Shown here in pieces: positions 1-48,515 of a DNA stretch of 48,515 nt. The stretch is from a virus. Position numbers and translations under genes: made by a program. The stretch spans positions 1-48,515 of IMG/VR virus record IMGVR_UViG_3300031718_000016; one strand, given 5' to 3'. The stretch's first letter is position 1; the number at the start of each line of letters is the position of its first letter. Below the pieces are notes generated by a model. The model was given only the letters and a program-made list of their open reading frames with translations, was not told where the DNA came from and did not search any database.

Positions 1-41
1 GGTTTCCACCTTGGTTATCTAGTCGCACGCAGGAGAGAAAA

Positions 42-722
42 ATGGCAGAGCAAGACAACAACACTAGCTTAGTTCGCAGCGACCACGGCTTATCGCTTAA
101 TCTTAGCGACTTCAACGCGGCGGGTAAAAAAGATGAATACATCGTTCACGTTCCCGACACGCCTCAGTGGCAAGATATAATGATTCGTGCTGCCTTCCTT
201 AAGAAAGGCCCAATGGCGGATCAGACTTTCGCTACTTGTGTTTGCATCGTTCGCTACGCCGATGCCATGGGCCTCAATGAAGTATTGGGCGATCTCTACA
301 TTGTTAGTGGGCGCATCTCCACCACCGCCGACGCGAAGATTCGACATGCTCTGGGGAGTGGCCTAATCGCTGGCTACAACGTCGAGATAATCAAGGGCAA
401 GCCAATTAACATTGTCTACCAACTCAAAGGGGCCGATAAGACGTGGACCGGTGAAGATATGCACGTCAAAGTTACGGTTAATGTGAAGGGCTGGGAGCAC
501 CCAGTTATCTATGAGTGTGATCTTAGGGATTGGATGAATCCTCAAAACGCGGCTTGGCGTGACCATACGGCTTACATGCTGAGGAAAAATGCTTTGTCAA
601 AGGCCTTAAGCGAGGTCGCTCCTATAGGAGTAGACGCGGAGGAAATACCAAGTCCTGTTCATGCTGATATTCCTGATGTTATAAAAGCGTTAATGGCTAA
701 AACTCCTGATGTGGAGAAGTAA
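42..722 (+). CDS. recT: RecT-family single-strand annealing protein
   Basis: A 226-residue protein with the RecT/Bet-type core: a helical N-terminal half, then a stretch around residues 75-105 (MGLNEVLGDLYIVSGRISTT) matching the RecT pattern 'gL.p..gd.Yii.g....tadA'. Proteins of this family anneal complementary single strands and act with a 5'-3' exonuclease in phage recombination. Here the candidate partner is the PD-(D/E)XK protein at 47600-48448, which would lie just upstream if the genome is circular. The start has a good ribosome site (AGGAGAG). It is followed by a putative ssDNA-binding gene, a common order. Family assignment is from pattern recognition, not a search. Confidence 0.8.
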   Translation: MAEQDNNTSLVRSDHGLSLNLSDFNAAGKKDEYIVHVPDTPQWQDIMIRAAFLKKGPMADQTFATCVCIVRYADAMGLNEVLGDLYIVSGRISTTADAKIRHALGSGLIAGYNVEIIKGKPINIVYQLKGADKTWTGEDMHVKVTVNVKGWEHPVIYECDLRDWMNPQNAAWRDHTAYMLRKNALSKALSEVAPIGVDAEEIPSPVHADIPDVIKALMAKTPDVEK

Positions 723-809
723 TGGCCTTTGCTACCAGAGAACGTTATAGGGAATATCATCGTGAACCATTCTGATTTCAGCAGCAAACTACTTAAAGGA
801 GAATAAGTA

Positions 810-1403
810 ATGTTTGATCCAAACTCAACCACCAACGTAGGTCTAGTCAGTGAGGGAGTTATTCCCGATGATTTGCTCGATGAGTTAGCTAAAGAGCCAG
901 CGGCGGGAGTATGGCCCGTTGGCTGGTATAAAGCTACTATCGTCGAGGGCTATGCCTCACGCAAGGGCAATCAATTCACTACTTCCAACTTTCTATCCAA
1001 AGCCGGGACTAGCTGGAATTTTAGGCTATGTTTGGCTGTAACTGACGCTAAGGGAGAGCTGCGTAACATCCAAGGCTCCTTCAACTATCGCACCGAAGAT
1101 TTCACCCCCGAGCGTATGGCAGCAATCAAAGACGCAAGGGAGGAATTTAAGGGCGTGAAAGAGTGGCCAGGAACGGCTAAAGATTTGCAGCGCTCTAGCC
1201 TCGCCATTGCCTCCATTGGGCAGTTGAAGAAGGCCGTTGGATTCAGCATTCGAACGCTGGACAATGGCACTATCAACCCAACGCCTTTCTTCAACCAAGC
1301 GGTAGACGTTCGCCTCGGTCATCGCACCCAGGAGAACGGTCAGGTGTTCAACGAGCCAACAGACTTCGCCCCCGCCGGCACCAAGGTGGGGAAATCGAAG
1401 TAG
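810..1403 (+). CDS. Putative phage ssDNA-binding protein
   Basis: A 197-residue acidic, mostly beta protein placed between recT and the DNA polymerase. The order of pattern elements (WPVGWYKATI near residue 35, a central FRLCLAVTDAKG strand, a polar C-tail ending in GKSK) resembles phage single-strand-binding proteins of the DUF669 kind, which have an OB-like core. The start follows AAAGGAGAATAAGTA, a strong ribosome site. If right, it protects single strands for RecT and the polymerase. Function is inferred mainly from position and fold-like pattern; another DNA-metabolism role is possible. Confidence 0.55.
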   Translation: MFDPNSTTNVGLVSEGVIPDDLLDELAKEPAAGVWPVGWYKATIVEGYASRKGNQFTTSNFLSKAGTSWNFRLCLAVTDAKGELRNIQGSFNYRTEDFTPERMAAIKDAREEFKGVKEWPGTAKDLQRSSLAIASIGQLKKAVGFSIRTLDNGTINPTPFFNQAVDVRLGHRTQENGQVFNEPTDFAPAGTKVGKSK

Positions 1404-1404
1404 G

Positions 1405-1581
1405 TTGAAGCCTAGAGATCGCGGTTGCTTGTGCAAGCGCCGCTTCGACACCCAAGCTGAGTGCGAGGCGGCGATAGCACAAAATAAGGCAGTGGTTCCC
1501 CTCCGCGCCTGTAAGTGTGTGTATGGCAACCACTGGCATATGACTAAGGCACCACTAAAGTTAAAACGCTATGCTTCCTAG
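1405..1581 (+). CDS. Small Cys-rich zinc-type protein (TTG start)
   Basis: A 58-residue frame that fills the gap between the ssDNA-binding gene (stop one base before this start) and the polymerase, whose ATG lies inside its last codons. It begins at TTG and carries CLCKRRF near the start, a basic helix, then RACKCVYGNHWHMT. The second half matches the 'y.C..Cg.wHlT' pattern of small phage zinc-knuckle proteins, with the second cysteine pair changed to C-x-C. Tight coupling on both sides and the motif argue that it is real. No function is known. Confidence 0.6.
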   Translation: MKPRDRGCLCKRRFDTQAECEAAIAQNKAVVPLRACKCVYGNHWHMTKAPLKLKRYAS

Positions 1582-4057
1582 TTGCCCAATCCCCGGTGCG
1601 CGTGGCCTCTGCAACGTCGAAGGCACTAGCGTTAACGGCGTGCTCATATTGGGCGAAGCAATGGGAGAAGCTGAGTTGGCCGATAGGTGCCTCCCATTTA
1701 GACCCTACGCTCCCGCCGGCTCAGTTCTAGAGAGGGCGATTAGAAAGCTGGGCCTCTATCGGGAGGCATTTCTACTCTACAACGCCATCCCAACCCATCC
1801 CCCTGGCAATAACCTCGCTGGACCATGGCTAAGCGAGGCAATGGCGTGGGGCCGGTGGCACCTAGAACAAGTTGTTCGTAAGTATCAACCTAAGGTGATT
1901 CTAGCTTTGGGCAATGTAGCCTTCCAAGTCGCCTCAGGGCTGGCTGGTGAGGGCTACAACATCGGCTTGGTCGAGGGTTATACCTTCCCTGCGCGGGATT
2001 TATCCGCAATGGTTGTTCCCTCGTTCCATCCCTCTTTCCTGCGTCGAGGGGCGATGAGCCACTTTGGATGCCTTCTGAGGGACATTGGGCTTGCAGTGGA
2101 AGCGGCCAAGGGAAGCTGCGAGCCTACCATAGCGCCACCCGATCCACCACTCTACCAATCCCATCCAACTTGGCTGGATGCTGAGAACTTTCTAGCCAAC
2201 GCTGAGCGTAATCCCAACTTACCCATCGCCTATGACATCGAAACGCCCTACTCCAAGAAAGCTACAGAAGAAGAAGCCGAGGAAGAAACAGAAAGCGCCA
2301 TCCTCTCCATCCAATTTAGCCTCGCCCCTGGGAGCGGCATATTCTTCCCCTGGCGAGAGCCATTCATTGAAGTTGCGAAACGCCTACTTGCTCTGGGAAA
2401 CCCTAAGCTAGGCTGGAACACATGGAGGTTCGATGACCCCCGACTACGCGCAAACGGTGTTGACATCAATGGAACTAACCATGATCTTATGTGGGCTTGG
2501 CATCATCTACAACCTGACCTTCCTAGAGGACTACAATTCGCCGCTAAGTTCCTGGGTTGGCGCTATCCGTGGAAACATCTGGCTTCTGCTCGCCCTGAGT
2601 TTTATGGCATTACGGACGTTGATTGCCTACAAACCATAGTTGGACCGCTCTTTAAGGCGCTAAAAGATACTGGCGTATGGAGTGGCTACCAACGCCACAT
2701 CATCCAGCTTGAGCCTATCTTGGCTAAGATGAGCGCTCGCGGTATGCCGGTGGAGGCCAAGCGCTATGAGGAAGTTAGCTTCAACCTATCTTGTCGCGTG
2801 GATGGCGGGAATGAGGAGTTACAAGAGTTAATTCCCATTGAGTGTAAAACAATTAAGACTTACAAGAAAAAGCCGCCGAAGGTTATGCCTTGGAAAGTGA
2901 GCACTAAGTCACTTACTAAGTACGCTGAATTTAGGGGCCACGATTTACCACTCGACTTTACGACGAAGAAAATAACCTTTGATCAGATGCACCTAAAGAG
3001 GCTCTATGACAAGACGAAAGACCCTTTGTACAAGGCAATTCTAGATTACAAAGACGCTGCAACGATTCTCTCGAATCATATCGTTAACTGGAAACCTAGA
3101 AGTGACGGACGGGTGCATTCGACTTTCTATTACGATCCAGCAACAGGCCAGCTTAGTTCCCGTAGACCTAACATTCAAAATGCCCCGAAGTACAAAGAGG
3201 GCCAGGGCGACCTATTTCGATCCATTGTGCAAGCTGAAGAAGGGAGAACTTTAATTGAGTTCGACTACAAAAGTTTCCACGCACTCACGCTCGGCTTCGA
3301 GGCTAAAGATAACGATTACATGCGACTTGCCAAGCTCGACATCCACAGCTACGTTACAGCGCATCTCCTCCGCTTGCCGGGGCGCGAGAGATTACTTGCA
3401 ATGGTTGATGACGAGCTTTCCGAAAGACTATCACGCATTAAACGTGAAAATAAAGCCGTTCGAGACGTTAAAGCGAAAAGGGCAATCCTAGGCTATGGCT
3501 ATGGCCTTGGTTATCGCAAGCTATATGACATGAATCGAGAGAGCTTCGATAGTCAGAAAGAAGCGAAAGACCTCCTAGCGCTGCTTGATTCCCTGTTTCC
3601 CAGGGCGAAGAAATGGAGGGAGAATGTCAGAGTCCGCGCTCACGAACAAGGATACCTGCTTTCGCGTCACGGTTATATACGTAGGTTCTATGAAGTCCTC
3701 CGATGGTCGCCATCGGGGCTTAGGCCGGGTGGAGAGCAGGCAGAAGCTGCCATCGCGTTCCTTCCGGCAAATGATGCTTTCGGACGCATTAAGGAGGCCC
3801 TTCTGGAGCTGGATAGTGTATCTGGATTGCTTGAGCGGTTCGGATTTATTAACACAGTTCACGACTCGCTCCTCTTTGAGTGCCCCGATGCGTTGGTGGA
3901 GGAGTGCGTTGCGTCGGTACTCCCGGTTATGGAAGCGCCTTCGGAAGTGTTGGTTGATCCTGTCATCGCCCCAGAAGGATTGAAGTGTGAAGTGGGTGTA
4001 AGCATGGGCAAAAGCTGGGACAAAATGGAGGAGTGGCGTGCAGCAACTTTTGTGTAA
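1571..4057 (+). CDS. UDG-like domain fused to family A DNA polymerase
   Basis: An 828-residue fusion. Residues 1-180 look like a family 4/5 uracil-DNA glycosylase: G28-E-A-M-G-E, a PF-x-P-x-x-AGS-x-L segment, LALGNVA, and the H153-P-S-F-L-R motif. Residues 215-370 are a 3'-5' exonuclease (D222-I-E224; NTWRFDDPRL; YGITDVD). The rest is Pol I: motif A D565 in EFDYKS, motif B R631...K636 with Y644, motif C H764-D765-S. All catalytic acids are present, so it should be the replicative polymerase with proofreading. The position equivalent to E. coli F762 appears to be L640. The cysteines expected in the second half of the family 4 Fe-S ligand set are replaced (THPPGN where CRPPGN is usual). The start overlaps the preceding gene by 11 bases and has no clear ribosome site, suggesting coupled translation. 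Confidence 0.9.
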   Translation: MLPSCPIPGARGLCNVEGTSVNGVLILGEAMGEAELADRCLPFRPYAPAGSVLERAIRKLGLYREAFLLYNAIPTHPPGNNLAGPWLSEAMAWGRWHLEQVVRKYQPKVILALGNVAFQVASGLAGEGYNIGLVEGYTFPARDLSAMVVPSFHPSFLRRGAMSHFGCLLRDIGLAVEAAKGSCEPTIAPPDPPLYQSHPTWLDAENFLANAERNPNLPIAYDIETPYSKKATEEEAEEETESAILSIQFSLAPGSGIFFPWREPFIEVAKRLLALGNPKLGWNTWRFDDPRLRANGVDINGTNHDLMWAWHHLQPDLPRGLQFAAKFLGWRYPWKHLASARPEFYGITDVDCLQTIVGPLFKALKDTGVWSGYQRHIIQLEPILAKMSARGMPVEAKRYEEVSFNLSCRVDGGNEELQELIPIECKTIKTYKKKPPKVMPWKVSTKSLTKYAEFRGHDLPLDFTTKKITFDQMHLKRLYDKTKDPLYKAILDYKDAATILSNHIVNWKPRSDGRVHSTFYYDPATGQLSSRRPNIQNAPKYKEGQGDLFRSIVQAEEGRTLIEFDYKSFHALTLGFEAKDNDYMRLAKLDIHSYVTAHLLRLPGRERLLAMVDDELSERLSRIKRENKAVRDVKAKRAILGYGYGLGYRKLYDMNRESFDSQKEAKDLLALLDSLFPRAKKWRENVRVRAHEQGYLLSRHGYIRRFYEVLRWSPSGLRPGGEQAEAAIAFLPANDAFGRIKEALLELDSVSGLLERFGFINTVHDSLLFECPDALVEECVASVLPVMEAPSEVLVDPVIAPEGLKCEVGVSMGKSWDKMEEWRAATFV

Positions 4058-4388
4058 GAAGCATGGGTTACCATCGTTACCTAGTAGCGCACTTTTGGGC
4101 CGAACAACATGTAGCTTGTGTAAGCGCCAATATATGCTTACTTCTAGGATAAATCGCGGCAAGAGATGGGACTTAGGGGAGCGTCCACGCTGTAAGGCTC
4201 ATCCTGAAAGAATTGTTAATAGGAGCACATGGATTTATACAGGAGGACGAAAGTGTGGCACTTGCCACGTATTACTGGCTGATGGTCGAGAGTGCCCCAC
4301 AAGACGACGCTATTCTGTGTCGGAACAAAGACGATGGAGACAGCGTAGTTGGCGCTTACACCAAAAAATTCAGGAGAATAAAATCTGA
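4038..4388 (+). CDS. Zinc-finger-type basic protein (GTG start)
   Basis: A 116-residue frame starting at GTG inside the end of the polymerase and ending as TGATG with the next gene, so it is coupled on both sides. Metal-ligand pairs are spaced through it: CKKH near residue 6, CSLCKR near 25, RCKAH near 50 and CGTCHVL near 73, followed by an Arg-rich tail. This suggests one or two zinc ribbons and nucleic-acid binding. I do not recognise a named family. A second frame in the same stretch (4213-4422) lacks these features and is taken as a shadow. Confidence 0.6.
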   Translation: MQQLLCKKHGLPSLPSSALLGRTTCSLCKRQYMLTSRINRGKRWDLGERPRCKAHPERIVNRSTWIYTGGRKCGTCHVLLADGRECPTRRRYSVSEQRRWRQRSWRLHQKIQENKI

Positions 4389-5245
4389 TGTATACTCAAG
4401 CGTTGGTTCCAACCACCAGTGAATATCTGACTAGGTTGTATAAAGACGCTCCTGCTGACGTTATCAAATGGGAGGGGTCCATGCGTTACGGGGATGAGTG
4501 TAAGTATGTCACCGCCCACTTTGACCCTAAGGTTTATAATAACAACATTGAGATTTTAGCCCTCACTGATGTTCAGTACGGGCATCTCTCTTGTAATGTC
4601 CCACGCTTCATTGAGTTTAGAGATTGGGTGCTCTCAGCCCCGAATCGCTTCGTCTTTCTCTTGGGAGACTTGGTGGATGCGGCCACTAGTATCAGCATAG
4701 CTAGTCCTTATGAGAATACTGAGGAACCAATGGGGCAGGTGTTTCGTTTCATTGAGCTGATGATCCCCATGCGCCATCGCATCTTAGGCTACGTTGGGGG
4801 CAATCATGAACGCCGATCAGTTAAAACTTTTGGCGACTTGGGACATCTAATAGCTACGTTTCTAAAAGTTCCCTACAGCTCAGGCAAGCAGTTCGTTGAC
4901 ATCCACTATGGTGAACATAAGCCATTCAAAAATTCTCTGTGGCATGGGGGAACTGGCTCACGTACTAAGGGCGCTAAGGCTCAGATGTTGCATCGCTTCA
5001 TGTCGCAGGGAGAGGCGCAGTGCTATTGGGTGGGGCACCTGCATGATGTAGTAGTGCTCTATGACTGGCGCGAGCGTAGGAGAGAGGGAAGGATTCATTT
5101 GGAAAAATTCGCTGGTGTGATGTCCTCTAGCTTCCTTGAGCACTACGGCACCTACGCCGAAGTTAGTGGGATGGCCCCCAGCGACACGATGATGGGCCGA
5201 GTAATTTTAGAGAAAGATGGAAAGTGGGAGCTAACGTTAAGATGA
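4388..5245 (+). CDS. Calcineurin-like metallophosphoesterase
   Basis: A 285-residue protein with the metallophosphoesterase signature in order: LTDVQYG (first metal site, D-x-Q in place of D-x-H), LLGDLVDA (GDxxD), GGNHERR (GNHE), WHGG and VGHLHD. Members are di-metal phosphodiesterases or nucleases; phage versions next to polymerases are often compared with SbcD/Mre11-type DNA exonucleases, but there is no SbcC partner here. The start shares its A with the previous stop and follows AGGAGA. The enzyme class is clear; the substrate is not. Confidence 0.85.
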   Translation: MYTQALVPTTSEYLTRLYKDAPADVIKWEGSMRYGDECKYVTAHFDPKVYNNNIEILALTDVQYGHLSCNVPRFIEFRDWVLSAPNRFVFLLGDLVDAATSISIASPYENTEEPMGQVFRFIELMIPMRHRILGYVGGNHERRSVKTFGDLGHLIATFLKVPYSSGKQFVDIHYGEHKPFKNSLWHGGTGSRTKGAKAQMLHRFMSQGEAQCYWVGHLHDVVVLYDWRERRREGRIHLEKFAGVMSSSFLEHYGTYAEVSGMAPSDTMMGRVILEKDGKWELTLR

Positions 5246-5529
5246 TCGAAGCTAAATATTCTGTTGAAGAAGTAGGCAGCATTTGTGATGAATTTTTGGC
5301 CCTCGTCAAAGAGAGTGTTGACGCCAAGGCTAGAGAGAAAAACTACACTCAAACAGACGCCGATGGGAAGAATCAACTCATCGAAGTTGGCACGCTCTTG
5401 TCATTCGAGCCCCAGCATGGCATTGGGGAGATCGTCTACAAATGCGCCGAGTATTTGAAGAATCCCCGCGAAGTTTTACTCATCAAAATAGCAGGCTGGG
5501 CCTATATATTGTGGAGGCGAGGCCGGTAG
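5242..5529 (+). CDS. Hypothetical protein, 95 residues
   Basis: The start chosen is the ATG at 5242, which overlaps the phosphoesterase stop as ATGA; an upstream GTG in frame is less likely. The protein is helical, acidic at the N-terminus, and ends in a hydrophobic segment (LLIKIAGWAYILW) followed by RRGR, which may attach to the membrane. Its stop codon TAG lies inside a copy of the CCGGTAGCTTT junction motif. No family is recognised. Confidence 0.6.
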   Translation: MIEAKYSVEEVGSICDEFLALVKESVDAKAREKNYTQTDADGKNQLIEVGTLLSFEPQHGIGEIVYKCAEYLKNPREVLLIKIAGWAYILWRRGR

Positions 5530-5535
5530 CTTTAT
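5523..5535 (+). promoter_or_regulatory. Junction motif copy (plus strand)
   Basis: CCGGTAGCTTTAT just before the gene at 5542; its TAG is the stop of the preceding gene. Confidence 0.5.
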
Positions 5536-5541
5536 AACGAG

Positions 5542-5868
5542 ATGGACAAGGGAATGCCAGCTAAAACATCAAATCCCAGCACTGACTTCAACCCGCTGTC
5601 AACTGGGTGGGTAATGGTTGTGTGTTCCCTTCTCCTATTTGTTCTCTCCACCAGCGCCCAAACTACCGAGCAATACGCCGTGATGGTGTGGGACAATACT
5701 CAGCCTGAAGTTTGCCCCCTCACGGTTGAGGTCGGCCCCAAGACGCGCTTAGAGGTTCCCCTCGATGAGAATGGCGTGCCTGACAAGAGCCGCGCTACTA
5801 TCTATGGCGAGATCGCTCACTACAAATCAGACTGTGCTAGGATTGAGCTGAGGAGACGGTCGAAGTGA
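5542..5868 (+). CDS. Exported or membrane-anchored small protein
   Basis: 108 residues. A polar lead of about 20 residues is followed by a hydrophobic segment (VMVVCSLLLFVLS) and S-A-Q-T, which reads as a signal peptide cleaved after AQ or as a type II anchor. The remaining ~70 residues contain two cysteines that could form a disulfide outside the cytoplasm. A second start at 5554, after AAGGGA, would give a more ordinary signal peptide. It lies directly behind a junction motif. The role is unknown; as an exported phage protein away from the virion block it could act on the host envelope. Confidence 0.6.
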   Translation: MDKGMPAKTSNPSTDFNPLSTGWVMVVCSLLLFVLSTSAQTTEQYAVMVWDNTQPEVCPLTVEVGPKTRLEVPLDENGVPDKSRATIYGEIAHYKSDCARIELRRRSK

Positions 5869-6047
5869 CTCACCAACAGGCGCATCAACGCCTCTTAAAG
5901 ATGATAGATCGGCTAGTAGGAGAGAAGGTACATAGCATTAGAGAAGCTGTGGCTGTTGTTCCTCCAAAGCACCTTGATCTTCTATATGCGTTGGTTGAAA
6001 TGAATGACGCAGTTGTTACTGCCATGTACCACTTAAAAGTTGAGTAG
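5865..6047 (+). CDS. Small helical hypothetical protein
   Basis: 60 residues, GTG start overlapping the previous stop as GTGA, with GAGGAGAC upstream. It is all-helical and amphipathic with no cysteines. Its 3' end overlaps the end of the lysozyme gene on the other strand by 32 bases, so this is the convergent meeting point of the plus and minus transcription blocks. No terminator is visible between them. Confidence 0.5.
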   Translation: MTHQQAHQRLLKMIDRLVGEKVHSIREAVAVVPPKHLDLLYALVEMNDAVVTAMYHLKVE

Positions 6048-6426
6048 ACAATCGCTGAGCCCTCTCACCAACTTCCTTCGCCCACAAAGACCTCAGCATC
6101 TCCTGGCTCGCCAGCATCCAATTCCCCGCCTGAAGGTAGTTGAGCATCATCTTGAAGCCAACCAATCGCCCAGTGCCCATATTGAAGGCCATGTTAAGAA
6201 TCACTGAGCGCCTTACCTCATCTAGATTCTTCACCCATGGGAGGGCCGTGTAGAGGGCGTCTTGTGTACGTTGAAGATCGTCCAACAGTAGGTAAGAAGC
6301 CTCGGCCTCGGTGATGCCATCGTCATCCAAGTTTCTGCCAATGCCGATGGTCAACTTACCAACGCTATCACGATAAGGCTTGAGCCTAACGCCCTCGTCT
6401 CTTTTGAGTTGGTCTACGATGTTCAT
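6016..6426 (-). CDS. T4-type lysozyme (endolysin)
   Basis: 136 residues from the ATG at 6426. The catalytic triad falls at exactly the T4 lysozyme positions: E11 (RDEGVRLKPY), D20 (RDSVGK) and T26 (LTIGIG). The rest follows glycoside hydrolase family 24, including SVILNMAFNMG and a C-terminal W. It cleaves peptidoglycan to release progeny. It is the last gene of the long virion block and overlaps the small membrane protein at 6386-6520, a likely holin. A longer TTG start at 6489 would add a non-conserved lead and is rejected. No signal peptide is present, so release needs a holin. Confidence 0.93.
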   Translation of the reverse strand: MNIVDQLKRDEGVRLKPYRDSVGKLTIGIGRNLDDDGITEAEASYLLLDDLQRTQDALYTALPWVKNLDEVRRSVILNMAFNMGTGRLVGFKMMLNYLQAGNWMLASQEMLRSLWAKEVGERAQRLSTQLLSGTWQ

Positions 6427-6520
6427 AAGATTGAACGAACAAGTATTTAATGAGGGCCACGCTGGCGAGGACATAGAACGTGATCTCAAAGGTTAGATTC
6501 ACCAACATTAGAAGTTCCAT
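6386..6520 (-). CDS. Small single-TM protein, holin candidate
   Basis: A 44-residue frame found by reading the gap between the structural gene and lysozyme. It starts at the ATG overlapping the upstream stop as TAATG, with GGGAG upstream, and runs into the lysozyme gene in another frame. A hydrophobic segment covers residues 3-29 and the C-terminus is very basic (RRPTQKRRGR). Size, one membrane span, basic tail and position next to the lysozyme fit a minimal holin. Not proven; the 36910-37332 protein is a second candidate. Confidence 0.6.
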   Translation of the reverse strand: MELLMLVNLTFEITFYVLASVALIKYLFVQSYEHRRPTQKRRGR

Positions 6521-8052
6521 TAGCGTGGACTCCCTTTCTCCATCTCAGCCTTCTTAGCGCCCCGCGACTCAAACCGCTGAGCAAACTTCTCCTGCTCCTC
6601 TTTGCCAATCAAGCTAGAGGCTCGCTCGTTCTCGGGCACCATGTTGCTGATAGAACGCTTAGGGGCCTCTGATCCTCCCCGCCGCGCCATCTCAACGTCT
6701 GACTCCCCACCGGCCTCGTTCAACAGTTGCCCTCGCACAAACGTCGCATTGGGGTTGGACGATTTGCCGTGGGAGACGGTAGAGCGCCGGAAATCATCAG
6801 CCGTCCAGTCGCTCTTACCCTTCATTGATCGTTTGTTGGCCTCAGTCGCTAGCTGTTCATGCGTCATGTCTTTTATCTTGCGATGGACCAAGTTCTCAGG
6901 ATCATACTCACTAGCGTGCTCGCCAAACATATATCCTGAGCGCCTAGTAGCCGCGTCTGGGCCAGCCCCAACCGGCTTAACCTTGGGGGCCTCAACCTTC
7001 GCTATGGCGCTTCCCCCGGAAACCCGCTCTGTGGGTAATGCAGGCGCGCCCTCACTCGGCGTATAGGCATCTCCCAAACTCGGCGTTAGTGCGGGAGCTC
7101 CAACTGGCTTAACTCGCCCTAATGCACTAGGATTGCTGCTTATAAAATTTTTAAGGGCGTTGTGCTCACCTGCGTTAGCTACACTAGATAGCGCCTCACC
7201 GCTCGCACTAGCCGGCACAGCGGGGGGCGTATACGTATCGCCCAAGCTGCGGCTGATCGACGGGACGGCTGTTAGCTTGGACCTCAACATATCGGCGCTG
7301 GCGTAGGGGTCAGGCATCTTCGTCGCCAACGCCTCAGGGCTCGTCAGCTTGGCCCTCAGCGGGTCGATGTTGTACATCAACGAGTTGTCGGTCACCTGCC
7401 CAGGCAGCGCTAGGCCAGAGCGCGGGGGAATAGGAGCCGCCGCTTGGGGATAAGCTCTAGGCCGGGGCATCTCTGGAGCGATCTCTCCAGGCCCCTTGAC
7501 GTTGATGGGGGGCAAAGGCTCTCTACCAACGTAGGGAGTAGCACCTCTAACCAAACCTTCTGTAGCTGCGCCCATCAGCACTTGTCCTGCACCTTCGCCG
7601 GCGGCATTTTGCGTGGCTGTGGCGTAGTTGTAGAGCGGATCGGGCGAGGCGTTGATGTCTCTAATTGCGCCGGGGAGCTGGGTGGCTTGGCTCGCTGTGT
7701 CGCCAACGCCCTTCATCATTCGGTAGGCTGGTAGTCCAATGGGACCAAGCGCCGCTGCCGTGTTCTCAGCCGCGCCAGTTGGCTTGGCAAACAACTTAGC
7801 TGCGCCCTCCCCAGCCGAGCGCAAACCCCTGCCAACGCTCTGTAGGCCGCTCAGTGTAGCGTTGCCGTAGCTGGTGAGGGGAATATCACGATCCAAGAGG
7901 CCAGCGGACGACCCATTACCCGACAAAGCGGGTTTCCCATTGGAAGGCTGAGCCGTCGATTGGGCCTGCTCCCAGTTGGATTGGTCGCTAGGGTCGCCGC
8001 CCTTAAAGCGGTAGCCATCTTCTACTGCGCCGACTTGTGGACTCTGGGGCAT
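6520..8052 (-). CDS. Internal virion-type protein, low complexity
   Basis: 510 residues rich in Ala, Gly, Pro and Ser with short internal repeats of SLGDAYTP/SLGDTYTP type around residues 265-330 and a charged helical C-terminus. It is the last of three consecutive genes of this character after the tail proteins, as expected for podovirus ejection proteins. Two copies of the dispersed palindromic element lie inside the gene, at 7018-7042 (encoding LPTERVSG) and 7912-7938 (encoding GKPALSGN), so the protein tolerates insertions. No enzymatic motif is seen. Confidence 0.65.
   Translation of the reverse strand: MPQSPQVGAVEDGYRFKGGDPSDQSNWEQAQSTAQPSNGKPALSGNGSSAGLLDRDIPLTSYGNATLSGLQSVGRGLRSAGEGAAKLFAKPTGAAENTAAALGPIGLPAYRMMKGVGDTASQATQLPGAIRDINASPDPLYNYATATQNAAGEGAGQVLMGAATEGLVRGATPYVGREPLPPINVKGPGEIAPEMPRPRAYPQAAAPIPPRSGLALPGQVTDNSLMYNIDPLRAKLTSPEALATKMPDPYASADMLRSKLTAVPSISRSLGDTYTPPAVPASASGEALSSVANAGEHNALKNFISSNPSALGRVKPVGAPALTPSLGDAYTPSEGAPALPTERVSGGSAIAKVEAPKVKPVGAGPDAATRRSGYMFGEHASEYDPENLVHRKIKDMTHEQLATEANKRSMKGKSDWTADDFRRSTVSHGKSSNPNATFVRGQLLNEAGGESDVEMARRGGSEAPKRSISNMVPENERASSLIGKEEQEKFAQRFESRGAKKAEMEKGSPR
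7018..7042 (+). repeat. Dispersed palindromic element, copy 1
   Basis: Core AACCCGCTCTGTGGGTAATG, inside the virion gene 6520-8052, where it is read from the minus strand as LPTERVSG. Confidence 0.75.
7912..7938 (-). repeat. Dispersed palindromic element, copy 2
   Basis: Core (minus strand) AACCCGCTTTGTCGGGTAAT in the same gene as copy 1 but in another frame (GKPALSGN). Confidence 0.8.
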
Positions 8053-8054
8053 GG

Positions 8055-9602
8055 TTATTGCTTCTTATACTTCGACCAAGGGCCGCTCTGTTGCTCCTCG
8101 CTAGGGTAGAATTCCTCGTAGCTAGGGAATTGGTAGCCCTGGGGGAGCTTGGCGTTGCGCTCACCCGATTCCAGCGTCACCTTCATTGGATTAAAGTATT
8201 GCTGAAACGCCCCACTGAACTGGCCCCTTGGGGTGTTGGGTGGCGGAATGGTGTTCATAATCTTGTTGATGAGCGCCCCAAACCTCATTGAGCTGGCCTT
8301 CAAGCCTTGGTTGGTGATCTCAAAAGCCATCCTGGCTGGGAGGGCGTTGAAGTAGGCTTGCATGGCTTGATAGCCCTGGGGAGAAATCCCTTGGCGCTTC
8401 AAGCTATCTAGTGCGGCTGTGGCTGGGCTACTCAAGGCGTTAGCTAGAAGGCCAATGCCTGCTCCAGTGGCCGCGCCAGCGGGACCTCCAACGCCACCCA
8501 GTAAAACGCCAATGGGGGTCGAGCCAACCACCCCACCTAGAACGCCTTGCCCCTGTTGCTCACCGTGGATGAGATCAGTCATCAGCGTCACGTCTTTGGC
8601 ATACTGAGCGCTATTCTTCTCGGTTGATTTGTGCCACTTCGCCACCGAGTCGGCGTAGTGCTGCTGCGCGTAGAGATTCATGCGGCCTTGGGTAGCCGTC
8701 TGAGCAGCGGCGGTTCTCTCTTTCTCCTCTTTGTCCTCCATGCCACGTTCTTGGAGGGTGATATGAGTTTGTCCCTGCTCCTTGCCTATCGCGGAGTTGA
8801 GTACGCCTTCCACTTCTTTGGCTTGCTCAGGTAACATCCCTGGCTTGAAGGGATTGGCTGGAATTAACTTCGCTAGCTTAGGATTCGTCTTAGTCCATAG
8901 GCCCCAACGCTCGTCGGCATCCTGCTGGGAGAGAGGAATAGCGTTACCTCCAGCGGCCTTATCGGGCTTGGCGTTGAATCCAGTTGCAGGAAATACTTGG
9001 CCGGCGTTTGGACCTTGTTCTTCCAACACTCCAGGTGTTCCAGTGTCAGTTTGGAAAGGCGTGACCCCAAACTTGGGCGTGACTGGCTTAGGCTGAGCTT
9101 CGAAGTTTGCCTTAGCTGCCTCAGCGCGATCTTTCTCTGCCTGTGCTTCTTGTGTAGCTTGTCCCTCTGCGCCACTAAGCTGGTGCCCTAAAACTTGTTC
9201 ATTTAGGCGCTTGTTCATGCTGGTGCCGGGAATGGCTGACGCTAGGCCAGGAGCTAACGCAGTTCCGGCCAACTCCACGCCGCGCAGAATCCCCGCGCCA
9301 ACGTGACCAATCTTCCCTAGCACTGAATCAGAGCCTTTTGTTCTATTCCATAAACCCTCAGTGAAGGAGGGCTTGTCCTCAGCATTCTGTAGCTTCTGCC
9401 TGATCGCGCCTACACGCTGCTGTTCAGGCGTTGGGGCGATGGATGTAACGGGCGGTAGGGCGGCAGAGGGCATTCCCATTGGTGAAGAAATGGGCGTAGG
9501 TGAACTGTCTGGTGCTTTGGGCTTGGCTAAGCTGGGCAGCACCGGGGGCAATCCTTGTACAAAAGATTGCTGCGCGTCGGGATCGAGGAGTGATCCAGGC
9601 AT
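8055..9602 (-). CDS. Internal virion-type protein with glycine-rich hydrophobic segment
   Basis: 515 residues. The N-terminal 60 residues are Pro/Ser-rich; a coiled-coil-like Ala/Glu/Lys region follows near residues 145-175. Residues 350-395 (VLGGVVGSTPIGVLLGGVGG and on) are glycine-rich and hydrophobic, like membrane-inserting parts of ejection proteins. The C-terminus is tyrosine-rich. Starts one base after the upstream stop region. Its position beside two similar proteins suggests a role in DNA delivery through the envelope; this is inference. Confidence 0.65.
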   Translation of the reverse strand: MPGSLLDPDAQQSFVQGLPPVLPSLAKPKAPDSSPTPISSPMGMPSAALPPVTSIAPTPEQQRVGAIRQKLQNAEDKPSFTEGLWNRTKGSDSVLGKIGHVGAGILRGVELAGTALAPGLASAIPGTSMNKRLNEQVLGHQLSGAEGQATQEAQAEKDRAEAAKANFEAQPKPVTPKFGVTPFQTDTGTPGVLEEQGPNAGQVFPATGFNAKPDKAAGGNAIPLSQQDADERWGLWTKTNPKLAKLIPANPFKPGMLPEQAKEVEGVLNSAIGKEQGQTHITLQERGMEDKEEKERTAAAQTATQGRMNLYAQQHYADSVAKWHKSTEKNSAQYAKDVTLMTDLIHGEQQGQGVLGGVVGSTPIGVLLGGVGGPAGAATGAGIGLLANALSSPATAALDSLKRQGISPQGYQAMQAYFNALPARMAFEITNQGLKASSMRFGALINKIMNTIPPPNTPRGQFSGAFQQYFNPMKVTLESGERNAKLPQGYQFPSYEEFYPSEEQQSGPWSKYKKQ

Positions 9603-9603
9603 A

Positions 9604-10194
9604 TTATTGGTTTGCGAACCCGCCGGGATTAGCTATCGTCTTGGCTACACCTGCACCAAACTGGCCAAGCTGACTTAGATTGCCCATGACGGAGCTTTGA
9701 TGTTCTTTGGCCCCCTCATAGATACCAAGTGCCTCATTGGCGTTCTTCAACATATCGTTGAGGCCATTTACATTGGTGCCATACAAGCCACCCAGCTCCG
9801 TTAGCGCTTGCTGCTGCTTGGCATGGGCTAAGTTGGAGCTGGCTTCTTCTACACCTAGGGCATTGTGGGAGGCCGTTTCACCAGCGTGCTTAGAGGCTGC
9901 ATCCAACGATGCGCCAAATGCGCCGGGATTCTTAGTACGCTCACCTGCCAGAGTGCCTTGTCCTACTGCGCCAGCTACGCTCCCGCCTAGAGACTGGGAG
10001 CTGGCTGTGTTCATAGTGGCCTTCTCCTCAGCACTAAAGCCCTGGGGATTGGTGGCATTTTGAGTTAGGGTGGGAAATAGGGCATTCCACGCGCCGCCGG
10101 CATTCGAGCCAAAGGTAGAGGCGTAGGCGTTATCAGTCCCTTGTTGTTTTGACGCTGCGCCGGGATCGCCGCCGCCACCGCCGAAAAACGGCAT
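9604..10194 (-). CDS. Internal virion-type protein, 196 residues
   Basis: Begins MPFFGGGGGDPG, then an Ala/Gly/Asn-rich helical protein with a coiled-coil-like middle (residues 115-145). The Gly-rich lead and low complexity resemble small podovirus ejection proteins. Preceded by TAGGAG and by a copy of the junction motif (CCGATAACTTTAT at 10211-10223), so it may begin a transcription segment with the two larger internal proteins downstream. Confidence 0.6.
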   Translation of the reverse strand: MPFFGGGGGDPGAASKQQGTDNAYASTFGSNAGGAWNALFPTLTQNATNPQGFSAEEKATMNTASSQSLGGSVAGAVGQGTLAGERTKNPGAFGASLDAASKHAGETASHNALGVEEASSNLAHAKQQQALTELGGLYGTNVNGLNDMLKNANEALGIYEGAKEHQSSVMGNLSQLGQFGAGVAKTIANPGGFANQ

Positions 10195-10210
10195 AAGAGG
10201 TCTCCTACCA

Positions 10211-10223
10211 ATAAAGTTATCGG
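10211..10223 (-). promoter_or_regulatory. Junction motif copy
   Basis: CCGATAACTTTAT between a TAA stop and TAGGAG of the gene 9604-10194. Confidence 0.55.
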
Positions 10224-10224
10224 C

Positions 10225-10788
10225 TTAGTAGACCTTCGGGGGTTTGCCGGGAGTCCTAGGAGGGCTCACAAACTTGTCTCTCCCATAGCCATAGCCAGCG
10301 TGGGTAGAAGTTCCGCTCCCCGGCGTTGGGGGGAGAGATGGACCTACAGTAGGTGCGCCATCGAGGATGGGAGTAGGGCTTATTGGCGAGCCGTGATAGA
10401 TGAGCGTCGAGCGTGGCCCATCGGGATACATAGCATACGCCCTCACATAGATGGGAGTTGGCCCCATAAACGTTGGTATTCGCGCTGATCTCCCTATGCC
10501 TAGATGGAGAGGATGGGCGTTACTAAAATTGGGGCTGGTGTCATACTCCACAAAATAATTGACGTGGCGTGTGCGGGGGGAGTTATCAGTGATTGTGACG
10601 TGAGTGATTCCGCCCGATGCCACAACATTGAGCGCCTGTGGGGGCGTTGGCGCGATGGTTGGCCCTTGAGGATTGACGCTCAACTTCTGCCCAATGGTGT
10701 CGATGCCATCGCGCAGGGATTGTAGTGCCTCCGCTAAGATAGGAGCGTTGTTCCAGATGCTGTCGAGATTGGCTACTTTGAAGCTCAC
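10225..10788 (-). CDS. Tail-associated protein with fibronectin-like middle
   Basis: 187 residues. A helical N-terminus (ILAEALQSLRDGIDTIGQKL) is followed by a beta region (VTITDNSPRTRHVNYFVEYD...IYVRAYAMYPDGPRS) that reads like a fibronectin type III domain, then a Pro/Gly-rich tail. Such proteins decorate phage tails. Overlaps the stop of the preceding small gene by four bases. Confidence 0.55.
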   Translation of the reverse strand: MSFKVANLDSIWNNAPILAEALQSLRDGIDTIGQKLSVNPQGPTIAPTPPQALNVVASGGITHVTITDNSPRTRHVNYFVEYDTSPNFSNAHPLHLGIGRSARIPTFMGPTPIYVRAYAMYPDGPRSTLIYHGSPISPTPILDGAPTVGPSLPPTPGSGTSTHAGYGYGRDKFVSPPRTPGKPPKVY

Positions 10789-10982
10789 TGATTACGCCCT
10801 CGCACTGGGACGTTGCTCTCCTTCACGGTGAGGATGAGCTTCTGAATATCGAGATAGCAGCGCGGCCCTACCGCAGATTGCGTCCCAACTTCAGCGATCA
10901 AAGCTATTTGCGCCACTTGTATATTCCCTGATGGCTGCACCTGTTCAGTGACTAGAGTAGTTTGTTCAACCTGTAGCGCCAT
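10785..10982 (-). CDS. Small virion-block hypothetical protein
   Basis: 65 residues, starting at TAATG with the upstream stop. It is a beta-rich sequence without cysteine pairs or membrane segments (MALQVEQTTLVTEQVQPSG...). It sits between two tail-type proteins and is likely a minor structural component; no family is recognised. Confidence 0.5.
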   Translation of the reverse strand: MALQVEQTTLVTEQVQPSGNIQVAQIALIAEVGTQSAVGPRCYLDIQKLILTVKESNVPVRGRNQ

Positions 10983-12040
10983 TAGGAAACCTCAGTGTGA
11001 TAGATATGGGCTGCGTCAGCTCCAGCGGCGGTCCATGGTTGGTTGGTTGCTGGATCATTGGCGATACAGCTTTGAACCCATGTCAGTCCAGAGTTGGCGG
11101 TGAATGTAGCCCCCGTCCCAACTGCCGTTCCACTCAACACGCCATTGGTATAGGTGCGCGTATTGCTGTCGGTCTTTTGGTAGTAAGAGCTAACTACCAC
11201 TTGGTTGGGCGCGGTGGTGAAGCCGGCTACAGGAACGCCATAGTCATCATGTATACCTGCTATTGAAGCTGCAACGAAATCCCCGCCATTGGGGGGCACA
11301 ACTGAGACGCACTGGTAGTTGGCGGGGAGGCCGTTGGGCGTAAATTGAGTCGTTAAGCCAACCTTAGAGGCTAGCTTAGTAACCGGCTGAACGTCGAAGC
11401 CAACTGGGGCATTTTGAGTTGTGCCGGTGCTGTCCCACACTCTTAAATAATCAGTGTAGAAGCCTTGGTCCGAGCCGCCGAACTGCCCCGACTGGCCACC
11501 GATCTGAACTTGGTTGGCGTATGCGTTGGCGCTAGTTTGGGTGGTTAGCCCTGTGGCTGAGATAACTAATGCGCCATTCAGCCAACAGTTGACGAAGCCC
11601 CCGCCTGAGCTAGCGATCTTCACTTGAACCTCAATACCGTTGATTGGCTTAGTAGCAGTTTGAATGAGCCCTGGATTGCTCGCGGGGCCAATGTTGGTGA
11701 TGTTTTGGACAAATTGAAGCGCCCCGCTGGGTGTCCATTGGAGCCCCGTCTGAAACGTCCCATTATCGAGGAATACAACAACGGCTGATTGCTGCCCAGC
11801 GGTAGGCATTCCCAGCGCCCCAAAGCTAACGAAGGCCGTTAATATCTGCTGATTGGAGGACAGATTCTTACGCAAATAGCCATTGACGGGAATCAACACG
11901 CCCCCACTTTGGCACCCTGGCGGTGGGGCGAATCGCGCATAGCTAGAGGAATAGGTGTAAGTGCCACCACCTATTGCCTCATAGGCCGCTTGAGCGGTTG
12001 AGTTAACGGTGCAAAACGTATCGGTAAATTGATGGGCCAT
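10982..12040 (-). CDS. Tail protein with LamG/concanavalin-like domain
   Basis: 352 residues. Residues 1-205 follow the jelly-roll pattern of LamG-like laminin/lectin domains: DTFCTVNSTAQ, a central QVKIASSGGGFVNCWLNGALV strand pair, and FYTDYLRVWDST near the end of the domain, typical for phage particle proteins that bind glycans. The remainder is beta-rich. It directly follows the very large tail protein and is likely a receptor-contacting or tail-stabilising part. Confidence 0.65.
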   Translation of the reverse strand: MAHQFTDTFCTVNSTAQAAYEAIGGGTYTYSSSYARFAPPPGCQSGGVLIPVNGYLRKNLSSNQQILTAFVSFGALGMPTAGQQSAVVVFLDNGTFQTGLQWTPSGALQFVQNITNIGPASNPGLIQTATKPINGIEVQVKIASSGGGFVNCWLNGALVISATGLTTQTSANAYANQVQIGGQSGQFGGSDQGFYTDYLRVWDSTGTTQNAPVGFDVQPVTKLASKVGLTTQFTPNGLPANYQCVSVVPPNGGDFVAASIAGIHDDYGVPVAGFTTAPNQVVVSSYYQKTDSNTRTYTNGVLSGTAVGTGATFTANSGLTWVQSCIANDPATNQPWTAAGADAAHIYHTEVS

Positions 12041-12046
12041 ATAGTC

Positions 12047-15000
12047 CTAACTTGGTGATGCGTAGATTAGTAGAGCCAATCGTTGAGCCTGAACGTTTAA
12101 GGGCCATTCTAAGTCGAAGTTAGGCTCAGCCACTAAAGCTCTGCCCTTAGGGGGCCGCGTGCTACCTTTGCCCAACCTATCCAACAGTGGCACCACATAC
12201 ACCACGCCGAAGCCACTTATATAACCCTCTAAGTAGGCGAATAACTTTCTTTGAGAGCCAGTGCCAAACTGTTGCTCCTGCTCATGGCTGGGGGCAAAGT
12301 AGGTTACATAGTAGGCTTGGTTGGGCCTAAAGGTTCCATCTGGCCTAGTGAAGCCTTCGCCATTGAGCGCCCCAATTGCGCCATAATCATCGTCCCAGCC
12401 TCTATTTGGAGTTAGGAAATAGCTGTTGCCATTCCCGCCAGTCAAACCAAGCCCATTCCCCCCAGCTAGAACCATCTGTGGTTCTTGATCGCCATGCATG
12501 TTCATCATCGAGCCGTGGTTGATTGGTAGGTTCCATATTGACCACTTGCGACTGAAATCCGTGGCTATCAGTTTGCCGCTGAAACCTAATCTCACAGGCC
12601 CCTGCCCCTGTATCGCTTCCGCCGTGTTGAGGTTGCGGTAGTCCAGAACCAGCATCTTGTTGCACGACGCTGGAGCAAACGTGGCACCTGTCGGGGAATA
12701 GGCCGTAAGCGGTACGCCCACGAAGATTCTGCGATTCACTGGATCGTTCGTTACCCATACGTGTTTCCTCAAGTTGGGATCAATCGCATCCCATAGTGTT
12801 TGAATTTCCTGACTTACTTTCTCTGGGTGTGCCCCACTAAACGCATATAGCCCCGATTCGGCGGCGAACATGCCCCAGCCCTCAGCTACGTCGAAGCAGC
12901 GCACACTCATCCCGCCAACTATGTCACTCACTGTATAGTTGGTCCATGTCACCGGCTCACCTATGCCATTGTCGGTGGTGCGTAGGAGATGTCCACTACT
13001 AAGGGTATATAAGTTATCTCGAATTATCTTGAGTGACATGACGGGCTCAGGATACTCAATCGCATAGAGCCCAGTTACCCCATCGAAGCCCTCTGGGTTG
13101 AGGCCATAACTCACTCTAACTTGCCCCAAGATAGTTGGGTTGAGTGTGTAGACGATCATCATTTCGTCAATGGTTAGAGCCAACGTGTTACCTAAGTTGG
13201 TAGCATAAACGCGAATCAGCGTGTCACTAGGAATAGTAACTGGCGTGATTGCGTTGAAGTCCGCTGAGATGAAGCCACCAGTCAAGCCTATCGTATTAGC
13301 CGGGATGGTAGCCGATGCCAAGGTTCCGCTGGTAGGGCTATATAAGTCACACACCAGCGTACCTTGCATGTTAGGCGTTTGCGCTTTCGCCCAGCACTTA
13401 AAGGTGTATTGGGTGTTGGGTGAGAGAATCGTAATGTGAACTGCGTCTTGATAAGCGCTTTGTTGAATCTGGCCCCGAGCGACGTTGATGCCATTTCCCA
13501 GGATCGTCCAAGCCATGTAGTAGTCGCCTGTAGTAACCAGCGATCCACCGGCATCATTGCTAGTGTCCCACCCCAGAGGCAGCGTGCCATTAACAATGGT
13601 TGTGCCGCCCTCAAAGCCCATGTTGAGCAAGTTATTAAGTTTGTTGGTATCGCCCCACACTAAGAGACGATTGGAGTAGCTGAACACTCCCGCGCAGGGG
13701 CCAAGGGTTATTTGATTGAACAGGTTATTGCCCGTTATATCCACGCCAATTCCATTAAATAGCGTATTATCGCTGAAGTCGAAAGTAGCGCTAGTAGAGG
13801 TATTATCGTTAACTACAGTAGCTGTAGCTACAGTAGCCCCGCTAGTTGGATCAAAGCTGGGAACTGGGAGATAGAAGAAATTGGCCCCACCTGCACCAGT
13901 AAAGTGAACTACCCGCGCAGTGACGTTGGGCGGTCCAATGGGCAGATTGGTGACGGTTACGCGCTTGTTTCCCGCTGCGGTCCACGTTGAAGGAGGCGAG
14001 GGCTTGGTGATAAAGCCAGTGTCCGTTTGGAAGCTCACACAGACTTGGTGAACGCCTGGGATAGTTAGCCCACCGACAGTGATCGTCCCGCCCTCACCCA
14101 GCGCACTAGCAAAGACGGAGTTAAACTGGAAGCTGGTAGAGCTGAGAACCTTCGTTACGCTCCACGTTGGCGGGGTGGCGAAGGCTGGCACACCGGGGAG
14201 GATGGCTTGCCAGTTGACGCCATCCGTTGAGTATTGCAGGATCAAGAAGCCAGCGCTCTCCCAGTTTTGGTAGTCAATCTCCCCTGGATACACGCCAGCG
14301 GTGGGGAAGGCTACGCTACACGTCTCTAGGTGGTAAGGCACATGGTAGAAGTTGGGCGAGCCGTTGGAGCCAAATAGAGGATTGACTGAGCCAGCGCCGG
14401 TGAAGGATAAGCTATTCTGGGCCGTAACCGTATGGTTGAAGGGATCGCGGAATTGGCCAGTCACAAGCTGCGCCCCACCCCCAATCGCCATAAATGCGCC
14501 ATCATCGTGGCCGAAGCGGAAGAAGTACGTCCCAGCGGCGGGGATACTCAAGTTGAACGTCAGCGTCATGTTGAAAGGTGGCCGTGTGGCATCCCCCAGC
14601 GTCACGCTGGTGCCATCCCAGGTGCCTGATGTATTCACCCCATAGATAGTGAGGGTGGCGTTATCTTCTGTATCCGCCGGCACGCCGCTGAGAAACACCG
14701 TCCCATCTTTGAGGGATGGGTTGAACATGATAGTGTTGTTGGCCGAGGAGAGGGCGAACGATCCAGTGGAAGTTGGCAGGTTGCCACTGTTGTAAGGAAA
14801 AGCGCCCTGCCCCACGCCGGGGTTGTAGGGATACTCTCTACACATCGCGCCGGGGATTAGACCAATGGCGGGGTTCTGGGAGTTGTTGTAGCTATTGTTG
14901 CTATCCCCCGTTATGGTGATAGTCTCCCCCACGATCAAGCCATGTGCAGTGGTTGTATTGACAGTCACTTTAACTGGTACAGCGGTTCCGAAGGAAGTCC

Positions 15001-15766
15001 CTGCGCCCCATATAGCATTCACGTTGTAGGTGAACGAGCGGAGGGTTGGGACAGCCGCGATGGTGTAGGTGCCATTGTATTGAGAGGGAGTAACGCCATA
15101 CACAACTACTATGTCGCCCACGTTGAAGCCATGATTGATGGTCGTGGTTATGGTTACAACTTCCAGCGTGTTGATGGCGGCACTGATAGGCGCTCCACCT
15201 AACGCACCTACAGGGGTAATGCCATCTGGACTGCCGCTGGTGATCGTTAGCGTTGTGGTAGCTGCGTCCGTAACGATAGGGGGAGCCCCTGGACCGTCTT
15301 GCGTAATTCTGCGCCAGCCATTGTTGCCCGTCAGCGTTGGGTCATATTGGCGTGGGATGTCTACGGCATTCTGGCCATCGTGGATGGTGATATATTCCCG
15401 CCCAAACGCTGTCACGCTAGAGGCATAAGCCCCAGGGGTGCTATTGAAGATGATGGATGGGGCGCTGGAGGTAGTTGGGTCTTGCGAGTAGAGCGTCCCA
15501 GCTCCATTGAAGTATAGGTTGAGTGGCTTTAGCTGAGGCCGTTGGAAGGTCTTGTTGTAGTTAACGCTATCCCCGAAGCCCAAGGAGTTAGACGTGAGCA
15601 TTCGCGTTGCGCCGGGGCGGGTAAAGACAGAGCCAGGGACGAAGGCAACGTCTTGGCAATCAGGCGATAGGCCCTCGGGATGCGTGGGGGGCGCGATCTC
15701 GGTATCGAGTCCACCGAATATCGTCCACGCAATTTGGGCGGGAGAACCTTTGGGATTTATGCTCAC
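12047..15766 (-). CDS. Very large podovirus tail protein
   Basis: 1239 residues from a GTG start after GCGAGG. The opening (AWTIFGGLDTEIAPPTHPEG, then QDVAFVPGSVFTRPGATRML) matches the pattern of podovirus tail-tube or stabilisation proteins that list gene products along the tail. Beta-rich repeats occupy residues 150-880, and the C-terminal third (EGWGMFAAESGLYAFSGAHP, NRRIFVGVPL) has propeller-like strands. It is the largest protein in the genome, next to the adaptor and fibre genes, and probably forms the tail nozzle or hub. No protease or lyase motif was seen. Confidence 0.7.
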   Translation of the reverse strand: MSINPKGSPAQIAWTIFGGLDTEIAPPTHPEGLSPDCQDVAFVPGSVFTRPGATRMLTSNSLGFGDSVNYNKTFQRPQLKPLNLYFNGAGTLYSQDPTTSSAPSIIFNSTPGAYASSVTAFGREYITIHDGQNAVDIPRQYDPTLTGNNGWRRITQDGPGAPPIVTDAATTTLTITSGSPDGITPVGALGGAPISAAINTLEVVTITTTINHGFNVGDIVVVYGVTPSQYNGTYTIAAVPTLRSFTYNVNAIWGAGTSFGTAVPVKVTVNTTTAHGLIVGETITITGDSNNSYNNSQNPAIGLIPGAMCREYPYNPGVGQGAFPYNSGNLPTSTGSFALSSANNTIMFNPSLKDGTVFLSGVPADTEDNATLTIYGVNTSGTWDGTSVTLGDATRPPFNMTLTFNLSIPAAGTYFFRFGHDDGAFMAIGGGAQLVTGQFRDPFNHTVTAQNSLSFTGAGSVNPLFGSNGSPNFYHVPYHLETCSVAFPTAGVYPGEIDYQNWESAGFLILQYSTDGVNWQAILPGVPAFATPPTWSVTKVLSSTSFQFNSVFASALGEGGTITVGGLTIPGVHQVCVSFQTDTGFITKPSPPSTWTAAGNKRVTVTNLPIGPPNVTARVVHFTGAGGANFFYLPVPSFDPTSGATVATATVVNDNTSTSATFDFSDNTLFNGIGVDITGNNLFNQITLGPCAGVFSYSNRLLVWGDTNKLNNLLNMGFEGGTTIVNGTLPLGWDTSNDAGGSLVTTGDYYMAWTILGNGINVARGQIQQSAYQDAVHITILSPNTQYTFKCWAKAQTPNMQGTLVCDLYSPTSGTLASATIPANTIGLTGGFISADFNAITPVTIPSDTLIRVYATNLGNTLALTIDEMMIVYTLNPTILGQVRVSYGLNPEGFDGVTGLYAIEYPEPVMSLKIIRDNLYTLSSGHLLRTTDNGIGEPVTWTNYTVSDIVGGMSVRCFDVAEGWGMFAAESGLYAFSGAHPEKVSQEIQTLWDAIDPNLRKHVWVTNDPVNRRIFVGVPLTAYSPTGATFAPASCNKMLVLDYRNLNTAEAIQGQGPVRLGFSGKLIATDFSRKWSIWNLPINHGSMMNMHGDQEPQMVLAGGNGLGLTGGNGNSYFLTPNRGWDDDYGAIGALNGEGFTRPDGTFRPNQAYYVTYFAPSHEQEQQFGTGSQRKLFAYLEGYISGFGVVYVVPLLDRLGKGSTRPPKGRALVAEPNFDLEWPLNVQAQRLALLIYASPS

Positions 15767-15825
15767 CAGACCTCGCTCTGGAAGCTAGACCTAGCCTCCA
15801 CGAAGGCGGAAGCTGGGCTAGAGAT

Positions 15826-16209
15826 TTAGCGTCGGGGGAACGTAGCGCAAACGCGAATCACGTATGAGTTCTCGTTGTCGCCGGCGTTCATAGCTTGACC
15901 GTTGGTTTTCTCAGCCCCCGCCGTGAAAATTTGAAGCAAGCCGTTCTTCTGAGTAGTGCCTTGGCAATACTGGAAGTATGACTGATGGCTAGCTCCCTGT
16001 GCCGTAGTGGACTGTACCCACACCAGCAACGGAAGGCTAGTTGAGTTGGCGATATTACCCGCTTGTGTAAGATCACACGTAATGCCGCCTGTGGCATAGG
16101 TGTCGGTGGCGGCGCTGAATGTCAGCGTGAACCAGTAGTTGATGACGGTAGAGCCGATGTCATACTGGGGCGGATTAAGAACAGCGAGCTTGCAGGTTGC
16201 GGTAGCCAT
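15826..16209 (-). CDS. Small structural protein, possible head decoration
   Basis: 127 residues, beta-rich, with four cysteines (TATCKLAVL, ITCDLTQ, QYCQGTT, RVCATFP) that could pair in a stable fold. ATG start after GGGGAGAAACC; the junction motif lies about 40 bases upstream. Position between the large tail protein and the head-tail adaptor suggests a virion surface or neck part. No family is recognised. Confidence 0.5.
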   Translation of the reverse strand: MATATCKLAVLNPPQYDIGSTVINYWFTLTFSAATDTYATGGITCDLTQAGNIANSTSLPLLVWVQSTTAQGASHQSYFQYCQGTTQKNGLLQIFTAGAEKTNGQAMNAGDNENSYVIRVCATFPRR

Positions 16210-16248
16210 AGTGGTTTCTCCCCTGGAACTGCGTCAGGATGCTTCTAA

Positions 16249-16261
16249 AGAAAGCTACCGC
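16249..16261 (-). promoter_or_regulatory. Junction motif copy
   Basis: GCGGTAGCTTTCT, one mismatch; TAG ends the 29-residue gene; about 40 bases before the gene 15826-16209. Confidence 0.5.
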
Positions 16262-16344
16262 GATAGGGAGAGGCCGTAGAGCATCAGCATTACGAATAAG
16301 ACAAAGATAAACTCAGCGCCCAGTTGATAGTTAGATTTCTTCAT
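16255..16344 (-). CDS. 29-residue membrane peptide
   Basis: A very short frame, ATG shared with the adaptor stop as TAATG. It has a basic lead (MKKSNYQ) and a single hydrophobic span (FIFVLFVMLMLYGL), and its TAG stop sits inside a junction-motif copy (GCGGTAGCTTTCT). The coupling to both neighbours supports it being translated. It could be a lysis-related or superinfection peptide; nothing proves this. Confidence 0.45.
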   Translation of the reverse strand: MKKSNYQLGAEFIFVLFVMLMLYGLSLSR

Positions 16345-17123
16345 TAGAAAATCGTCCCTTCCCAGCCCCCACGTCCGCCGTATGCCCGTTTAGATACACC
16401 CTTACGTTGCTTCTTCCTGGTGGTGGAGCTAACAATCTGGTCTATCTCCTGCTTCGCCATATCAAAGAGCGTGCCGGCGTTCTGCGCCCCCCTGGGATTG
16501 GCGAAACACCATGCGGTCATAAAAGCGATAGCAATAGCGCTACGGCGAAAAGGAACAACGCTAGTAGGCCCAGTAAGCTCAGGAGAATAGCTGACATAGC
16601 GCATTCGTATGTCATTCGCCATCGTCGCCCCAGGGAGATAGATCGCATCGGTTCTCCAGTCATAGTAACGGAATTGCTGAACTTGCATCAGCGCCCCTTC
16701 GATGCCATCTATCGCGGGAGTAATCTGAAAGAAGGGATTCTGGGTATTAGAGAAGCGTTCCCAGAGGCGTAGAGGTACGATAAGGTCACCTGGGAGTGCA
16801 GGATTAGCGTGGTTGTTCGCCCCGTCGAAGTAGCCGCTCTGGCTGATCCAAACTTGCTGCGTCGGATCGGTGCTCTGGCATGGCGAGATCGAGAGGAGGT
16901 AGGTTTCTTTGACATTGAACTCAACTCCATTCGAGGCCAACTCATGCTCTACAATTCTCTTGGCTTGGTTGAGGTAGACATAAGTAGCCGGCCAATCGTC
17001 GGTGAGAATATCACCAGCGGTGCTCTCCATTACATCATTGAGCGCCGCTCGGGCGTTATTCAGCACATACTCCGCAGTGTCATATGCTGAGCCCTGACCA
17101 ACGGTTGTAGGAACATTAGGCAT
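16344..17123 (-). CDS. Head-tail adaptor (connector) protein
   Basis: 259 residues, with a helical N-terminus (AYDTAEYVLNNARAALNDV), a central beta part with WISQSGYFDGANNHAN and LPGDLIVPLRLWER, then a C-terminal helix and basic tail. This order is typical of podovirus adaptors that sit under the portal. It starts TAATG with the fibre gene upstream and lies between capsid and tail genes. Assignment by pattern and position. Confidence 0.6.
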   Translation of the reverse strand: MPNVPTTVGQGSAYDTAEYVLNNARAALNDVMESTAGDILTDDWPATYVYLNQAKRIVEHELASNGVEFNVKETYLLSISPCQSTDPTQQVWISQSGYFDGANNHANPALPGDLIVPLRLWERFSNTQNPFFQITPAIDGIEGALMQVQQFRYYDWRTDAIYLPGATMANDIRMRYVSYSPELTGPTSVVPFRRSAIAIAFMTAWCFANPRGAQNAGTLFDMAKQEIDQIVSSTTRKKQRKGVSKRAYGGRGGWEGTIF

Positions 17124-18343
17124 TAGGTTATAAGCTGCGTCACGCGAATGTGAAGGTTATATTGCATCGCCGTCGCACCACTCGACACATAGGCGAAGGC
17201 ATATTGAATGTTGCTGGAGTTAGCCACATTGAGCATCAAGGGCATTCCTAATAGCACAGTGGTCGTAGAGTTACCCGCGTCGGTAGTCTCCAACGTGCCG
17301 CCCTTACTCAACGCCCCAGCGGTGATGGTTTGAACCACGTTATCCGGATCGGTGTAGGTGATAGTTAACGCACCTAGAGTAGAGCTGGTGGTTGCAGCGG
17401 TTGTTACTTTGGCGTTCCACGAAAGAAGATATTGCGCTGCCCCGCTTGGCCCAGTGGTGAAGATTGTAGTAGTGGTAATCGCGGCACTCTGGGCGGTGTA
17501 ATCAGCGCTCGCAATTCTAACCGGAACATTGGATACAGCAATGTTGACGTTTCCCGCGCTGGGGTTGGTAATGACGATGTTAGCGCCATTCTGATAGTTA
17601 ACCGTGGTAGCGCTGGATAGCGGCGTGCCATTTGATTGGAAGGCGGTGAGGGTAGCGGCAATCGAAACGTTCCCCGCACTCACATTGGTGACGGTTATAT
17701 TGCTTCCATTTTGGATGTTGAGCGTGCTCTGCGAGCTATTACTCGTCCCATTCGTCTGAAACGTTGGCCCAGCCGCCGCCGTAATCGTCGTAGTTCCGCC
17801 AGCGTTTGCCAACGTGATACCTGCGCCTTGCGCGAGATTGAGGGTCGTCTGAGAGCCATTGTTGGTGCCATTCGTCTGGAAGGTTATGGAGCTGGCGGCA
17901 GCAACAAATGTCACCGTCCCACCAGAGTTGGTGACTGTCATCCCAGCCCCAGCGGCTAGGTTGAGCGTAGTTTGGCTAGCGTTATTGGTGCCGTTGGTTT
18001 GAAGGGTGACACCGGCAGCGGCGGAACCGGCGCTCTGATCCGCCAACACAATCTGACTAGCTAGCGTTCCGCCATAAATTTGAATGGTGTAGGTGCCTGA
18101 GGCTAGGTAGAAGAAATAGTTGCCGTTGCCATCGTAGTTGGTGAGGCCGTTGGCGGGGAAGTTAGCCGCACTGAAGGGATTCGCCAGGGGGAACGCCCCA
18201 TTCACGTCTTGGTAGATCGTGGCAAGGGGCGATCCTGGCTGGGTTGTCGTATTGGCCGGCTGATTGAGGACAGCGATGCTCGCACCCGGAACTGGGCGTG
18301 GGACGTTATCTAAAACGCTACCATCAATCCTAGATAGGGCCAT
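17123..18343 (-). CDS. Tail-fibre-like protein with repeated beta modules
   Basis: 406 residues. The N-terminus (ASIAVLNQPANTT...GNGNYFFYLASGTYTIQIYGG) resembles a carbohydrate-binding or prealbumin-like head. It is followed by four modules of about 35-40 residues, each opening F/LQTNGT(N)xxSQTTLN and continuing with (Q)GAGITV-type strands (near residues 112-265). Such repeats form trimeric fibre shafts. The C-terminal 130 residues are a separate beta domain. Likely a short tail fibre or collar whisker. Confidence 0.65.
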   Translation of the reverse strand: MALSRIDGSVLDNVPRPVPGASIAVLNQPANTTTQPGSPLATIYQDVNGAFPLANPFSAANFPANGLTNYDGNGNYFFYLASGTYTIQIYGGTLASQIVLADQSAGSAAAGVTLQTNGTNNASQTTLNLAAGAGMTVTNSGGTVTFVAAASSITFQTNGTNNGSQTTLNLAQGAGITLANAGGTTTITAAAGPTFQTNGTSNSSQSTLNIQNGSNITVTNVSAGNVSIAATLTAFQSNGTPLSSATTVNYQNGANIVITNPSAGNVNIAVSNVPVRIASADYTAQSAAITTTTIFTTGPSGAAQYLLSWNAKVTTAATTSSTLGALTITYTDPDNVVQTITAGALSKGGTLETTDAGNSTTTVLLGMPLMLNVANSSNIQYAFAYVSSGATAMQYNLHIRVTQLIT

Positions 18344-18346
18344 GGA

Positions 18347-19132
18347 TTAAGCCTTTGCGTTGGTAACCCGCTTTTCGGGTAATGCGGCGTTTACTAGGCC
18401 GTCAGCCACAGCCAAGTCAAACTCAGCCTGGGTGACGAGTCTCAGCTTGCGGGCCTTGGTCCAGTTGAGGATTGCACCGCATTGGCACTTGGCAATATCC
18501 AACTCAACGCCACGGCCACAGCCCTCACAGCGGCCCATCGCCTTCGATTCAGAGCACCATGGGCGCTCAGCATGAAGGGCCTTAGCGGCGGTCAGATAAA
18601 CGTCGGTGATTTGGCTGCGTGTTTTGGTGTCGGCGTAGAGGGCATCGCCTCTTTTGACGATGGAATCTAGTGTAGCCCTGAGCCTATCTTCAGCCTTTTT
18701 GAGGTCATCCTCGCTGGGGGGATTATGCTTGGTGGCAAACACGCCCCAGTTGCGTAAGTCTGTGTTGCCCTTCTCGCCATTGGGGGTGACCCACTCTTTT
18801 GCTACCAGCGAGCCCTCCATGATGACGGGCTTCTGCTTATAGTCGCCTTGGTCGGCCCAGTCGATCATGTAGCGCCGGATTTCGAGGGGCTTGTTGTAGC
18901 GCTTGCCCTCATCTGGGGGGAGCAACGTGTATTGGCCCATGGAGCCAGCGCTGATGGTCTGCTTAAGGGGGCCGATGTTGAAGATGTACCACTCCACCGG
19001 GGCCTTGATGATCTCATCGGGGAGGGTGTCTTTCTGCCAAGGGTTCTTGGTGCGACGGCCATCCTTGGTCATGCCAAAATCTTCGACAAACGTCTGAAAC
19101 ACTGCGGCTGCTGGTAATTCGGTAACAGGCAT
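18347..19132 (-). CDS. Virion-block protein with C-terminal zinc ribbon
   Basis: 261 residues. The first 150 are mixed alpha/beta with many charged and aromatic residues (EWYIFNIGPLKQTISAGSMG). A four-cysteine ribbon follows, C-E-G-C-G ... C-Q-C-G-A, about residues 202-220. The gene ends in a copy of the dispersed palindrome encoding ALPEKRVTN. It starts after AGGAG and a junction motif (CCGATAACTTTCT). No family is recognised; zinc ribbons usually stabilise a fold or bind nucleic acid. Confidence 0.5.
   Translation of the reverse strand: MPVTELPAAAVFQTFVEDFGMTKDGRRTKNPWQKDTLPDEIIKAPVEWYIFNIGPLKQTISAGSMGQYTLLPPDEGKRYNKPLEIRRYMIDWADQGDYKQKPVIMEGSLVAKEWVTPNGEKGNTDLRNWGVFATKHNPPSEDDLKKAEDRLRATLDSIVKRGDALYADTKTRSQITDVYLTAAKALHAERPWCSESKAMGRCEGCGRGVELDIAKCQCGAILNWTKARKLRLVTQAEFDLAVADGLVNAALPEKRVTNAKA
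18363..18387 (+). repeat. Dispersed palindromic element, copy 3
   Basis: TAACCCGCTTTTCGGGTAAT at the very end of the gene 18347-19132, encoding ALPEKRVTN. Confidence 0.75.
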
Positions 19133-19146
19133 GGGTATCTCCTAAT

Positions 19147-19159
19147 AGAAAGTTATCGG
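19147..19159 (-). promoter_or_regulatory. Junction motif copy
   Basis: CCGATAACTTTCT, then ATTAGGAG, before the gene 18347-19132. Confidence 0.55.
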
Positions 19160-19162
19160 CCT

Positions 19163-19177
19163 GTGCCAAATTGGCAC
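19163..19177. promoter_or_regulatory. Operator-like palindrome, perfect copy
   Basis: GTGCCAAATTGGCAC, seven plus one plus seven, in the intergenic stretch 19133-19257, next to palindromic element copy 4. Confidence 0.55.
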
Positions 19178-19183
19178 GCCGGC

Positions 19184-19206
19184 CCCATTACCCCTAAAGC
19201 GGGTTT
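19184..19206 (-). repeat. Dispersed palindromic element, copy 4
   Basis: Minus strand AACCCGCTTTAGGGGTAATG, intergenic, 7 bases after an operator-like palindrome. Confidence 0.8.
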
Positions 19207-19257
19207 GTGAATCCATCGCTGGGGGAGGGGAATCAAATGATCGGTGGTTAGACCAAG

Positions 19258-19986
19258 TCAAAATTGGGAGAATCCCGGCTTGCGCGGAACCCAATCGGGT
19301 AGACGATCAACTGAGGCCAAGGAGACATCCTCAGGCTTAACTCTGTCGGCAGTCTTTCCTCCGTAGCCACTCATCACCGCTTGAACACCAAACGCCGGCT
19401 GAGAGTCATCGAATACAGCATCCACGCGATTGTCCCATTCACGCTTGGCTGCGCGTTGGCGCTCCTCAATCGCCATTCGGCGCTGAACGTCTGTATATTC
19501 TTTTCCGTGTTCGATCAACCGGACGTAATACTCGATGATAGCGAGGGTAAGAGGCATCGGCTCCCCGTCGCGTTCTAGCCGATAACAGGGATGATAGTCT
19601 CCATGCTCTAAATAGGGGCCAAGATAACAAATACCTGAAGATGGCTCGGAGAAAAGTTCGTACCATTGTGACCTACTGTAGCTGGTGGGGAGCCACTTCT
19701 CCAGCATGAAGCACGGTTTGCCCTCATAGCGCTGGACGGAGCGATACTCAGTTGACTCTCCCACAACTGGATTGGTTTCGTGGATGAAGTTGCCCGTAAC
19801 GGCTATGGCGCTGGGCTTGTCTTGGAGGAGGCGATTCTGCCATGTGCCACCGACTTTCTCCAAGCGGCCCTCGCTCCACACTACGCGATATAGCGGCTGC
19901 CCATAGGGGTTGGTACCGAACTTCACAAGTTGGGAAGTTACCCAGGGTGGGGTAGGTCTATCGAACTGACGAAGGACGGTGTTCAT
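19258..19986 (-). CDS. Hypothetical protein downstream of capsid
   Basis: 242 residues from the ATG at 19986, or 247 from a GTG at 20001. Neither start has a normal ribosome site because the capsid terminator hairpin occupies that stretch. The protein has tyrosine- and tryptophan-rich N-terminal half (LWRVVWSEGRL-like pattern, FMLEKWLPTSYSRSQWYEL) and a long basic helix near residues 165-190. It may be a minor virion protein. Poor translation signals suggest low output compared with capsid. Confidence 0.5.
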   Translation of the reverse strand: MNTVLRQFDRPTPPWVTSQLVKFGTNPYGQPLYRVVWSEGRLEKVGGTWQNRLLQDKPSAIAVTGNFIHETNPVVGESTEYRSVQRYEGKPCFMLEKWLPTSYSRSQWYELFSEPSSGICYLGPYLEHGDYHPCYRLERDGEPMPLTLAIIEYYVRLIEHGKEYTDVQRRMAIEERQRAAKREWDNRVDAVFDDSQPAFGVQAVMSGYGGKTADRVKPEDVSLASVDRLPDWVPRKPGFSQF

Positions 19987-19989
19987 ATA

Positions 19990-20018
19990 AGAAAGGGCCA
20001 CTCGGTTAAGTGGCCCCT
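19990..20018 (-). terminator. Intrinsic terminator after capsid gene
   Basis: On the minus strand GGGCCACT, loop TAACCG, AGTGGCCC, then TTTCTT, about 22 bases after the capsid stop. An eight-pair stem with a short U-run fits a partial rho-independent terminator, which would set a high capsid level relative to the genes behind it. Confidence 0.75.
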
Positions 20019-20040
20019 CTTGGTTTCTCTAACTCAGGCG

Positions 20041-21330
20041 TTAGTTGTTAGCGCCCAGAGGCAGAGTCGAAGGAACTGGAAGGCCGTCGATATAGACACC
20101 AGCAGCAGGGTTATCTGATATCATTTGCCAAAACGAAATTAAATATGTTAAGGTGGCAGCAGCAAGGCCACCCGACGCGCCGTACATCGGCCACTCGCTG
20201 ACACCCGACCATGCGAGGACTTGTGGATCGCCACCACCAGGAAGAACGCTGGACTTAACCCAATGGTTAAGCTGGAGTCCGTCGATGCGTCCCGGTGCAG
20301 CAGATGCACTCACCTTGATCGAACGCCCCACGAACGAGCGGGGAGCGTCGAACTTGATGGGGTCAACGCTGCGGTTGCCTTCGACTTGGTTAAGTACGAC
20401 GGCTTGAGTCTGGAGCGAAATGGCCTCAACGTTCTGCTCTTGATCCAGGCCCATGTACCACTTAAAGTCCTTCTCAGACTCCGCGCCGATGCGAATACGC
20501 ATCTTCTGGACTGCGGTGCGGCCAAGTTCTGCCGTCAACGCGAATCCACCAGCCGCGATGTGCGGAGTGCGGAGTTTGCCAGGGTAGGTGGCTCGGCTCA
20601 AGCCAGCGTAGGTTCCAGCGTTGCCGGGGTCATTCTGAATAAACAGAAGTCCGTTCAACGAGGTTCCTGCGCCGCCGGGAGCGCCATTGATAACTATGAG
20701 GTCGCCTGCCGTGGTGTTGGTGAAAGTGTAGCTCGATGACGCAATGTAGATCACGCCACCGAGAGCATCAACGCTTGATACAACGATGGTTCCCCGGAGG
20801 GCACCAAAGCCAGTCGTAAAGACCTGATAGGTTCCATTGTCGCGGAACCGAGTCGGGTTGTTGACGCGAATGTTGTTGGGGGCAGTGTTGATGCCGATGA
20901 CGGTATCAAGCGTGCCGGTGGAGTCCTGCTGACACATCACATCTGTGTAGCAAGCAAACTCCGCGAGGGCATTCTTCAGCTCGCGCTTGACGAACGACTC
21001 AACTGCCTGCTCGCCGCTCTCAGTGGTGAACTGAGAATCCAAGCTCCAAGAGGTCGCCTGAACGAAGCCAATCGGAGTGGTTTGAAATACCTGATAGTTG
21101 GTCGCAGTTCCAACGCCAAGATCGCTGCCAGCGAAGGTGGTCTGGGCGAACTGTGAACCGCTGAACATCTGAACGGGGAGACGCATCGCTCGGCTAGAGA
21201 CGAGATCGTTCTCAACCCTATCAATGAGATCAGCAAAAACCGATTCGCGGGGGTAGAGAAGTGCGATTTTGGATCGAACGCGCTCGTACATGAGCGCCGT
21301 AGTTTGAGACAAAGTTGAAGGAGCTGCCAT
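20041..21330 (-). CDS. Major capsid protein
   Basis: 429 residues, following the scaffold gene and a small membrane-protein gene and followed by a terminator, as for highly expressed capsid genes. The N-terminus is helical (TALMYERVRSKIALLYPRES), followed by a beta-rich body with LPVQMFSGSQF, TSWSLDSQFTTESGEQAVESFVK (a spine-helix-like segment) and a C-terminal P-domain pattern. This fits an HK97-fold capsid protein of the P22/podovirus kind made without an N-terminal protease domain. A 126-base leader without a gene precedes the start, which probably holds regulatory sequence. Confidence 0.8.
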   Translation of the reverse strand: MAAPSTLSQTTALMYERVRSKIALLYPRESVFADLIDRVENDLVSSRAMRLPVQMFSGSQFAQTTFAGSDLGVGTATNYQVFQTTPIGFVQATSWSLDSQFTTESGEQAVESFVKRELKNALAEFACYTDVMCQQDSTGTLDTVIGINTAPNNIRVNNPTRFRDNGTYQVFTTGFGALRGTIVVSSVDALGGVIYIASSSYTFTNTTAGDLIVINGAPGGAGTSLNGLLFIQNDPGNAGTYAGLSRATYPGKLRTPHIAAGGFALTAELGRTAVQKMRIRIGAESEKDFKWYMGLDQEQNVEAISLQTQAVVLNQVEGNRSVDPIKFDAPRSFVGRSIKVSASAAPGRIDGLQLNHWVKSSVLPGGGDPQVLAWSGVSEWPMYGASGGLAAATLTYLISFWQMISDNPAAGVYIDGLPVPSTLPLGANN

Positions 21331-21457
21331 ATAATTTCACCATTACCTAAATGAAGTTTGCTTGGCTGTCATCAACTGTCCACGCTTTCCCTTTTGGGGG
21401 CTGGGGTGTGATCCCAGAGGCAGTGTTGTTGGCCTTACATAAGGAATATACCGCTAC

Positions 21458-21691
21458 TTACCACCACCGAGGCCCATTCGCATTCCCAGGCCCCATGCAG
21501 AAGTGCCATATCAACACCGCTAGCACTAACAACCTAACTTCAATGGGAACTGTGGTGCGTACTAAGTCGGTGAAGGTGGTGCGATCATGCTTGATAGCGC
21601 CCATAATTTCCCAGTAAGCGCCAATGCCAACTATAGCGAGCCAGCCGTAGGCATCCCACTTATACTGCCTCAGCCATTGGAAGAAGCGCAT
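21458..21691 (-). CDS. Small two-span membrane protein
   Basis: 77 residues, TAATG with the scaffold stop. Hydrophobic segments near residues 14-31 (YGWLAIVGIGAYWEIMG) and 51-66 (RLLVLAVLIWHFC), basic ends. Its place between scaffold and capsid is odd for a membrane protein; it could be a lysis or exclusion protein carried along. No family is recognised. Confidence 0.5.
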   Translation of the reverse strand: MRFFQWLRQYKWDAYGWLAIVGIGAYWEIMGAIKHDRTTFTDLVRTTVPIEVRLLVLAVLIWHFCMGPGNANGPRWW

Positions 21692-23004
21692 TAGCTCACC
21701 ACCTTGATCTTTCGGCCATCTTTGAGCATGAACTGATCTTTAGCGGCCCAGTCGTAATAGTCATCGAAGTCGCGCCTAACATCCTTCACATCAGGAAATT
21801 TGGTGACGCGCTCAAAGCCGCTCTCAACTGGGGTACGATTGTTCCTAGTTTGAGGACGCGCATTTTGGTCTACCGTAGGTTGACGTTTTGGGGCAGCCTT
21901 CAAACCAAACTCCCCCGCGACCCTCTTAGCGGCGGTTGATACAAGCGGCGTGACGAATTGCTTGTAGAGACGAAGCGCCCCATCTCTATCACCCCTACTA
22001 ATGGCCTGCTTGATCTTTGATTGGAACTGAGTATTCTGCCCCAGGATATTGCCAATCTCCTCTTTGGTGGCAATATCCAAGCGCTTCATCAACTCAGGAC
22101 GCAATCGGCCATAGGGAGCCAGCGCCTTCTGAATCTCAGGCGAGGCCCAGGTGTTTGTGCGGTCTTTGATGTCGCTCACAAACATCTGCTGGCGCTCTTG
22201 CGCGATCTGTTGCTTCTCCTGCTCCAACTTAGCCACGCGAGGGTCAGCTCGTTGGATCATTGGAGCCTTCTGAGACAAACCTTGAATCGCGCCCAAGCTC
22301 TCGTTGATGCGAGCGGCTACTTGCTTAATCTGCTCCACATTGCCCGTTGCAGCGGCCTGCTGAAGCAAGCTGATATCGTTGAGCGTGCCCGTATTGATGA
22401 GAGTGCTCATCACCACTTGGCTCATCAGGTAGTTGTATTGCTCAGGATGGTCAGAGCCAAAGCGGGAGAGAAAAGTTGGCGCGAGCTTGGAGAACGCCTC
22501 GGGGTTAACCTTCGCCAAGTGGTCTACATAAGCTGGGTCGCCAGCGGTGAACTGCTCATCAAGACGGGAATAGACTTTATTCGATTCAACCAACTCATTG
22601 AGATCGCCAATGGAGTCGATCTGCTCTTTCGTCTTAATAGCATCGTCGAGGGAGCCGTAGGAATCAACATAGTCCTTGAGCTTCTGTAGATCAGCGACTT
22701 TGCCAAACTTGTTGTAGCGAGCGTTGGTGAAGTACATGTCCTTCAGCAACTTCGCGCTATCAGGATGGAGCTTGATTAGCTCCTTCAGCTCGGCGGGGAT
22801 GGTCTTACCATCGCCAATGAGGGAGGGCTCAGCATCAGCCTCAACCACTTCTTCAGTAGGAGGCTCATCACCTTCTGGGGGCGGTTCGTCGCCTTCTTCG
22901 GAGACGGTTAAATCCTCTTCTACTGGCTCAGGTTCATCAACGTTTTCAAGGGGTTCGTCTATTACTTCTTCTGAGGGAGAAAGCAGGTCGGCATAGTCGG
23001 GCAT
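21691..23004 (-). CDS. Scaffolding protein
   Basis: 437 residues from the ATG at 23004 (GAGGA upstream); a longer in-frame start at 23055 is less likely. The first 75 residues are extremely acidic (runs of E, D and P), the middle is helical with a coiled coil near residues 235-290 (VAKLEQEKQQIAQERQQM), and the C-terminus is basic and charged (KDGRKIKVVS). An acidic, helical protein between portal and capsid with a basic C-terminal capsid-binding tail is the standard scaffold profile. Confidence 0.75.
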   Translation of the reverse strand: MPDYADLLSPSEEVIDEPLENVDEPEPVEEDLTVSEEGDEPPPEGDEPPTEEVVEADAEPSLIGDGKTIPAELKELIKLHPDSAKLLKDMYFTNARYNKFGKVADLQKLKDYVDSYGSLDDAIKTKEQIDSIGDLNELVESNKVYSRLDEQFTAGDPAYVDHLAKVNPEAFSKLAPTFLSRFGSDHPEQYNYLMSQVVMSTLINTGTLNDISLLQQAAATGNVEQIKQVAARINESLGAIQGLSQKAPMIQRADPRVAKLEQEKQQIAQERQQMFVSDIKDRTNTWASPEIQKALAPYGRLRPELMKRLDIATKEEIGNILGQNTQFQSKIKQAISRGDRDGALRLYKQFVTPLVSTAAKRVAGEFGLKAAPKRQPTVDQNARPQTRNNRTPVESGFERVTKFPDVKDVRRDFDDYYDWAAKDQFMLKDGRKIKVVS

Positions 23005-23119
23005 AGTATCCTCGTTCACGATTTCCCTTGATCTCCTCGGGAAGCATAGCCCCATCTACGTGATACGTGTCAATCAACGGATCACAAAAGTCTAGGGAAA
23101 TGTCCTTGGAGGCGACCAT
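22946..23119 (-). CDS. Possible small gene before scaffold
   Basis: A 57-residue frame (begins MVASKDISLDFCDPLIDTYH) that fills part of the 165-base gap upstream of the scaffold and overlaps its first 59 bases. The non-overlapping part has ordinary composition. The ribosome site is weak (AGGA, 13 bases away). It may instead be an untranslated leader carrying the junction motif at 23155-23167. Confidence 0.3.
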   Translation of the reverse strand: MVASKDISLDFCDPLIDTYHVDGAMLPEEIKGNRERGYYARLCRPAFSLRRSNRRTP

Positions 23120-23154
23120 AGGCTAGGGTGTGTTCCTAGAAACGCGAATCCAAT

Positions 23155-23167
23155 AGAAAGCTACCGG
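23155..23167 (-). promoter_or_regulatory. Junction motif copy
   Basis: CCGGTAGCTTTCT two bases after the stop of the phosphatase-like gene, about 150 bases before the scaffold start. Confidence 0.55.
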
Positions 23168-23169
23168 GG

Positions 23170-24075
23170 CTAGCTAGCGCCAACCTCAGCCGGCTTAACC
23201 TCTCCAAACACAGGCTTTATAGTGTAGCCATCACCAGAGACGGAGATGGCCATGATCCCGCCGGGGCCAACGCCAACGTCATCCCCCGGCTCGCTGATAG
23301 GCGTGCCGCTAATGTATTTTATGAGGGGCACGATAACACTGGATGTCATGCAAATGAGCGTAATAGGGGCATCTTCAGCTTGCTCCAACAGAAGCTCCAG
23401 CGTGGGCATGGCGCGATCCAACACTTGCTGAAGCGACTCACCTTGTGGAATCTGCTCGTCGGGGTTCTCCACAAAGTAGTCCAGTACATCTTTGTTTTCA
23501 TCTTTCTTCTGCCCAATGAGAACGCCCATGTTCCATGTAATGATGGAGGGGTCAACCTCGGGAGTTAGACCAAGCTGGGCCGCAACTGGGGCGACAGTTT
23601 GCTGGGTGCGCTTTAGGGGCGTTGTAATGATGCGCTTAACGTTGGGATAGTTTTGGATGATGAACTGCGCCGCTTCTTCGGCCTGCTGCTGGCCTTCGGG
23701 CGCTATATCCACGTCCATCAATGATCTCAACCGCCCTTCCTCGTTGAGAAGCGTTTCACCATGGCGCATGACGAGCGCTACAACTGAGGGGGGATGGACG
23801 AATCGGCAGCATCCTTTTTGCAGGTTAATTTGGACCACATCTCCCTGGCGGCGATCCTGCATATCAGGATCATTAACAACAATAGGATGATTGCACAATG
23901 GATCAGTCGATGAGCGCTTATGGGTGCAATCTGAGCAATGGTATGGGCCTTCTTCCGCATAACCTGAACCTAGCGTGCCCTGTTCTCGGTATTTACTCTC
24001 CACCGGGGGCCGCTTTCTGCTTGGATGCTTTATTTTGTAGCTTGGGTGCAGGTTGGGCTTGTCCCTCCTGTCCAT
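23170..24075 (-). CDS. Zinc domain fused to histidine-phosphatase-like domain
   Basis: 301 residues between portal and scaffold. Residues 45-95 hold C47-x2-C50, C61-N-H-P and G-C89-C90, a small metal-binding domain common in phage proteins. From residue 98 on it follows the phosphoglycerate-mutase-like histidine phosphatase fold: MR104-H105-GET, TTPLKRTQQTV, and PQGESLQQVLDR. The second catalytic histidine expected in the 'VSHGG' strand is replaced (ICMTSSVI), so it may be inactive or altered. It overlaps the portal by 83 bases. Known phosphatases of this fold act on phospho-sugars or phospho-proteins; the substrate here is unknown. Confidence 0.7.
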   Translation of the reverse strand: MDRRDKPNLHPSYKIKHPSRKRPPVESKYREQGTLGSGYAEEGPYHCSDCTHKRSSTDPLCNHPIVVNDPDMQDRRQGDVVQINLQKGCCRFVHPPSVVALVMRHGETLLNEEGRLRSLMDVDIAPEGQQQAEEAAQFIIQNYPNVKRIITTPLKRTQQTVAPVAAQLGLTPEVDPSIITWNMGVLIGQKKDENKDVLDYFVENPDEQIPQGESLQQVLDRAMPTLELLLEQAEDAPITLICMTSSVIVPLIKYISGTPISEPGDDVGVGPGGIMAISVSGDGYTIKPVFGEVKPAEVGAS

Positions 24076-26296
24076 GCTGCGCTATAGCCACTCTCGCTTT
24101 CGCCCCTTGGAGCGCTTGGCTTGGATCGGGCACATTATCTTGCATTGGAGCCCCCGCGTCCGGCCCAGCTTGAAGCACACGATAGTGTTCGAGCGCGTGG
24201 AGGCGCACGTTATCATAACCCTTGTTATTGACCATTCGCGCCTGTTGCCCATCGTCGCTATACATCCAGCGCTGACACTCCTCAAAGTGAACCTTGTGAT
24301 CGTCAAAGATTGGGTCAATCTCAATCGAGGGCCTCAACATATCCTCAGGCTTGGGCTGAGGCGTGGGATGACCAGCCACCTGGAGCAAAGTAGTGTGCTG
24401 GGCTACCTTCTGAACATCCTCTGGAGAAGGAGGCTCAGCTTGGCCTTGGATCAGCATCTCAATCTCTCTAAGCTGAACGTTGCGCTGATCAGCCCCCGGC
24501 ACTACGAATCCCTTCAACCCACTCACGTGCTGGAGGAAGTATTGATTGTCTGGGTGCTGCAACAACTGGCCCATCACGTCAGGCATAAATTGAATCATCT
24601 GCATGAACGTCTGGCGCTGGGCGCTAGGGGAATCAGGCAGCGATTCGTCAACTTCGGGCTCACAGCGATAGTGGCCAGCGCGGAGCTTGTCTAGGTCTAC
24701 ACTAAGCGTTTGGAAGGTTCCTCGTGAAGTGGGCACCAATCCACTAGCTTGCTGTTCTTCCCTCTCCTCGGCGCTCATTGCAGCTATCTCGTTGATGCGA
24801 GCTAGGAAAGACTTCATGGGCTCCATCGTCAAAGATAGGGAGCCGAGGGCTTGATCTCTAGCTTGAGAATAGATGGCTGCTGCTTTGGCGTTGACCATCG
24901 AGCCGCCAAAGAGGGATGGTTGAGCTCCACTCAGCATTTGGGCGTCAGGCCCCTTCAAATCAGAGATCATTCGAATCATGTCAGGGGCGGCCTGGGGCTC
25001 CTCCTCTTTGTAGAAGAAGTTGGATAACGCCTCGCCCGCCGGCTTCTTCACCGGCATATAAACCTCAGGTGAAGCGATCTGATCCGTCATCGCGTCGGTG
25101 TCTACCAGCTTGGAATCGACAAACTTAGTTGGCTGCCCCTTCTCATACTTCTCCTGCACCATGTTGATGAGATTGTTGAGGCGCTTCTGGACGCTAATGA
25201 CAAACTGGCCTAGGGCTGGGACTGACTGGCCATCACCGCTCATTGGTTGAAAGAGGGCGAGAACATCGTCCATGTTCTCCTCTATTGCTTCAATGAAGGT
25301 TTGGCCGGCGTAGGTAACGCGGCACCCAGTAGGGAAGCGGCCAATCAAATCATCTTTCTTAGTCTTTTCCCCCTCAGGGATCATCTGAAATGCAGATGGG
25401 CGAAGCCAGCAGAACTGCTCAGTAACCAGATGATTGTAAGATTCACCGGAGTTAGTGGCAAACTCAGTGCCCTGAAGAACAGCCAAACGACAAGTGCGGT
25501 CAAACTGATCGTCGCCAGGACTAGAAGTATGATCCTTAATTTTGCTCGCTTTATCTGGATACTTCGCTCGTAAGTCGCTAAGGTGCTTCTCTGTGGCGAC
25601 GAATATATATGGGAAGGCATCTTGCGATCTAAGGCTAATTGGAACCTTAGTCTCCAATACGCCATATAACTCGACAATCTCTTGCGTCTTGGGCGATCCA
25701 TCAGCGTTGTGGCCGAACTTCTGCCCGTTGGTGTCTTTCCTGACCCATCCGATGACTCGACCATCGGTATAGGCATAGCGAGCGACATCCCTAAGTACCT
25801 GGCCAATGTCAACTGCTCGGTAGAATAGCTGACGGTACTTCTCGGCCTCTTTGGCAGAGTCCACGTCATCAATCGAATTAGGATCAACAGGATTGAATCG
25901 AACCGGAGGGGGCGTTCCCGCCAGTGTCGATATAAGAGTCTTGCCCAATGGCGTGTAGATATTGTGGACATAGTAAAATCGCTTCGATCTCTCATCGCTA
26001 GAGCTTAGCCAGGGGAAGCCACCACTCTCGGGCACTGCCCACGCCCCCATGTCGGAGTTGTACATGGGATATTGGTAGCCTCGCCAGAAGAAGCGCCCCT
26101 CCCGCGCCCTCAGCAACTCTTGGCGATGGTTGGGCATCTCCTCCCGCCCAAACTTTGTGATTAACTCACGCAACGTGGCAATTAGTTCATCAGGGAGTTC
26201 ATCTTTTTGTGATACTTGGTCACCGCCGCTCGCATTCGGGGATTCATCAGCGCCGGATACGTCCTCAACTGGCATCGAGGCATCGAGTTCCGGCAT
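23993..26296 (-). CDS. Portal protein
   Basis: 767 residues, large as in podoviruses. After an acidic lead come helices with REGRFFWRGYQYPMY, NIYTPLGKTLISTLAGTPPPVRFNP, and DVARYAYTDGRVIGWVRKD, then a long helical C-terminal part with LSLTMEPMKSFLARINEIAA and many Gln/Pro near the end. This is the pattern of P22-like and related portals, which form the ring through which DNA enters and leaves. It lies near terminase and before scaffold and capsid. It starts right after the small gene at 26297. Confidence 0.8.
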   Translation of the reverse strand: MPELDASMPVEDVSGADESPNASGGDQVSQKDELPDELIATLRELITKFGREEMPNHRQELLRAREGRFFWRGYQYPMYNSDMGAWAVPESGGFPWLSSSDERSKRFYYVHNIYTPLGKTLISTLAGTPPPVRFNPVDPNSIDDVDSAKEAEKYRQLFYRAVDIGQVLRDVARYAYTDGRVIGWVRKDTNGQKFGHNADGSPKTQEIVELYGVLETKVPISLRSQDAFPYIFVATEKHLSDLRAKYPDKASKIKDHTSSPGDDQFDRTCRLAVLQGTEFATNSGESYNHLVTEQFCWLRPSAFQMIPEGEKTKKDDLIGRFPTGCRVTYAGQTFIEAIEENMDDVLALFQPMSGDGQSVPALGQFVISVQKRLNNLINMVQEKYEKGQPTKFVDSKLVDTDAMTDQIASPEVYMPVKKPAGEALSNFFYKEEEPQAAPDMIRMISDLKGPDAQMLSGAQPSLFGGSMVNAKAAAIYSQARDQALGSLSLTMEPMKSFLARINEIAAMSAEEREEQQASGLVPTSRGTFQTLSVDLDKLRAGHYRCEPEVDESLPDSPSAQRQTFMQMIQFMPDVMGQLLQHPDNQYFLQHVSGLKGFVVPGADQRNVQLREIEMLIQGQAEPPSPEDVQKVAQHTTLLQVAGHPTPQPKPEDMLRPSIEIDPIFDDHKVHFEECQRWMYSDDGQQARMVNNKGYDNVRLHALEHYRVLQAGPDAGAPMQDNVPDPSQALQGAKARVAIAQHGQEGQAQPAPKLQNKASKQKAAPGGE

Positions 26297-26470
26297 TTAC
26301 TTCCCCTTTAGGCTTTTCTTCTTCGGCAAATCCTTCTCGCTCGTTGAAGCAAAGTCGTGTAGTTGTTCCTTACTCATGCTGAGCAGGGATTTATTCTTTG
26401 CGGATAGCTTCTCTGGCTCATGCTCGGCAATCGCCATGGCTCGCCGCTGAGCGATGGAAGTGGCAGGCAT
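26297..26470 (-). CDS. Small DUF3008-like phage protein
   Basis: 57 residues, too short for routine calls. MPATSIAQRRAMAIAEH, then SLLSMSKEQLHDFAS, then DLPKKK. This matches the pattern of short phage proteins 'P..SkaQqR.M.iA.......lsMSk.qL.dFA.T...gLP' (DUF3008-like). Its TAA is directly followed by the portal ATG, so the two are co-translated. Function is unknown, though such proteins are frequent next to portals and head genes. Confidence 0.7.
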   Translation of the reverse strand: MPATSIAQRRAMAIAEHEPEKLSAKNKSLLSMSKEQLHDFASTSEKDLPKKKSLKGK

Positions 26471-26473
26471 AGG

Positions 26474-26896
26474 TTAAGCCTTGGTTGAAGTCCTCGACTT
26501 GCCGCCGCGAGAGTTAGCACGCATATTCTCGTAGCCCTCGGCATCGCCATCTACGAACTTTCCACCCCTTTGGCCGAAGCCAGAGTTGGTTCGCATATTT
26601 TCGTGCCCAGTCTTTTGGCCACTGCCCACGCTGGGATCAAATTGACCCTTGGTACGCTTACCTGGGGCCGACTCACCATTGAAGTGAATGGGCTCAGTAG
26701 GCTTACCATCGGGCGCGTGGCTCTTGTTGAACACGTAATCGCCAGAGCGTTTCTTGGGTGAGCCCGAGGCACCAGCTCCCTTCCCAGGCTTCTTGGAGGG
26801 GCGAGGGTTATTCATATTCGACTCCTCAGTGGGAGCCATATCGTCCTGCAAATCTTCATCGGACGAAACGAAGCGGTTGAGTGGACTGGTGAACAT
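26474..26896 (-). CDS. Basic low-complexity virion-block protein
   Basis: 140 residues, mostly disordered: Gly, Lys, Ser and Asn rich, with a near-repeat HENMRTNSGFGQRGGK and YENMRANSRGGK about 25 residues apart. ATG after GAGATAAC. The basic, flexible character suggests binding to DNA or to acidic scaffold. No family is recognised. Confidence 0.5.
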   Translation of the reverse strand: MFTSPLNRFVSSDEDLQDDMAPTEESNMNNPRPSKKPGKGAGASGSPKKRSGDYVFNKSHAPDGKPTEPIHFNGESAPGKRTKGQFDPSVGSGQKTGHENMRTNSGFGQRGGKFVDGDAEGYENMRANSRGGKSRTSTKA

Positions 26897-26905
26897 AGTT
26901 ATCTC

Positions 26906-27691
26906 CTAGCTAACTGTCACGCCACTCAGAGAGAGCGTGTAGTAGGCACCTTGGTAGGCGACCAATGTAGCGTTATTACCAATCGCAGCGGTCCAGGTTA
27001 ATTTGCCTGTCGCCGCGTTGTTGATCTTATTCGCCCCAACTGTGACTGTGTGGGCAGCGGCGGTTTTGGTGGTAAACATCAACACCTTGCCATCGTCGAT
27101 CCCAGCTACAGGGGCCGCTAAAGTGGCCGCATCCACGCTGGCGTTAGTAAACACATAAACGCCTTCTTGGACGGGGATCACATCAGTCGTTCCTGCTAGC
27201 GCAACTTTAGAGGGGCGAGCGTTGATACCCGTTCTAATATCCTCAATCGTCACCTGACCAAAGCCCGTCGCAGAGTTAATTTGGGCGGCAGTTCCAGTGA
27301 ACGAGGCATCGAGGGTTACAACGCCCCCGCCGCTGGAGTTAGCTACGTTCAGGGCTTCCTGAAGGCCACCCGAGCCAGAAGTCACCGTCTCGCCAAAGTT
27401 GTGCGCGTTAGAAGTGGTTACGGTAAGCTGAACCGCTCCAGAAACCGCCGTATAACTCACCGCTGAGGGAGTCACCGTCTCGGCGCTAGCTAGGCCCACG
27501 CCCAGAGTAACCGGGGCGTTGGTCGAGAAAGGAGTATATGGTGATCCATCAGAGGCAGCGACAACCGGCGAGCTGGCCACGACAATGGTGACGTTAGTGC
27601 CAGAAGCCGAGCCAGAAAGAATAGTGGTTGTGTAGTTAAATGCCGATGCTAAAAGGCGACCAGCGTGGAAGTTGGGGGTAGGGATGGCCAT
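26906..27691 (-). CDS. Surface/decoration-type protein, paralogue of 34315-35385
   Basis: 261 residues starting after GAGGAG and a junction-motif copy. Shares an ordered set of motifs with the protein at 34315-35385: HAGRLLAS/HSGRFLAA, ASDGSPYTPFSTNAP/LADGSKLNPWNTNAP, AETVTP/AETLTP, FGETVTSGSGGLQEALN/FTGDSIGSGTFGLQEALN and IEDIRTG/IEDLRSG. Unlike that paralogue it has no signal peptide. Beta-rich and Ser/Thr/Ala-rich, it is probably an outer virion component. Confidence 0.55.
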   Translation of the reverse strand: MAIPTPNFHAGRLLASAFNYTTTILSGSASGTNVTIVVASSPVVAASDGSPYTPFSTNAPVTLGVGLASAETVTPSAVSYTAVSGAVQLTVTTSNAHNFGETVTSGSGGLQEALNVANSSGGGVVTLDASFTGTAAQINSATGFGQVTIEDIRTGINARPSKVALAGTTDVIPVQEGVYVFTNASVDAATLAAPVAGIDDGKVLMFTTKTAAAHTVTVGANKINNAATGKLTWTAAIGNNATLVAYQGAYYTLSLSGVTVS

Positions 27692-27706
27692 GGATGACTC
27701 CTCATC

Positions 27707-27719
27707 AGAAATATACCGG
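27707..27719 (-). promoter_or_regulatory. Junction motif copy
   Basis: CCGGTATATTTCT, the most divergent copy, before GAGGAG of the gene 26906-27691. Confidence 0.5.
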
Positions 27720-27720
27720 C

Positions 27721-27993
27721 CTAGAAGTAGCCAGCCTTAGCGCGATCAACGAGTTCCCGCGCCCTTTTATTGTGTTTCCACTCCCACTCACTCTGCTCCT
27801 GGGCGTAGGTCAAGCGTCTAAACCGGATCGGCTCAACCTTTCCTTGTGAAACCCGCTTTAGGGGTAAAGGTGCGCTCGCCAACGCGGCGGCCTGTGCCAA
27901 AACGTCGTTGGTTATTGGTAAGTAGCGACGTTCTGTATATACAGTAGCTAGCGCCCTAATAAGAAGCCTGATTATCAGTTGCCTCAAGTTCAA
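27721..27993 (-). CDS. Small hypothetical protein carrying a palindromic insertion
   Basis: 90 residues from a TTG at 27993; a second TTG at 27987 has better spacing from GGGGGGAG. The N-terminus is hydrophobic and basic (LIIRLLIRALA). The middle encodes one copy of the dispersed palindrome as PLPLKRVSQ. The C-terminus is charged and aromatic (EQSEWEWKHNKRAREL). Overlaps the 3' end of the next gene upstream by 38 bases. Function unknown. Confidence 0.5.
   Translation of the reverse strand: MNLRQLIIRLLIRALATVYTERRYLPITNDVLAQAAALASAPLPLKRVSQGKVEPIRFRRLTYAQEQSEWEWKHNKRARELVDRAKAGYF
27848..27870 (+). repeat. Dispersed palindromic element, copy 5
   Basis: AAACCCGCTTTAGGGGTAAA in gene 27721-27993, encoding PLPLKRVSQ, in the same frame as copies 1 and 3. 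Confidence 0.75.
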
Positions 27994-28132
27994 TCTCCCC
28001 CCGCACCCACGAATGAATAAACTCAGCGAACGCTATGGCATCATCCTCGCTGGGAAACTCAAAGGTGACGCAGTTTTCACTCTGAATCACCACCGTCCCA
28101 ACGGGTAGCAGCGTAAAGTCCCTATCGGCCAC
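27956..28132 (-). CDS. Small protein after terminase (GTG start)
   Basis: 58 residues. Starts at a GTG overlapping the terminase stop and ends inside the next gene. Sequence MADRDFTLLPVGTVVIQSEN, FEFPSEDDAIAFAEFI, W..GEIELE: a compact alpha/beta protein with ordinary composition. Coupled on both sides, so probably real. No family is recognised. Confidence 0.55.
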   Translation of the reverse strand: MADRDFTLLPVGTVVIQSENCVTFEFPSEDDAIAFAEFIHSWVRGEIELEATDNQASY

Positions 28133-29693
28133 CAAACCCCCTTGGACGAAAGAAGCGAATCCCAGCGGCGGCCTTGCGCTTCTGCTTCAACGCTATGTCG
28201 GTCCAGAACTTCTCTTGGTTAGTGTGACACATGCTCATAATCCGATCCCGCTCCACCGCAAAAGGCGTTTTGCCACTCGCTAGCATCGACTTCAGACCGT
28301 AGCGGAAGCCATCGTAAATATCGTCCGAGCGGAGCTTCGTCTTAGCTACATCCTCGGGGTTCTTCTCATCCACCTGAAGGTTGGGTATCGCGTCGATCAA
28401 CTCCTCGCACTCCTCACTCACCAACAAGTCAGGCTCAGGCCGGCGGGAGAACATCTCATCAATCAACCTAGCGCCACCCACGCGATCATCGTCGGCGGGT
28501 GTGGAGCGGGGGAGCTTGAAGGGCGATAGGGCCTCATCCAGCTTCTCCGCTACGGTATTCTCGGCATCCCTGGAGGCAAAGGCATCGGGCGATAGGTAGA
28601 CGGCCTGGATGTTGGTGACTTGCTCCCTACCGTTCTCATCCGTCCAGCGGCACTTCTTCGCTATAAGCTGGGCCAACTCCCTACTTCCTGTTCCTTGGAC
28701 CACCAGCTCGTCGTAAACAATGGTCTTATCGTGAGGCTTGCCCTCCTCATCGGTGATAGTGACGTTAGAGAACCAATAAGCAGTAGCCCAGTGGCGAAAG
28801 CCCCAGTCGATGCCTAGCCACTTGGGGTGCCACGGCTGCCCATGCACCAGCCTTCGGACCAAATACTTGTCCATCACGCAAATGGCTGGATCGAACTTAT
28901 CAAAGTAAGCGCCCTCAAATGTCTCCCATGAGCCAAAGAGGTATTTCTCTTTCCAGATGGCGTTGGCCGTCTCTAGCTTCTGTAGATAACGCTTGTCAGT
29001 GGCATAGGCTGGATTATCAAATATCTTCGCCGGGATAAAAGCGTAGTTGGAGAGATCAACCTCTACACCTTTAAGCTCAGGAATCTTCTTATGCACGCCG
29101 GCAAGTGTACGTACATATTTGCCACTCTCATCCTTCTCGCCAATAAAGAGGGCCTTGATCCACTCATGCCCGATGCCGCCTGGGTTGGTCGCCAGGGCCA
29201 TACAGGGAATCACCGTGTCGCCGTTGGAGTCAACCTTGATGGGGCACCTGTTCTGGAAGGTCAGGTATTCAAACATCCCGTAGGGCCACTCGGTAGCCTC
29301 GTCTATGCCAATAAAGACGTATTCATGGCCGTTGTAGGCCATCACGTCTTTCTCATGCTGGGCCGAGCCGAAGTAGAGCTTAGAGCCATTGGGGAAGGCT
29401 ACAAAGCCATCGGCTTTGTTCCAATTCTTCTGCCCCCCATACATATCGGGTGGAACCAACAATTCAAGGTGGCGCATGAGGCCCTTCTTCAGCTCAGGGT
29501 AGGTGCGCCGTAGGAGGAGGACGTTAACGCCAGGGATGCGGAGGCACCAGCCGATAGCCTCCCACAAGAGAGCTACAGACTTCCCCCCACCCTTTGCGCC
29601 ACCATAGAGCCTAAAAGTAGCGGGGCATTCGTGGAACTTGATCTGTTGGGCGTGGGGGCGGTAGACATCCGTGATCTTGACTGACTTAGGCAT
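28122..29693 (-). CDS. terL: Terminase large subunit
   Basis: 523 residues. Walker A at 31-39 (GGAKGGGKS), Walker B YVFIGIDEAT near residue 130, motif ATNPGG (coupling motif) near 170, and a C-terminal RNase H-like nuclease with GIDWGF (first acid) and YLSPDAFASRD, then DDIYDGFRYGLKSM. It is the ATPase/nuclease motor that packages DNA. The start codon lies directly behind a palindromic element (29697-29719) that also supplies the only nearby purine run. Its neighbours are the small-subunit candidate upstream and the portal farther downstream. Confidence 0.95.
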   Translation of the reverse strand: MPKSVKITDVYRPHAQQIKFHECPATFRLYGGAKGGGKSVALLWEAIGWCLRIPGVNVLLLRRTYPELKKGLMRHLELLVPPDMYGGQKNWNKADGFVAFPNGSKLYFGSAQHEKDVMAYNGHEYVFIGIDEATEWPYGMFEYLTFQNRCPIKVDSNGDTVIPCMALATNPGGIGHEWIKALFIGEKDESGKYVRTLAGVHKKIPELKGVEVDLSNYAFIPAKIFDNPAYATDKRYLQKLETANAIWKEKYLFGSWETFEGAYFDKFDPAICVMDKYLVRRLVHGQPWHPKWLGIDWGFRHWATAYWFSNVTITDEEGKPHDKTIVYDELVVQGTGSRELAQLIAKKCRWTDENGREQVTNIQAVYLSPDAFASRDAENTVAEKLDEALSPFKLPRSTPADDDRVGGARLIDEMFSRRPEPDLLVSEECEELIDAIPNLQVDEKNPEDVAKTKLRSDDIYDGFRYGLKSMLASGKTPFAVERDRIMSMCHTNQEKFWTDIALKQKRKAAAGIRFFRPRGFGGR

Positions 29694-29696
29694 GGC

Positions 29697-29719
29697 CCCA
29701 TTACCCCTAAAGCGGGTTG
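29697..29719 (-). repeat. Dispersed palindromic element, copy 6
   Basis: Minus strand AACCCGCTTTAGGGGTAATG filling the gap between the small-subunit stop and the terminase ATG; a TTGCTAATTGGCAA half-palindrome abuts it. Confidence 0.8.
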
Positions 29720-30067
29720 CTAATTGGCAAGCTCAGGCTCCCGCTTAGGCCGAGGTAGGTCGTTGAGGATGTCGGGCTTTCCCTCATGGTGCTCTTTCGT
29801 TTCTTTCCAGTTGGAGCCGATACGCTCCCCAATGGTGTCTCTGATCTCCTTCAACACCTGGGTGGCATTCTTGCCTTTGCTGTTAGCGCACTGGAGGATC
29901 ATCGTCTTGGCAATCAGCTCGATGCCCGTTGTAGGTTCGTAGGCTTCCAGCTCAGTGGGATGCATCCAACCAATCTTAAAGAGCGCATTCTTCATGTACT
30001 GAGTTTTGCGCCGATGGTCTTTGAAAGAGGCCATCGCCTTAGCGCGATCTTCGTCGGTGAACGCCAT
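29720..30067 (-). CDS. Candidate terminase small subunit
   Basis: 115 residues directly upstream of the terminase large subunit. Mostly helical and charged (MAFTDEDRAKAMASFKDHRR; ATQVLKEIRDTIGERIGS) with a Pro/Lys-rich C-tail. Small subunits are short helical DNA-binding proteins in this location, but no helix-turn-helix is obvious, so the call rests mostly on position. Starts as TAATG with the preceding gene. Confidence 0.45.
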   Translation of the reverse strand: MAFTDEDRAKAMASFKDHRRKTQYMKNALFKIGWMHPTELEAYEPTTGIELIAKTMILQCANSKGKNATQVLKEIRDTIGERIGSNWKETKEHHEGKPDILNDLPRPKREPELAN

Positions 30068-30309
30068 TACTTACCCCCAAGTTTATGAAGCAGATAATGC
30101 CAGCCGATCTCTGCGATGGTTAATACGCCTGTAACGCCAGCAATGTAGCCTCTAGCATGACTACGAGAGAGCTGGAGTGATTCAATGTCATCACGCATCT
30201 CTTTGATGAGCCCCGGTTGGCCATTTCCAACCAACTGAGTTAAAGCGCCCTCAATGCGACCAATAGCTTTGGATTGATCGGCCAGAATGGCTAGGATTTC
30301 ATCAGACAT
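30067..30309 (-). CDS. XhlA-like small membrane protein
   Basis: 80 residues. An N-terminal amphipathic helix (LADQSKAIGRIEGALTQLV), a short coiled-coil (LIKEMRDDIESLQLS) and one membrane span (GYIAGVTGVLTIAEIGW) before a short cytoplasmic tail. This layout is like XhlA or phage holin-associated proteins. Preceded by a junction motif whose TAG ends the upstream fibre gene. It may take part in lysis although it lies far from the lysozyme. Confidence 0.5.
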   Translation of the reverse strand: MSDEILAILADQSKAIGRIEGALTQLVGNGQPGLIKEMRDDIESLQLSRSHARGYIAGVTGVLTIAEIGWHYLLHKLGGK

Positions 30310-30320
30310 GGCGCACCTAC

Positions 30321-30333
30321 AGAAAGCTACCGG
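30321..30333 (-). promoter_or_regulatory. Junction motif copy
   Basis: CCGGTAGCTTTCT; its TAG ends the exported fibre-like gene; before the gene 30067-30309. Confidence 0.55.
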
Positions 30334-32369
30334 CCCGTTTCAACCCACGAACTACCATTGAAACGAACCTCACAATGCGTAGAAGCGCCAGCGGTGCAGG
30401 TTCCACCCACTGTACAAGCGGCGTTGCAGTTGGTGGCGGTGTAGTAGGCCCCTTCATATTGGGCGCTGGTTGGGGCAGAAGCTATTGCTCCACTGGGGGG
30501 AACGGCTAGAGAAAGGTTGTAGACTGGGTTATTGGCGTCATAGGTGATCTCGGGCAAGGTTGAATTTGAGGTTACTCCTGTGATTTTACCAGTTGCGCCT
30601 ATTTTCAAGACATTTGTGCAAGCCCCATTACGTGTCTGCCCAGCCCGAAAACCAAGAATAGAGTTTGTGAGTGCAAGTGCGTATAGGTATCCACAACCCG
30701 TTCCTGCCCCTACTTGAACTTCATCAAAGTTGAATGGCCCCCCTGCCTGCCCTCCTGTACCAAATTGAACTACATCTCCAGTGGAACTACTATTTGTTTC
30801 AAAGTAGGTTGTTCCAACAAAACTTATATTGTTACCCCCCGAGTAAAATTCTAAATTTGGGCAGTTCTCTCCTAAAATTGTACAGTTAGTGGTATTGCCT
30901 GGGTGGACTAGAGAGGGGGCGAGGAATACAGTTGAGTTGGTTACAATTCCAGAGTAGTTGGTACAAGGACCACTTGACACAACACAACCAACTCGTAATG
31001 GGATACAGCCCCCAGTGTAGAAACACTCCATTTGAGCCTCTATAATAGTTCCGCAGCAAGTTCCATAAACCCACATCAGAGGCCCTGAAACACTTGATGT
31101 TCCATGCCAATCAAGGAATTTAGATTTATCAAAGACGAACTGTATAACTAAAGGCGCAATATGGTATGTGTCTCCAGAAGTTGCTGCCGCCGAAATGCCG
31201 TCTACATGGTAATAGCCCCCAGGAGCTTGGCCTGTACCCTCTGGATCGGGATCAGTGCAGACTAGTGCATCAAGGTTGACGCTCCCATTGCCTTTAATTA
31301 ACCATGGACGGCCCTCACCACTAGATAAATCTTCCATACTAGAAAGATTGGTAAACATCAGGCCGCAGAACCCAGCACCTTGCGTTGAAGTAACTGTCCA
31401 ATTTCCGTTCTTTGGTGGAATAAAGTGAACATTGGGAGTGCCACCATTGGAGAATACGGTGGAGACATTCTTACCTGTGCAGGCGCTAGTGATCGTGATA
31501 TTGCTCCCAATGGCCGTCCCGCCCACCGACCCGCACAGAAGCATATTCCAGCGAGACGTGCCTTCGTACACAGCCCAAGCCGTTGCCGTTCCAACATATG
31601 TAGGGGTGGTAATTGTTAGTGAGCAGTTCGTAGTACAGGCCCCTCCCGTTGTAATTACAGTTTCCCGCGAGCTAGTTGTCTCTGCAATTTGAGATGAAGT
31701 CAAACTATAAGCAATATAAAATGTGCCTGTGCTAAACGTCCCACTAGTACCCGCTGTTACATTTGGTTGAGGCAACGCCCCAATAGTGACTTGTGCTCCT
31801 ATGGTTTGTGACCCATCTAAAGAACTAGCATTCAAAACTCCATGTCCTGTAGTAATAGCATATGCATTGGCGGTATTTAGCTTCACATCAGCGGTGGCCC
31901 CAGCGAAAAGGGAAGCGTCCCAGAAAAGTGGGCTGGTGGCATAACCGGTGGTGCCATTGTTATTCATCAACGGTTGCGCCAACTGCCCAGAGGGAAGCGT
32001 GGCTGAGATCGCGGCGGTAGAAAGGGCCGCATAGTTCGTCCCATCGTTGTAAATATCCGCCCCTTGGTTATTCACTAGAGCGAGGGTGGTAGCTCCATTG
32101 ATGGTGCAACCAGAGCAAGTGATGGTTACCGTCCCAGCGCCCACATTGACGACGCTGAAGATCAACCCAGCGTTCAAGCCTAGTGTCGTTGGCGCGGGGA
32201 GGGTGGCGGCGATGGATGAGCCATTGGAGAAAGACACCAACTTGGTTGTGTCCGCCGCGACGAAGGTGTAGCTGGTGCCAGTTTGATAGTTAACGCCCGA
32301 CACCATGCGAGCGGTGTTCTGCGCCCACCCGAGGGAGCATAAGAGAGCCAATATAAGCCAACGCTTCAT
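30327..32369 (-). CDS. Exported fibre- or spike-like protein
   Basis: 680 residues. It opens with a clear signal peptide (MKRWLILALLCSLGWAQN, cleavage after A-Q likely). Beta-rich repeats follow: FVAADTTKLVSFSNGSSIAA, FSVVNVGAGTVTITCSGCTI, YFETNSSSTGDVVQFG. The opening resembles phage fibre base domains, and the C-terminal part (SAQYEGAYYTATNCNAACT..TCTAG) is cysteine-rich. A signal peptide on a fibre-type protein inside a virion block is unusual; it could be a secreted adhesin or depolymerase, or the hydrophobic lead may serve assembly. Confidence 0.6.
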   Translation of the reverse strand: MKRWLILALLCSLGWAQNTARMVSGVNYQTGTSYTFVAADTTKLVSFSNGSSIAATLPAPTTLGLNAGLIFSVVNVGAGTVTITCSGCTINGATTLALVNNQGADIYNDGTNYAALSTAAISATLPSGQLAQPLMNNNGTTGYATSPLFWDASLFAGATADVKLNTANAYAITTGHGVLNASSLDGSQTIGAQVTIGALPQPNVTAGTSGTFSTGTFYIAYSLTSSQIAETTSSRETVITTGGACTTNCSLTITTPTYVGTATAWAVYEGTSRWNMLLCGSVGGTAIGSNITITSACTGKNVSTVFSNGGTPNVHFIPPKNGNWTVTSTQGAGFCGLMFTNLSSMEDLSSGEGRPWLIKGNGSVNLDALVCTDPDPEGTGQAPGGYYHVDGISAAATSGDTYHIAPLVIQFVFDKSKFLDWHGTSSVSGPLMWVYGTCCGTIIEAQMECFYTGGCIPLRVGCVVSSGPCTNYSGIVTNSTVFLAPSLVHPGNTTNCTILGENCPNLEFYSGGNNISFVGTTYFETNSSSTGDVVQFGTGGQAGGPFNFDEVQVGAGTGCGYLYALALTNSILGFRAGQTRNGACTNVLKIGATGKITGVTSNSTLPEITYDANNPVYNLSLAVPPSGAIASAPTSAQYEGAYYTATNCNAACTVGGTCTAGASTHCEVRFNGSSWVETGR

Positions 32370-32372
32370 ACT

Positions 32373-32385
32373 AGAAAGTTATCGG
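32373..32385 (-). promoter_or_regulatory. Junction motif copy
   Basis: CCGATAACTTTCT, three bases before the ATG of the gene 30327-32369, leaving no room for a normal ribosome site. Confidence 0.55.
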
Positions 32386-32386
32386 T

Positions 32387-33835
32387 CTATGGAGTGCGTA
32401 ATCCGGTATCTATAGCAGTGCCACAATCCCCAGAAACTGTAGTAAGTTGGCCCACTCTTAGTGTTCCCGCAACTGAACAACGATAAACAATACTTCCTCC
32501 TGCGCCCAAACTTAGCGTTCCACCTGCGGAAATGCCGGATAGTAATTTTATAAGTCCGGCGGTTGCTCCAGTGCCATCTGAACTTGACCACAATTGATCG
32601 TGCCCAAACTGAAAATCTGGACCACTCACACACCCTGACCATTGAGCAGAGTTTGATGGAAATCTATTTACGTTAGCAATATCTATAAATGTACCGAGCG
32701 GCCCAAAGGAGGGGCATGATTGAGAGTTTGAGCCCACTGCTGCAACAGTAGTGGCCGGAGAACCAAAAATGTATATATCATTCCCAATCATTAAATGCCT
32801 ACCATTGGCTGTGCCCAGATTAACTGCGTATTGCAAAGTGTTTATATCACTAACTCCCATTTCATTACCTATAAGATTCTCCCCATTACTACATCCTCCA
32901 TTTGTATCGTTGTTGGAGTTTAGAAATGGGCCACCCCCTGTTTCCTCGTTATAACTTATGTTTACTGGGCCAGAAGTACATCCACCAAGGTATATTGCCG
33001 CCCCATTAGTGCCAAATAGGGAATAAGCCCCATCACTAGTGAATATATTCTTATCAATAGCGATATTGCCGGTTTCCAATCTAATTCCTTGAAAGCAGTT
33101 ATCAATTTCATTGTCTCTAGCGACATCATCGTCCGATGTTGAGCTGCCAATCCGTATGCCATAGCTATTAGCTGAGTTCTGACAATGAATCCAGTTATGT
33201 TCAAACTTCATAGAATTTAGGTTCCCAGTCACGCTAGTTACCTCAACCCCCATATACCCAGAGACTGAGCCACCTTGCGGATTAGTCACGAAAGAGGAAT
33301 GGTCTATCTCAATATGTTGTGTTGCTAGTCCAGTTGCGCCTGTATTGTCAATGGTGATCGATTTTGTAAAAGACGCACTAGCACAAATCGCACTAGGGCC
33401 ATGAGAATACACACCTAGGCCTGTAATTCGACCAAAGGCTGAGCGGTTAATGTATAACACCGACCCAGTTGCTCCATTACAGCCATAGATTGCCGGACCA
33501 TTGAACCCCCCAAGGGCAGGCCAAGCCCCCAGCCCCCGTATAACCCAACTTGTTTGTCCAAAAATTGATAGCTGCGTGTCTACTCTAATTTGGCAGTTAT
33601 AGGGGATGTCAATTTCTGTATTGCTAATATTGGCCAGTAGGGTATTAAATGCGGTGCTTTGATCTGTCCCAGTGTTACATTGAATACCACGTTCACGCAC
33701 ATCGATTACCGGTTTATTCTTAATTTGTCCAACGTAATCTATCTTATTCTGTGCGCTAGTAGCGATAGTTAGCGAGCAAAGTGTCACCACTACCAGGAGC
33801 AATCGCGTACGTAATGGTGTTTCCTGATAAAGCAT
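32387..33835 (-). CDS. Pectate-lyase-fold (beta-helix) tailspike-like protein with signal peptide
   Basis: 482 residues. N-terminus MLYQETPLRTRLLLVVV...SLTIATSAQ is a signal peptide. Residues 40-75 give the beta-helix entry motif 'V-D-V-R-x-x-G...GTDQSTAFNTLL...IDIPYNC', matching the Pectate_lyase_3 pattern of tailspike depolymerases. The right-handed helix continues through repeated strands such as NISYNEETGG and HLMIGNDIYIFG. No catalytic residues can be named. Base composition is more AT-rich than that of the neighbouring head genes (for example near 32640-33120), suggesting acquisition from elsewhere. Overlaps the upstream gene by 80 bases. Confidence 0.65.
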   Translation of the reverse strand: MLYQETPLRTRLLLVVVTLCSLTIATSAQNKIDYVGQIKNKPVIDVRERGIQCNTGTDQSTAFNTLLANISNTEIDIPYNCQIRVDTQLSIFGQTSWVIRGLGAWPALGGFNGPAIYGCNGATGSVLYINRSAFGRITGLGVYSHGPSAICASASFTKSITIDNTGATGLATQHIEIDHSSFVTNPQGGSVSGYMGVEVTSVTGNLNSMKFEHNWIHCQNSANSYGIRIGSSTSDDDVARDNEIDNCFQGIRLETGNIAIDKNIFTSDGAYSLFGTNGAAIYLGGCTSGPVNISYNEETGGGPFLNSNNDTNGGCSNGENLIGNEMGVSDINTLQYAVNLGTANGRHLMIGNDIYIFGSPATTVAAVGSNSQSCPSFGPLGTFIDIANVNRFPSNSAQWSGCVSGPDFQFGHDQLWSSSDGTGATAGLIKLLSGISAGGTLSLGAGGSIVYRCSVAGTLRVGQLTTVSGDCGTAIDTGLRTP

Positions 33836-34151
33836 AATCTCCTCCTCCTGCCTGCTGAAGCAGTCCGTTTCTAAAAAGTTGAAGCGAAGCCATAGGGCTT
33901 GGTATGTGCGCTAAGGTGAAAGTTAAATTGATGCCATTTATAACTCCAGATGGAACTTCAGAATCCGAAAAATTAGCCGGGGCTGCTCCTGCTGGGCCTA
34001 TTCTGGTTCCATTGGCCCAAAAATTTCCCGCAGCGTCTATTCCTACAAAAAGGGTAATATTGGCAGGACCAAGGTTAACTTGAGGGGGCACTGCTTGAAG
34101 GTCGGCATCGCTCCCGGTGATGTCGAAGTTCTCCAGTTTGCGGAAGGCCAT
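33756..34151 (-). CDS. Structural protein with tail-fibre-like C-terminal domain
   Basis: 131 residues. The N-terminus (MAFRKLENFDITGSDADLQA) is polar. The C-terminal 60 residues, LTFTLAHIPSPMASLQLFRN then GDYALSGNTITYAIAP and GDTLLANYRY, match a small beta domain widely repeated in phage fibre and baseplate proteins. Starts TAATG with the small gene upstream and overlaps the beta-helix gene by 80 bases. Confidence 0.6.
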   Translation of the reverse strand: MAFRKLENFDITGSDADLQAVPPQVNLGPANITLFVGIDAAGNFWANGTRIGPAGAAPANFSDSEVPSGVINGINLTFTLAHIPSPMASLQLFRNGLLQQAGGGDYALSGNTITYAIAPGSGDTLLANYRY

Positions 34152-34318
34152 TAGGAATGCTCATCTATTAAATCTTCTGGCTTGCGGTACATCCGTTTGC
34201 TTGTGGGGTGGATAGATTCTTTGCCTAGAGGAGTCTCACGCTCGTCATCTTCACCTTCTTCTTCGTCGGTGCAGATTTCGATAGAAATTACAAATCGAGT
34301 TAGTGGAGATTTAATCAT
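34151..34318 (-). CDS. Small acidic protein
   Basis: 55 residues in a stretch that otherwise looks empty. Its ATG overlaps the stop of the paralogue gene upstream and its TAA overlaps the next start (TAATG). A short beta strand (RFVISIEIC) is followed by an acidic run (TDEEEGEDDERE) and a polar tail. Coupling at both ends supports it. Function unknown. Confidence 0.55.
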   Translation of the reverse strand: MIKSPLTRFVISIEICTDEEEGEDDERETPLGKESIHPTSKRMYRKPEDLIDEHS

Positions 34319-35385
34319 GGCTCAATCCATAACAATGGGATAACCCCTGCTGTAGTTTGAGAGGATAACGTCCCAAGAGTAGCTGGGGGAACTCCACCAA
34401 CACTCGCGGAGGAGCCAGTAAAAATCCTAGTTCCTCTCGCTGTATTGGTGAACTCAGTTATTGTGCTATTAGATACCGATAGTAGTATTGTTACCATAGC
34501 CCCACTAGTGGCCCCATCAGTACTAATGCCAACATAATAAATTCCTGGTGTTAGGGTGACAGAGGGAACAGTTACTACTTGTGGTGCCCCAATCGCCGTT
34601 CCATCTAAAGCACCAGTAGTGGCATTAGGGATTTGCGTGCCAGCCGAATTATAAAGTGCCACTCCTATATGAGAGGAAGTACCAAACGTGGTAGTTACCC
34701 GAATGGCCATCCGAGTGAAAGTTTGAGTATACCGCTGAACAAACTGAAATCCATTAACAATATTGGCTGCGGTGCATGGAGAACCCCCAAATTGAACCGC
34801 TCCCCAACCCATATCCAATCCAACAAATTCTCCCCCCAACCCCGCCACTGAGCTAACCGCCCCACCACTGCTAACACCAGATCGCAAATCTTCAATATTA
34901 GTATTTAGTGGAATTGCCGCCGCGTTAACTATAGCCGTAGTTCCACCCAACGCTGTCCAGTTTTGGTCGATTGAAACAGCTCCCCCTAGCTTTACTCCAG
35001 CAGCATTTAACGCTTCTTGTAATCCAAAGGTTCCTGAACCAATGCTATCACCAGTGAAGTGAGTATGGGCGAATGCTGAAACGGTAATACAAGTTTGCCC
35101 AGGCGATTGTGTAAAATTAAAACTAGTTGGGGTTAGAGTTTCGGCTTGAGAAGTACCTCCCGAAAAAATAATGGGGGCATTAGTATTCCAAGGATTTAGT
35201 TTAGAGCCATCGGCCAATACAACTGTGATAGCATTCACACATACTTGTGTAGCGGAAGGAATAGATGTAATTTGTGCGCTCCATTGCCCGTAATTAGCAG
35301 CTAAGAATCGTCCACTATGGACATCGGGGCCGGGAGCCTGCGCCGCTGCAACGCCAATCAACAATAACCAAATAAGTTTCTTCAT
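34315..35385 (-). CDS. Exported surface-type protein, paralogue of 26906-27691
   Basis: 356 residues with a signal peptide (MKKLIWLLLIGVAAAQAPGP). Residues 23-170 align in order with the protein at 26906-27691 (HSGRFLAA, WNTNAP, GTFGLQEALN, IEDLRSG). The C-terminal half has a separate beta domain (YTQTFTRMAIRVTTTFGTSS, VTLTPGIYYVGISTDG) like coagulation-factor or jelly-roll domains. One paralogue exported and one not suggests that the lead was gained or lost. Likely a virion-surface or secreted glycan-binding protein. Confidence 0.6.
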   Translation of the reverse strand: MKKLIWLLLIGVAAAQAPGPDVHSGRFLAANYGQWSAQITSIPSATQVCVNAITVVLADGSKLNPWNTNAPIIFSGGTSQAETLTPTSFNFTQSPGQTCITVSAFAHTHFTGDSIGSGTFGLQEALNAAGVKLGGAVSIDQNWTALGGTTAIVNAAAIPLNTNIEDLRSGVSSGGAVSSVAGLGGEFVGLDMGWGAVQFGGSPCTAANIVNGFQFVQRYTQTFTRMAIRVTTTFGTSSHIGVALYNSAGTQIPNATTGALDGTAIGAPQVVTVPSVTLTPGIYYVGISTDGATSGAMVTILLSVSNSTITEFTNTARGTRIFTGSSASVGGVPPATLGTLSSQTTAGVIPLLWIEP

Positions 35386-35393
35386 GCGCCACC

Positions 35394-35861
35394 TTAGAGA
35401 ACGAACTTCGCCACCACCGTGGGGTTGGTGCCACCACTCACCGCCGTGTTGTTGAAGCGGAGAAAGTTGTAGCGCTCGCTGCCCAAATTTACTGTGCCTG
35501 CGCCAACCGTGGTGATAGCCGATCCGATGATGCGATAGTTGGCATCTACATCGACAAATGCGCCCTCAATCTGGATGGAGAAGCTGGTAGGGGCACTGGG
35601 AGTAGTGACTTCATATCCAATAGCCGGCGAGTTCTGATTCATGCCAGGAAAAGAGCGCACCGCAAACTGCCGCCCCTTGGATACAGTTTGGGCGTCACCA
35701 AACTCTGTATTCTGCGTTGGAGCGTCGTTGTAGCCAGCCTGTCGCCCAAACGAGTAGGCAGGAACGCCGGGGGTAACACAGGGGATCGTGACGTTGGATT
35801 GATTGGCCTGCCCAGGGGCGGGGCCTTGGCTCAGCGTGGGCTCAGAAATATAAGCAGGCAT
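35394..35861 (-). CDS. Structural protein, 155 residues
   Basis: Beta-rich, starts MPAYISEPTLSQGPAPGQAN. Contains SFSIQIEGAFVDVDANYRI and ERYNFLRFNN, regular alternating strands that fit a capsid-decoration or fibre fold. Preceded by TAGGAG and a full junction motif (CCGGTAGCTTTCT, 35877-35889). No family is recognised. Confidence 0.5.
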   Translation of the reverse strand: MPAYISEPTLSQGPAPGQANQSNVTIPCVTPGVPAYSFGRQAGYNDAPTQNTEFGDAQTVSKGRQFAVRSFPGMNQNSPAIGYEVTTPSAPTSFSIQIEGAFVDVDANYRIIGSAITTVGAGTVNLGSERYNFLRFNNTAVSGGTNPTVVAKFVL

Positions 35862-35876
35862 CGAGGTAGCTCCTAG

Positions 35877-35889
35877 AGAAAGCTACCGG
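35877..35889 (-). promoter_or_regulatory. Junction motif copy
   Basis: CCGGTAGCTTTCT; its TAG ends the sigma-like gene; followed by CTAGGAG of the gene 35394-35861. Confidence 0.6.
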
Positions 35890-36458
35890 GAAGTGATCGA
35901 ACGCCTCATCTTCGTCATGGCGGATTCGAGCAGAATTTCAACCTTGGAGCGGGGCATATCCAGCTCCCGCGCTACTTGTTGAGGCGTGCGTGAGGGACCA
36001 CCATCGAAGCCATGAAGGAGGCTAACAACCATCCACTCCCGAGGCTCCAGCAGCTCCTTCGCTCTAGTTGATAGCTCAGTAGCCGCCATCCTATCCGGCA
36101 AACCATCTGCCCCACACTCAGGCTGGGGCGTGTCATCATGCTGGGGGAAGGCAGTGATCGCCGGCCCCTTGCTTAGGCCACTCAATCCCTCGGCTTTAAT
36201 GCGCCTTACTTCTTTTACCATTGTGTTCTGAATCACGCTGATTGTGTAGTTGTTGAGATTTTGCCCACCGGAGCGCTTTAGGACTGTGCGCCACCGAATA
36301 GTTCCTATCTTGGCGTGGGCGGCGGCTACTAAGTCCTCCCTATCCTCGGTGGAGAGATGATAGCGAACGCCCATTTTGTAGGAGATTCCGTCAATTAGGC
36401 CACGAAATTGATTGAGCAACTGGAGGGCTATGTCGGAGTTACGGACGGGGTAGGACAC
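35883..36458 (-). CDS. Sigma-70-like phage transcription factor
   Basis: 191 residues. Residues 35-80 (EDREDLVAAAHAKIGTIRW, then YTISVIQNTMVKEVRRIKAE) resemble sigma region 2. Residues 130-185 (AKELLEPREWMVVSLLHGFD, then TPQQVARELDMPRSKVEILL and MTKMRRSI) look like a region 4 helix-turn-helix. It may direct host RNA polymerase to phage late promoters; the CCGRTARCTTTCT motif before many virion genes is a candidate target, and this gene ends inside one copy. It could also be a DNA-binding adaptor without sigma activity. The fold call is moderately secure. Confidence 0.65.
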   Translation of the reverse strand: MSYPVRNSDIALQLLNQFRGLIDGISYKMGVRYHLSTEDREDLVAAAHAKIGTIRWRTVLKRSGGQNLNNYTISVIQNTMVKEVRRIKAEGLSGLSKGPAITAFPQHDDTPQPECGADGLPDRMAATELSTRAKELLEPREWMVVSLLHGFDGGPSRTPQQVARELDMPRSKVEILLESAMTKMRRSITSR

Positions 36459-36920
36459 TCATTGACCAATCTCCCCGAGACGCAATAGAACGTCGAAAAT
36501 AATCACCAATGTATATTCCTGTCCGTTAACTTTCACTTCGGTGCCACTATAGCGTCTTATTAGCACCTTATCGCCGGGGCCGATGGATTGTAGGGCCGCG
36601 CTGGCATACTCTGAGGAGGGATGTTCTGAAACCGCCACAACTTCACAGTTAATAGGTTTATCCTTGGCCACGTCCGCCTCAACAATTAACCCTTCTGGCT
36701 CGGGGATGCGCTTAACGACAATGTAATCCCCAATAGGATGGGCGTTGAAGGGTTGGGGCTCAACTGGCGTTTGGTCGTAGGAAGGGCGGCGATCAATCAC
36801 GCTGAGCGTTTCTTGGGGAAACCCGCTTTGTGGGGTAATGGGCGCTTGGTTGGTATCTTCCCCACCAAAACCATCAGCTTGGCACAGCGGCTCAACGTCG
36901 AAGCGTGATTTAGTGGCCAT
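36459..36920 (-). CDS. GroES-like co-chaperonin with disordered N-terminus
   Basis: 153 residues from the ATG at 36920 (AGGA upstream). The last ~95 residues follow Cpn10: IGDYIVVKRIPEPEGLIVEA, CEVVAVSEH, GPGDKVLIRRYSGTEVKVNG, VIIFDVLLRLGE. The mobile-loop region (IVEADVAKDKP) is present. Phage co-chaperonins such as T4 gp31 work with host GroEL to fold the capsid. The 55-residue N-terminal extension is Pro-rich and holds a palindromic element encoding ITPQSGFPQ. It overlaps the holin-like gene upstream and meets the sigma-like gene downstream. Confidence 0.85.
   Translation of the reverse strand: MATKSRFDVEPLCQADGFGGEDTNQAPITPQSGFPQETLSVIDRRPSYDQTPVEPQPFNAHPIGDYIVVKRIPEPEGLIVEADVAKDKPINCEVVAVSEHPSSEYASAALQSIGPGDKVLIRRYSGTEVKVNGQEYTLVIIFDVLLRLGEIGQ
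36815..36842 (+). repeat. Dispersed palindromic element, copy 7
   Basis: AACCCGCTTTGTGGGGTAAT in the N-terminal extension of the GroES-like gene, encoding ITPQSGFPQ. Confidence 0.8.
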
Positions 36921-37332
36921 TGCCGGTTCCTGTAGCCTTGTCAATAGTTCGATACGCACCAAATCCCAGCAACGCACCAAGAAGTTCAAGTATTGTTTTT
37001 GCGTCCAGTACAGGAAGTTTGGTTTGGTCGAACTGGCTATGAAAGACAATTAACGCGAGTACGATAAAGGGCTGGAGAACTAGGCCATAGCATAGTCCCG
37101 CGCCAAGGGTCCATCCTACAAATGGCCTCCAGCCGGCCACAAAGACGCTATTGGAGGCAGCCTCAACCTTGTTGATTTCTAGTTGCCCCGCGACTTCCGC
37201 CAATTCTCCAGAGACCTGCATCTTCGCAAGTTCTACCTTGGATGCGTCATTGGCGGCCTTATCAGGCAGCACACGATTTAACACTAGGTTGACTGTGTTG
37301 GCAACAGCGGTTATGGGATCAAAGGCAGGCAT
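36910..37332 (-). CDS. 3-TM holin-like protein (GTA holin type)
   Basis: 140 residues. An N-terminal helix (VELAKMQVSGELAEVAGQLE) is followed by a conserved WRPFVGW motif and three hydrophobic segments (GAGLCYGLVLQPFIVLALIV; LELLGALLGFGAY), matching the pattern of the GTA_holin_3TM family. It would form membrane lesions for lysozyme exit. It lies over 30 kb from the lysozyme, so either two lysis sites exist or it has another role. Starts TAATG with the small membrane gene upstream. Confidence 0.7.
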   Translation of the reverse strand: MPAFDPITAVANTVNLVLNRVLPDKAANDASKVELAKMQVSGELAEVAGQLEINKVEAASNSVFVAGWRPFVGWTLGAGLCYGLVLQPFIVLALIVFHSQFDQTKLPVLDAKTILELLGALLGFGAYRTIDKATGTGNGH

Positions 37333-37475
37333 TAGCTTTTCTTCGCCTTGGGCGCAAAGAGGCCAAGAATCTTGTCCTTGAGGAGGTCGATGAGGTTATA
37401 GCTGAACAAATATTCAGCCAAGGATACAGCAAACGCCCCAATGAGTAAGTATTCAAAGTTGTGAAGGTAGTGCAT
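37332..37475 (-). CDS. 47-residue membrane protein
   Basis: MHYLHNFEYLLIGAFAVSLA then EYLFSYNLIDLLKDKILG and a basic tail (FAPKAKKS). One span near the start and an amphipathic helix. Start and stop each overlap a neighbour as TAATG, giving strong coupling to the holin-like gene. It could be an antiholin or a second lysis component. Confidence 0.55.
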   Translation of the reverse strand: MHYLHNFEYLLIGAFAVSLAEYLFSYNLIDLLKDKILGLFAPKAKKS

Positions 37476-37669
37476 TAGGCATTCCCCCTGTTGTGTTGGG
37501 CCAGAAGCTCATCGTAACGAGCCTCGGACGTACCAACATATTTTAACAGAAATTCGGTGCGCGTGAGCACGCTTAAGTCCCACTCAAGCTGGTCGATGTC
37601 CTTGCCGCCGGTGCTGAACTGCGCCGACTTAGCGCCCCTCGCTAGGTTGTCGCCCCCGTTTAGCGGCAT
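37475..37669 (-). CDS. Small hypothetical protein
   Basis: 64 residues, soluble and helical (MPLNGGDNLARGAKSAQFST; LEWDLSVLTRTEFLLKY). Overlaps its upstream neighbour by 10 bases and its downstream neighbour as TAATG. No motif is recognised. Confidence 0.5.
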   Translation of the reverse strand: MPLNGGDNLARGAKSAQFSTGGKDIDQLEWDLSVLTRTEFLLKYVGTSEARYDELLAQHNRGNA

Positions 37670-37992
37670 TGAACCTCCCTCAGCGCGTTAAGTAGATCAA
37701 TAAGAGTGCGGGTGAGGGCTTCAATCTTCTTATCTTGTTCGTCGAAGCGAGCCCACACAGCGTCGTAGAGATAGGTCTTGGATGACTCGATGGCGCTGAA
37801 TACATCAGGCGTTGGGTTTGCCGATCCCAACAAGCCAGGGTAGGTGGCGCAGCTATGGAGGGGGTCGCTATAATCAGCCCCGCAAGCGCTGCAGTATGAT
37901 TTAGGTAGAGCCATTTCCTTCTCCTTGGCTTTAGCCTCTAGGGCAGCCTGATAGAGCTCAGCGATTTCCTTGATGCTCGATGTTAGGCTCAT
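37660..37992 (-). CDS. Small protein with zinc knuckle
   Basis: 110 residues. C-S-A-C-G-A-D-Y-S-D-P-L-H-S-C near residues 34-48 forms one potential metal site (C-x2-C...H-x-C). A helical C-terminal half (FDEQDKKIEALTRTLIDLLN) is coiled-coil-like. Second gene of the long minus block. Function unknown. Confidence 0.5.
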   Translation of the reverse strand: MSLTSSIKEIAELYQAALEAKAKEKEMALPKSYCSACGADYSDPLHSCATYPGLLGSANPTPDVFSAIESSKTYLYDAVWARFDEQDKKIEALTRTLIDLLNALREVQCR

Positions 37993-38255
37993 GGAATCAC
38001 AATCGTCTTTTCTTCAAGAGTTAGCCTGCCAGGGAAGCGCACCAGCTCCCTGAACTTCCCCTCTGAGCCGTAGCCAAAGGCCACCATGTCATTCTCGCCA
38101 TCTTTGACTGGCATGAGCATCAGTTGGGAGGCGTCAGCGCCGATCCATTGGCCGCTGGAGTGGAGGAACTGGACGATCATCGACTGGGGGTTGGTTGGGT
38201 TGCCGGGAATGTTCTCGGGCATGTTGACGGGAGGTTGGTACTTAGATTCAGACAT
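37989..38255 (-). CDS. First gene of the virion block, hypothetical
   Basis: 88 residues from the ATG at 38255. A longer in-frame start would translate the tRNA-like fragment upstream as an artefact. Beta-rich with no clear domain: IVQFLHSSGQWIGADASQ, MVAFGYGSEGKFRELVRFPG. It overlaps the next gene as ATGA. No good ribosome site precedes the start. Function unknown. Confidence 0.5.
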   Translation of the reverse strand: MSESKYQPPVNMPENIPGNPTNPQSMIVQFLHSSGQWIGADASQLMLMPVKDGENDMVAFGYGSEGKFRELVRFPGRLTLEEKTIVIP

Positions 38256-38264
38256 TGGAATAGA

Positions 38265-38292
38265 TGGAGCCGGTGAGAGGAATCGAACCCCC
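38265..38292 (-). other. tRNA 3'-end-like fragment (T arm, acceptor, CCA)
   Basis: Minus-strand order: five-base stem, TTCGATT loop, stem, CACCGGC acceptor strand, T and CCA. These are the T arm, 3' acceptor strand, discriminator and tail of a tRNA; the acceptor looks Thr-like. No matching GCCGGTG strand, D arm or anticodon arm precedes it, so it is not an intact tRNA. It could be an attachment-site core or a relic of past integration. Confidence 0.5.
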
Positions 38293-38340
38293 ATGACTCG
38301 CTTGGTAAGGTTAGATGACGATAAAGCGAAAAGGATTCAT

Positions 38341-38355
38341 GAGCCAAATTGGCAC
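38341..38355. promoter_or_regulatory. Operator-like palindrome copy
   Basis: GAGCCAAATTGGCAC in the control region upstream of the virion block, 49 bases before the tRNA-like fragment in transcription order. Confidence 0.5.
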
Positions 38356-38668
38356 CCCCTCGATTGTAAAGACCTTAAAAAATTCTCGGAGCCAACACCG
38401 GCCCGTTTCGAGCATGGCGGGGCCGGGGTATCCCCCCCCCCTAGCTACGCCTACTGTAGCTACAGCGCTTGTATTGCATAACCTAACCCGCACACACTCA
38501 CGCTAACTCTAACGCTCACTAAGCGATGCATTGGTGCGAGGGACTAGCGTGGGCCGACTCAAGCTAGTGGGCTAGGTTGGAGCTAGGTTAACTATGGTTA
38601 ACTCGGTGGGATTCACACTAGCGGGGGGTTAATAAATGTACGTACAATCTTGTCATTACAAATAAGTA

Positions 38669-38690
38669 AGGCCACGCCGAAGCATGGCCT
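38669..38690 (-). terminator. UUCG-loop intrinsic terminator
   Basis: Minus strand AGGCCATGC, TTCG, GCGTGGCCT, then TTACTTATT. A nine-pair stem closed by a stable UUCG tetraloop and a weak U-run, 64 bases after the end of the AAA+/VWA block. Confidence 0.8.
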
Positions 38691-38753
38691 CTAGTCTTGC
38701 TATCTATTCACACTAGCCTAACGATCTTCGCCGATACGTTGTCACTTGCCTAG

Positions 38754-38963
38754 TCATCTGCCCTCCGCATCTGCCAAGCCAAGCCTCACAGCATACCTAT
38801 CGCTTGGCCCTAGCTCCCTATAAGTCTGCCCTAGTTGCTCCAACATTTCCTTTGCCCACTCGCGTGCATCGCCCTTATTCTCTTTGCGCCATGCCTCATA
38901 CGTTTGTAGGGGTTGATTCGATGCCGCATTACCCTTAGAGCGGGTTGCCTTAGCGTTAGTCAT
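38754..38963 (-). CDS. Small charged protein with palindromic insertion
   Basis: 69 residues from the ATG at 38963, after GGGGAGG. The first part includes a copy of the dispersed palindrome (38926-38948, read as TRSKGNAA); the rest is a charged helical protein (YEAWRKENKGDAREWAKEML, LGPSDRYAVRLGLADAEG). Last gene before the terminator. Function unknown. Confidence 0.55.
   Translation of the reverse strand: MTNAKATRSKGNAASNQPLQTYEAWRKENKGDAREWAKEMLEQLGQTYRELGPSDRYAVRLGLADAEGR
38926..38948 (-). repeat. Dispersed palindromic element, copy 8
   Basis: Minus strand AACCCGCTCTAAGGGTAATG in gene 38754-38963, encoding TRSKGNAA. Confidence 0.75.
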
Positions 38964-39114
38964 GCGACCTCCCCAAGTCGAGGTATATTGCTTCAAGCAT
39001 GAAGATGGCTGCCCAAGCCGCATGGTAATAGTTGTGGGTTGATTCAAACTTGAATCCTTCATAACAAAAGAACCCAAGCACTATCAGTTGTGCTAGTGCA
39101 TTGATTAGTCTCAT
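38956..39114 (-). CDS. Small two-span membrane protein
   Basis: 52 residues from the ATG at 39114 with AAAGGAC upstream. Two hydrophobic segments (LAQLIVLGFFCYEG; HAAWAAIFMLEAIYL). Overlaps both neighbours by a few bases. It travels with the AAA+/VWA genes, so it might anchor that system to the membrane, which is speculation. Confidence 0.5.
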   Translation of the reverse strand: MRLINALAQLIVLGFFCYEGFKFESTHNYYHAAWAAIFMLEAIYLDLGRSHD

Positions 39115-39332
39115 TGAATTGTCCTTTCGGGATGGTGACACTCACAAGCGCACCTTGAGGCAAGGCACCTAGCGTGCTTTCCCTCAGCGCATAGCTTACG
39201 AATGTCCATTGGATAGTTATTACCTATGCCGTTAGTTTGTAGAGTGTGCTTAGTGAGCGGGGAGTTAGCGTCATGGCCACGCATCGGCCCATGGCGAGCA
39301 TAGCGTAATAGCCTAGCTAAGCCTCGGATCAT
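39111..39332 (-). CDS. Small Cys/His-rich zinc protein
   Basis: 73 residues, ATG overlapping the VWA stop as ATGA. The C-terminus, CAEGKHARCLASRCACECHH, is a dense metal site of a kind seen in short phage proteins ('C..GkH..C....C.C.CH'). The N-terminal part is basic. Part of the AAA+/VWA operon. Confidence 0.55.
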   Translation of the reverse strand: MIRGLARLLRYARHGPMRGHDANSPLTKHTLQTNGIGNNYPMDIRKLCAEGKHARCLASRCACECHHPERTIQ

Positions 39333-40714
39333 CCTGCTATCCCCCTTCCCATTTTCGCTAACACTGCATTCATCTCTTTGAAGCTAGTGATTTGCGTTAG
39401 CTTCTTACGCCCTAGCGCTGTGGCGAGTAGTTGCTTGGCCGCACGCATAGACACTTCAGGCCCTGTAAACTCGCCATCGGTTAGGAAATAGCGCGGTTGG
39501 GGCATCGCTAAGAGCCATTGCAGCGCTTGAAAATCGACTACGTTGCCATGGCCCCACCGATTGAAACCCTCCGCATCTTTACGCTTGATGCTATCCAAAT
39601 CATTCGCCCTCTTGCCCTTATGAGCGAAAATCCAAAGATTCCCCGGCCCACCGCCATCATTCACCGCATTGTAGAAAGCAATCGTTGCAGCGGGAGCCAT
39701 CACTAGCATCTTGATTAGCACATCGGGCGTTATGTTCATACTCCCTGAGGCATCAATCAAGATCGTGCCACCATTGCGCCTGATAGTTTTGAGGAATAGC
39801 CTAGGCGGGCAAGGGCCTATCACTGTAGCTAGTTTCTTAGCATGAATCTTGCATCCCGCGATTACATGCTTTTGATCTTCGCCAAAGAATGTTGGAATCA
39901 TTGCATTAGCGAACATCTGATGTATGTACATCTTGGGCATCGGCGCTTTGCGTATCTCATTGGCCATGCCCTTGCCAAGCATATCCGCTGCGTCGCTCGT
40001 TATCTTCCCATCCAGCTTAGCAAAGCTAACATCGGCAAACTCGCCTTTTTCTTCGCCCTCATCTGCTAGGACAAGCATGGGGAAGGATTGAGACAATGCC
40101 CCAGAGTCGCTAAAGTAGGGCTTCAACGTAGCCTTAGCCTCAGCCATCTTGTTAGCTCTGATTTGCTCTAGCGCAAGGGCCATCTTGTCAAAGTAATCAG
40201 GCGCTACCCTCTCGCACAGAGGCTTAACCCTCATCGCATGGGGGTTATCATCTTGTGACGTGAGAATAGCGCTCGACCGTAAAGCAACTAGCGCGGCTAC
40301 ATCTTTGCTTGGATGGGCCGTCTTAGCTGTGATTCCATGCAAGTCTTTCAACGCTGTGAATAGCTCATCCCTTCTCACTTGGCCACTTGTCTGAGCTAAG
40401 TTAAGGTGCAATCTGGCATCTTCCAGCGCTTGCTCAAGGATGGTATAGCCCTTTTTACTCTTGATGCGCTCTTTAGATGGCTTGGCAGAGTAGATGCCAT
40501 GCAGCGCTTCGTGCAATCGAATGGTGCGAGCATAGGCGTTATTGCCAGTAGGCAGCATAGCCTCTGCTTTGATTAAATCAGTCGCGCCACCCGCTCCACT
40601 TGCGGCTAGTTCCTTCGTTAACGGTTTAGCGCTAAATTTACTCGCCTTAATTCTCGCTGGAAATATCGCGCAAGGGTCAAAACTTGGGTCAGAATGGGAT
40701 GTCTGTTGGCTCAA
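39329..40714 (-). CDS. CobT/CoxE-like VWA-domain protein
   Basis: 461 residues. The C-terminal ~150 residues hold a von Willebrand A domain with an intact metal-ion site, D321-A-S-G-S, and a later LTDGEFTG strand. The N-terminal region has RLHEALHGIYS and LEQALEDARLHLNL, matching the 'HE..H..y(t)...lEDaR' pattern of CobT-like phage VWA proteins. VWA partners of MoxR/CobS AAA+ ATPases (CobT, NorD, CbbO, ViaA) help remodel metal-dependent targets. The matching ATPase is the second gene upstream. The phage target is unknown. Confidence 0.8.
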   Translation of the reverse strand: MSQQTSHSDPSFDPCAIFPARIKASKFSAKPLTKELAASGAGGATDLIKAEAMLPTGNNAYARTIRLHEALHGIYSAKPSKERIKSKKGYTILEQALEDARLHLNLAQTSGQVRRDELFTALKDLHGITAKTAHPSKDVAALVALRSSAILTSQDDNPHAMRVKPLCERVAPDYFDKMALALEQIRANKMAEAKATLKPYFSDSGALSQSFPMLVLADEGEEKGEFADVSFAKLDGKITSDAADMLGKGMANEIRKAPMPKMYIHQMFANAMIPTFFGEDQKHVIAGCKIHAKKLATVIGPCPPRLFLKTIRRNGGTILIDASGSMNITPDVLIKMLVMAPAATIAFYNAVNDGGGPGNLWIFAHKGKRANDLDSIKRKDAEGFNRWGHGNVVDFQALQWLLAMPQPRYFLTDGEFTGPEVSMRAAKQLLATALGRKKLTQITSFKEMNAVLAKMGRGIAG

Positions 40715-40908
40715 TTGATTCCTCCGATTTCACTTTTCACTACTTTGTAGTTGGCTGTATCGTCTTTCCAGCGTCCAAGGTGGTCAGGGCAAGATTCAAA
40801 TTGTGTCCCTAACAAGCTAGGGCTAATAGGGTTAAGTCTCTCGAAAATAACTCCACTTCCCTTTGGCCTAGTAGTTCCATGGTGGTCAGTGTGAGGGCAG
40901 CCCGACAT
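40711..40908 (-). CDS. Small Cys/His protein between ATPase and VWA genes
   Basis: 65 residues starting 8 bases after the ATPase gene and overlapping the VWA start as ATGA. MSGCPHTDHHGTTRPKGSG, later ESCPDHLGRW: two C-P-x-H type pairs that could bind one metal. Its place between the two partners suggests a dedicated accessory or substrate protein; no family is recognised. Confidence 0.55.
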   Translation of the reverse strand: MSGCPHTDHHGTTRPKGSGVIFERLNPISPSLLGTQFESCPDHLGRWKDDTANYKVVKSEIGGIN

Positions 40909-40915
40909 TTTAGGG

Positions 40916-41956
40916 TCAAAGCTTGCCCGTAGTGCGACTAGCAGTAGTCAACACTCCGAGCATTTCCTTTCCTGCTGACCCAAACGCCAACAATGCCGCA
41001 TTCGTCTCGCCTACCATTGGCTTCAACTTGGCAAATGCACGCATACGCCTCAAGGTTGGCTTCCCGCTCCATTGCCAAGGGGAAACATTCAATCCTTTGA
41101 AGTGATTGCTAACCGCATCCTTCATTGATTGATTCTCGAAAGATGTGATGGCATCAGGATGAGGCGTTATCGCTGGCATGATTGCTTCGAATCGGTCCAA
41201 CACTGCCTCAGGCAAGGCTGTGACGTTGCTATTCGTGGTAGCAATCACGCCAAACCCTTCTTTCGCGTAAACGATCTCCCCGGTGGGCAAAGTGGCATGG
41301 GGGGAATCATCAAGCCATCCATACAAACCCGAACTGATTTCAGTAGGGTGATGGTCGATTTCATCAATGACAATGCGCTTGCCCTCTCTCATCGCCCTAA
41401 CAATAGGCCCATCGCACCATACTGTCTCGCCCTCGATGAGTTGATACATGCCAATGGCATCTTCTACTCCCATTCCCTCAGTCATAGTCATGCGGTATTC
41501 AGTGCCAGTGAGCAACAAGGATGTCTTGCTCTTTCCAGTGCCCGGAGGGCCTATCAGCATGACCCTCATCAATTGTTTGTCTGAATTGTTGCAGATGGCC
41601 TGTAGAAGATCAAACCACAGGGCATTGTCTTTCAGTTTGGGTGTTTTGGGAGAGGCTACTAGTGCGGTTGATTCACCTACTAGTGCGGTTGATTCACTCG
41701 CCTTAGCCTCATCAACCTTAGCTACCAGAGTTCCCCCCAGTTTGGCTGTGGCGGAATCAATCAAAGCCTGCAATTCCGCTATTTTCGCATCAAGATCAGG
41801 CGATGTAGCAGTAGGCTCTGGCTTAGCTTCGGGATTCTCACAGTCGGCATGGTAGGCCGCACCTTTTTCTCGCCGACTCCAAGTGATAAATTGTCCTACT
41901 TCGATTGGCTTACCGCAAGTTTTGCAAGTGCCTTTGTAGCGTGCTGGAAATGCCAT
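40916..41956 (-). CDS. MoxR/CobS-like AAA+ ATPase with N-terminal zinc ribbon
   Basis: 346 residues from the ATG at 41956, after GGAGG. C11-K-T-C14 ... H36-x2-C39 is a PARP-like or treble-clef zinc site. Residues 50-105 are a flexible linker holding a duplicated ESTALV (a perfect 21-base tandem repeat at 41656-41697). The AAA+ core has Walker A at 136-143 (GPPGTGKS), Walker B IVIDEIDH, sensor 1 ATTNSN and an arginine-finger segment LPEAVLDRFE. These are features of MoxR/CbbQ/CobS ATPases. Together with the VWA gene it forms a phage chaperone-like pair. The ribosome site lies in the loop of a small hairpin (41962-41980). Confidence 0.85.
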   Translation of the reverse strand: MAFPARYKGTCKTCGKPIEVGQFITWSRREKGAAYHADCENPEAKPEPTATSPDLDAKIAELQALIDSATAKLGGTLVAKVDEAKASESTALVGESTALVASPKTPKLKDNALWFDLLQAICNNSDKQLMRVMLIGPPGTGKSKTSLLLTGTEYRMTMTEGMGVEDAIGMYQLIEGETVWCDGPIVRAMREGKRIVIDEIDHHPTEISSGLYGWLDDSPHATLPTGEIVYAKEGFGVIATTNSNVTALPEAVLDRFEAIMPAITPHPDAITSFENQSMKDAVSNHFKGLNVSPWQWSGKPTLRRMRAFAKLKPMVGETNAALLAFGSAGKEMLGVLTTASRTTGKL

Positions 41957-41961
41957 TGGAA

Positions 41962-41980
41962 AGACGCCTCCGATGCGTCT
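41962..41980 (-). promoter_or_regulatory. Hairpin around ATPase ribosome site
   Basis: Minus strand AGACGC, loop ATCGGAG, GCGTCT (six pairs) just before the start codon; the loop carries part of the GGAGG. It could modulate translation of the ATPase. Confidence 0.4.
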
Positions 41981-42037
41981 AGCAATAAGATAATCAATTA
42001 CACTAGATGGATGCAAGAAAAATCGTAATTATTTTGT

Positions 42038-42052
42038 GTGCCAATTTAGCAC
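42038..42052. promoter_or_regulatory. Operator-like palindrome copy
   Basis: GTGCCAATTTAGCAC, extended by GT..AC on either side, midway between the divergent ATPase (minus) and Ogr-like (plus) genes, where a shared regulator could act. One of five copies in the genome. Confidence 0.5.
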
Positions 42053-42145
42053 ACTGAGAATTATTTTCCATCCATCGTTCCATAGCGTGAATCCAATATT
42101 TCGTATGCAGAAATACCAAAATCAGAATCAAGGGGAGAACATGGG

Positions 42146-42319
42146 ATGCTCTACTCATTGAAATGCCCTCGCCACGGTTATGCCTACATTTCCATGCCAA
42201 GGGACGCTCAAACCACCGACGAGCAGTATCTTTGCAAGTGCCCATTGGCCATTTGTACGTTTGGGGTTCGCTTGGGCACCATCAAAGCGGAGGAGCTGGC
42301 CAATGAAGCTCAAGCCTAG
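42146..42319 (+). CDS. Ogr/Delta-like zinc-finger activator candidate
   Basis: 57 residues after AAGGGGAG. C7-P-R-H10, a middle segment, then YLCKCPLAICTFGVRL: this resembles Ogr/Delta proteins ('CP.Cg..a.....t....Y.qC.n..C...F'), zinc-finger activators of late genes in P2-like phages. One cysteine of the first pair is His, and the second pair is displaced. It is the first gene of a plus-strand group of three. The call rests on pattern and size; another small zinc role is possible. Confidence 0.5.
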   Translation: MLYSLKCPRHGYAYISMPRDAQTTDEQYLCKCPLAICTFGVRLGTIKAEELANEAQA

Positions 42320-42575
42320 ACAAGCTAAGAGAACGATTGCGCCGGCGGCTGACGCGCCAAAGGGGCCTGCTAAGGGTTCGTTGGTGCAATATCACGACGA
42401 AGGGTTGAGGGCCGGTTGGCTCGAATCAATCAATGGCCCATTGGCCATAGTGCAACCCATAGGCGCTAAGGGGGTCGCCAAGCCTAGGCTTAAGCGCATC
42501 CCTTTGGTTGAGCTAGTGTTACCGAACGAACGCGCCCACAGGGGCGGATCAGGAGGGGCCTCCCAAAATGGATAG
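42303..42575 (+). CDS. Small basic protein
   Basis: 90 residues from the ATG at 42303, after GGAGGAG inside the previous gene; a longer in-frame start at 42180 is not favoured. The N-terminus is basic (MKLKPRQAKRTIAPAA). Then LVQYHDEGLRAGWLESINGP and IVQPIGAKG form an SH3- or KOW-like beta pattern, often nucleic-acid binding. Overlaps both neighbours. No family is recognised. Confidence 0.55.
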   Translation: MKLKPRQAKRTIAPAADAPKGPAKGSLVQYHDEGLRAGWLESINGPLAIVQPIGAKGVAKPRLKRIPLVELVLPNERAHRGGSGGASQNG

Positions 42576-42753
42576 AGCTATTAGCTGTTGGCTTACTTGT
42601 ATAGAGTGCGGTGGGCCAATGTACTATACCAATCACCAATACGACCATTACATCTGTGATTGTGGCGTGGAGGCTAACTGGCAATCGGTTGCGCCGGTGC
42701 TTCAATGGTTTAAGCCCAGTGAGGCCGACGCTGATGCCGAGTGTGGCACTTAG
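42568..42753 (+). CDS. Small zinc-ribbon protein
   Basis: 61 residues with AGGAGG upstream. C-I-E-C-G-G near residue 11 and Y-I-C-D-C-G near residue 28 make a rubredoxin-like zinc ribbon; the C-tail is acidic. Third of a plus-strand group of small zinc or basic proteins that may act in transcription control. Confidence 0.6.
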   Translation: MDRAISCWLTCIECGGPMYYTNHQYDHYICDCGVEANWQSVAPVLQWFKPSEADADAECGT

Positions 42754-42781
42754 GTGACATCCTTGTGTCACCAAAGTGACA
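42753..42781. promoter_or_regulatory. Clustered GTGACA/TGTCAC boxes
   Basis: GGTGACA, six bases, TGTCACC, then AAA and GTGACA: three half-sites in 29 bases straight after a gene end. It can form a seven-pair hairpin as RNA or serve as a dimer operator. Confidence 0.45.
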
Positions 42782-43008
42782 TTGTGTAAAACTGCAACAC
42801 TTGTAAAGTGCCCATACACCTTGGGCGTGGGAAAGCAGGACGGGAGAAAAATGGGGGTTGTATTGTGCGAGTAGTGATCGAGCTGAACGAGGAACTAGCG
42901 GCAAAGTATAAGCTCTATGCAGCCTGAACCCCGCGTCTGTCAAGGTTTTCAGCACGTTTACTAACAAAATAACTTAGAATTATGGCGTTAGGATGGTCTT
43001 AGAACGCA
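42782..43008. other. Gene-poor stretch
   Basis: Only a weak GTG-started frame of 20 codons (from about 42864, reading VRVVIELNEEL) is visible, behind no good ribosome site. Otherwise I see nothing except AT-rich sequence next to the tRNA-Ser fragment. Confidence 0.4.
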
Positions 43009-43047
43009 TTTCAAGACCGGCGGTTTCAGCCACTCACCCAACTCTCC
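43009..43047 (-). other. tRNA-Ser(UGA) 5'-half fragment, attP candidate
   Basis: On the minus strand this reads as a well-formed 5' half of a serine tRNA: acceptor GGAGAGT, TG, a D arm with paired GGT/ACC, G, anticodon stem CCGGT and loop CTTGAAA (anticodon TGA). Beyond the anticodon loop the match ends abruptly (TGCGTTC), so no complete tRNA exists. It lies about 180 bases from the end of the integrase gene. Phage integrases often recombine in tRNA anticodon loops, so this is the best attP core candidate. Confidence 0.6.
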
Positions 43048-43074
43048 CCCAAGGGGTTAGCGCGTAGTTGGGGT

Positions 43075-43188
43075 CTATTTTGTGCCCATTCGTCGAATCG
43101 CCTTACTCATCACCTTCCCAAACACCAACACGCAACCAACGAACGCCAACGGCAGCCCAATCAACAAAGCATAGCCGATCCATTCCAT
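43075..43188 (-). CDS. 37-residue membrane protein behind a strong promoter
   Basis: MEWIGYALLIGLPLAFVGCV then LVFGKVMSKAIRRMGTK: one membrane span and a basic tail. The second of two ATGs (43188) has ideal spacing from GGAGG. A consensus-like promoter lies just upstream. A small membrane protein with its own promoter next to the integrase fits a prophage-expressed (for example superinfection exclusion) protein, which is inference. Confidence 0.55.
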   Translation of the reverse strand: MEWIGYALLIGLPLAFVGCVLVFGKVMSKAIRRMGTK

Positions 43189-43205
43189 AGCCATCCTCCG
43201 CTATA

Positions 43206-43234
43206 GTTATGGCCCAGCTACGCCCTAGTGTCAA
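43206..43234 (-). promoter_or_regulatory. Sigma-70-type promoter
   Basis: Minus strand TTGACA (perfect -35), 17 bases, CATAAC (-10, four of six) with TATAG right behind. It drives the small membrane protein at 43075-43188 and overlaps the end of the integrase reading frame. Confidence 0.6.
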
Positions 43235-44181
43235 GCATTAGCCACATCAACAATCGCGCCACTCAACTTCGCCATCGCATCGTCCATGGCCCCATCCCGC
43301 GCCTTCACGTAATGGGTCATCGTCACATCCAAGTGTTAGTGACGCATTATGCGCTGAATGACCTTCGGCGCGACACCCAGCTCCCCTAGGTTAGTCGCCA
43401 ACCCCCGCCTAAACGAGTGCCACCCCCTCCACTCCAACCCTGTGCCTTTCAATAATCGGCGCATAGCAACGTGCGTGTGGGCGAGGTCGGGCAGCACTGG
43501 GATGGTCGTAGCTCTAGCTTTGTAATCATCCAGTATCACTTTGAGACTGGGTATAACGGGCACATAATCCTTGCTAGCCACACTCTTGGGCTCAGTCTTG
43601 ATCCCGCGCCACACATTGCGATTGATGTGGAGGTCCTTGCCATCGTAATCGCTCCACTCCAACCCCTGCAACTCCGCTCGCCTCAAGCCAGCGTAGCCAG
43701 CGATAGCCACAGCCACCTTCCAGCCGCCATCCAACACCATCAACAGGCGCTTGATCTCATCCAACGAGTAGGCATAGGTCTTAGCGGGTGGCCTACCCTT
43801 TGGAATCTTGCACTCCCTCACTGGATTGCTTTCCCTCACTCCCGCCAAGACGGCATACCTAAACACCCCGCTCAAGAACGCCTTAATGTGAGTGTGTGTG
43901 CTTTTAGCTAATTCCCGCTTCGCCGCTATAGCATTAAGCAATAGCTGAACGTCCATTGTTCGGTAATCGCGTACCCTCAACTGAGCCTCGGCTAAGCCTT
44001 TTATCTTGGCGTGCCACAGACTGACATAGCCCCTGTGAGTCGATGGCCTCAGCTCTTTGGCGTAGGGTAGATAGCGAAACTCGATGAACTCATCTAGCTT
44101 GATCGCTGGAGCCGTTGAGCTATTCACCCTCCGCATGAAATACCAGCCGCCACTCTTGAACACTAGATTTCCTTTTTGCAT
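43231..44181 (-). pseudogene. int: Tyrosine integrase interrupted by TAA before the catalytic Tyr
   Basis: Starts at the ATG at 44181 after GAGGAGG. Residues 1-110 are the arm/core-binding parts. The catalytic domain follows with R167/R168 (GLRRAEL), a candidate Lys at 204, and H255-S-F-R258. The frame reaches QRIMRH281 and meets TAA (43336-43338). Reading on in the same frame gives HLDVTMTHY291VKARDGAMDDAM and ends at TGA (43231), so the expected tyrosine nucleophile lies nine codons past the stop. Either the gene is a recent nonsense mutant, the stop is read through, or there is a sequence error. The uninterrupted product would have 316 residues. Confidence 0.85.
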
Positions 44182-44241
44182 TGTTTCCTCCTCCATCCCA
44201 TTTGATTCAGCGTTAGAAAAACCGACGCACAATGTTTCATA

Positions 44242-44268
44242 GGGAAACCCGCTTTGTCGGGTAATGGG
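44242..44268 (+). repeat. Dispersed palindromic element, copy 9
   Basis: AACCCGCTTTGTCGGGTAAT between the AGGTCG cluster and the integrase start; identical in its core to copy 2. Confidence 0.8.
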
Positions 44269-44341
44269 CCATGTCCCTGATCCAGTGTAAGAATTTGCGA
44301 CTTTGGGGCTTTAACCCCAACCCCCTCTAGGCGTTAGAGGC

Positions 44342-44450
44342 AGGTCGGAGTTAAGTCGGAGCGACCTAGTAGGTCGGCGCGACCTAACGCGACCTAAGAA
44401 ACGACCTACCTATCTATATGATTCTATTATATAATTATTAAGTTAGGTCG
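44342..44450. repeat. Cluster of AGGTCG/CGACCT boxes
   Basis: Eight heptamers between the early genes and int: AGGTCGG (44342), AAGTCGG (44353), CGACCTA (44362), TAGGTCG (44370), CGACCTA (44380, 44390, 44402) and TAGGTCG (44444), spaced 8-12 bases apart within the main cluster. An AT-rich stretch with TATAAT lies between the last two. Two hairpins (44303-44320, 44324-44340) stand closer to int. Candidate regulator-binding array or integrase arm sites. Confidence 0.55.
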
Positions 44451-44586
44451 TTTTTTCCCCCCTATCAAGCAAAGTGTCAATTTCATCCCTCTCGAAAGTT
44501 TTCTCAAGGGTGACGTTTTTAATCGCTTGATCCAAAATATACGTGGCTAGGTCTATATTTTGGTCCACTGCCTCAATGGGCATCAT
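44443..44586 (-). CDS. Small helical acidic protein
   Basis: 47 residues (MMPIEAVDQNIDLATYILDQ, then FERDEIDTLLDRG). ATG overlaps the preceding stop as ATGA. Entirely helical; last gene before the AGGTCG region. Function unknown; size and place would fit an excisionase or small regulator, but there is no basic DNA-binding surface. Confidence 0.5.
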   Translation of the reverse strand: MMPIEAVDQNIDLATYILDQAIKNVTLEKTFERDEIDTLLDRGEKTT

Positions 44587-44699
44587 AGGGTTATGGGCTC
44601 CTGATGCACGTCCCAGATGTCGATGTTGCCCACGGAGACTTCGATCTCCCCAGTCGGATCAATCTCCTGCAACAGTTTGATTAGTTCCTTACCCTTCAT
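44583..44699 (-). CDS. 38-residue conserved-type small protein
   Basis: MKGKELIKLLQEIDPTGEIE then VSVGNIDIWDV. The pattern 'elik.Lqe.dPd.eV.v...di..v' is common in very short phage proteins of unknown function. Overlaps both neighbours. Confidence 0.5.
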   Translation of the reverse strand: MKGKELIKLLQEIDPTGEIEVSVGNIDIWDVHQEPITL

Positions 44700-45054
44700 A
44701 CTTCTCCTTCAGTTTAAGATAGGTTGCGCGTTCCTGCTGCTCTGCCGCCGCCTTCTTCTTGGCGTCATCCGCCAGCTTTTGTGCTTCCTTCTGACGAGCC
44801 GCTTCCGCGATCTCAGCTTGCCGTCTAACGATGAACGCATCAATGTCGTCCAGATCGGCGTAAGGAATGGTGAACGATTCGTAGTCACCGCCGCAGCGGT
44901 AGTCATAGCCAGTAATCTCGACACCGTCGCTGGTCAGTTCGTACTTGTCGAAGTCGTAGTGCGACCCGATCAGGACCGCGTGACACTTCTCAAAAGCTTC
45001 TCTCACGACTTGTTCGAATTCGTAGGCTTGCTTTGCGAGTTCTGAGTTTTTCAT
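44689..45054 (-). CDS. Hypothetical protein with long charged helix
   Basis: 121 residues. The first half is a compact alpha/beta domain with tyrosine and aspartate clusters (SHYDFDKYELTSDGVEITGY). The second half is a long charged Ala/Lys/Gln/Glu coiled-coil helix. Overlaps its neighbours (ATGA upstream). No family is recognised. Confidence 0.55.
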   Translation of the reverse strand: MKNSELAKQAYEFEQVVREAFEKCHAVLIGSHYDFDKYELTSDGVEITGYDYRCGGDYESFTIPYADLDDIDAFIVRRQAEIAEAARQKEAQKLADDAKKKAAAEQQERATYLKLKEKYEG

Positions 45055-45317
45055 TGTAGTTTCTCCGTGGTTTCTTCGTAGATACCATCAATCCCACCAT
45101 GCTCGATGAAGCCGTCTATGTTGTGGTTACGCATCAGCCAGCCGCCCGTGCGGTTGTCCGAGTACCGGATACCGAAGAGAGATTGCAAGCGCTTCACGAT
45201 GTGCTGTGCGTGCTCTACAGACTTGCAGTTGTGCTGCACCCAATGTGCTCGCGGCGATCTGTCGTAGTTGTAGACCCACAGCTTGATGTAGACGCGCTTA
45301 GACAGTGACGTTGACAT
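45051..45317 (-). CDS. Hypothetical early protein
   Basis: 88 residues, basic N-half with many aromatic residues (KRVYIKLWVYNYDRSPRAHW), then HAQHIVKRLQSLFGI and GGWLMRNHNIDGFIEHGG. Looks like a small alpha/beta protein. Coupled to the next gene as ATGA. No family is recognised. Confidence 0.5.
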   Translation of the reverse strand: MSTSLSKRVYIKLWVYNYDRSPRAHWVQHNCKSVEHAQHIVKRLQSLFGIRYSDNRTGGWLMRNHNIDGFIEHGGIDGIYEETTEKLQ

Positions 45318-45408
45318 TGGTGTTCTTCTCTTTCCAGATTCGGTAATTGGACAGCACTCGGCGCTGAGCCTGTTCGAGTGGCACGGTCGCCACGGCGGAC
45401 AGACCCAT
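45298..45408 (-). CDS. Possible 36-residue protein
   Basis: MGLSAVATVPLEQAQRRVLS then NYRIWKEKNTNVNVTV, an amphipathic helix and a beta tail. It overlaps the next gene by 20 bases and fits the tiling of the operon better than a longer frame on the same strand (45215-45433), which is Arg/Ser/Thr-biased. No clear ribosome site, so confidence is low. Confidence 0.35.
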   Translation of the reverse strand: MGLSAVATVPLEQAQRRVLSNYRIWKEKNTNVNVTV

Positions 45409-45422
45409 GTTGAAATCGGGCT

Positions 45423-46265
45423 CTATCCAACATAGTATTCTCCTCTCCTACAAAACTTTAGGCGACCCGCATCCACCATTTGATTCTTCCATTCCTTCAG
45501 CTTCGTCTTGCCCACGCCGCATTCACGCCCCCACGCCTCAATATCGGCCCAAGTGATCTTTCCGCTCGCCTCGGCCAGCAGAGCCTCTAGGGTAGGGATG
45601 GAGTAGGGCTCAAGAATCCCATGATCGTTGAACCGATAGTGCTCCGTCCTGGGCTTACCGTCTCTCAGTAGAATTTGTATATCCCGTTCGGGCTCCTCCT
45701 CCCCATTGGGCGACGTAATGACGGCCATAGTGCCGCAAATTCCAGGCCACGCAGCGCTGCCCATCACGTTGTCTCTGGTGTTGACGAACTTAGCGCCCTC
45801 CTTCACCTTCGACACCCAGCTAGAGCCCCACACGCTGCATCCCTCGGCGGCCATCAGCCGGTAGACGCGCCTAGAGAAGTTGACCACATCCACCGCCTTG
45901 TTGGGATCGCCGGCGAGGATCGTTATGCTCTCGACATAAAGAATATCGACCTTCTTGCGGCCCATAATGCGATGGCTCTTGCAAAGATTGTGTAGCCCCA
46001 CCACATCGAACTTGGTATCTTCGCTCTCGTCTTGAAAGGAAAGCATGGGCAGAGCAGCGGCGGGGTAGCCCATCTTCACCAACGTGCGCTGGCCATCCCT
46101 GACGGGGCGCTCACAACTGGTATAGAGGACTTCCAGCCCTTGCCGACGCAGCTCAATCAACTGGGGCAGAATCCAGCGGGTTTTGCCAGCGCCGCTAGCG
46201 CCAGCCACAAGGTTGAAGGTGTTTTTGAGCCACAGGTTTTCCACGTAGTAATCTGAATCAGGCAT
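45423..46265 (-). CDS. RecA-fold ATPase with C-terminal winged helix (RepA/DnaB-like)
   Basis: 280 residues. Walker A GASGAGKT (22-29), Walker B VDILYVESI near residue 110, then SSWVSKVKEGAKFVNTRDNV, as in AAA_25/RepA-type hexameric ATPases. The last ~55 residues (ITWADIEAWGRECGVGKTKL, then DAGRLKFCRRGEYYV) look like a winged helix. It may act as replicative helicase or helicase loader for the polymerase encoded on the other strand. First gene of the minus early block behind a promoter at 46449-46484. Confidence 0.75.
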   Translation of the reverse strand: MPDSDYYVENLWLKNTFNLVAGASGAGKTRWILPQLIELRRQGLEVLYTSCERPVRDGQRTLVKMGYPAAALPMLSFQDESEDTKFDVVGLHNLCKSHRIMGRKKVDILYVESITILAGDPNKAVDVVNFSRRVYRLMAAEGCSVWGSSWVSKVKEGAKFVNTRDNVMGSAAWPGICGTMAVITSPNGEEEPERDIQILLRDGKPRTEHYRFNDHGILEPYSIPTLEALLAEASGKITWADIEAWGRECGVGKTKLKEWKNQMVDAGRLKFCRRGEYYVG

Positions 46266-46388
46266 TGCTGATGCTCCACTTTTTAGATTTGATTTCCCTG
46301 ATTCAAGCTCAGGGCCGCAGGTGATAGGTAATACAGGGTACTTGTAGGCTTGATTAGATGCGTCAGTTTAGGCGGGAGATTCAGATGG

Positions 46389-46403
46389 GGGCCAAGTTGG
46401 CAC
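46389..46403. promoter_or_regulatory. Operator-like palindrome copy
   Basis: GGGCCAAGTTGGCAC, in the leader of the ATPase operon and inside a wider GGGGGC...GCCCCC inverted repeat (46387-46412). It could work as operator or as an RNA hairpin. Confidence 0.45.
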
Positions 46404-46454
46404 TCAGCCCCCGGTCGGACGAAGGAAGCCGCCCTCGGAGGAGGCGACCCCACT

Positions 46455-46484
46455 ATAATCTCAGCTTTAGTGTTGCGTTGTCAA
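46455..46484 (-). promoter_or_regulatory. Promoter of the minus early block
   Basis: Minus strand TTGACA (46484-46479) and, 18 bases on, GATTAT followed by AGT. It points to the ATPase and downstream small genes, leaving a leader of about 180 bases that carries the palindrome at 46389-46403. Confidence 0.5.
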
Positions 46485-46486
46485 GT

Positions 46487-46984
46487 CTACCCCTCCACCA
46501 CCGCCGAGCCATAGCCATTCTCAATGGTGTCGAGGAGGTAGGTGTGGCATATGCCATGGCCACATGACCTATGGGCGATAAACTCATGGAACTCCGTCAG
46601 GGCAATCATCGTCGTTCCATTCCACAGGGGGCAGTTGGTGTCACCGCTCTTGGTGTAGTAGTCTCCCGCTTGCGTGCCATCCATAGTCGTCCCATTGGCG
46701 CGGGTGCCCCACTGGTCAGCGCCCCAACTGATGATGGTTTGACAATCGAGGTAGCCATTATTAGGGAAATCGAGGGATTCAGGCAAGGTGAGAAGCCATA
46801 GCTCATAGCCATTCACTACTTCGATTGAGCCCGCGTAGCCAGTCGATTGATTCACCGGCACGCCATTGATGGTGGCCAATTCGGTGCCATAGTCATTACC
46901 GTTCCACGTAAAGGTGGCAGATTGGGCAAGCGATACAGCGCCGGATAGCAGCAGTAAAAGCAGGGCGAGGGCCGATTTCTTCAT
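46487..46984 (-). CDS. Secreted protein with His/Cys-rich C-terminal region
   Basis: 165 residues with a textbook signal peptide (MKKSALALLLLLLSGAVSLA, cleavage near A-Q-S). The mature part is beta-rich and ends with FHEFIAHRSCGHGICHTYLL. Cysteines are few and spaced for disulfides; H-E-x3-H is zinc-like, but this is not a known metalloprotease consensus (not HExxH). It stands alone between two control regions and may be expressed in the lysogen. Function unknown. Confidence 0.6.
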   Translation of the reverse strand: MKKSALALLLLLLSGAVSLAQSATFTWNGNDYGTELATINGVPVNQSTGYAGSIEVVNGYELWLLTLPESLDFPNNGYLDCQTIISWGADQWGTRANGTTMDGTQAGDYYTKSGDTNCPLWNGTTMIALTEFHEFIAHRSCGHGICHTYLLDTIENGYGSAVVEG

Positions 46985-47046
46985 TGTTTAATTTCTCCAC
47001 CCCATTGGATGCGTTGGTTTGCGCTGGTATTCAAAAAGATTTGAGG

Positions 47047-47069
47047 CCCATTACCCCTAAAGCGGGTTG
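47047..47069 (-). repeat. Dispersed palindromic element, copy 10
   Basis: Minus strand AACCCGCTTTAGGGGTAATG, intergenic upstream of the HNH gene, next to an operator-like palindrome, as in copy 4. Confidence 0.8.
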
Positions 47070-47080
47070 CATTAACCAAT

Positions 47081-47095
47081 GAGCCAATTTGGCAC
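47081..47095. promoter_or_regulatory. Operator-like palindrome copy
   Basis: GAGCCAATTTGGCAC, 12 bases behind a dispersed palindromic element, in the divergent region between the secreted-protein gene and the HNH gene. Confidence 0.45.
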
Positions 47096-47145
47096 ATTAA
47101 AAATATGAATCTTTTTGAATTTTGCACAATCTAACTTTAAGTCGG

Positions 47146-47607
47146 ATGAGTGACCCTACCCAAGCTCAGGTGTTGGCGGCAGGCAAAAAATGGCAGCACG
47201 CCTCCCCTAAAATAAGATTCTGGCGATTCGTTCATAAAACTGATTCCTGTTGGTTTTGGGAAGGTAACTTGGATCGTAATGGTTATGGGAGATTCAGCAT
47301 AGCCACAAGCACAACCAGGTTTGCTCATCGGTTTGCCTACGAAATGCTGCGTGGACCAATTCCAGATGGTTTGGTTTTAGACCACCTTTGTCGTGTGCCG
47401 AATTGCGTTAACCCCAATCATCTTGAAATAGTCTCACAGGGCGAAAATGTCCTTCGTGGGGTTGGTCCGTTAGCGCAAAATGCACGTAAAACTCATTGCA
47501 AACGTGGGCACGAACTATCCGGACATAACCTAATTGTTCGTCGTGAGCGTAGAGAGTGTCGAGAGTGCTCAAATTTGGTGCGACGGAAGGGGTTTATCCG
47601 TGGCTGA
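47146..47607 (+). CDS. HNH endonuclease
   Basis: 153 residues from the ATG at 47146. FWRFVHKTDSCWFWEGNLDR then NGYGRFSIAT, AHRFAYEMLRGPIPDGLVLD and HLCRVPNCVNPNHLEIV follow the HNH_3 (His-Asn-His, zinc-finger type) pattern; the catalytic region is LDHLC...NPNHLE. A C-terminal zinc-like part (CKRGHEL...CRECS) follows. Such genes are often free-standing homing endonucleases. It overlaps the nuclease gene downstream, whose N-terminal half is missing. The short lead MSDPTQAQVLAAG resembles the AQTLAAG of that nuclease. Confidence 0.85.
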   Translation: MSDPTQAQVLAAGKKWQHASPKIRFWRFVHKTDSCWFWEGNLDRNGYGRFSIATSTTRFAHRFAYEMLRGPIPDGLVLDHLCRVPNCVNPNHLEIVSQGENVLRGVGPLAQNARKTHCKRGHELSGHNLIVRRERRECRECSNLVRRKGFIRG

Positions 47608-48448
47608 GCCCTCTATGGCACAAACACTGGCAGCGGGGTGGATAGGTCACTTCTACAGCGCTGATCGCTCAATCAAATGGAAGAAGGTTGAAACGGAACA
47701 CTCACTATGGCTCGATGACAACACGCTATTGCTTGGGCGCATTGATGCTGAGGGTAAGACTGAAGATGGCGAGGCATTCTACGCGGATTGGAAAACTATC
47801 AGCGCCAAGAACAAAAATAAGATGGGCTCGGTGAAGGCTGAATATAAGCTAGACCCGCAGATGCTCACTTATGGCCTACTCACCCAACAAAGTAAGGGGA
47901 ATAGGTTCATGGTGCGGTGGGCGATGAAGCCCGACAAATATCTCCCTACGCCCCTCTACTTCTATGAGTGGTATAGCTACAACGACGCTGAGGTAGCTTG
48001 GTGGCGCAACATGGTTCTCAACATTAGCGCTAAGATTCGCTTTGACCGTATCCATTTACGCCCATTTATAACCAATCTCACCAACTGCCTGCGCTATGGC
48101 GCTAACTACGCCTGCCCCCATTTGGCTGAGGGTTGCTCCAAGCAAAATTGGGATGTCGCCTTGGCGGGGTTGATTCCTCGCGTTAGCCACCTTGAGATAG
48201 AGCGCAAGCTGATGGCGCGTGATCCTGGCAGTGAGCATTATCCTGACCCTGATGATTTGGTGGTATTGGATGCTACAAGGATCGACACTTGGTTGGGCTG
48301 CAACGAGCGCTTCCGCAGGGAATACATAGGCAACCCGCATGGCTACGTTGCACCCCCCGGTGAGGCATTGGCGGTGGGAATCGAGTTTCACGATTTGTTG
48401 CACTCTTACTACAACGAACTGAAGGAGAAACAATGTACGACCCCTTAA
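47600..48448 (+). CDS. PD-(D/E)XK nuclease with domain halves out of order
   Basis: 282 residues from the GTG at 47600 (ATG at 47615 is possible). GRIDAEGK ... FYADWKTIS is the PD-(D/E)XK core (D..., then D-x-K) as in Cas4/RecB/phage exonucleases. A C...CPHLAEGC cysteine pair follows. The last 60 residues, LDATRIDTWLGCNERFRREY then GEALAVGIEFHDLLHSYYNE, look like the N-terminal half of the same family ('S.tri.tyl.Cp..fr..yi...a...G...H.ll..yy'). So the order is C-half then N-half. It probably works with RecT as exonuclease if the fold can close; otherwise it is a rearranged remnant. Confidence 0.65.
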   Translation: MAEPSMAQTLAAGWIGHFYSADRSIKWKKVETEHSLWLDDNTLLLGRIDAEGKTEDGEAFYADWKTISAKNKNKMGSVKAEYKLDPQMLTYGLLTQQSKGNRFMVRWAMKPDKYLPTPLYFYEWYSYNDAEVAWWRNMVLNISAKIRFDRIHLRPFITNLTNCLRYGANYACPHLAEGCSKQNWDVALAGLIPRVSHLEIERKLMARDPGSEHYPDPDDLVVLDATRIDTWLGCNERFRREYIGNPHGYVAPPGEALAVGIEFHDLLHSYYNELKEKQCTTP

Positions 48449-48515
48449 CGCCTGAACAAATTAAAGACGCAGTTGAAGCGCGAATTGCCAGCGAAGATGA
48501 TTTGCCTGATCCAAC
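48433..48515 (+). CDS. Small gene cut by the window end
   Basis: ATG after AAGGAGAAAC, overlapping the nuclease stop. MYDPLTPEQIKDAVEARIAS then EDDLPDP and on. If the genome is circular, the frame continues through bases 1-22 (...TVSTLVI, stop TAG at 20-22), giving 34 residues, and is followed 19 bases later by recT. Function unknown. Confidence 0.6.
   Translation, partial: MYDPLTPEQIKDAVEARIASEDDLPDP

Follow-up and report, generated by a model that had tools for sequence, protein, structure and literature searches.

A MoxR-type ATPase gene, a VWA-protein gene and four small ORFs lie on the minus strand of IMGVR_UViG_3300031718_000016 at positions 38754-41956 (Table 1); the window analysed was this whole virus record of 48.5 kb. 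The first-pass annotation had described a six-gene operon closed by a strong terminator. The ORFs form an unbroken series from 41956 down to 38754, and the terminator was borne out by a hairpin at the operon end (minimum free energy of stretch 38655-38715, -20.2 kcal/mol, z -2.8). Shine-Dalgarno-like sequences were located 5' of the ATPase, VWA, membrane and charged ORFs. Codon usage favoured coding for the ATPase, VWA and 69-aa charged ORFs. The 65-aa, 73-aa and membrane ORFs scored no better than other frames (0.015, -0.044 and 0.004 per codon, respectively), and for these three the count of six genes is without codon-usage support. A promoter search of the region yielded nothing exceeding the shuffle background. 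The operon shares its strand with the structural genes of the window, from which it is separated by a few small ORFs.

Table 1. Features of the ATPase-VWA locus, with positions in the window.
Feature	Position	Strand	Basis or remark
AAA_5/MoxR-type (CobS-like) ATPase, 346 aa	40916..41956	-	Pfam AAA_5, E 2.9e-18
65-aa Cys/His ORF lying between the pair; uncertain whether coding	40711..40908	-	
Zincin-motif and VWA protein (CobT-like partner), 461 aa; TTG start, GGAGG upstream	39329..40714	-	
HEALH (codons 68-72), predicted to supply zinc ligands and the catalytic Glu	40499..40513	-	Motif alignment
E98 (in LEDAR), putative third zinc ligand	40421..40423	-	Invariant in alignment
MIDAS DxSxS (D321, S323, S325)	39740..39754	-	Motif alignment
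73-aa ORF, possibly last 32 aa only; motif CxxGxHxxCx4CxCxCH	39111..39332	-	
52-aa predicted membrane peptide with hydrophobic segments; neighbour only	38956..39114	-	No L015 homologue
69-aa charged peptide; neighbour only	38754..38963	-	Codon usage favours coding; no L015 homologue
Intrinsic terminator hairpin, operon end	38668..38691	-	10-pair stem, T-rich tail

The ATPase was matched to phrog_16448 (E 1.3e-26) and phrog_249 (E 3e-19) in PHROG, and the nearest solved structures were midasin (E 9e-24) and NorQ (E 4e-12). Its Walker A (GPPGTGKS) and Walker B (DEID) motifs and its sensor and Arg residues were intact, N242, R255 and R303 all being found; G136, G139, G141, K142, E199, N242 and R303 were invariant columns of the ATPase alignment. 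An added N-terminal zinc site had been noted earlier, and a CxxC...HxxC motif that is predicted to bind zinc was found there, with a match to phrog_1581 (E 5e-9).

The adjacent VWA protein has the VWA domain in its C-terminal part and an HExxH...E zincin motif (H68-E69-A-L-H72 plus E98) at its N-terminus. The latter was overlooked in the first-pass annotation and is the most informative part of the locus. Among 221 unrelated phage ORFs, a single one had HExxH within its first 200 residues, and none had HExxH...E[DES]xR. HExxH, E98, R101, D321, S323, S325 and D413 were invariant across the window protein and six phage or plasmid partners; HExxH, the third-ligand Glu (at a matching place) and the MIDAS residues were likewise invariant across 12 IMG/VR partners. 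A single close relative was found, IMG/VR 3300034819_000005 (hereafter L015); it keeps the HExxH...E motif, as do some 35 VWA partners encoded by phages and mobile elements. A metallopeptidase fusion has been reported independently in jumbo phages (PMC7824862), in support of a zincin-VWA protein. The metal site of the VWA domain, earlier described as intact, is mostly so: DxSxS and D413 are kept, but where the third MIDAS residue, most often Thr, would be expected, both this protein and its L015 counterpart appear to have Asn (Asn391 in the window protein), set in a 'GxGN' context. The window VWA protein is real but diverged: it gave no Pfam match, and its sole PHROG match was to phrog_33218 (E 1.6e-7). 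Comparison with the 35-member family by hhalign gave two collinear matches (E 9e-4 and 3e-3), a weak similarity (probability 22% for the best). The reading of the two genes as a MoxR-type ATPase/VWA pair was upheld.

A structure model of the window VWA protein was built from a two-sequence alignment and discarded (pLDDT 33). In the AlphaFold model of another family member (L016), a helix and three strands are followed by HExxH in helix 57-73 and the Glu in helix 91-109, a predicted order of elements that is zincin-like. The VWA fold of this model matched NorD-VWA and the MDN1 MIDAS domain. VWA domains prevailed among its best 50 fold matches, which included no zincin structures.

L015 has the same gene order (ATPase, small Cys/His ORF, VWA) with the motifs kept, at 48% identity for the ATPase and 33% for the VWA protein (residues 6-458, E 3e-57). 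Downstream, a ParB-like gene stands where the window has the 73-aa, membrane and charged peptides. The six-gene order did not hold in this gene-neighbourhood comparison, and the earlier view of a self-contained six-gene unit is not supported. The small ORF of L015 lies in the same place as the 65-aa ORF and has a similar C...CxxH pattern; the similarity between the two was not significant (94 of 1000 shuffles scored as high). The 65-aa ORF was also compared with the Cys/His N-terminal part of the ATPase in L015, and homology was rejected (not significant, 154 of 1000 shuffles). The motif of the 73-aa ORF is a common phage mini-motif: at least 120 viral stretches contain it, and none of 80 sampled loci had a MoxR or zincin-VWA gene near it. 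With no L015 homologue either, the 73-aa peptide was rejected as a dedicated partner and is probably a co-transcribed neighbour outside the system. Because L015 is without the three downstream peptides and the 73-aa motif is common in phages, these peptides are not part of the system.

No match to the locus was found among phages by nucleotide search, and no credible one by tblastn with the VWA protein, even at E 10. Viral scans with single proteins (VWA, ATPase, terminase) and genome-contig scans with VWA and ATPase alignments gave no matches (a 12-sequence ATPase alignment was too diverse to serve as a scan query). The pairing itself is widespread, an adjacent HExxH and MIDAS (VWA) gene being found at 28 of 30 IMG/VR MoxR loci with room for one. 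In annotated phages the genes around the pair were mostly replication, recombination or nucleotide genes. Related HExxH-VWA genes are also carried by conjugative plasmids, i.e. on non-viral elements, where they adjoin bet/exo recombination genes. The IncC-type stretch was held by 861 records, 840 of them predicted conjugative; the IncC plasmid region examined contained the HExxH-VWA gene, and an adjacent MoxR gene was not found there.

We give a probability of roughly one half to the pair being an ATP-driven remodelling machine, probably proteolytic, with a non-virion target. The ATPase ring would bind the VWA domain as in NorQ-NorD (by homology and PMC13036017), and a protein target would be recognised by the metal site of the VWA domain, by the Cys/His parts or by both. 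An ATP-driven twist of the adaptor linker would remodel this target and present it to the zinc domain, which would cleave it or handle its metal. Judged from the sites of related modules, a DNA-metabolism or host protein would be a likelier target than a virion protein. The HExxH site could also be structural or metal-handling instead of proteolytic.

For the pair in group 2.2 jumbo phages, PMC7824862 put forward a chaperone/protease that remodels and clips phage structural proteins during virion assembly. This reading is in line with the Acidianus two-tailed virus (ATV) p618/p892 pair by analogy, with a fold match of ATV ORF892 to the family model (E 6.8e-4) and with the position of the window operon near structural genes on their strand. 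However, the window and L015 phages have the pair in common and almost no structural proteins (BLAST), and the plasmid relatives adjoin bet/exo; for these two reasons a role in virion assembly is disfavoured and considered rather unlikely. A module for anti-phage defence or superinfection exclusion has a precedent in the vWA-MoxR ternary conflict systems of bacteria (PMC7159879), but it is highly improbable here: PADLOC gave no meaningful match (the top one, to IetA, covered 19 residues at E 0.008), neither a variable effector domain nor a third component (VMAP, iSTAND, FtsH) was found, and the neighbouring ORFs are short and without family matches.

That the two proteins are CobST subunits joining host CobN and raising cobalamin production, as an auxiliary metabolic cobaltochelatase, was proposed for viral cobST (PMC8651126) and would agree with the label of phrog_249 ('porphyrin biosynthesis'). 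One plasmid relative matched the CobT models of Pfam (E 1.6e-9) and TIGRFAM, and chelatase-type ancestry is possible for this reason. The window VWA protein, in contrast, matched neither CobT model (PF06213/TIGR01651), nor was PF06213 found in a six-frame search, and even the best plasmid relative missed the NCBIfam equivalog cut-off (34 vs 759 bits). In agreement with the earlier statement that no chelatase is encoded, CobN (PF02514) was absent from the 16 viral records tested (the window, L015 and 14 further records with the pair), although the host may supply one. The phage family keeps HExxH...E invariantly, which is unexpected for a pure chelatase role; cellular CobT, as represented by two chromosomal Burkholderiaceae CobT-like proteins only (for one of which a relationship to solved CobT was confirmed), was without HExxH. 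A cobaltochelatase role is accordingly held to be improbable. Metal insertion or remodelling for a host enzyme, in the manner of NorQD or RavA-ViaA and with the HExxH domain binding zinc without cutting, is unlikely. It would suit the places of NorQ among the nearest solved ATPases and of NorD-VWA among the top fold matches, and NorQD remodelling does serve metal insertion (PMC13036017), yet HExxH keeps its catalytic Glu without exception and a metalloenzyme target was not found in the flanks.

Published readings of this widespread viral pair conflict, with a CobT 'mistakenly annotated as a peptidase' on one side and a metallopeptidase-vWA virion chaperone on the other. The invariance of HExxH...E and MIDAS residues in diverged phages, together with the plasmid relatives, favours a metal-site-dependent role that is not virion-bound. 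The predicted zincin site in the VWA partner makes the disputed function in phages and plasmids testable, and the window protein is convenient to express and test since it is among the shortest examples found. More tentatively, and with some doubt, the pair may represent a minimal metalloprotease that runs on ATP and is shared among mobile elements (phages, archaeal viruses and conjugative plasmids), in which a MoxR ring, a zincin-VWA adaptor and Cys/His substrate adaptors would act on a host or DNA-metabolism target and not on virions or corrins. If true, this would be an AAA+ protease architecture unlike Clp, Lon and FtsH, hidden by the labels CobST and virion chaperone.

The first-pass annotation had favoured an undescribed phage system; pairs of this kind have, however, been published (PMC7824862, PMC8651126, PMC7911831). 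NorQ/NorD, RavA/ViaA and CbbQ/CbbO presumably work alike, with an ATPase ring and a VWA adaptor, but in the literature examined an HExxH zincin domain was not found for them and their targets are known host enzymes. ATV p618/p892 is also a viral MoxR/VWA pair, p892 giving the weak fold match above; it differs in being reported without a peptidase domain (PMC7824862) and in its role in extracellular tail growth. The MoxR/DUF3150/VWA plasmid module (IncC-like and others; L007, L008, L012, L057-L059) shares the HExxH-type VWA protein and, in several cases, the MoxR ATPase, and several of its members adjoin bet/exo. DUF3150 lies between or beside that pair, whereas the neighbouring ORFs of the window had no DUF3150 Pfam match and only the 65-aa ORF separates the two genes. 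The viral CobS/CobT cluster (cyanophage phrog_249/phrog_459 'peptidase', haloviruses; PMC8651126, PMC7911831) has the same adjacent ATPase and VWA genes and a partner with HExxH and MIDAS. The window VWA protein differs from it in having no phrog_459, CobT or VWA Pfam match, and groups with L015 only, distant from other viral CobS/CobT. In group 2.2 jumbo phages (PMC7824862) the VWA protein next to the ATPase likewise has a metallopeptidase domain at its N-terminus. The window record is instead non-jumbo, its VWA protein is 461 aa long against about 600-870, and its ATPase gene comes first, encodes an N-terminal Cys/His motif and is followed by a small Cys/His ORF between the genes. The window pair belongs to the viral 'CobST' or 'MoxR plus metallopeptidase-vWA' kind, of which it is a compact and highly diverged form.

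The VWA protein is 461 aa long, starts at a TTG preceded by GGAGG, and gave no match in a Pfam search. It was aligned with six VWA proteins that accompany phage or plasmid MoxR ATPases, and the invariant residues include H68, E69, H72, E98, R101, D321, S323, S325 and D413. By sequence, H68, E69, H72 and E98 make up a predicted HExxH...E zincin motif, which the first-pass annotation overlooked while correctly recognizing the VWA protein. Among 221 unrelated phage ORFs (each at least 300 aa) used as a control for chance, HExxH occurred within the first 200 residues in one, and HExxH...E[DES]xR in none.

The one close relative identified is L015 (IMGVR_UViG_3300034819_000005, 58 kb); there the ATPase comes first, followed by a small Cys/His ORF and then VWA. 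Identity to the window is 48% for the ATPase and 33% for the VWA protein (residues 6-458), and the HEALH and ED.R elements are retained. The window and L015 proteins together gave two collinear matches to a 35-member family profile, one covering the HExxH region (E 9e-4) and the other the MIDAS region (E 3e-3). Each is weak by itself, but both fit the motif, the order and the partner gene. At the third MIDAS position most relatives have Thr, L015 has Asn and the window apparently Asn391.

The ATPase (346 aa, ATG start at 41956) is of the AAA_5/MoxR type (Pfam E 2.9e-18), with midasin and NorQ as nearest solved structures. It carries CxxC...HxxC at its N-terminus; because that of L015 differs, the zinc-like regions of the two are not clearly homologous. 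Codon usage supported coding for the ATPase, the VWA protein and the 69-aa charged ORF, and gave no such support for the 65-aa, 73-aa and membrane ORFs. The middle ORF keeps its position and a similar Cys/His pattern in L015, without significant sequence similarity. Downstream of VWA, L015 has a ParB-like gene (judged from sequence) where the window has the 73-aa peptide, the membrane peptide and the charged peptide, which reduces the proposed six-gene unit to a core of two genes, possibly three. Separately, the mini-motif CxxGxHxxCx4CxCxCH was seen in at least 120 viral stretches (loci L067-L146 among them), in often small ORFs of 27 to 374 aa; it is a widespread unnamed Cys/His element.

Features of the window (48,515 bases) and of two related records
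Feature	Position	Strand	Remarks
Uracil-DNA-glycosylase-superfamily domain/family A DNA polymerase, predicted fusion	1571-4057		N-terminal glycosylase domain, Pfam E 7.5e-15; polymerase E 5.5e-23; residues 17-449 matched by 464-aa L015 protein
191-aa protein, possibly a phage sigma-like factor	35883-36458		sigma-70 region 4, E 3.2e-6
Terminator hairpin, 10-pair	38691-38668	-	closes ORF run
ORF run	41956-38754	-	
Tyrosine integrase	43336-44232		phrog_1, E 2e-42
L015 ATPase	4606-5688		different Cys/His-rich N-terminus of its own
L059 relative (Azospirillum plasmid)	3953-6097		HEAGGH, one residue longer, replaces HExxH

The window virus is probably temperate, since it encodes an integrase. At BLAST E 0.01 it shares with the L015 phage only the pair, the glycosylase/polymerase region and one short tail-fibre-like stretch.

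Scanning with ATPase patterns yielded 35 viral loci, to which a second scan added one. A neighbouring gene with HExxH, third-ligand Glu and MIDAS was present in 28 of the 30 viral loci with enough room; the two loci without it lie on contigs closely related to each other, and the 28 may include near-duplicates. In annotated phages that carry the pair, its surroundings are mostly replication, recombination or nucleotide genes. Plasmid HExxH-VWA genes occur together with DUF3150, in several cases adjoining bet and exo, conjugative IncC elements included; no MoxR gene adjoined HExxH-VWA in the IncC stretch examined. Six plasmid loci (L057, L058, L059, L007, L008, L012) carry DUF3150 with HExxH-VWA and/or a MoxR ATPase, several next to bet/exo. 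No paper on DUF3150 was found in the literature searched.

The window VWA model had no usable structure (pLDDT 33). That of L016, another family member (pLDDT 67, 12 sequences), has the N-terminal order helix, three strands, HExxH helix (57-73), Glu helix (91-109), which is consistent with a zincin without proving one. Its fold matches were VWA domains, including NorD-VWA with NorQ and the MDN1 MIDAS domain; viral matches include a cyanophage 'peptidase', Gordonia phage, halovirus, Thermus phage P74-26 and, weakly, ATV ORF892.

Virion assembly was proposed as the role of the group 2.2 jumbo-phage MoxR/vWA pair, which includes an N-terminal metallopeptidase (PMC7824862); this role is disfavoured here by related genes on conjugative plasmids and by conservation of the pair between phages with unrelated virions. 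A like pair, named viral CobST, was proposed to hijack host CobN, and the cyanophage protein's peptidase annotation was held mistaken (PMC8651126). This cobaltochelatase reading is also disfavoured: neither CobT model matches the window protein, CobN was not found in 16 viral records, and HExxH is absent from two chromosomal CobT-like proteins (a small control, one checked as related to solved CobT). Because the evidence counts against both, we favour, at a probability of about 0.5, a remodelling machine that is driven by ATP, carries a zincin domain and acts on a non-virion target. The ATPase would form a ring, and the zincin domain may bind zinc and cleave.

NorQD exemplifies how an ATPase/VWA pair can work: a finger of the VWA partner reaches into the ATPase pore, and a linker is twisted as ATP is consumed (PMC13036017); the MIDAS site is required for function and dispensable for ATPase binding (PMC9976466). 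The pair was also noted in haloviruses (PMC7911831), so its kind was already published (PMC7824862, PMC8651126, PMC7911831) and the suggestion of an undescribed phage system does not hold; the system is known, though its function is disputed, and the window pair is a compact and highly diverged variant.
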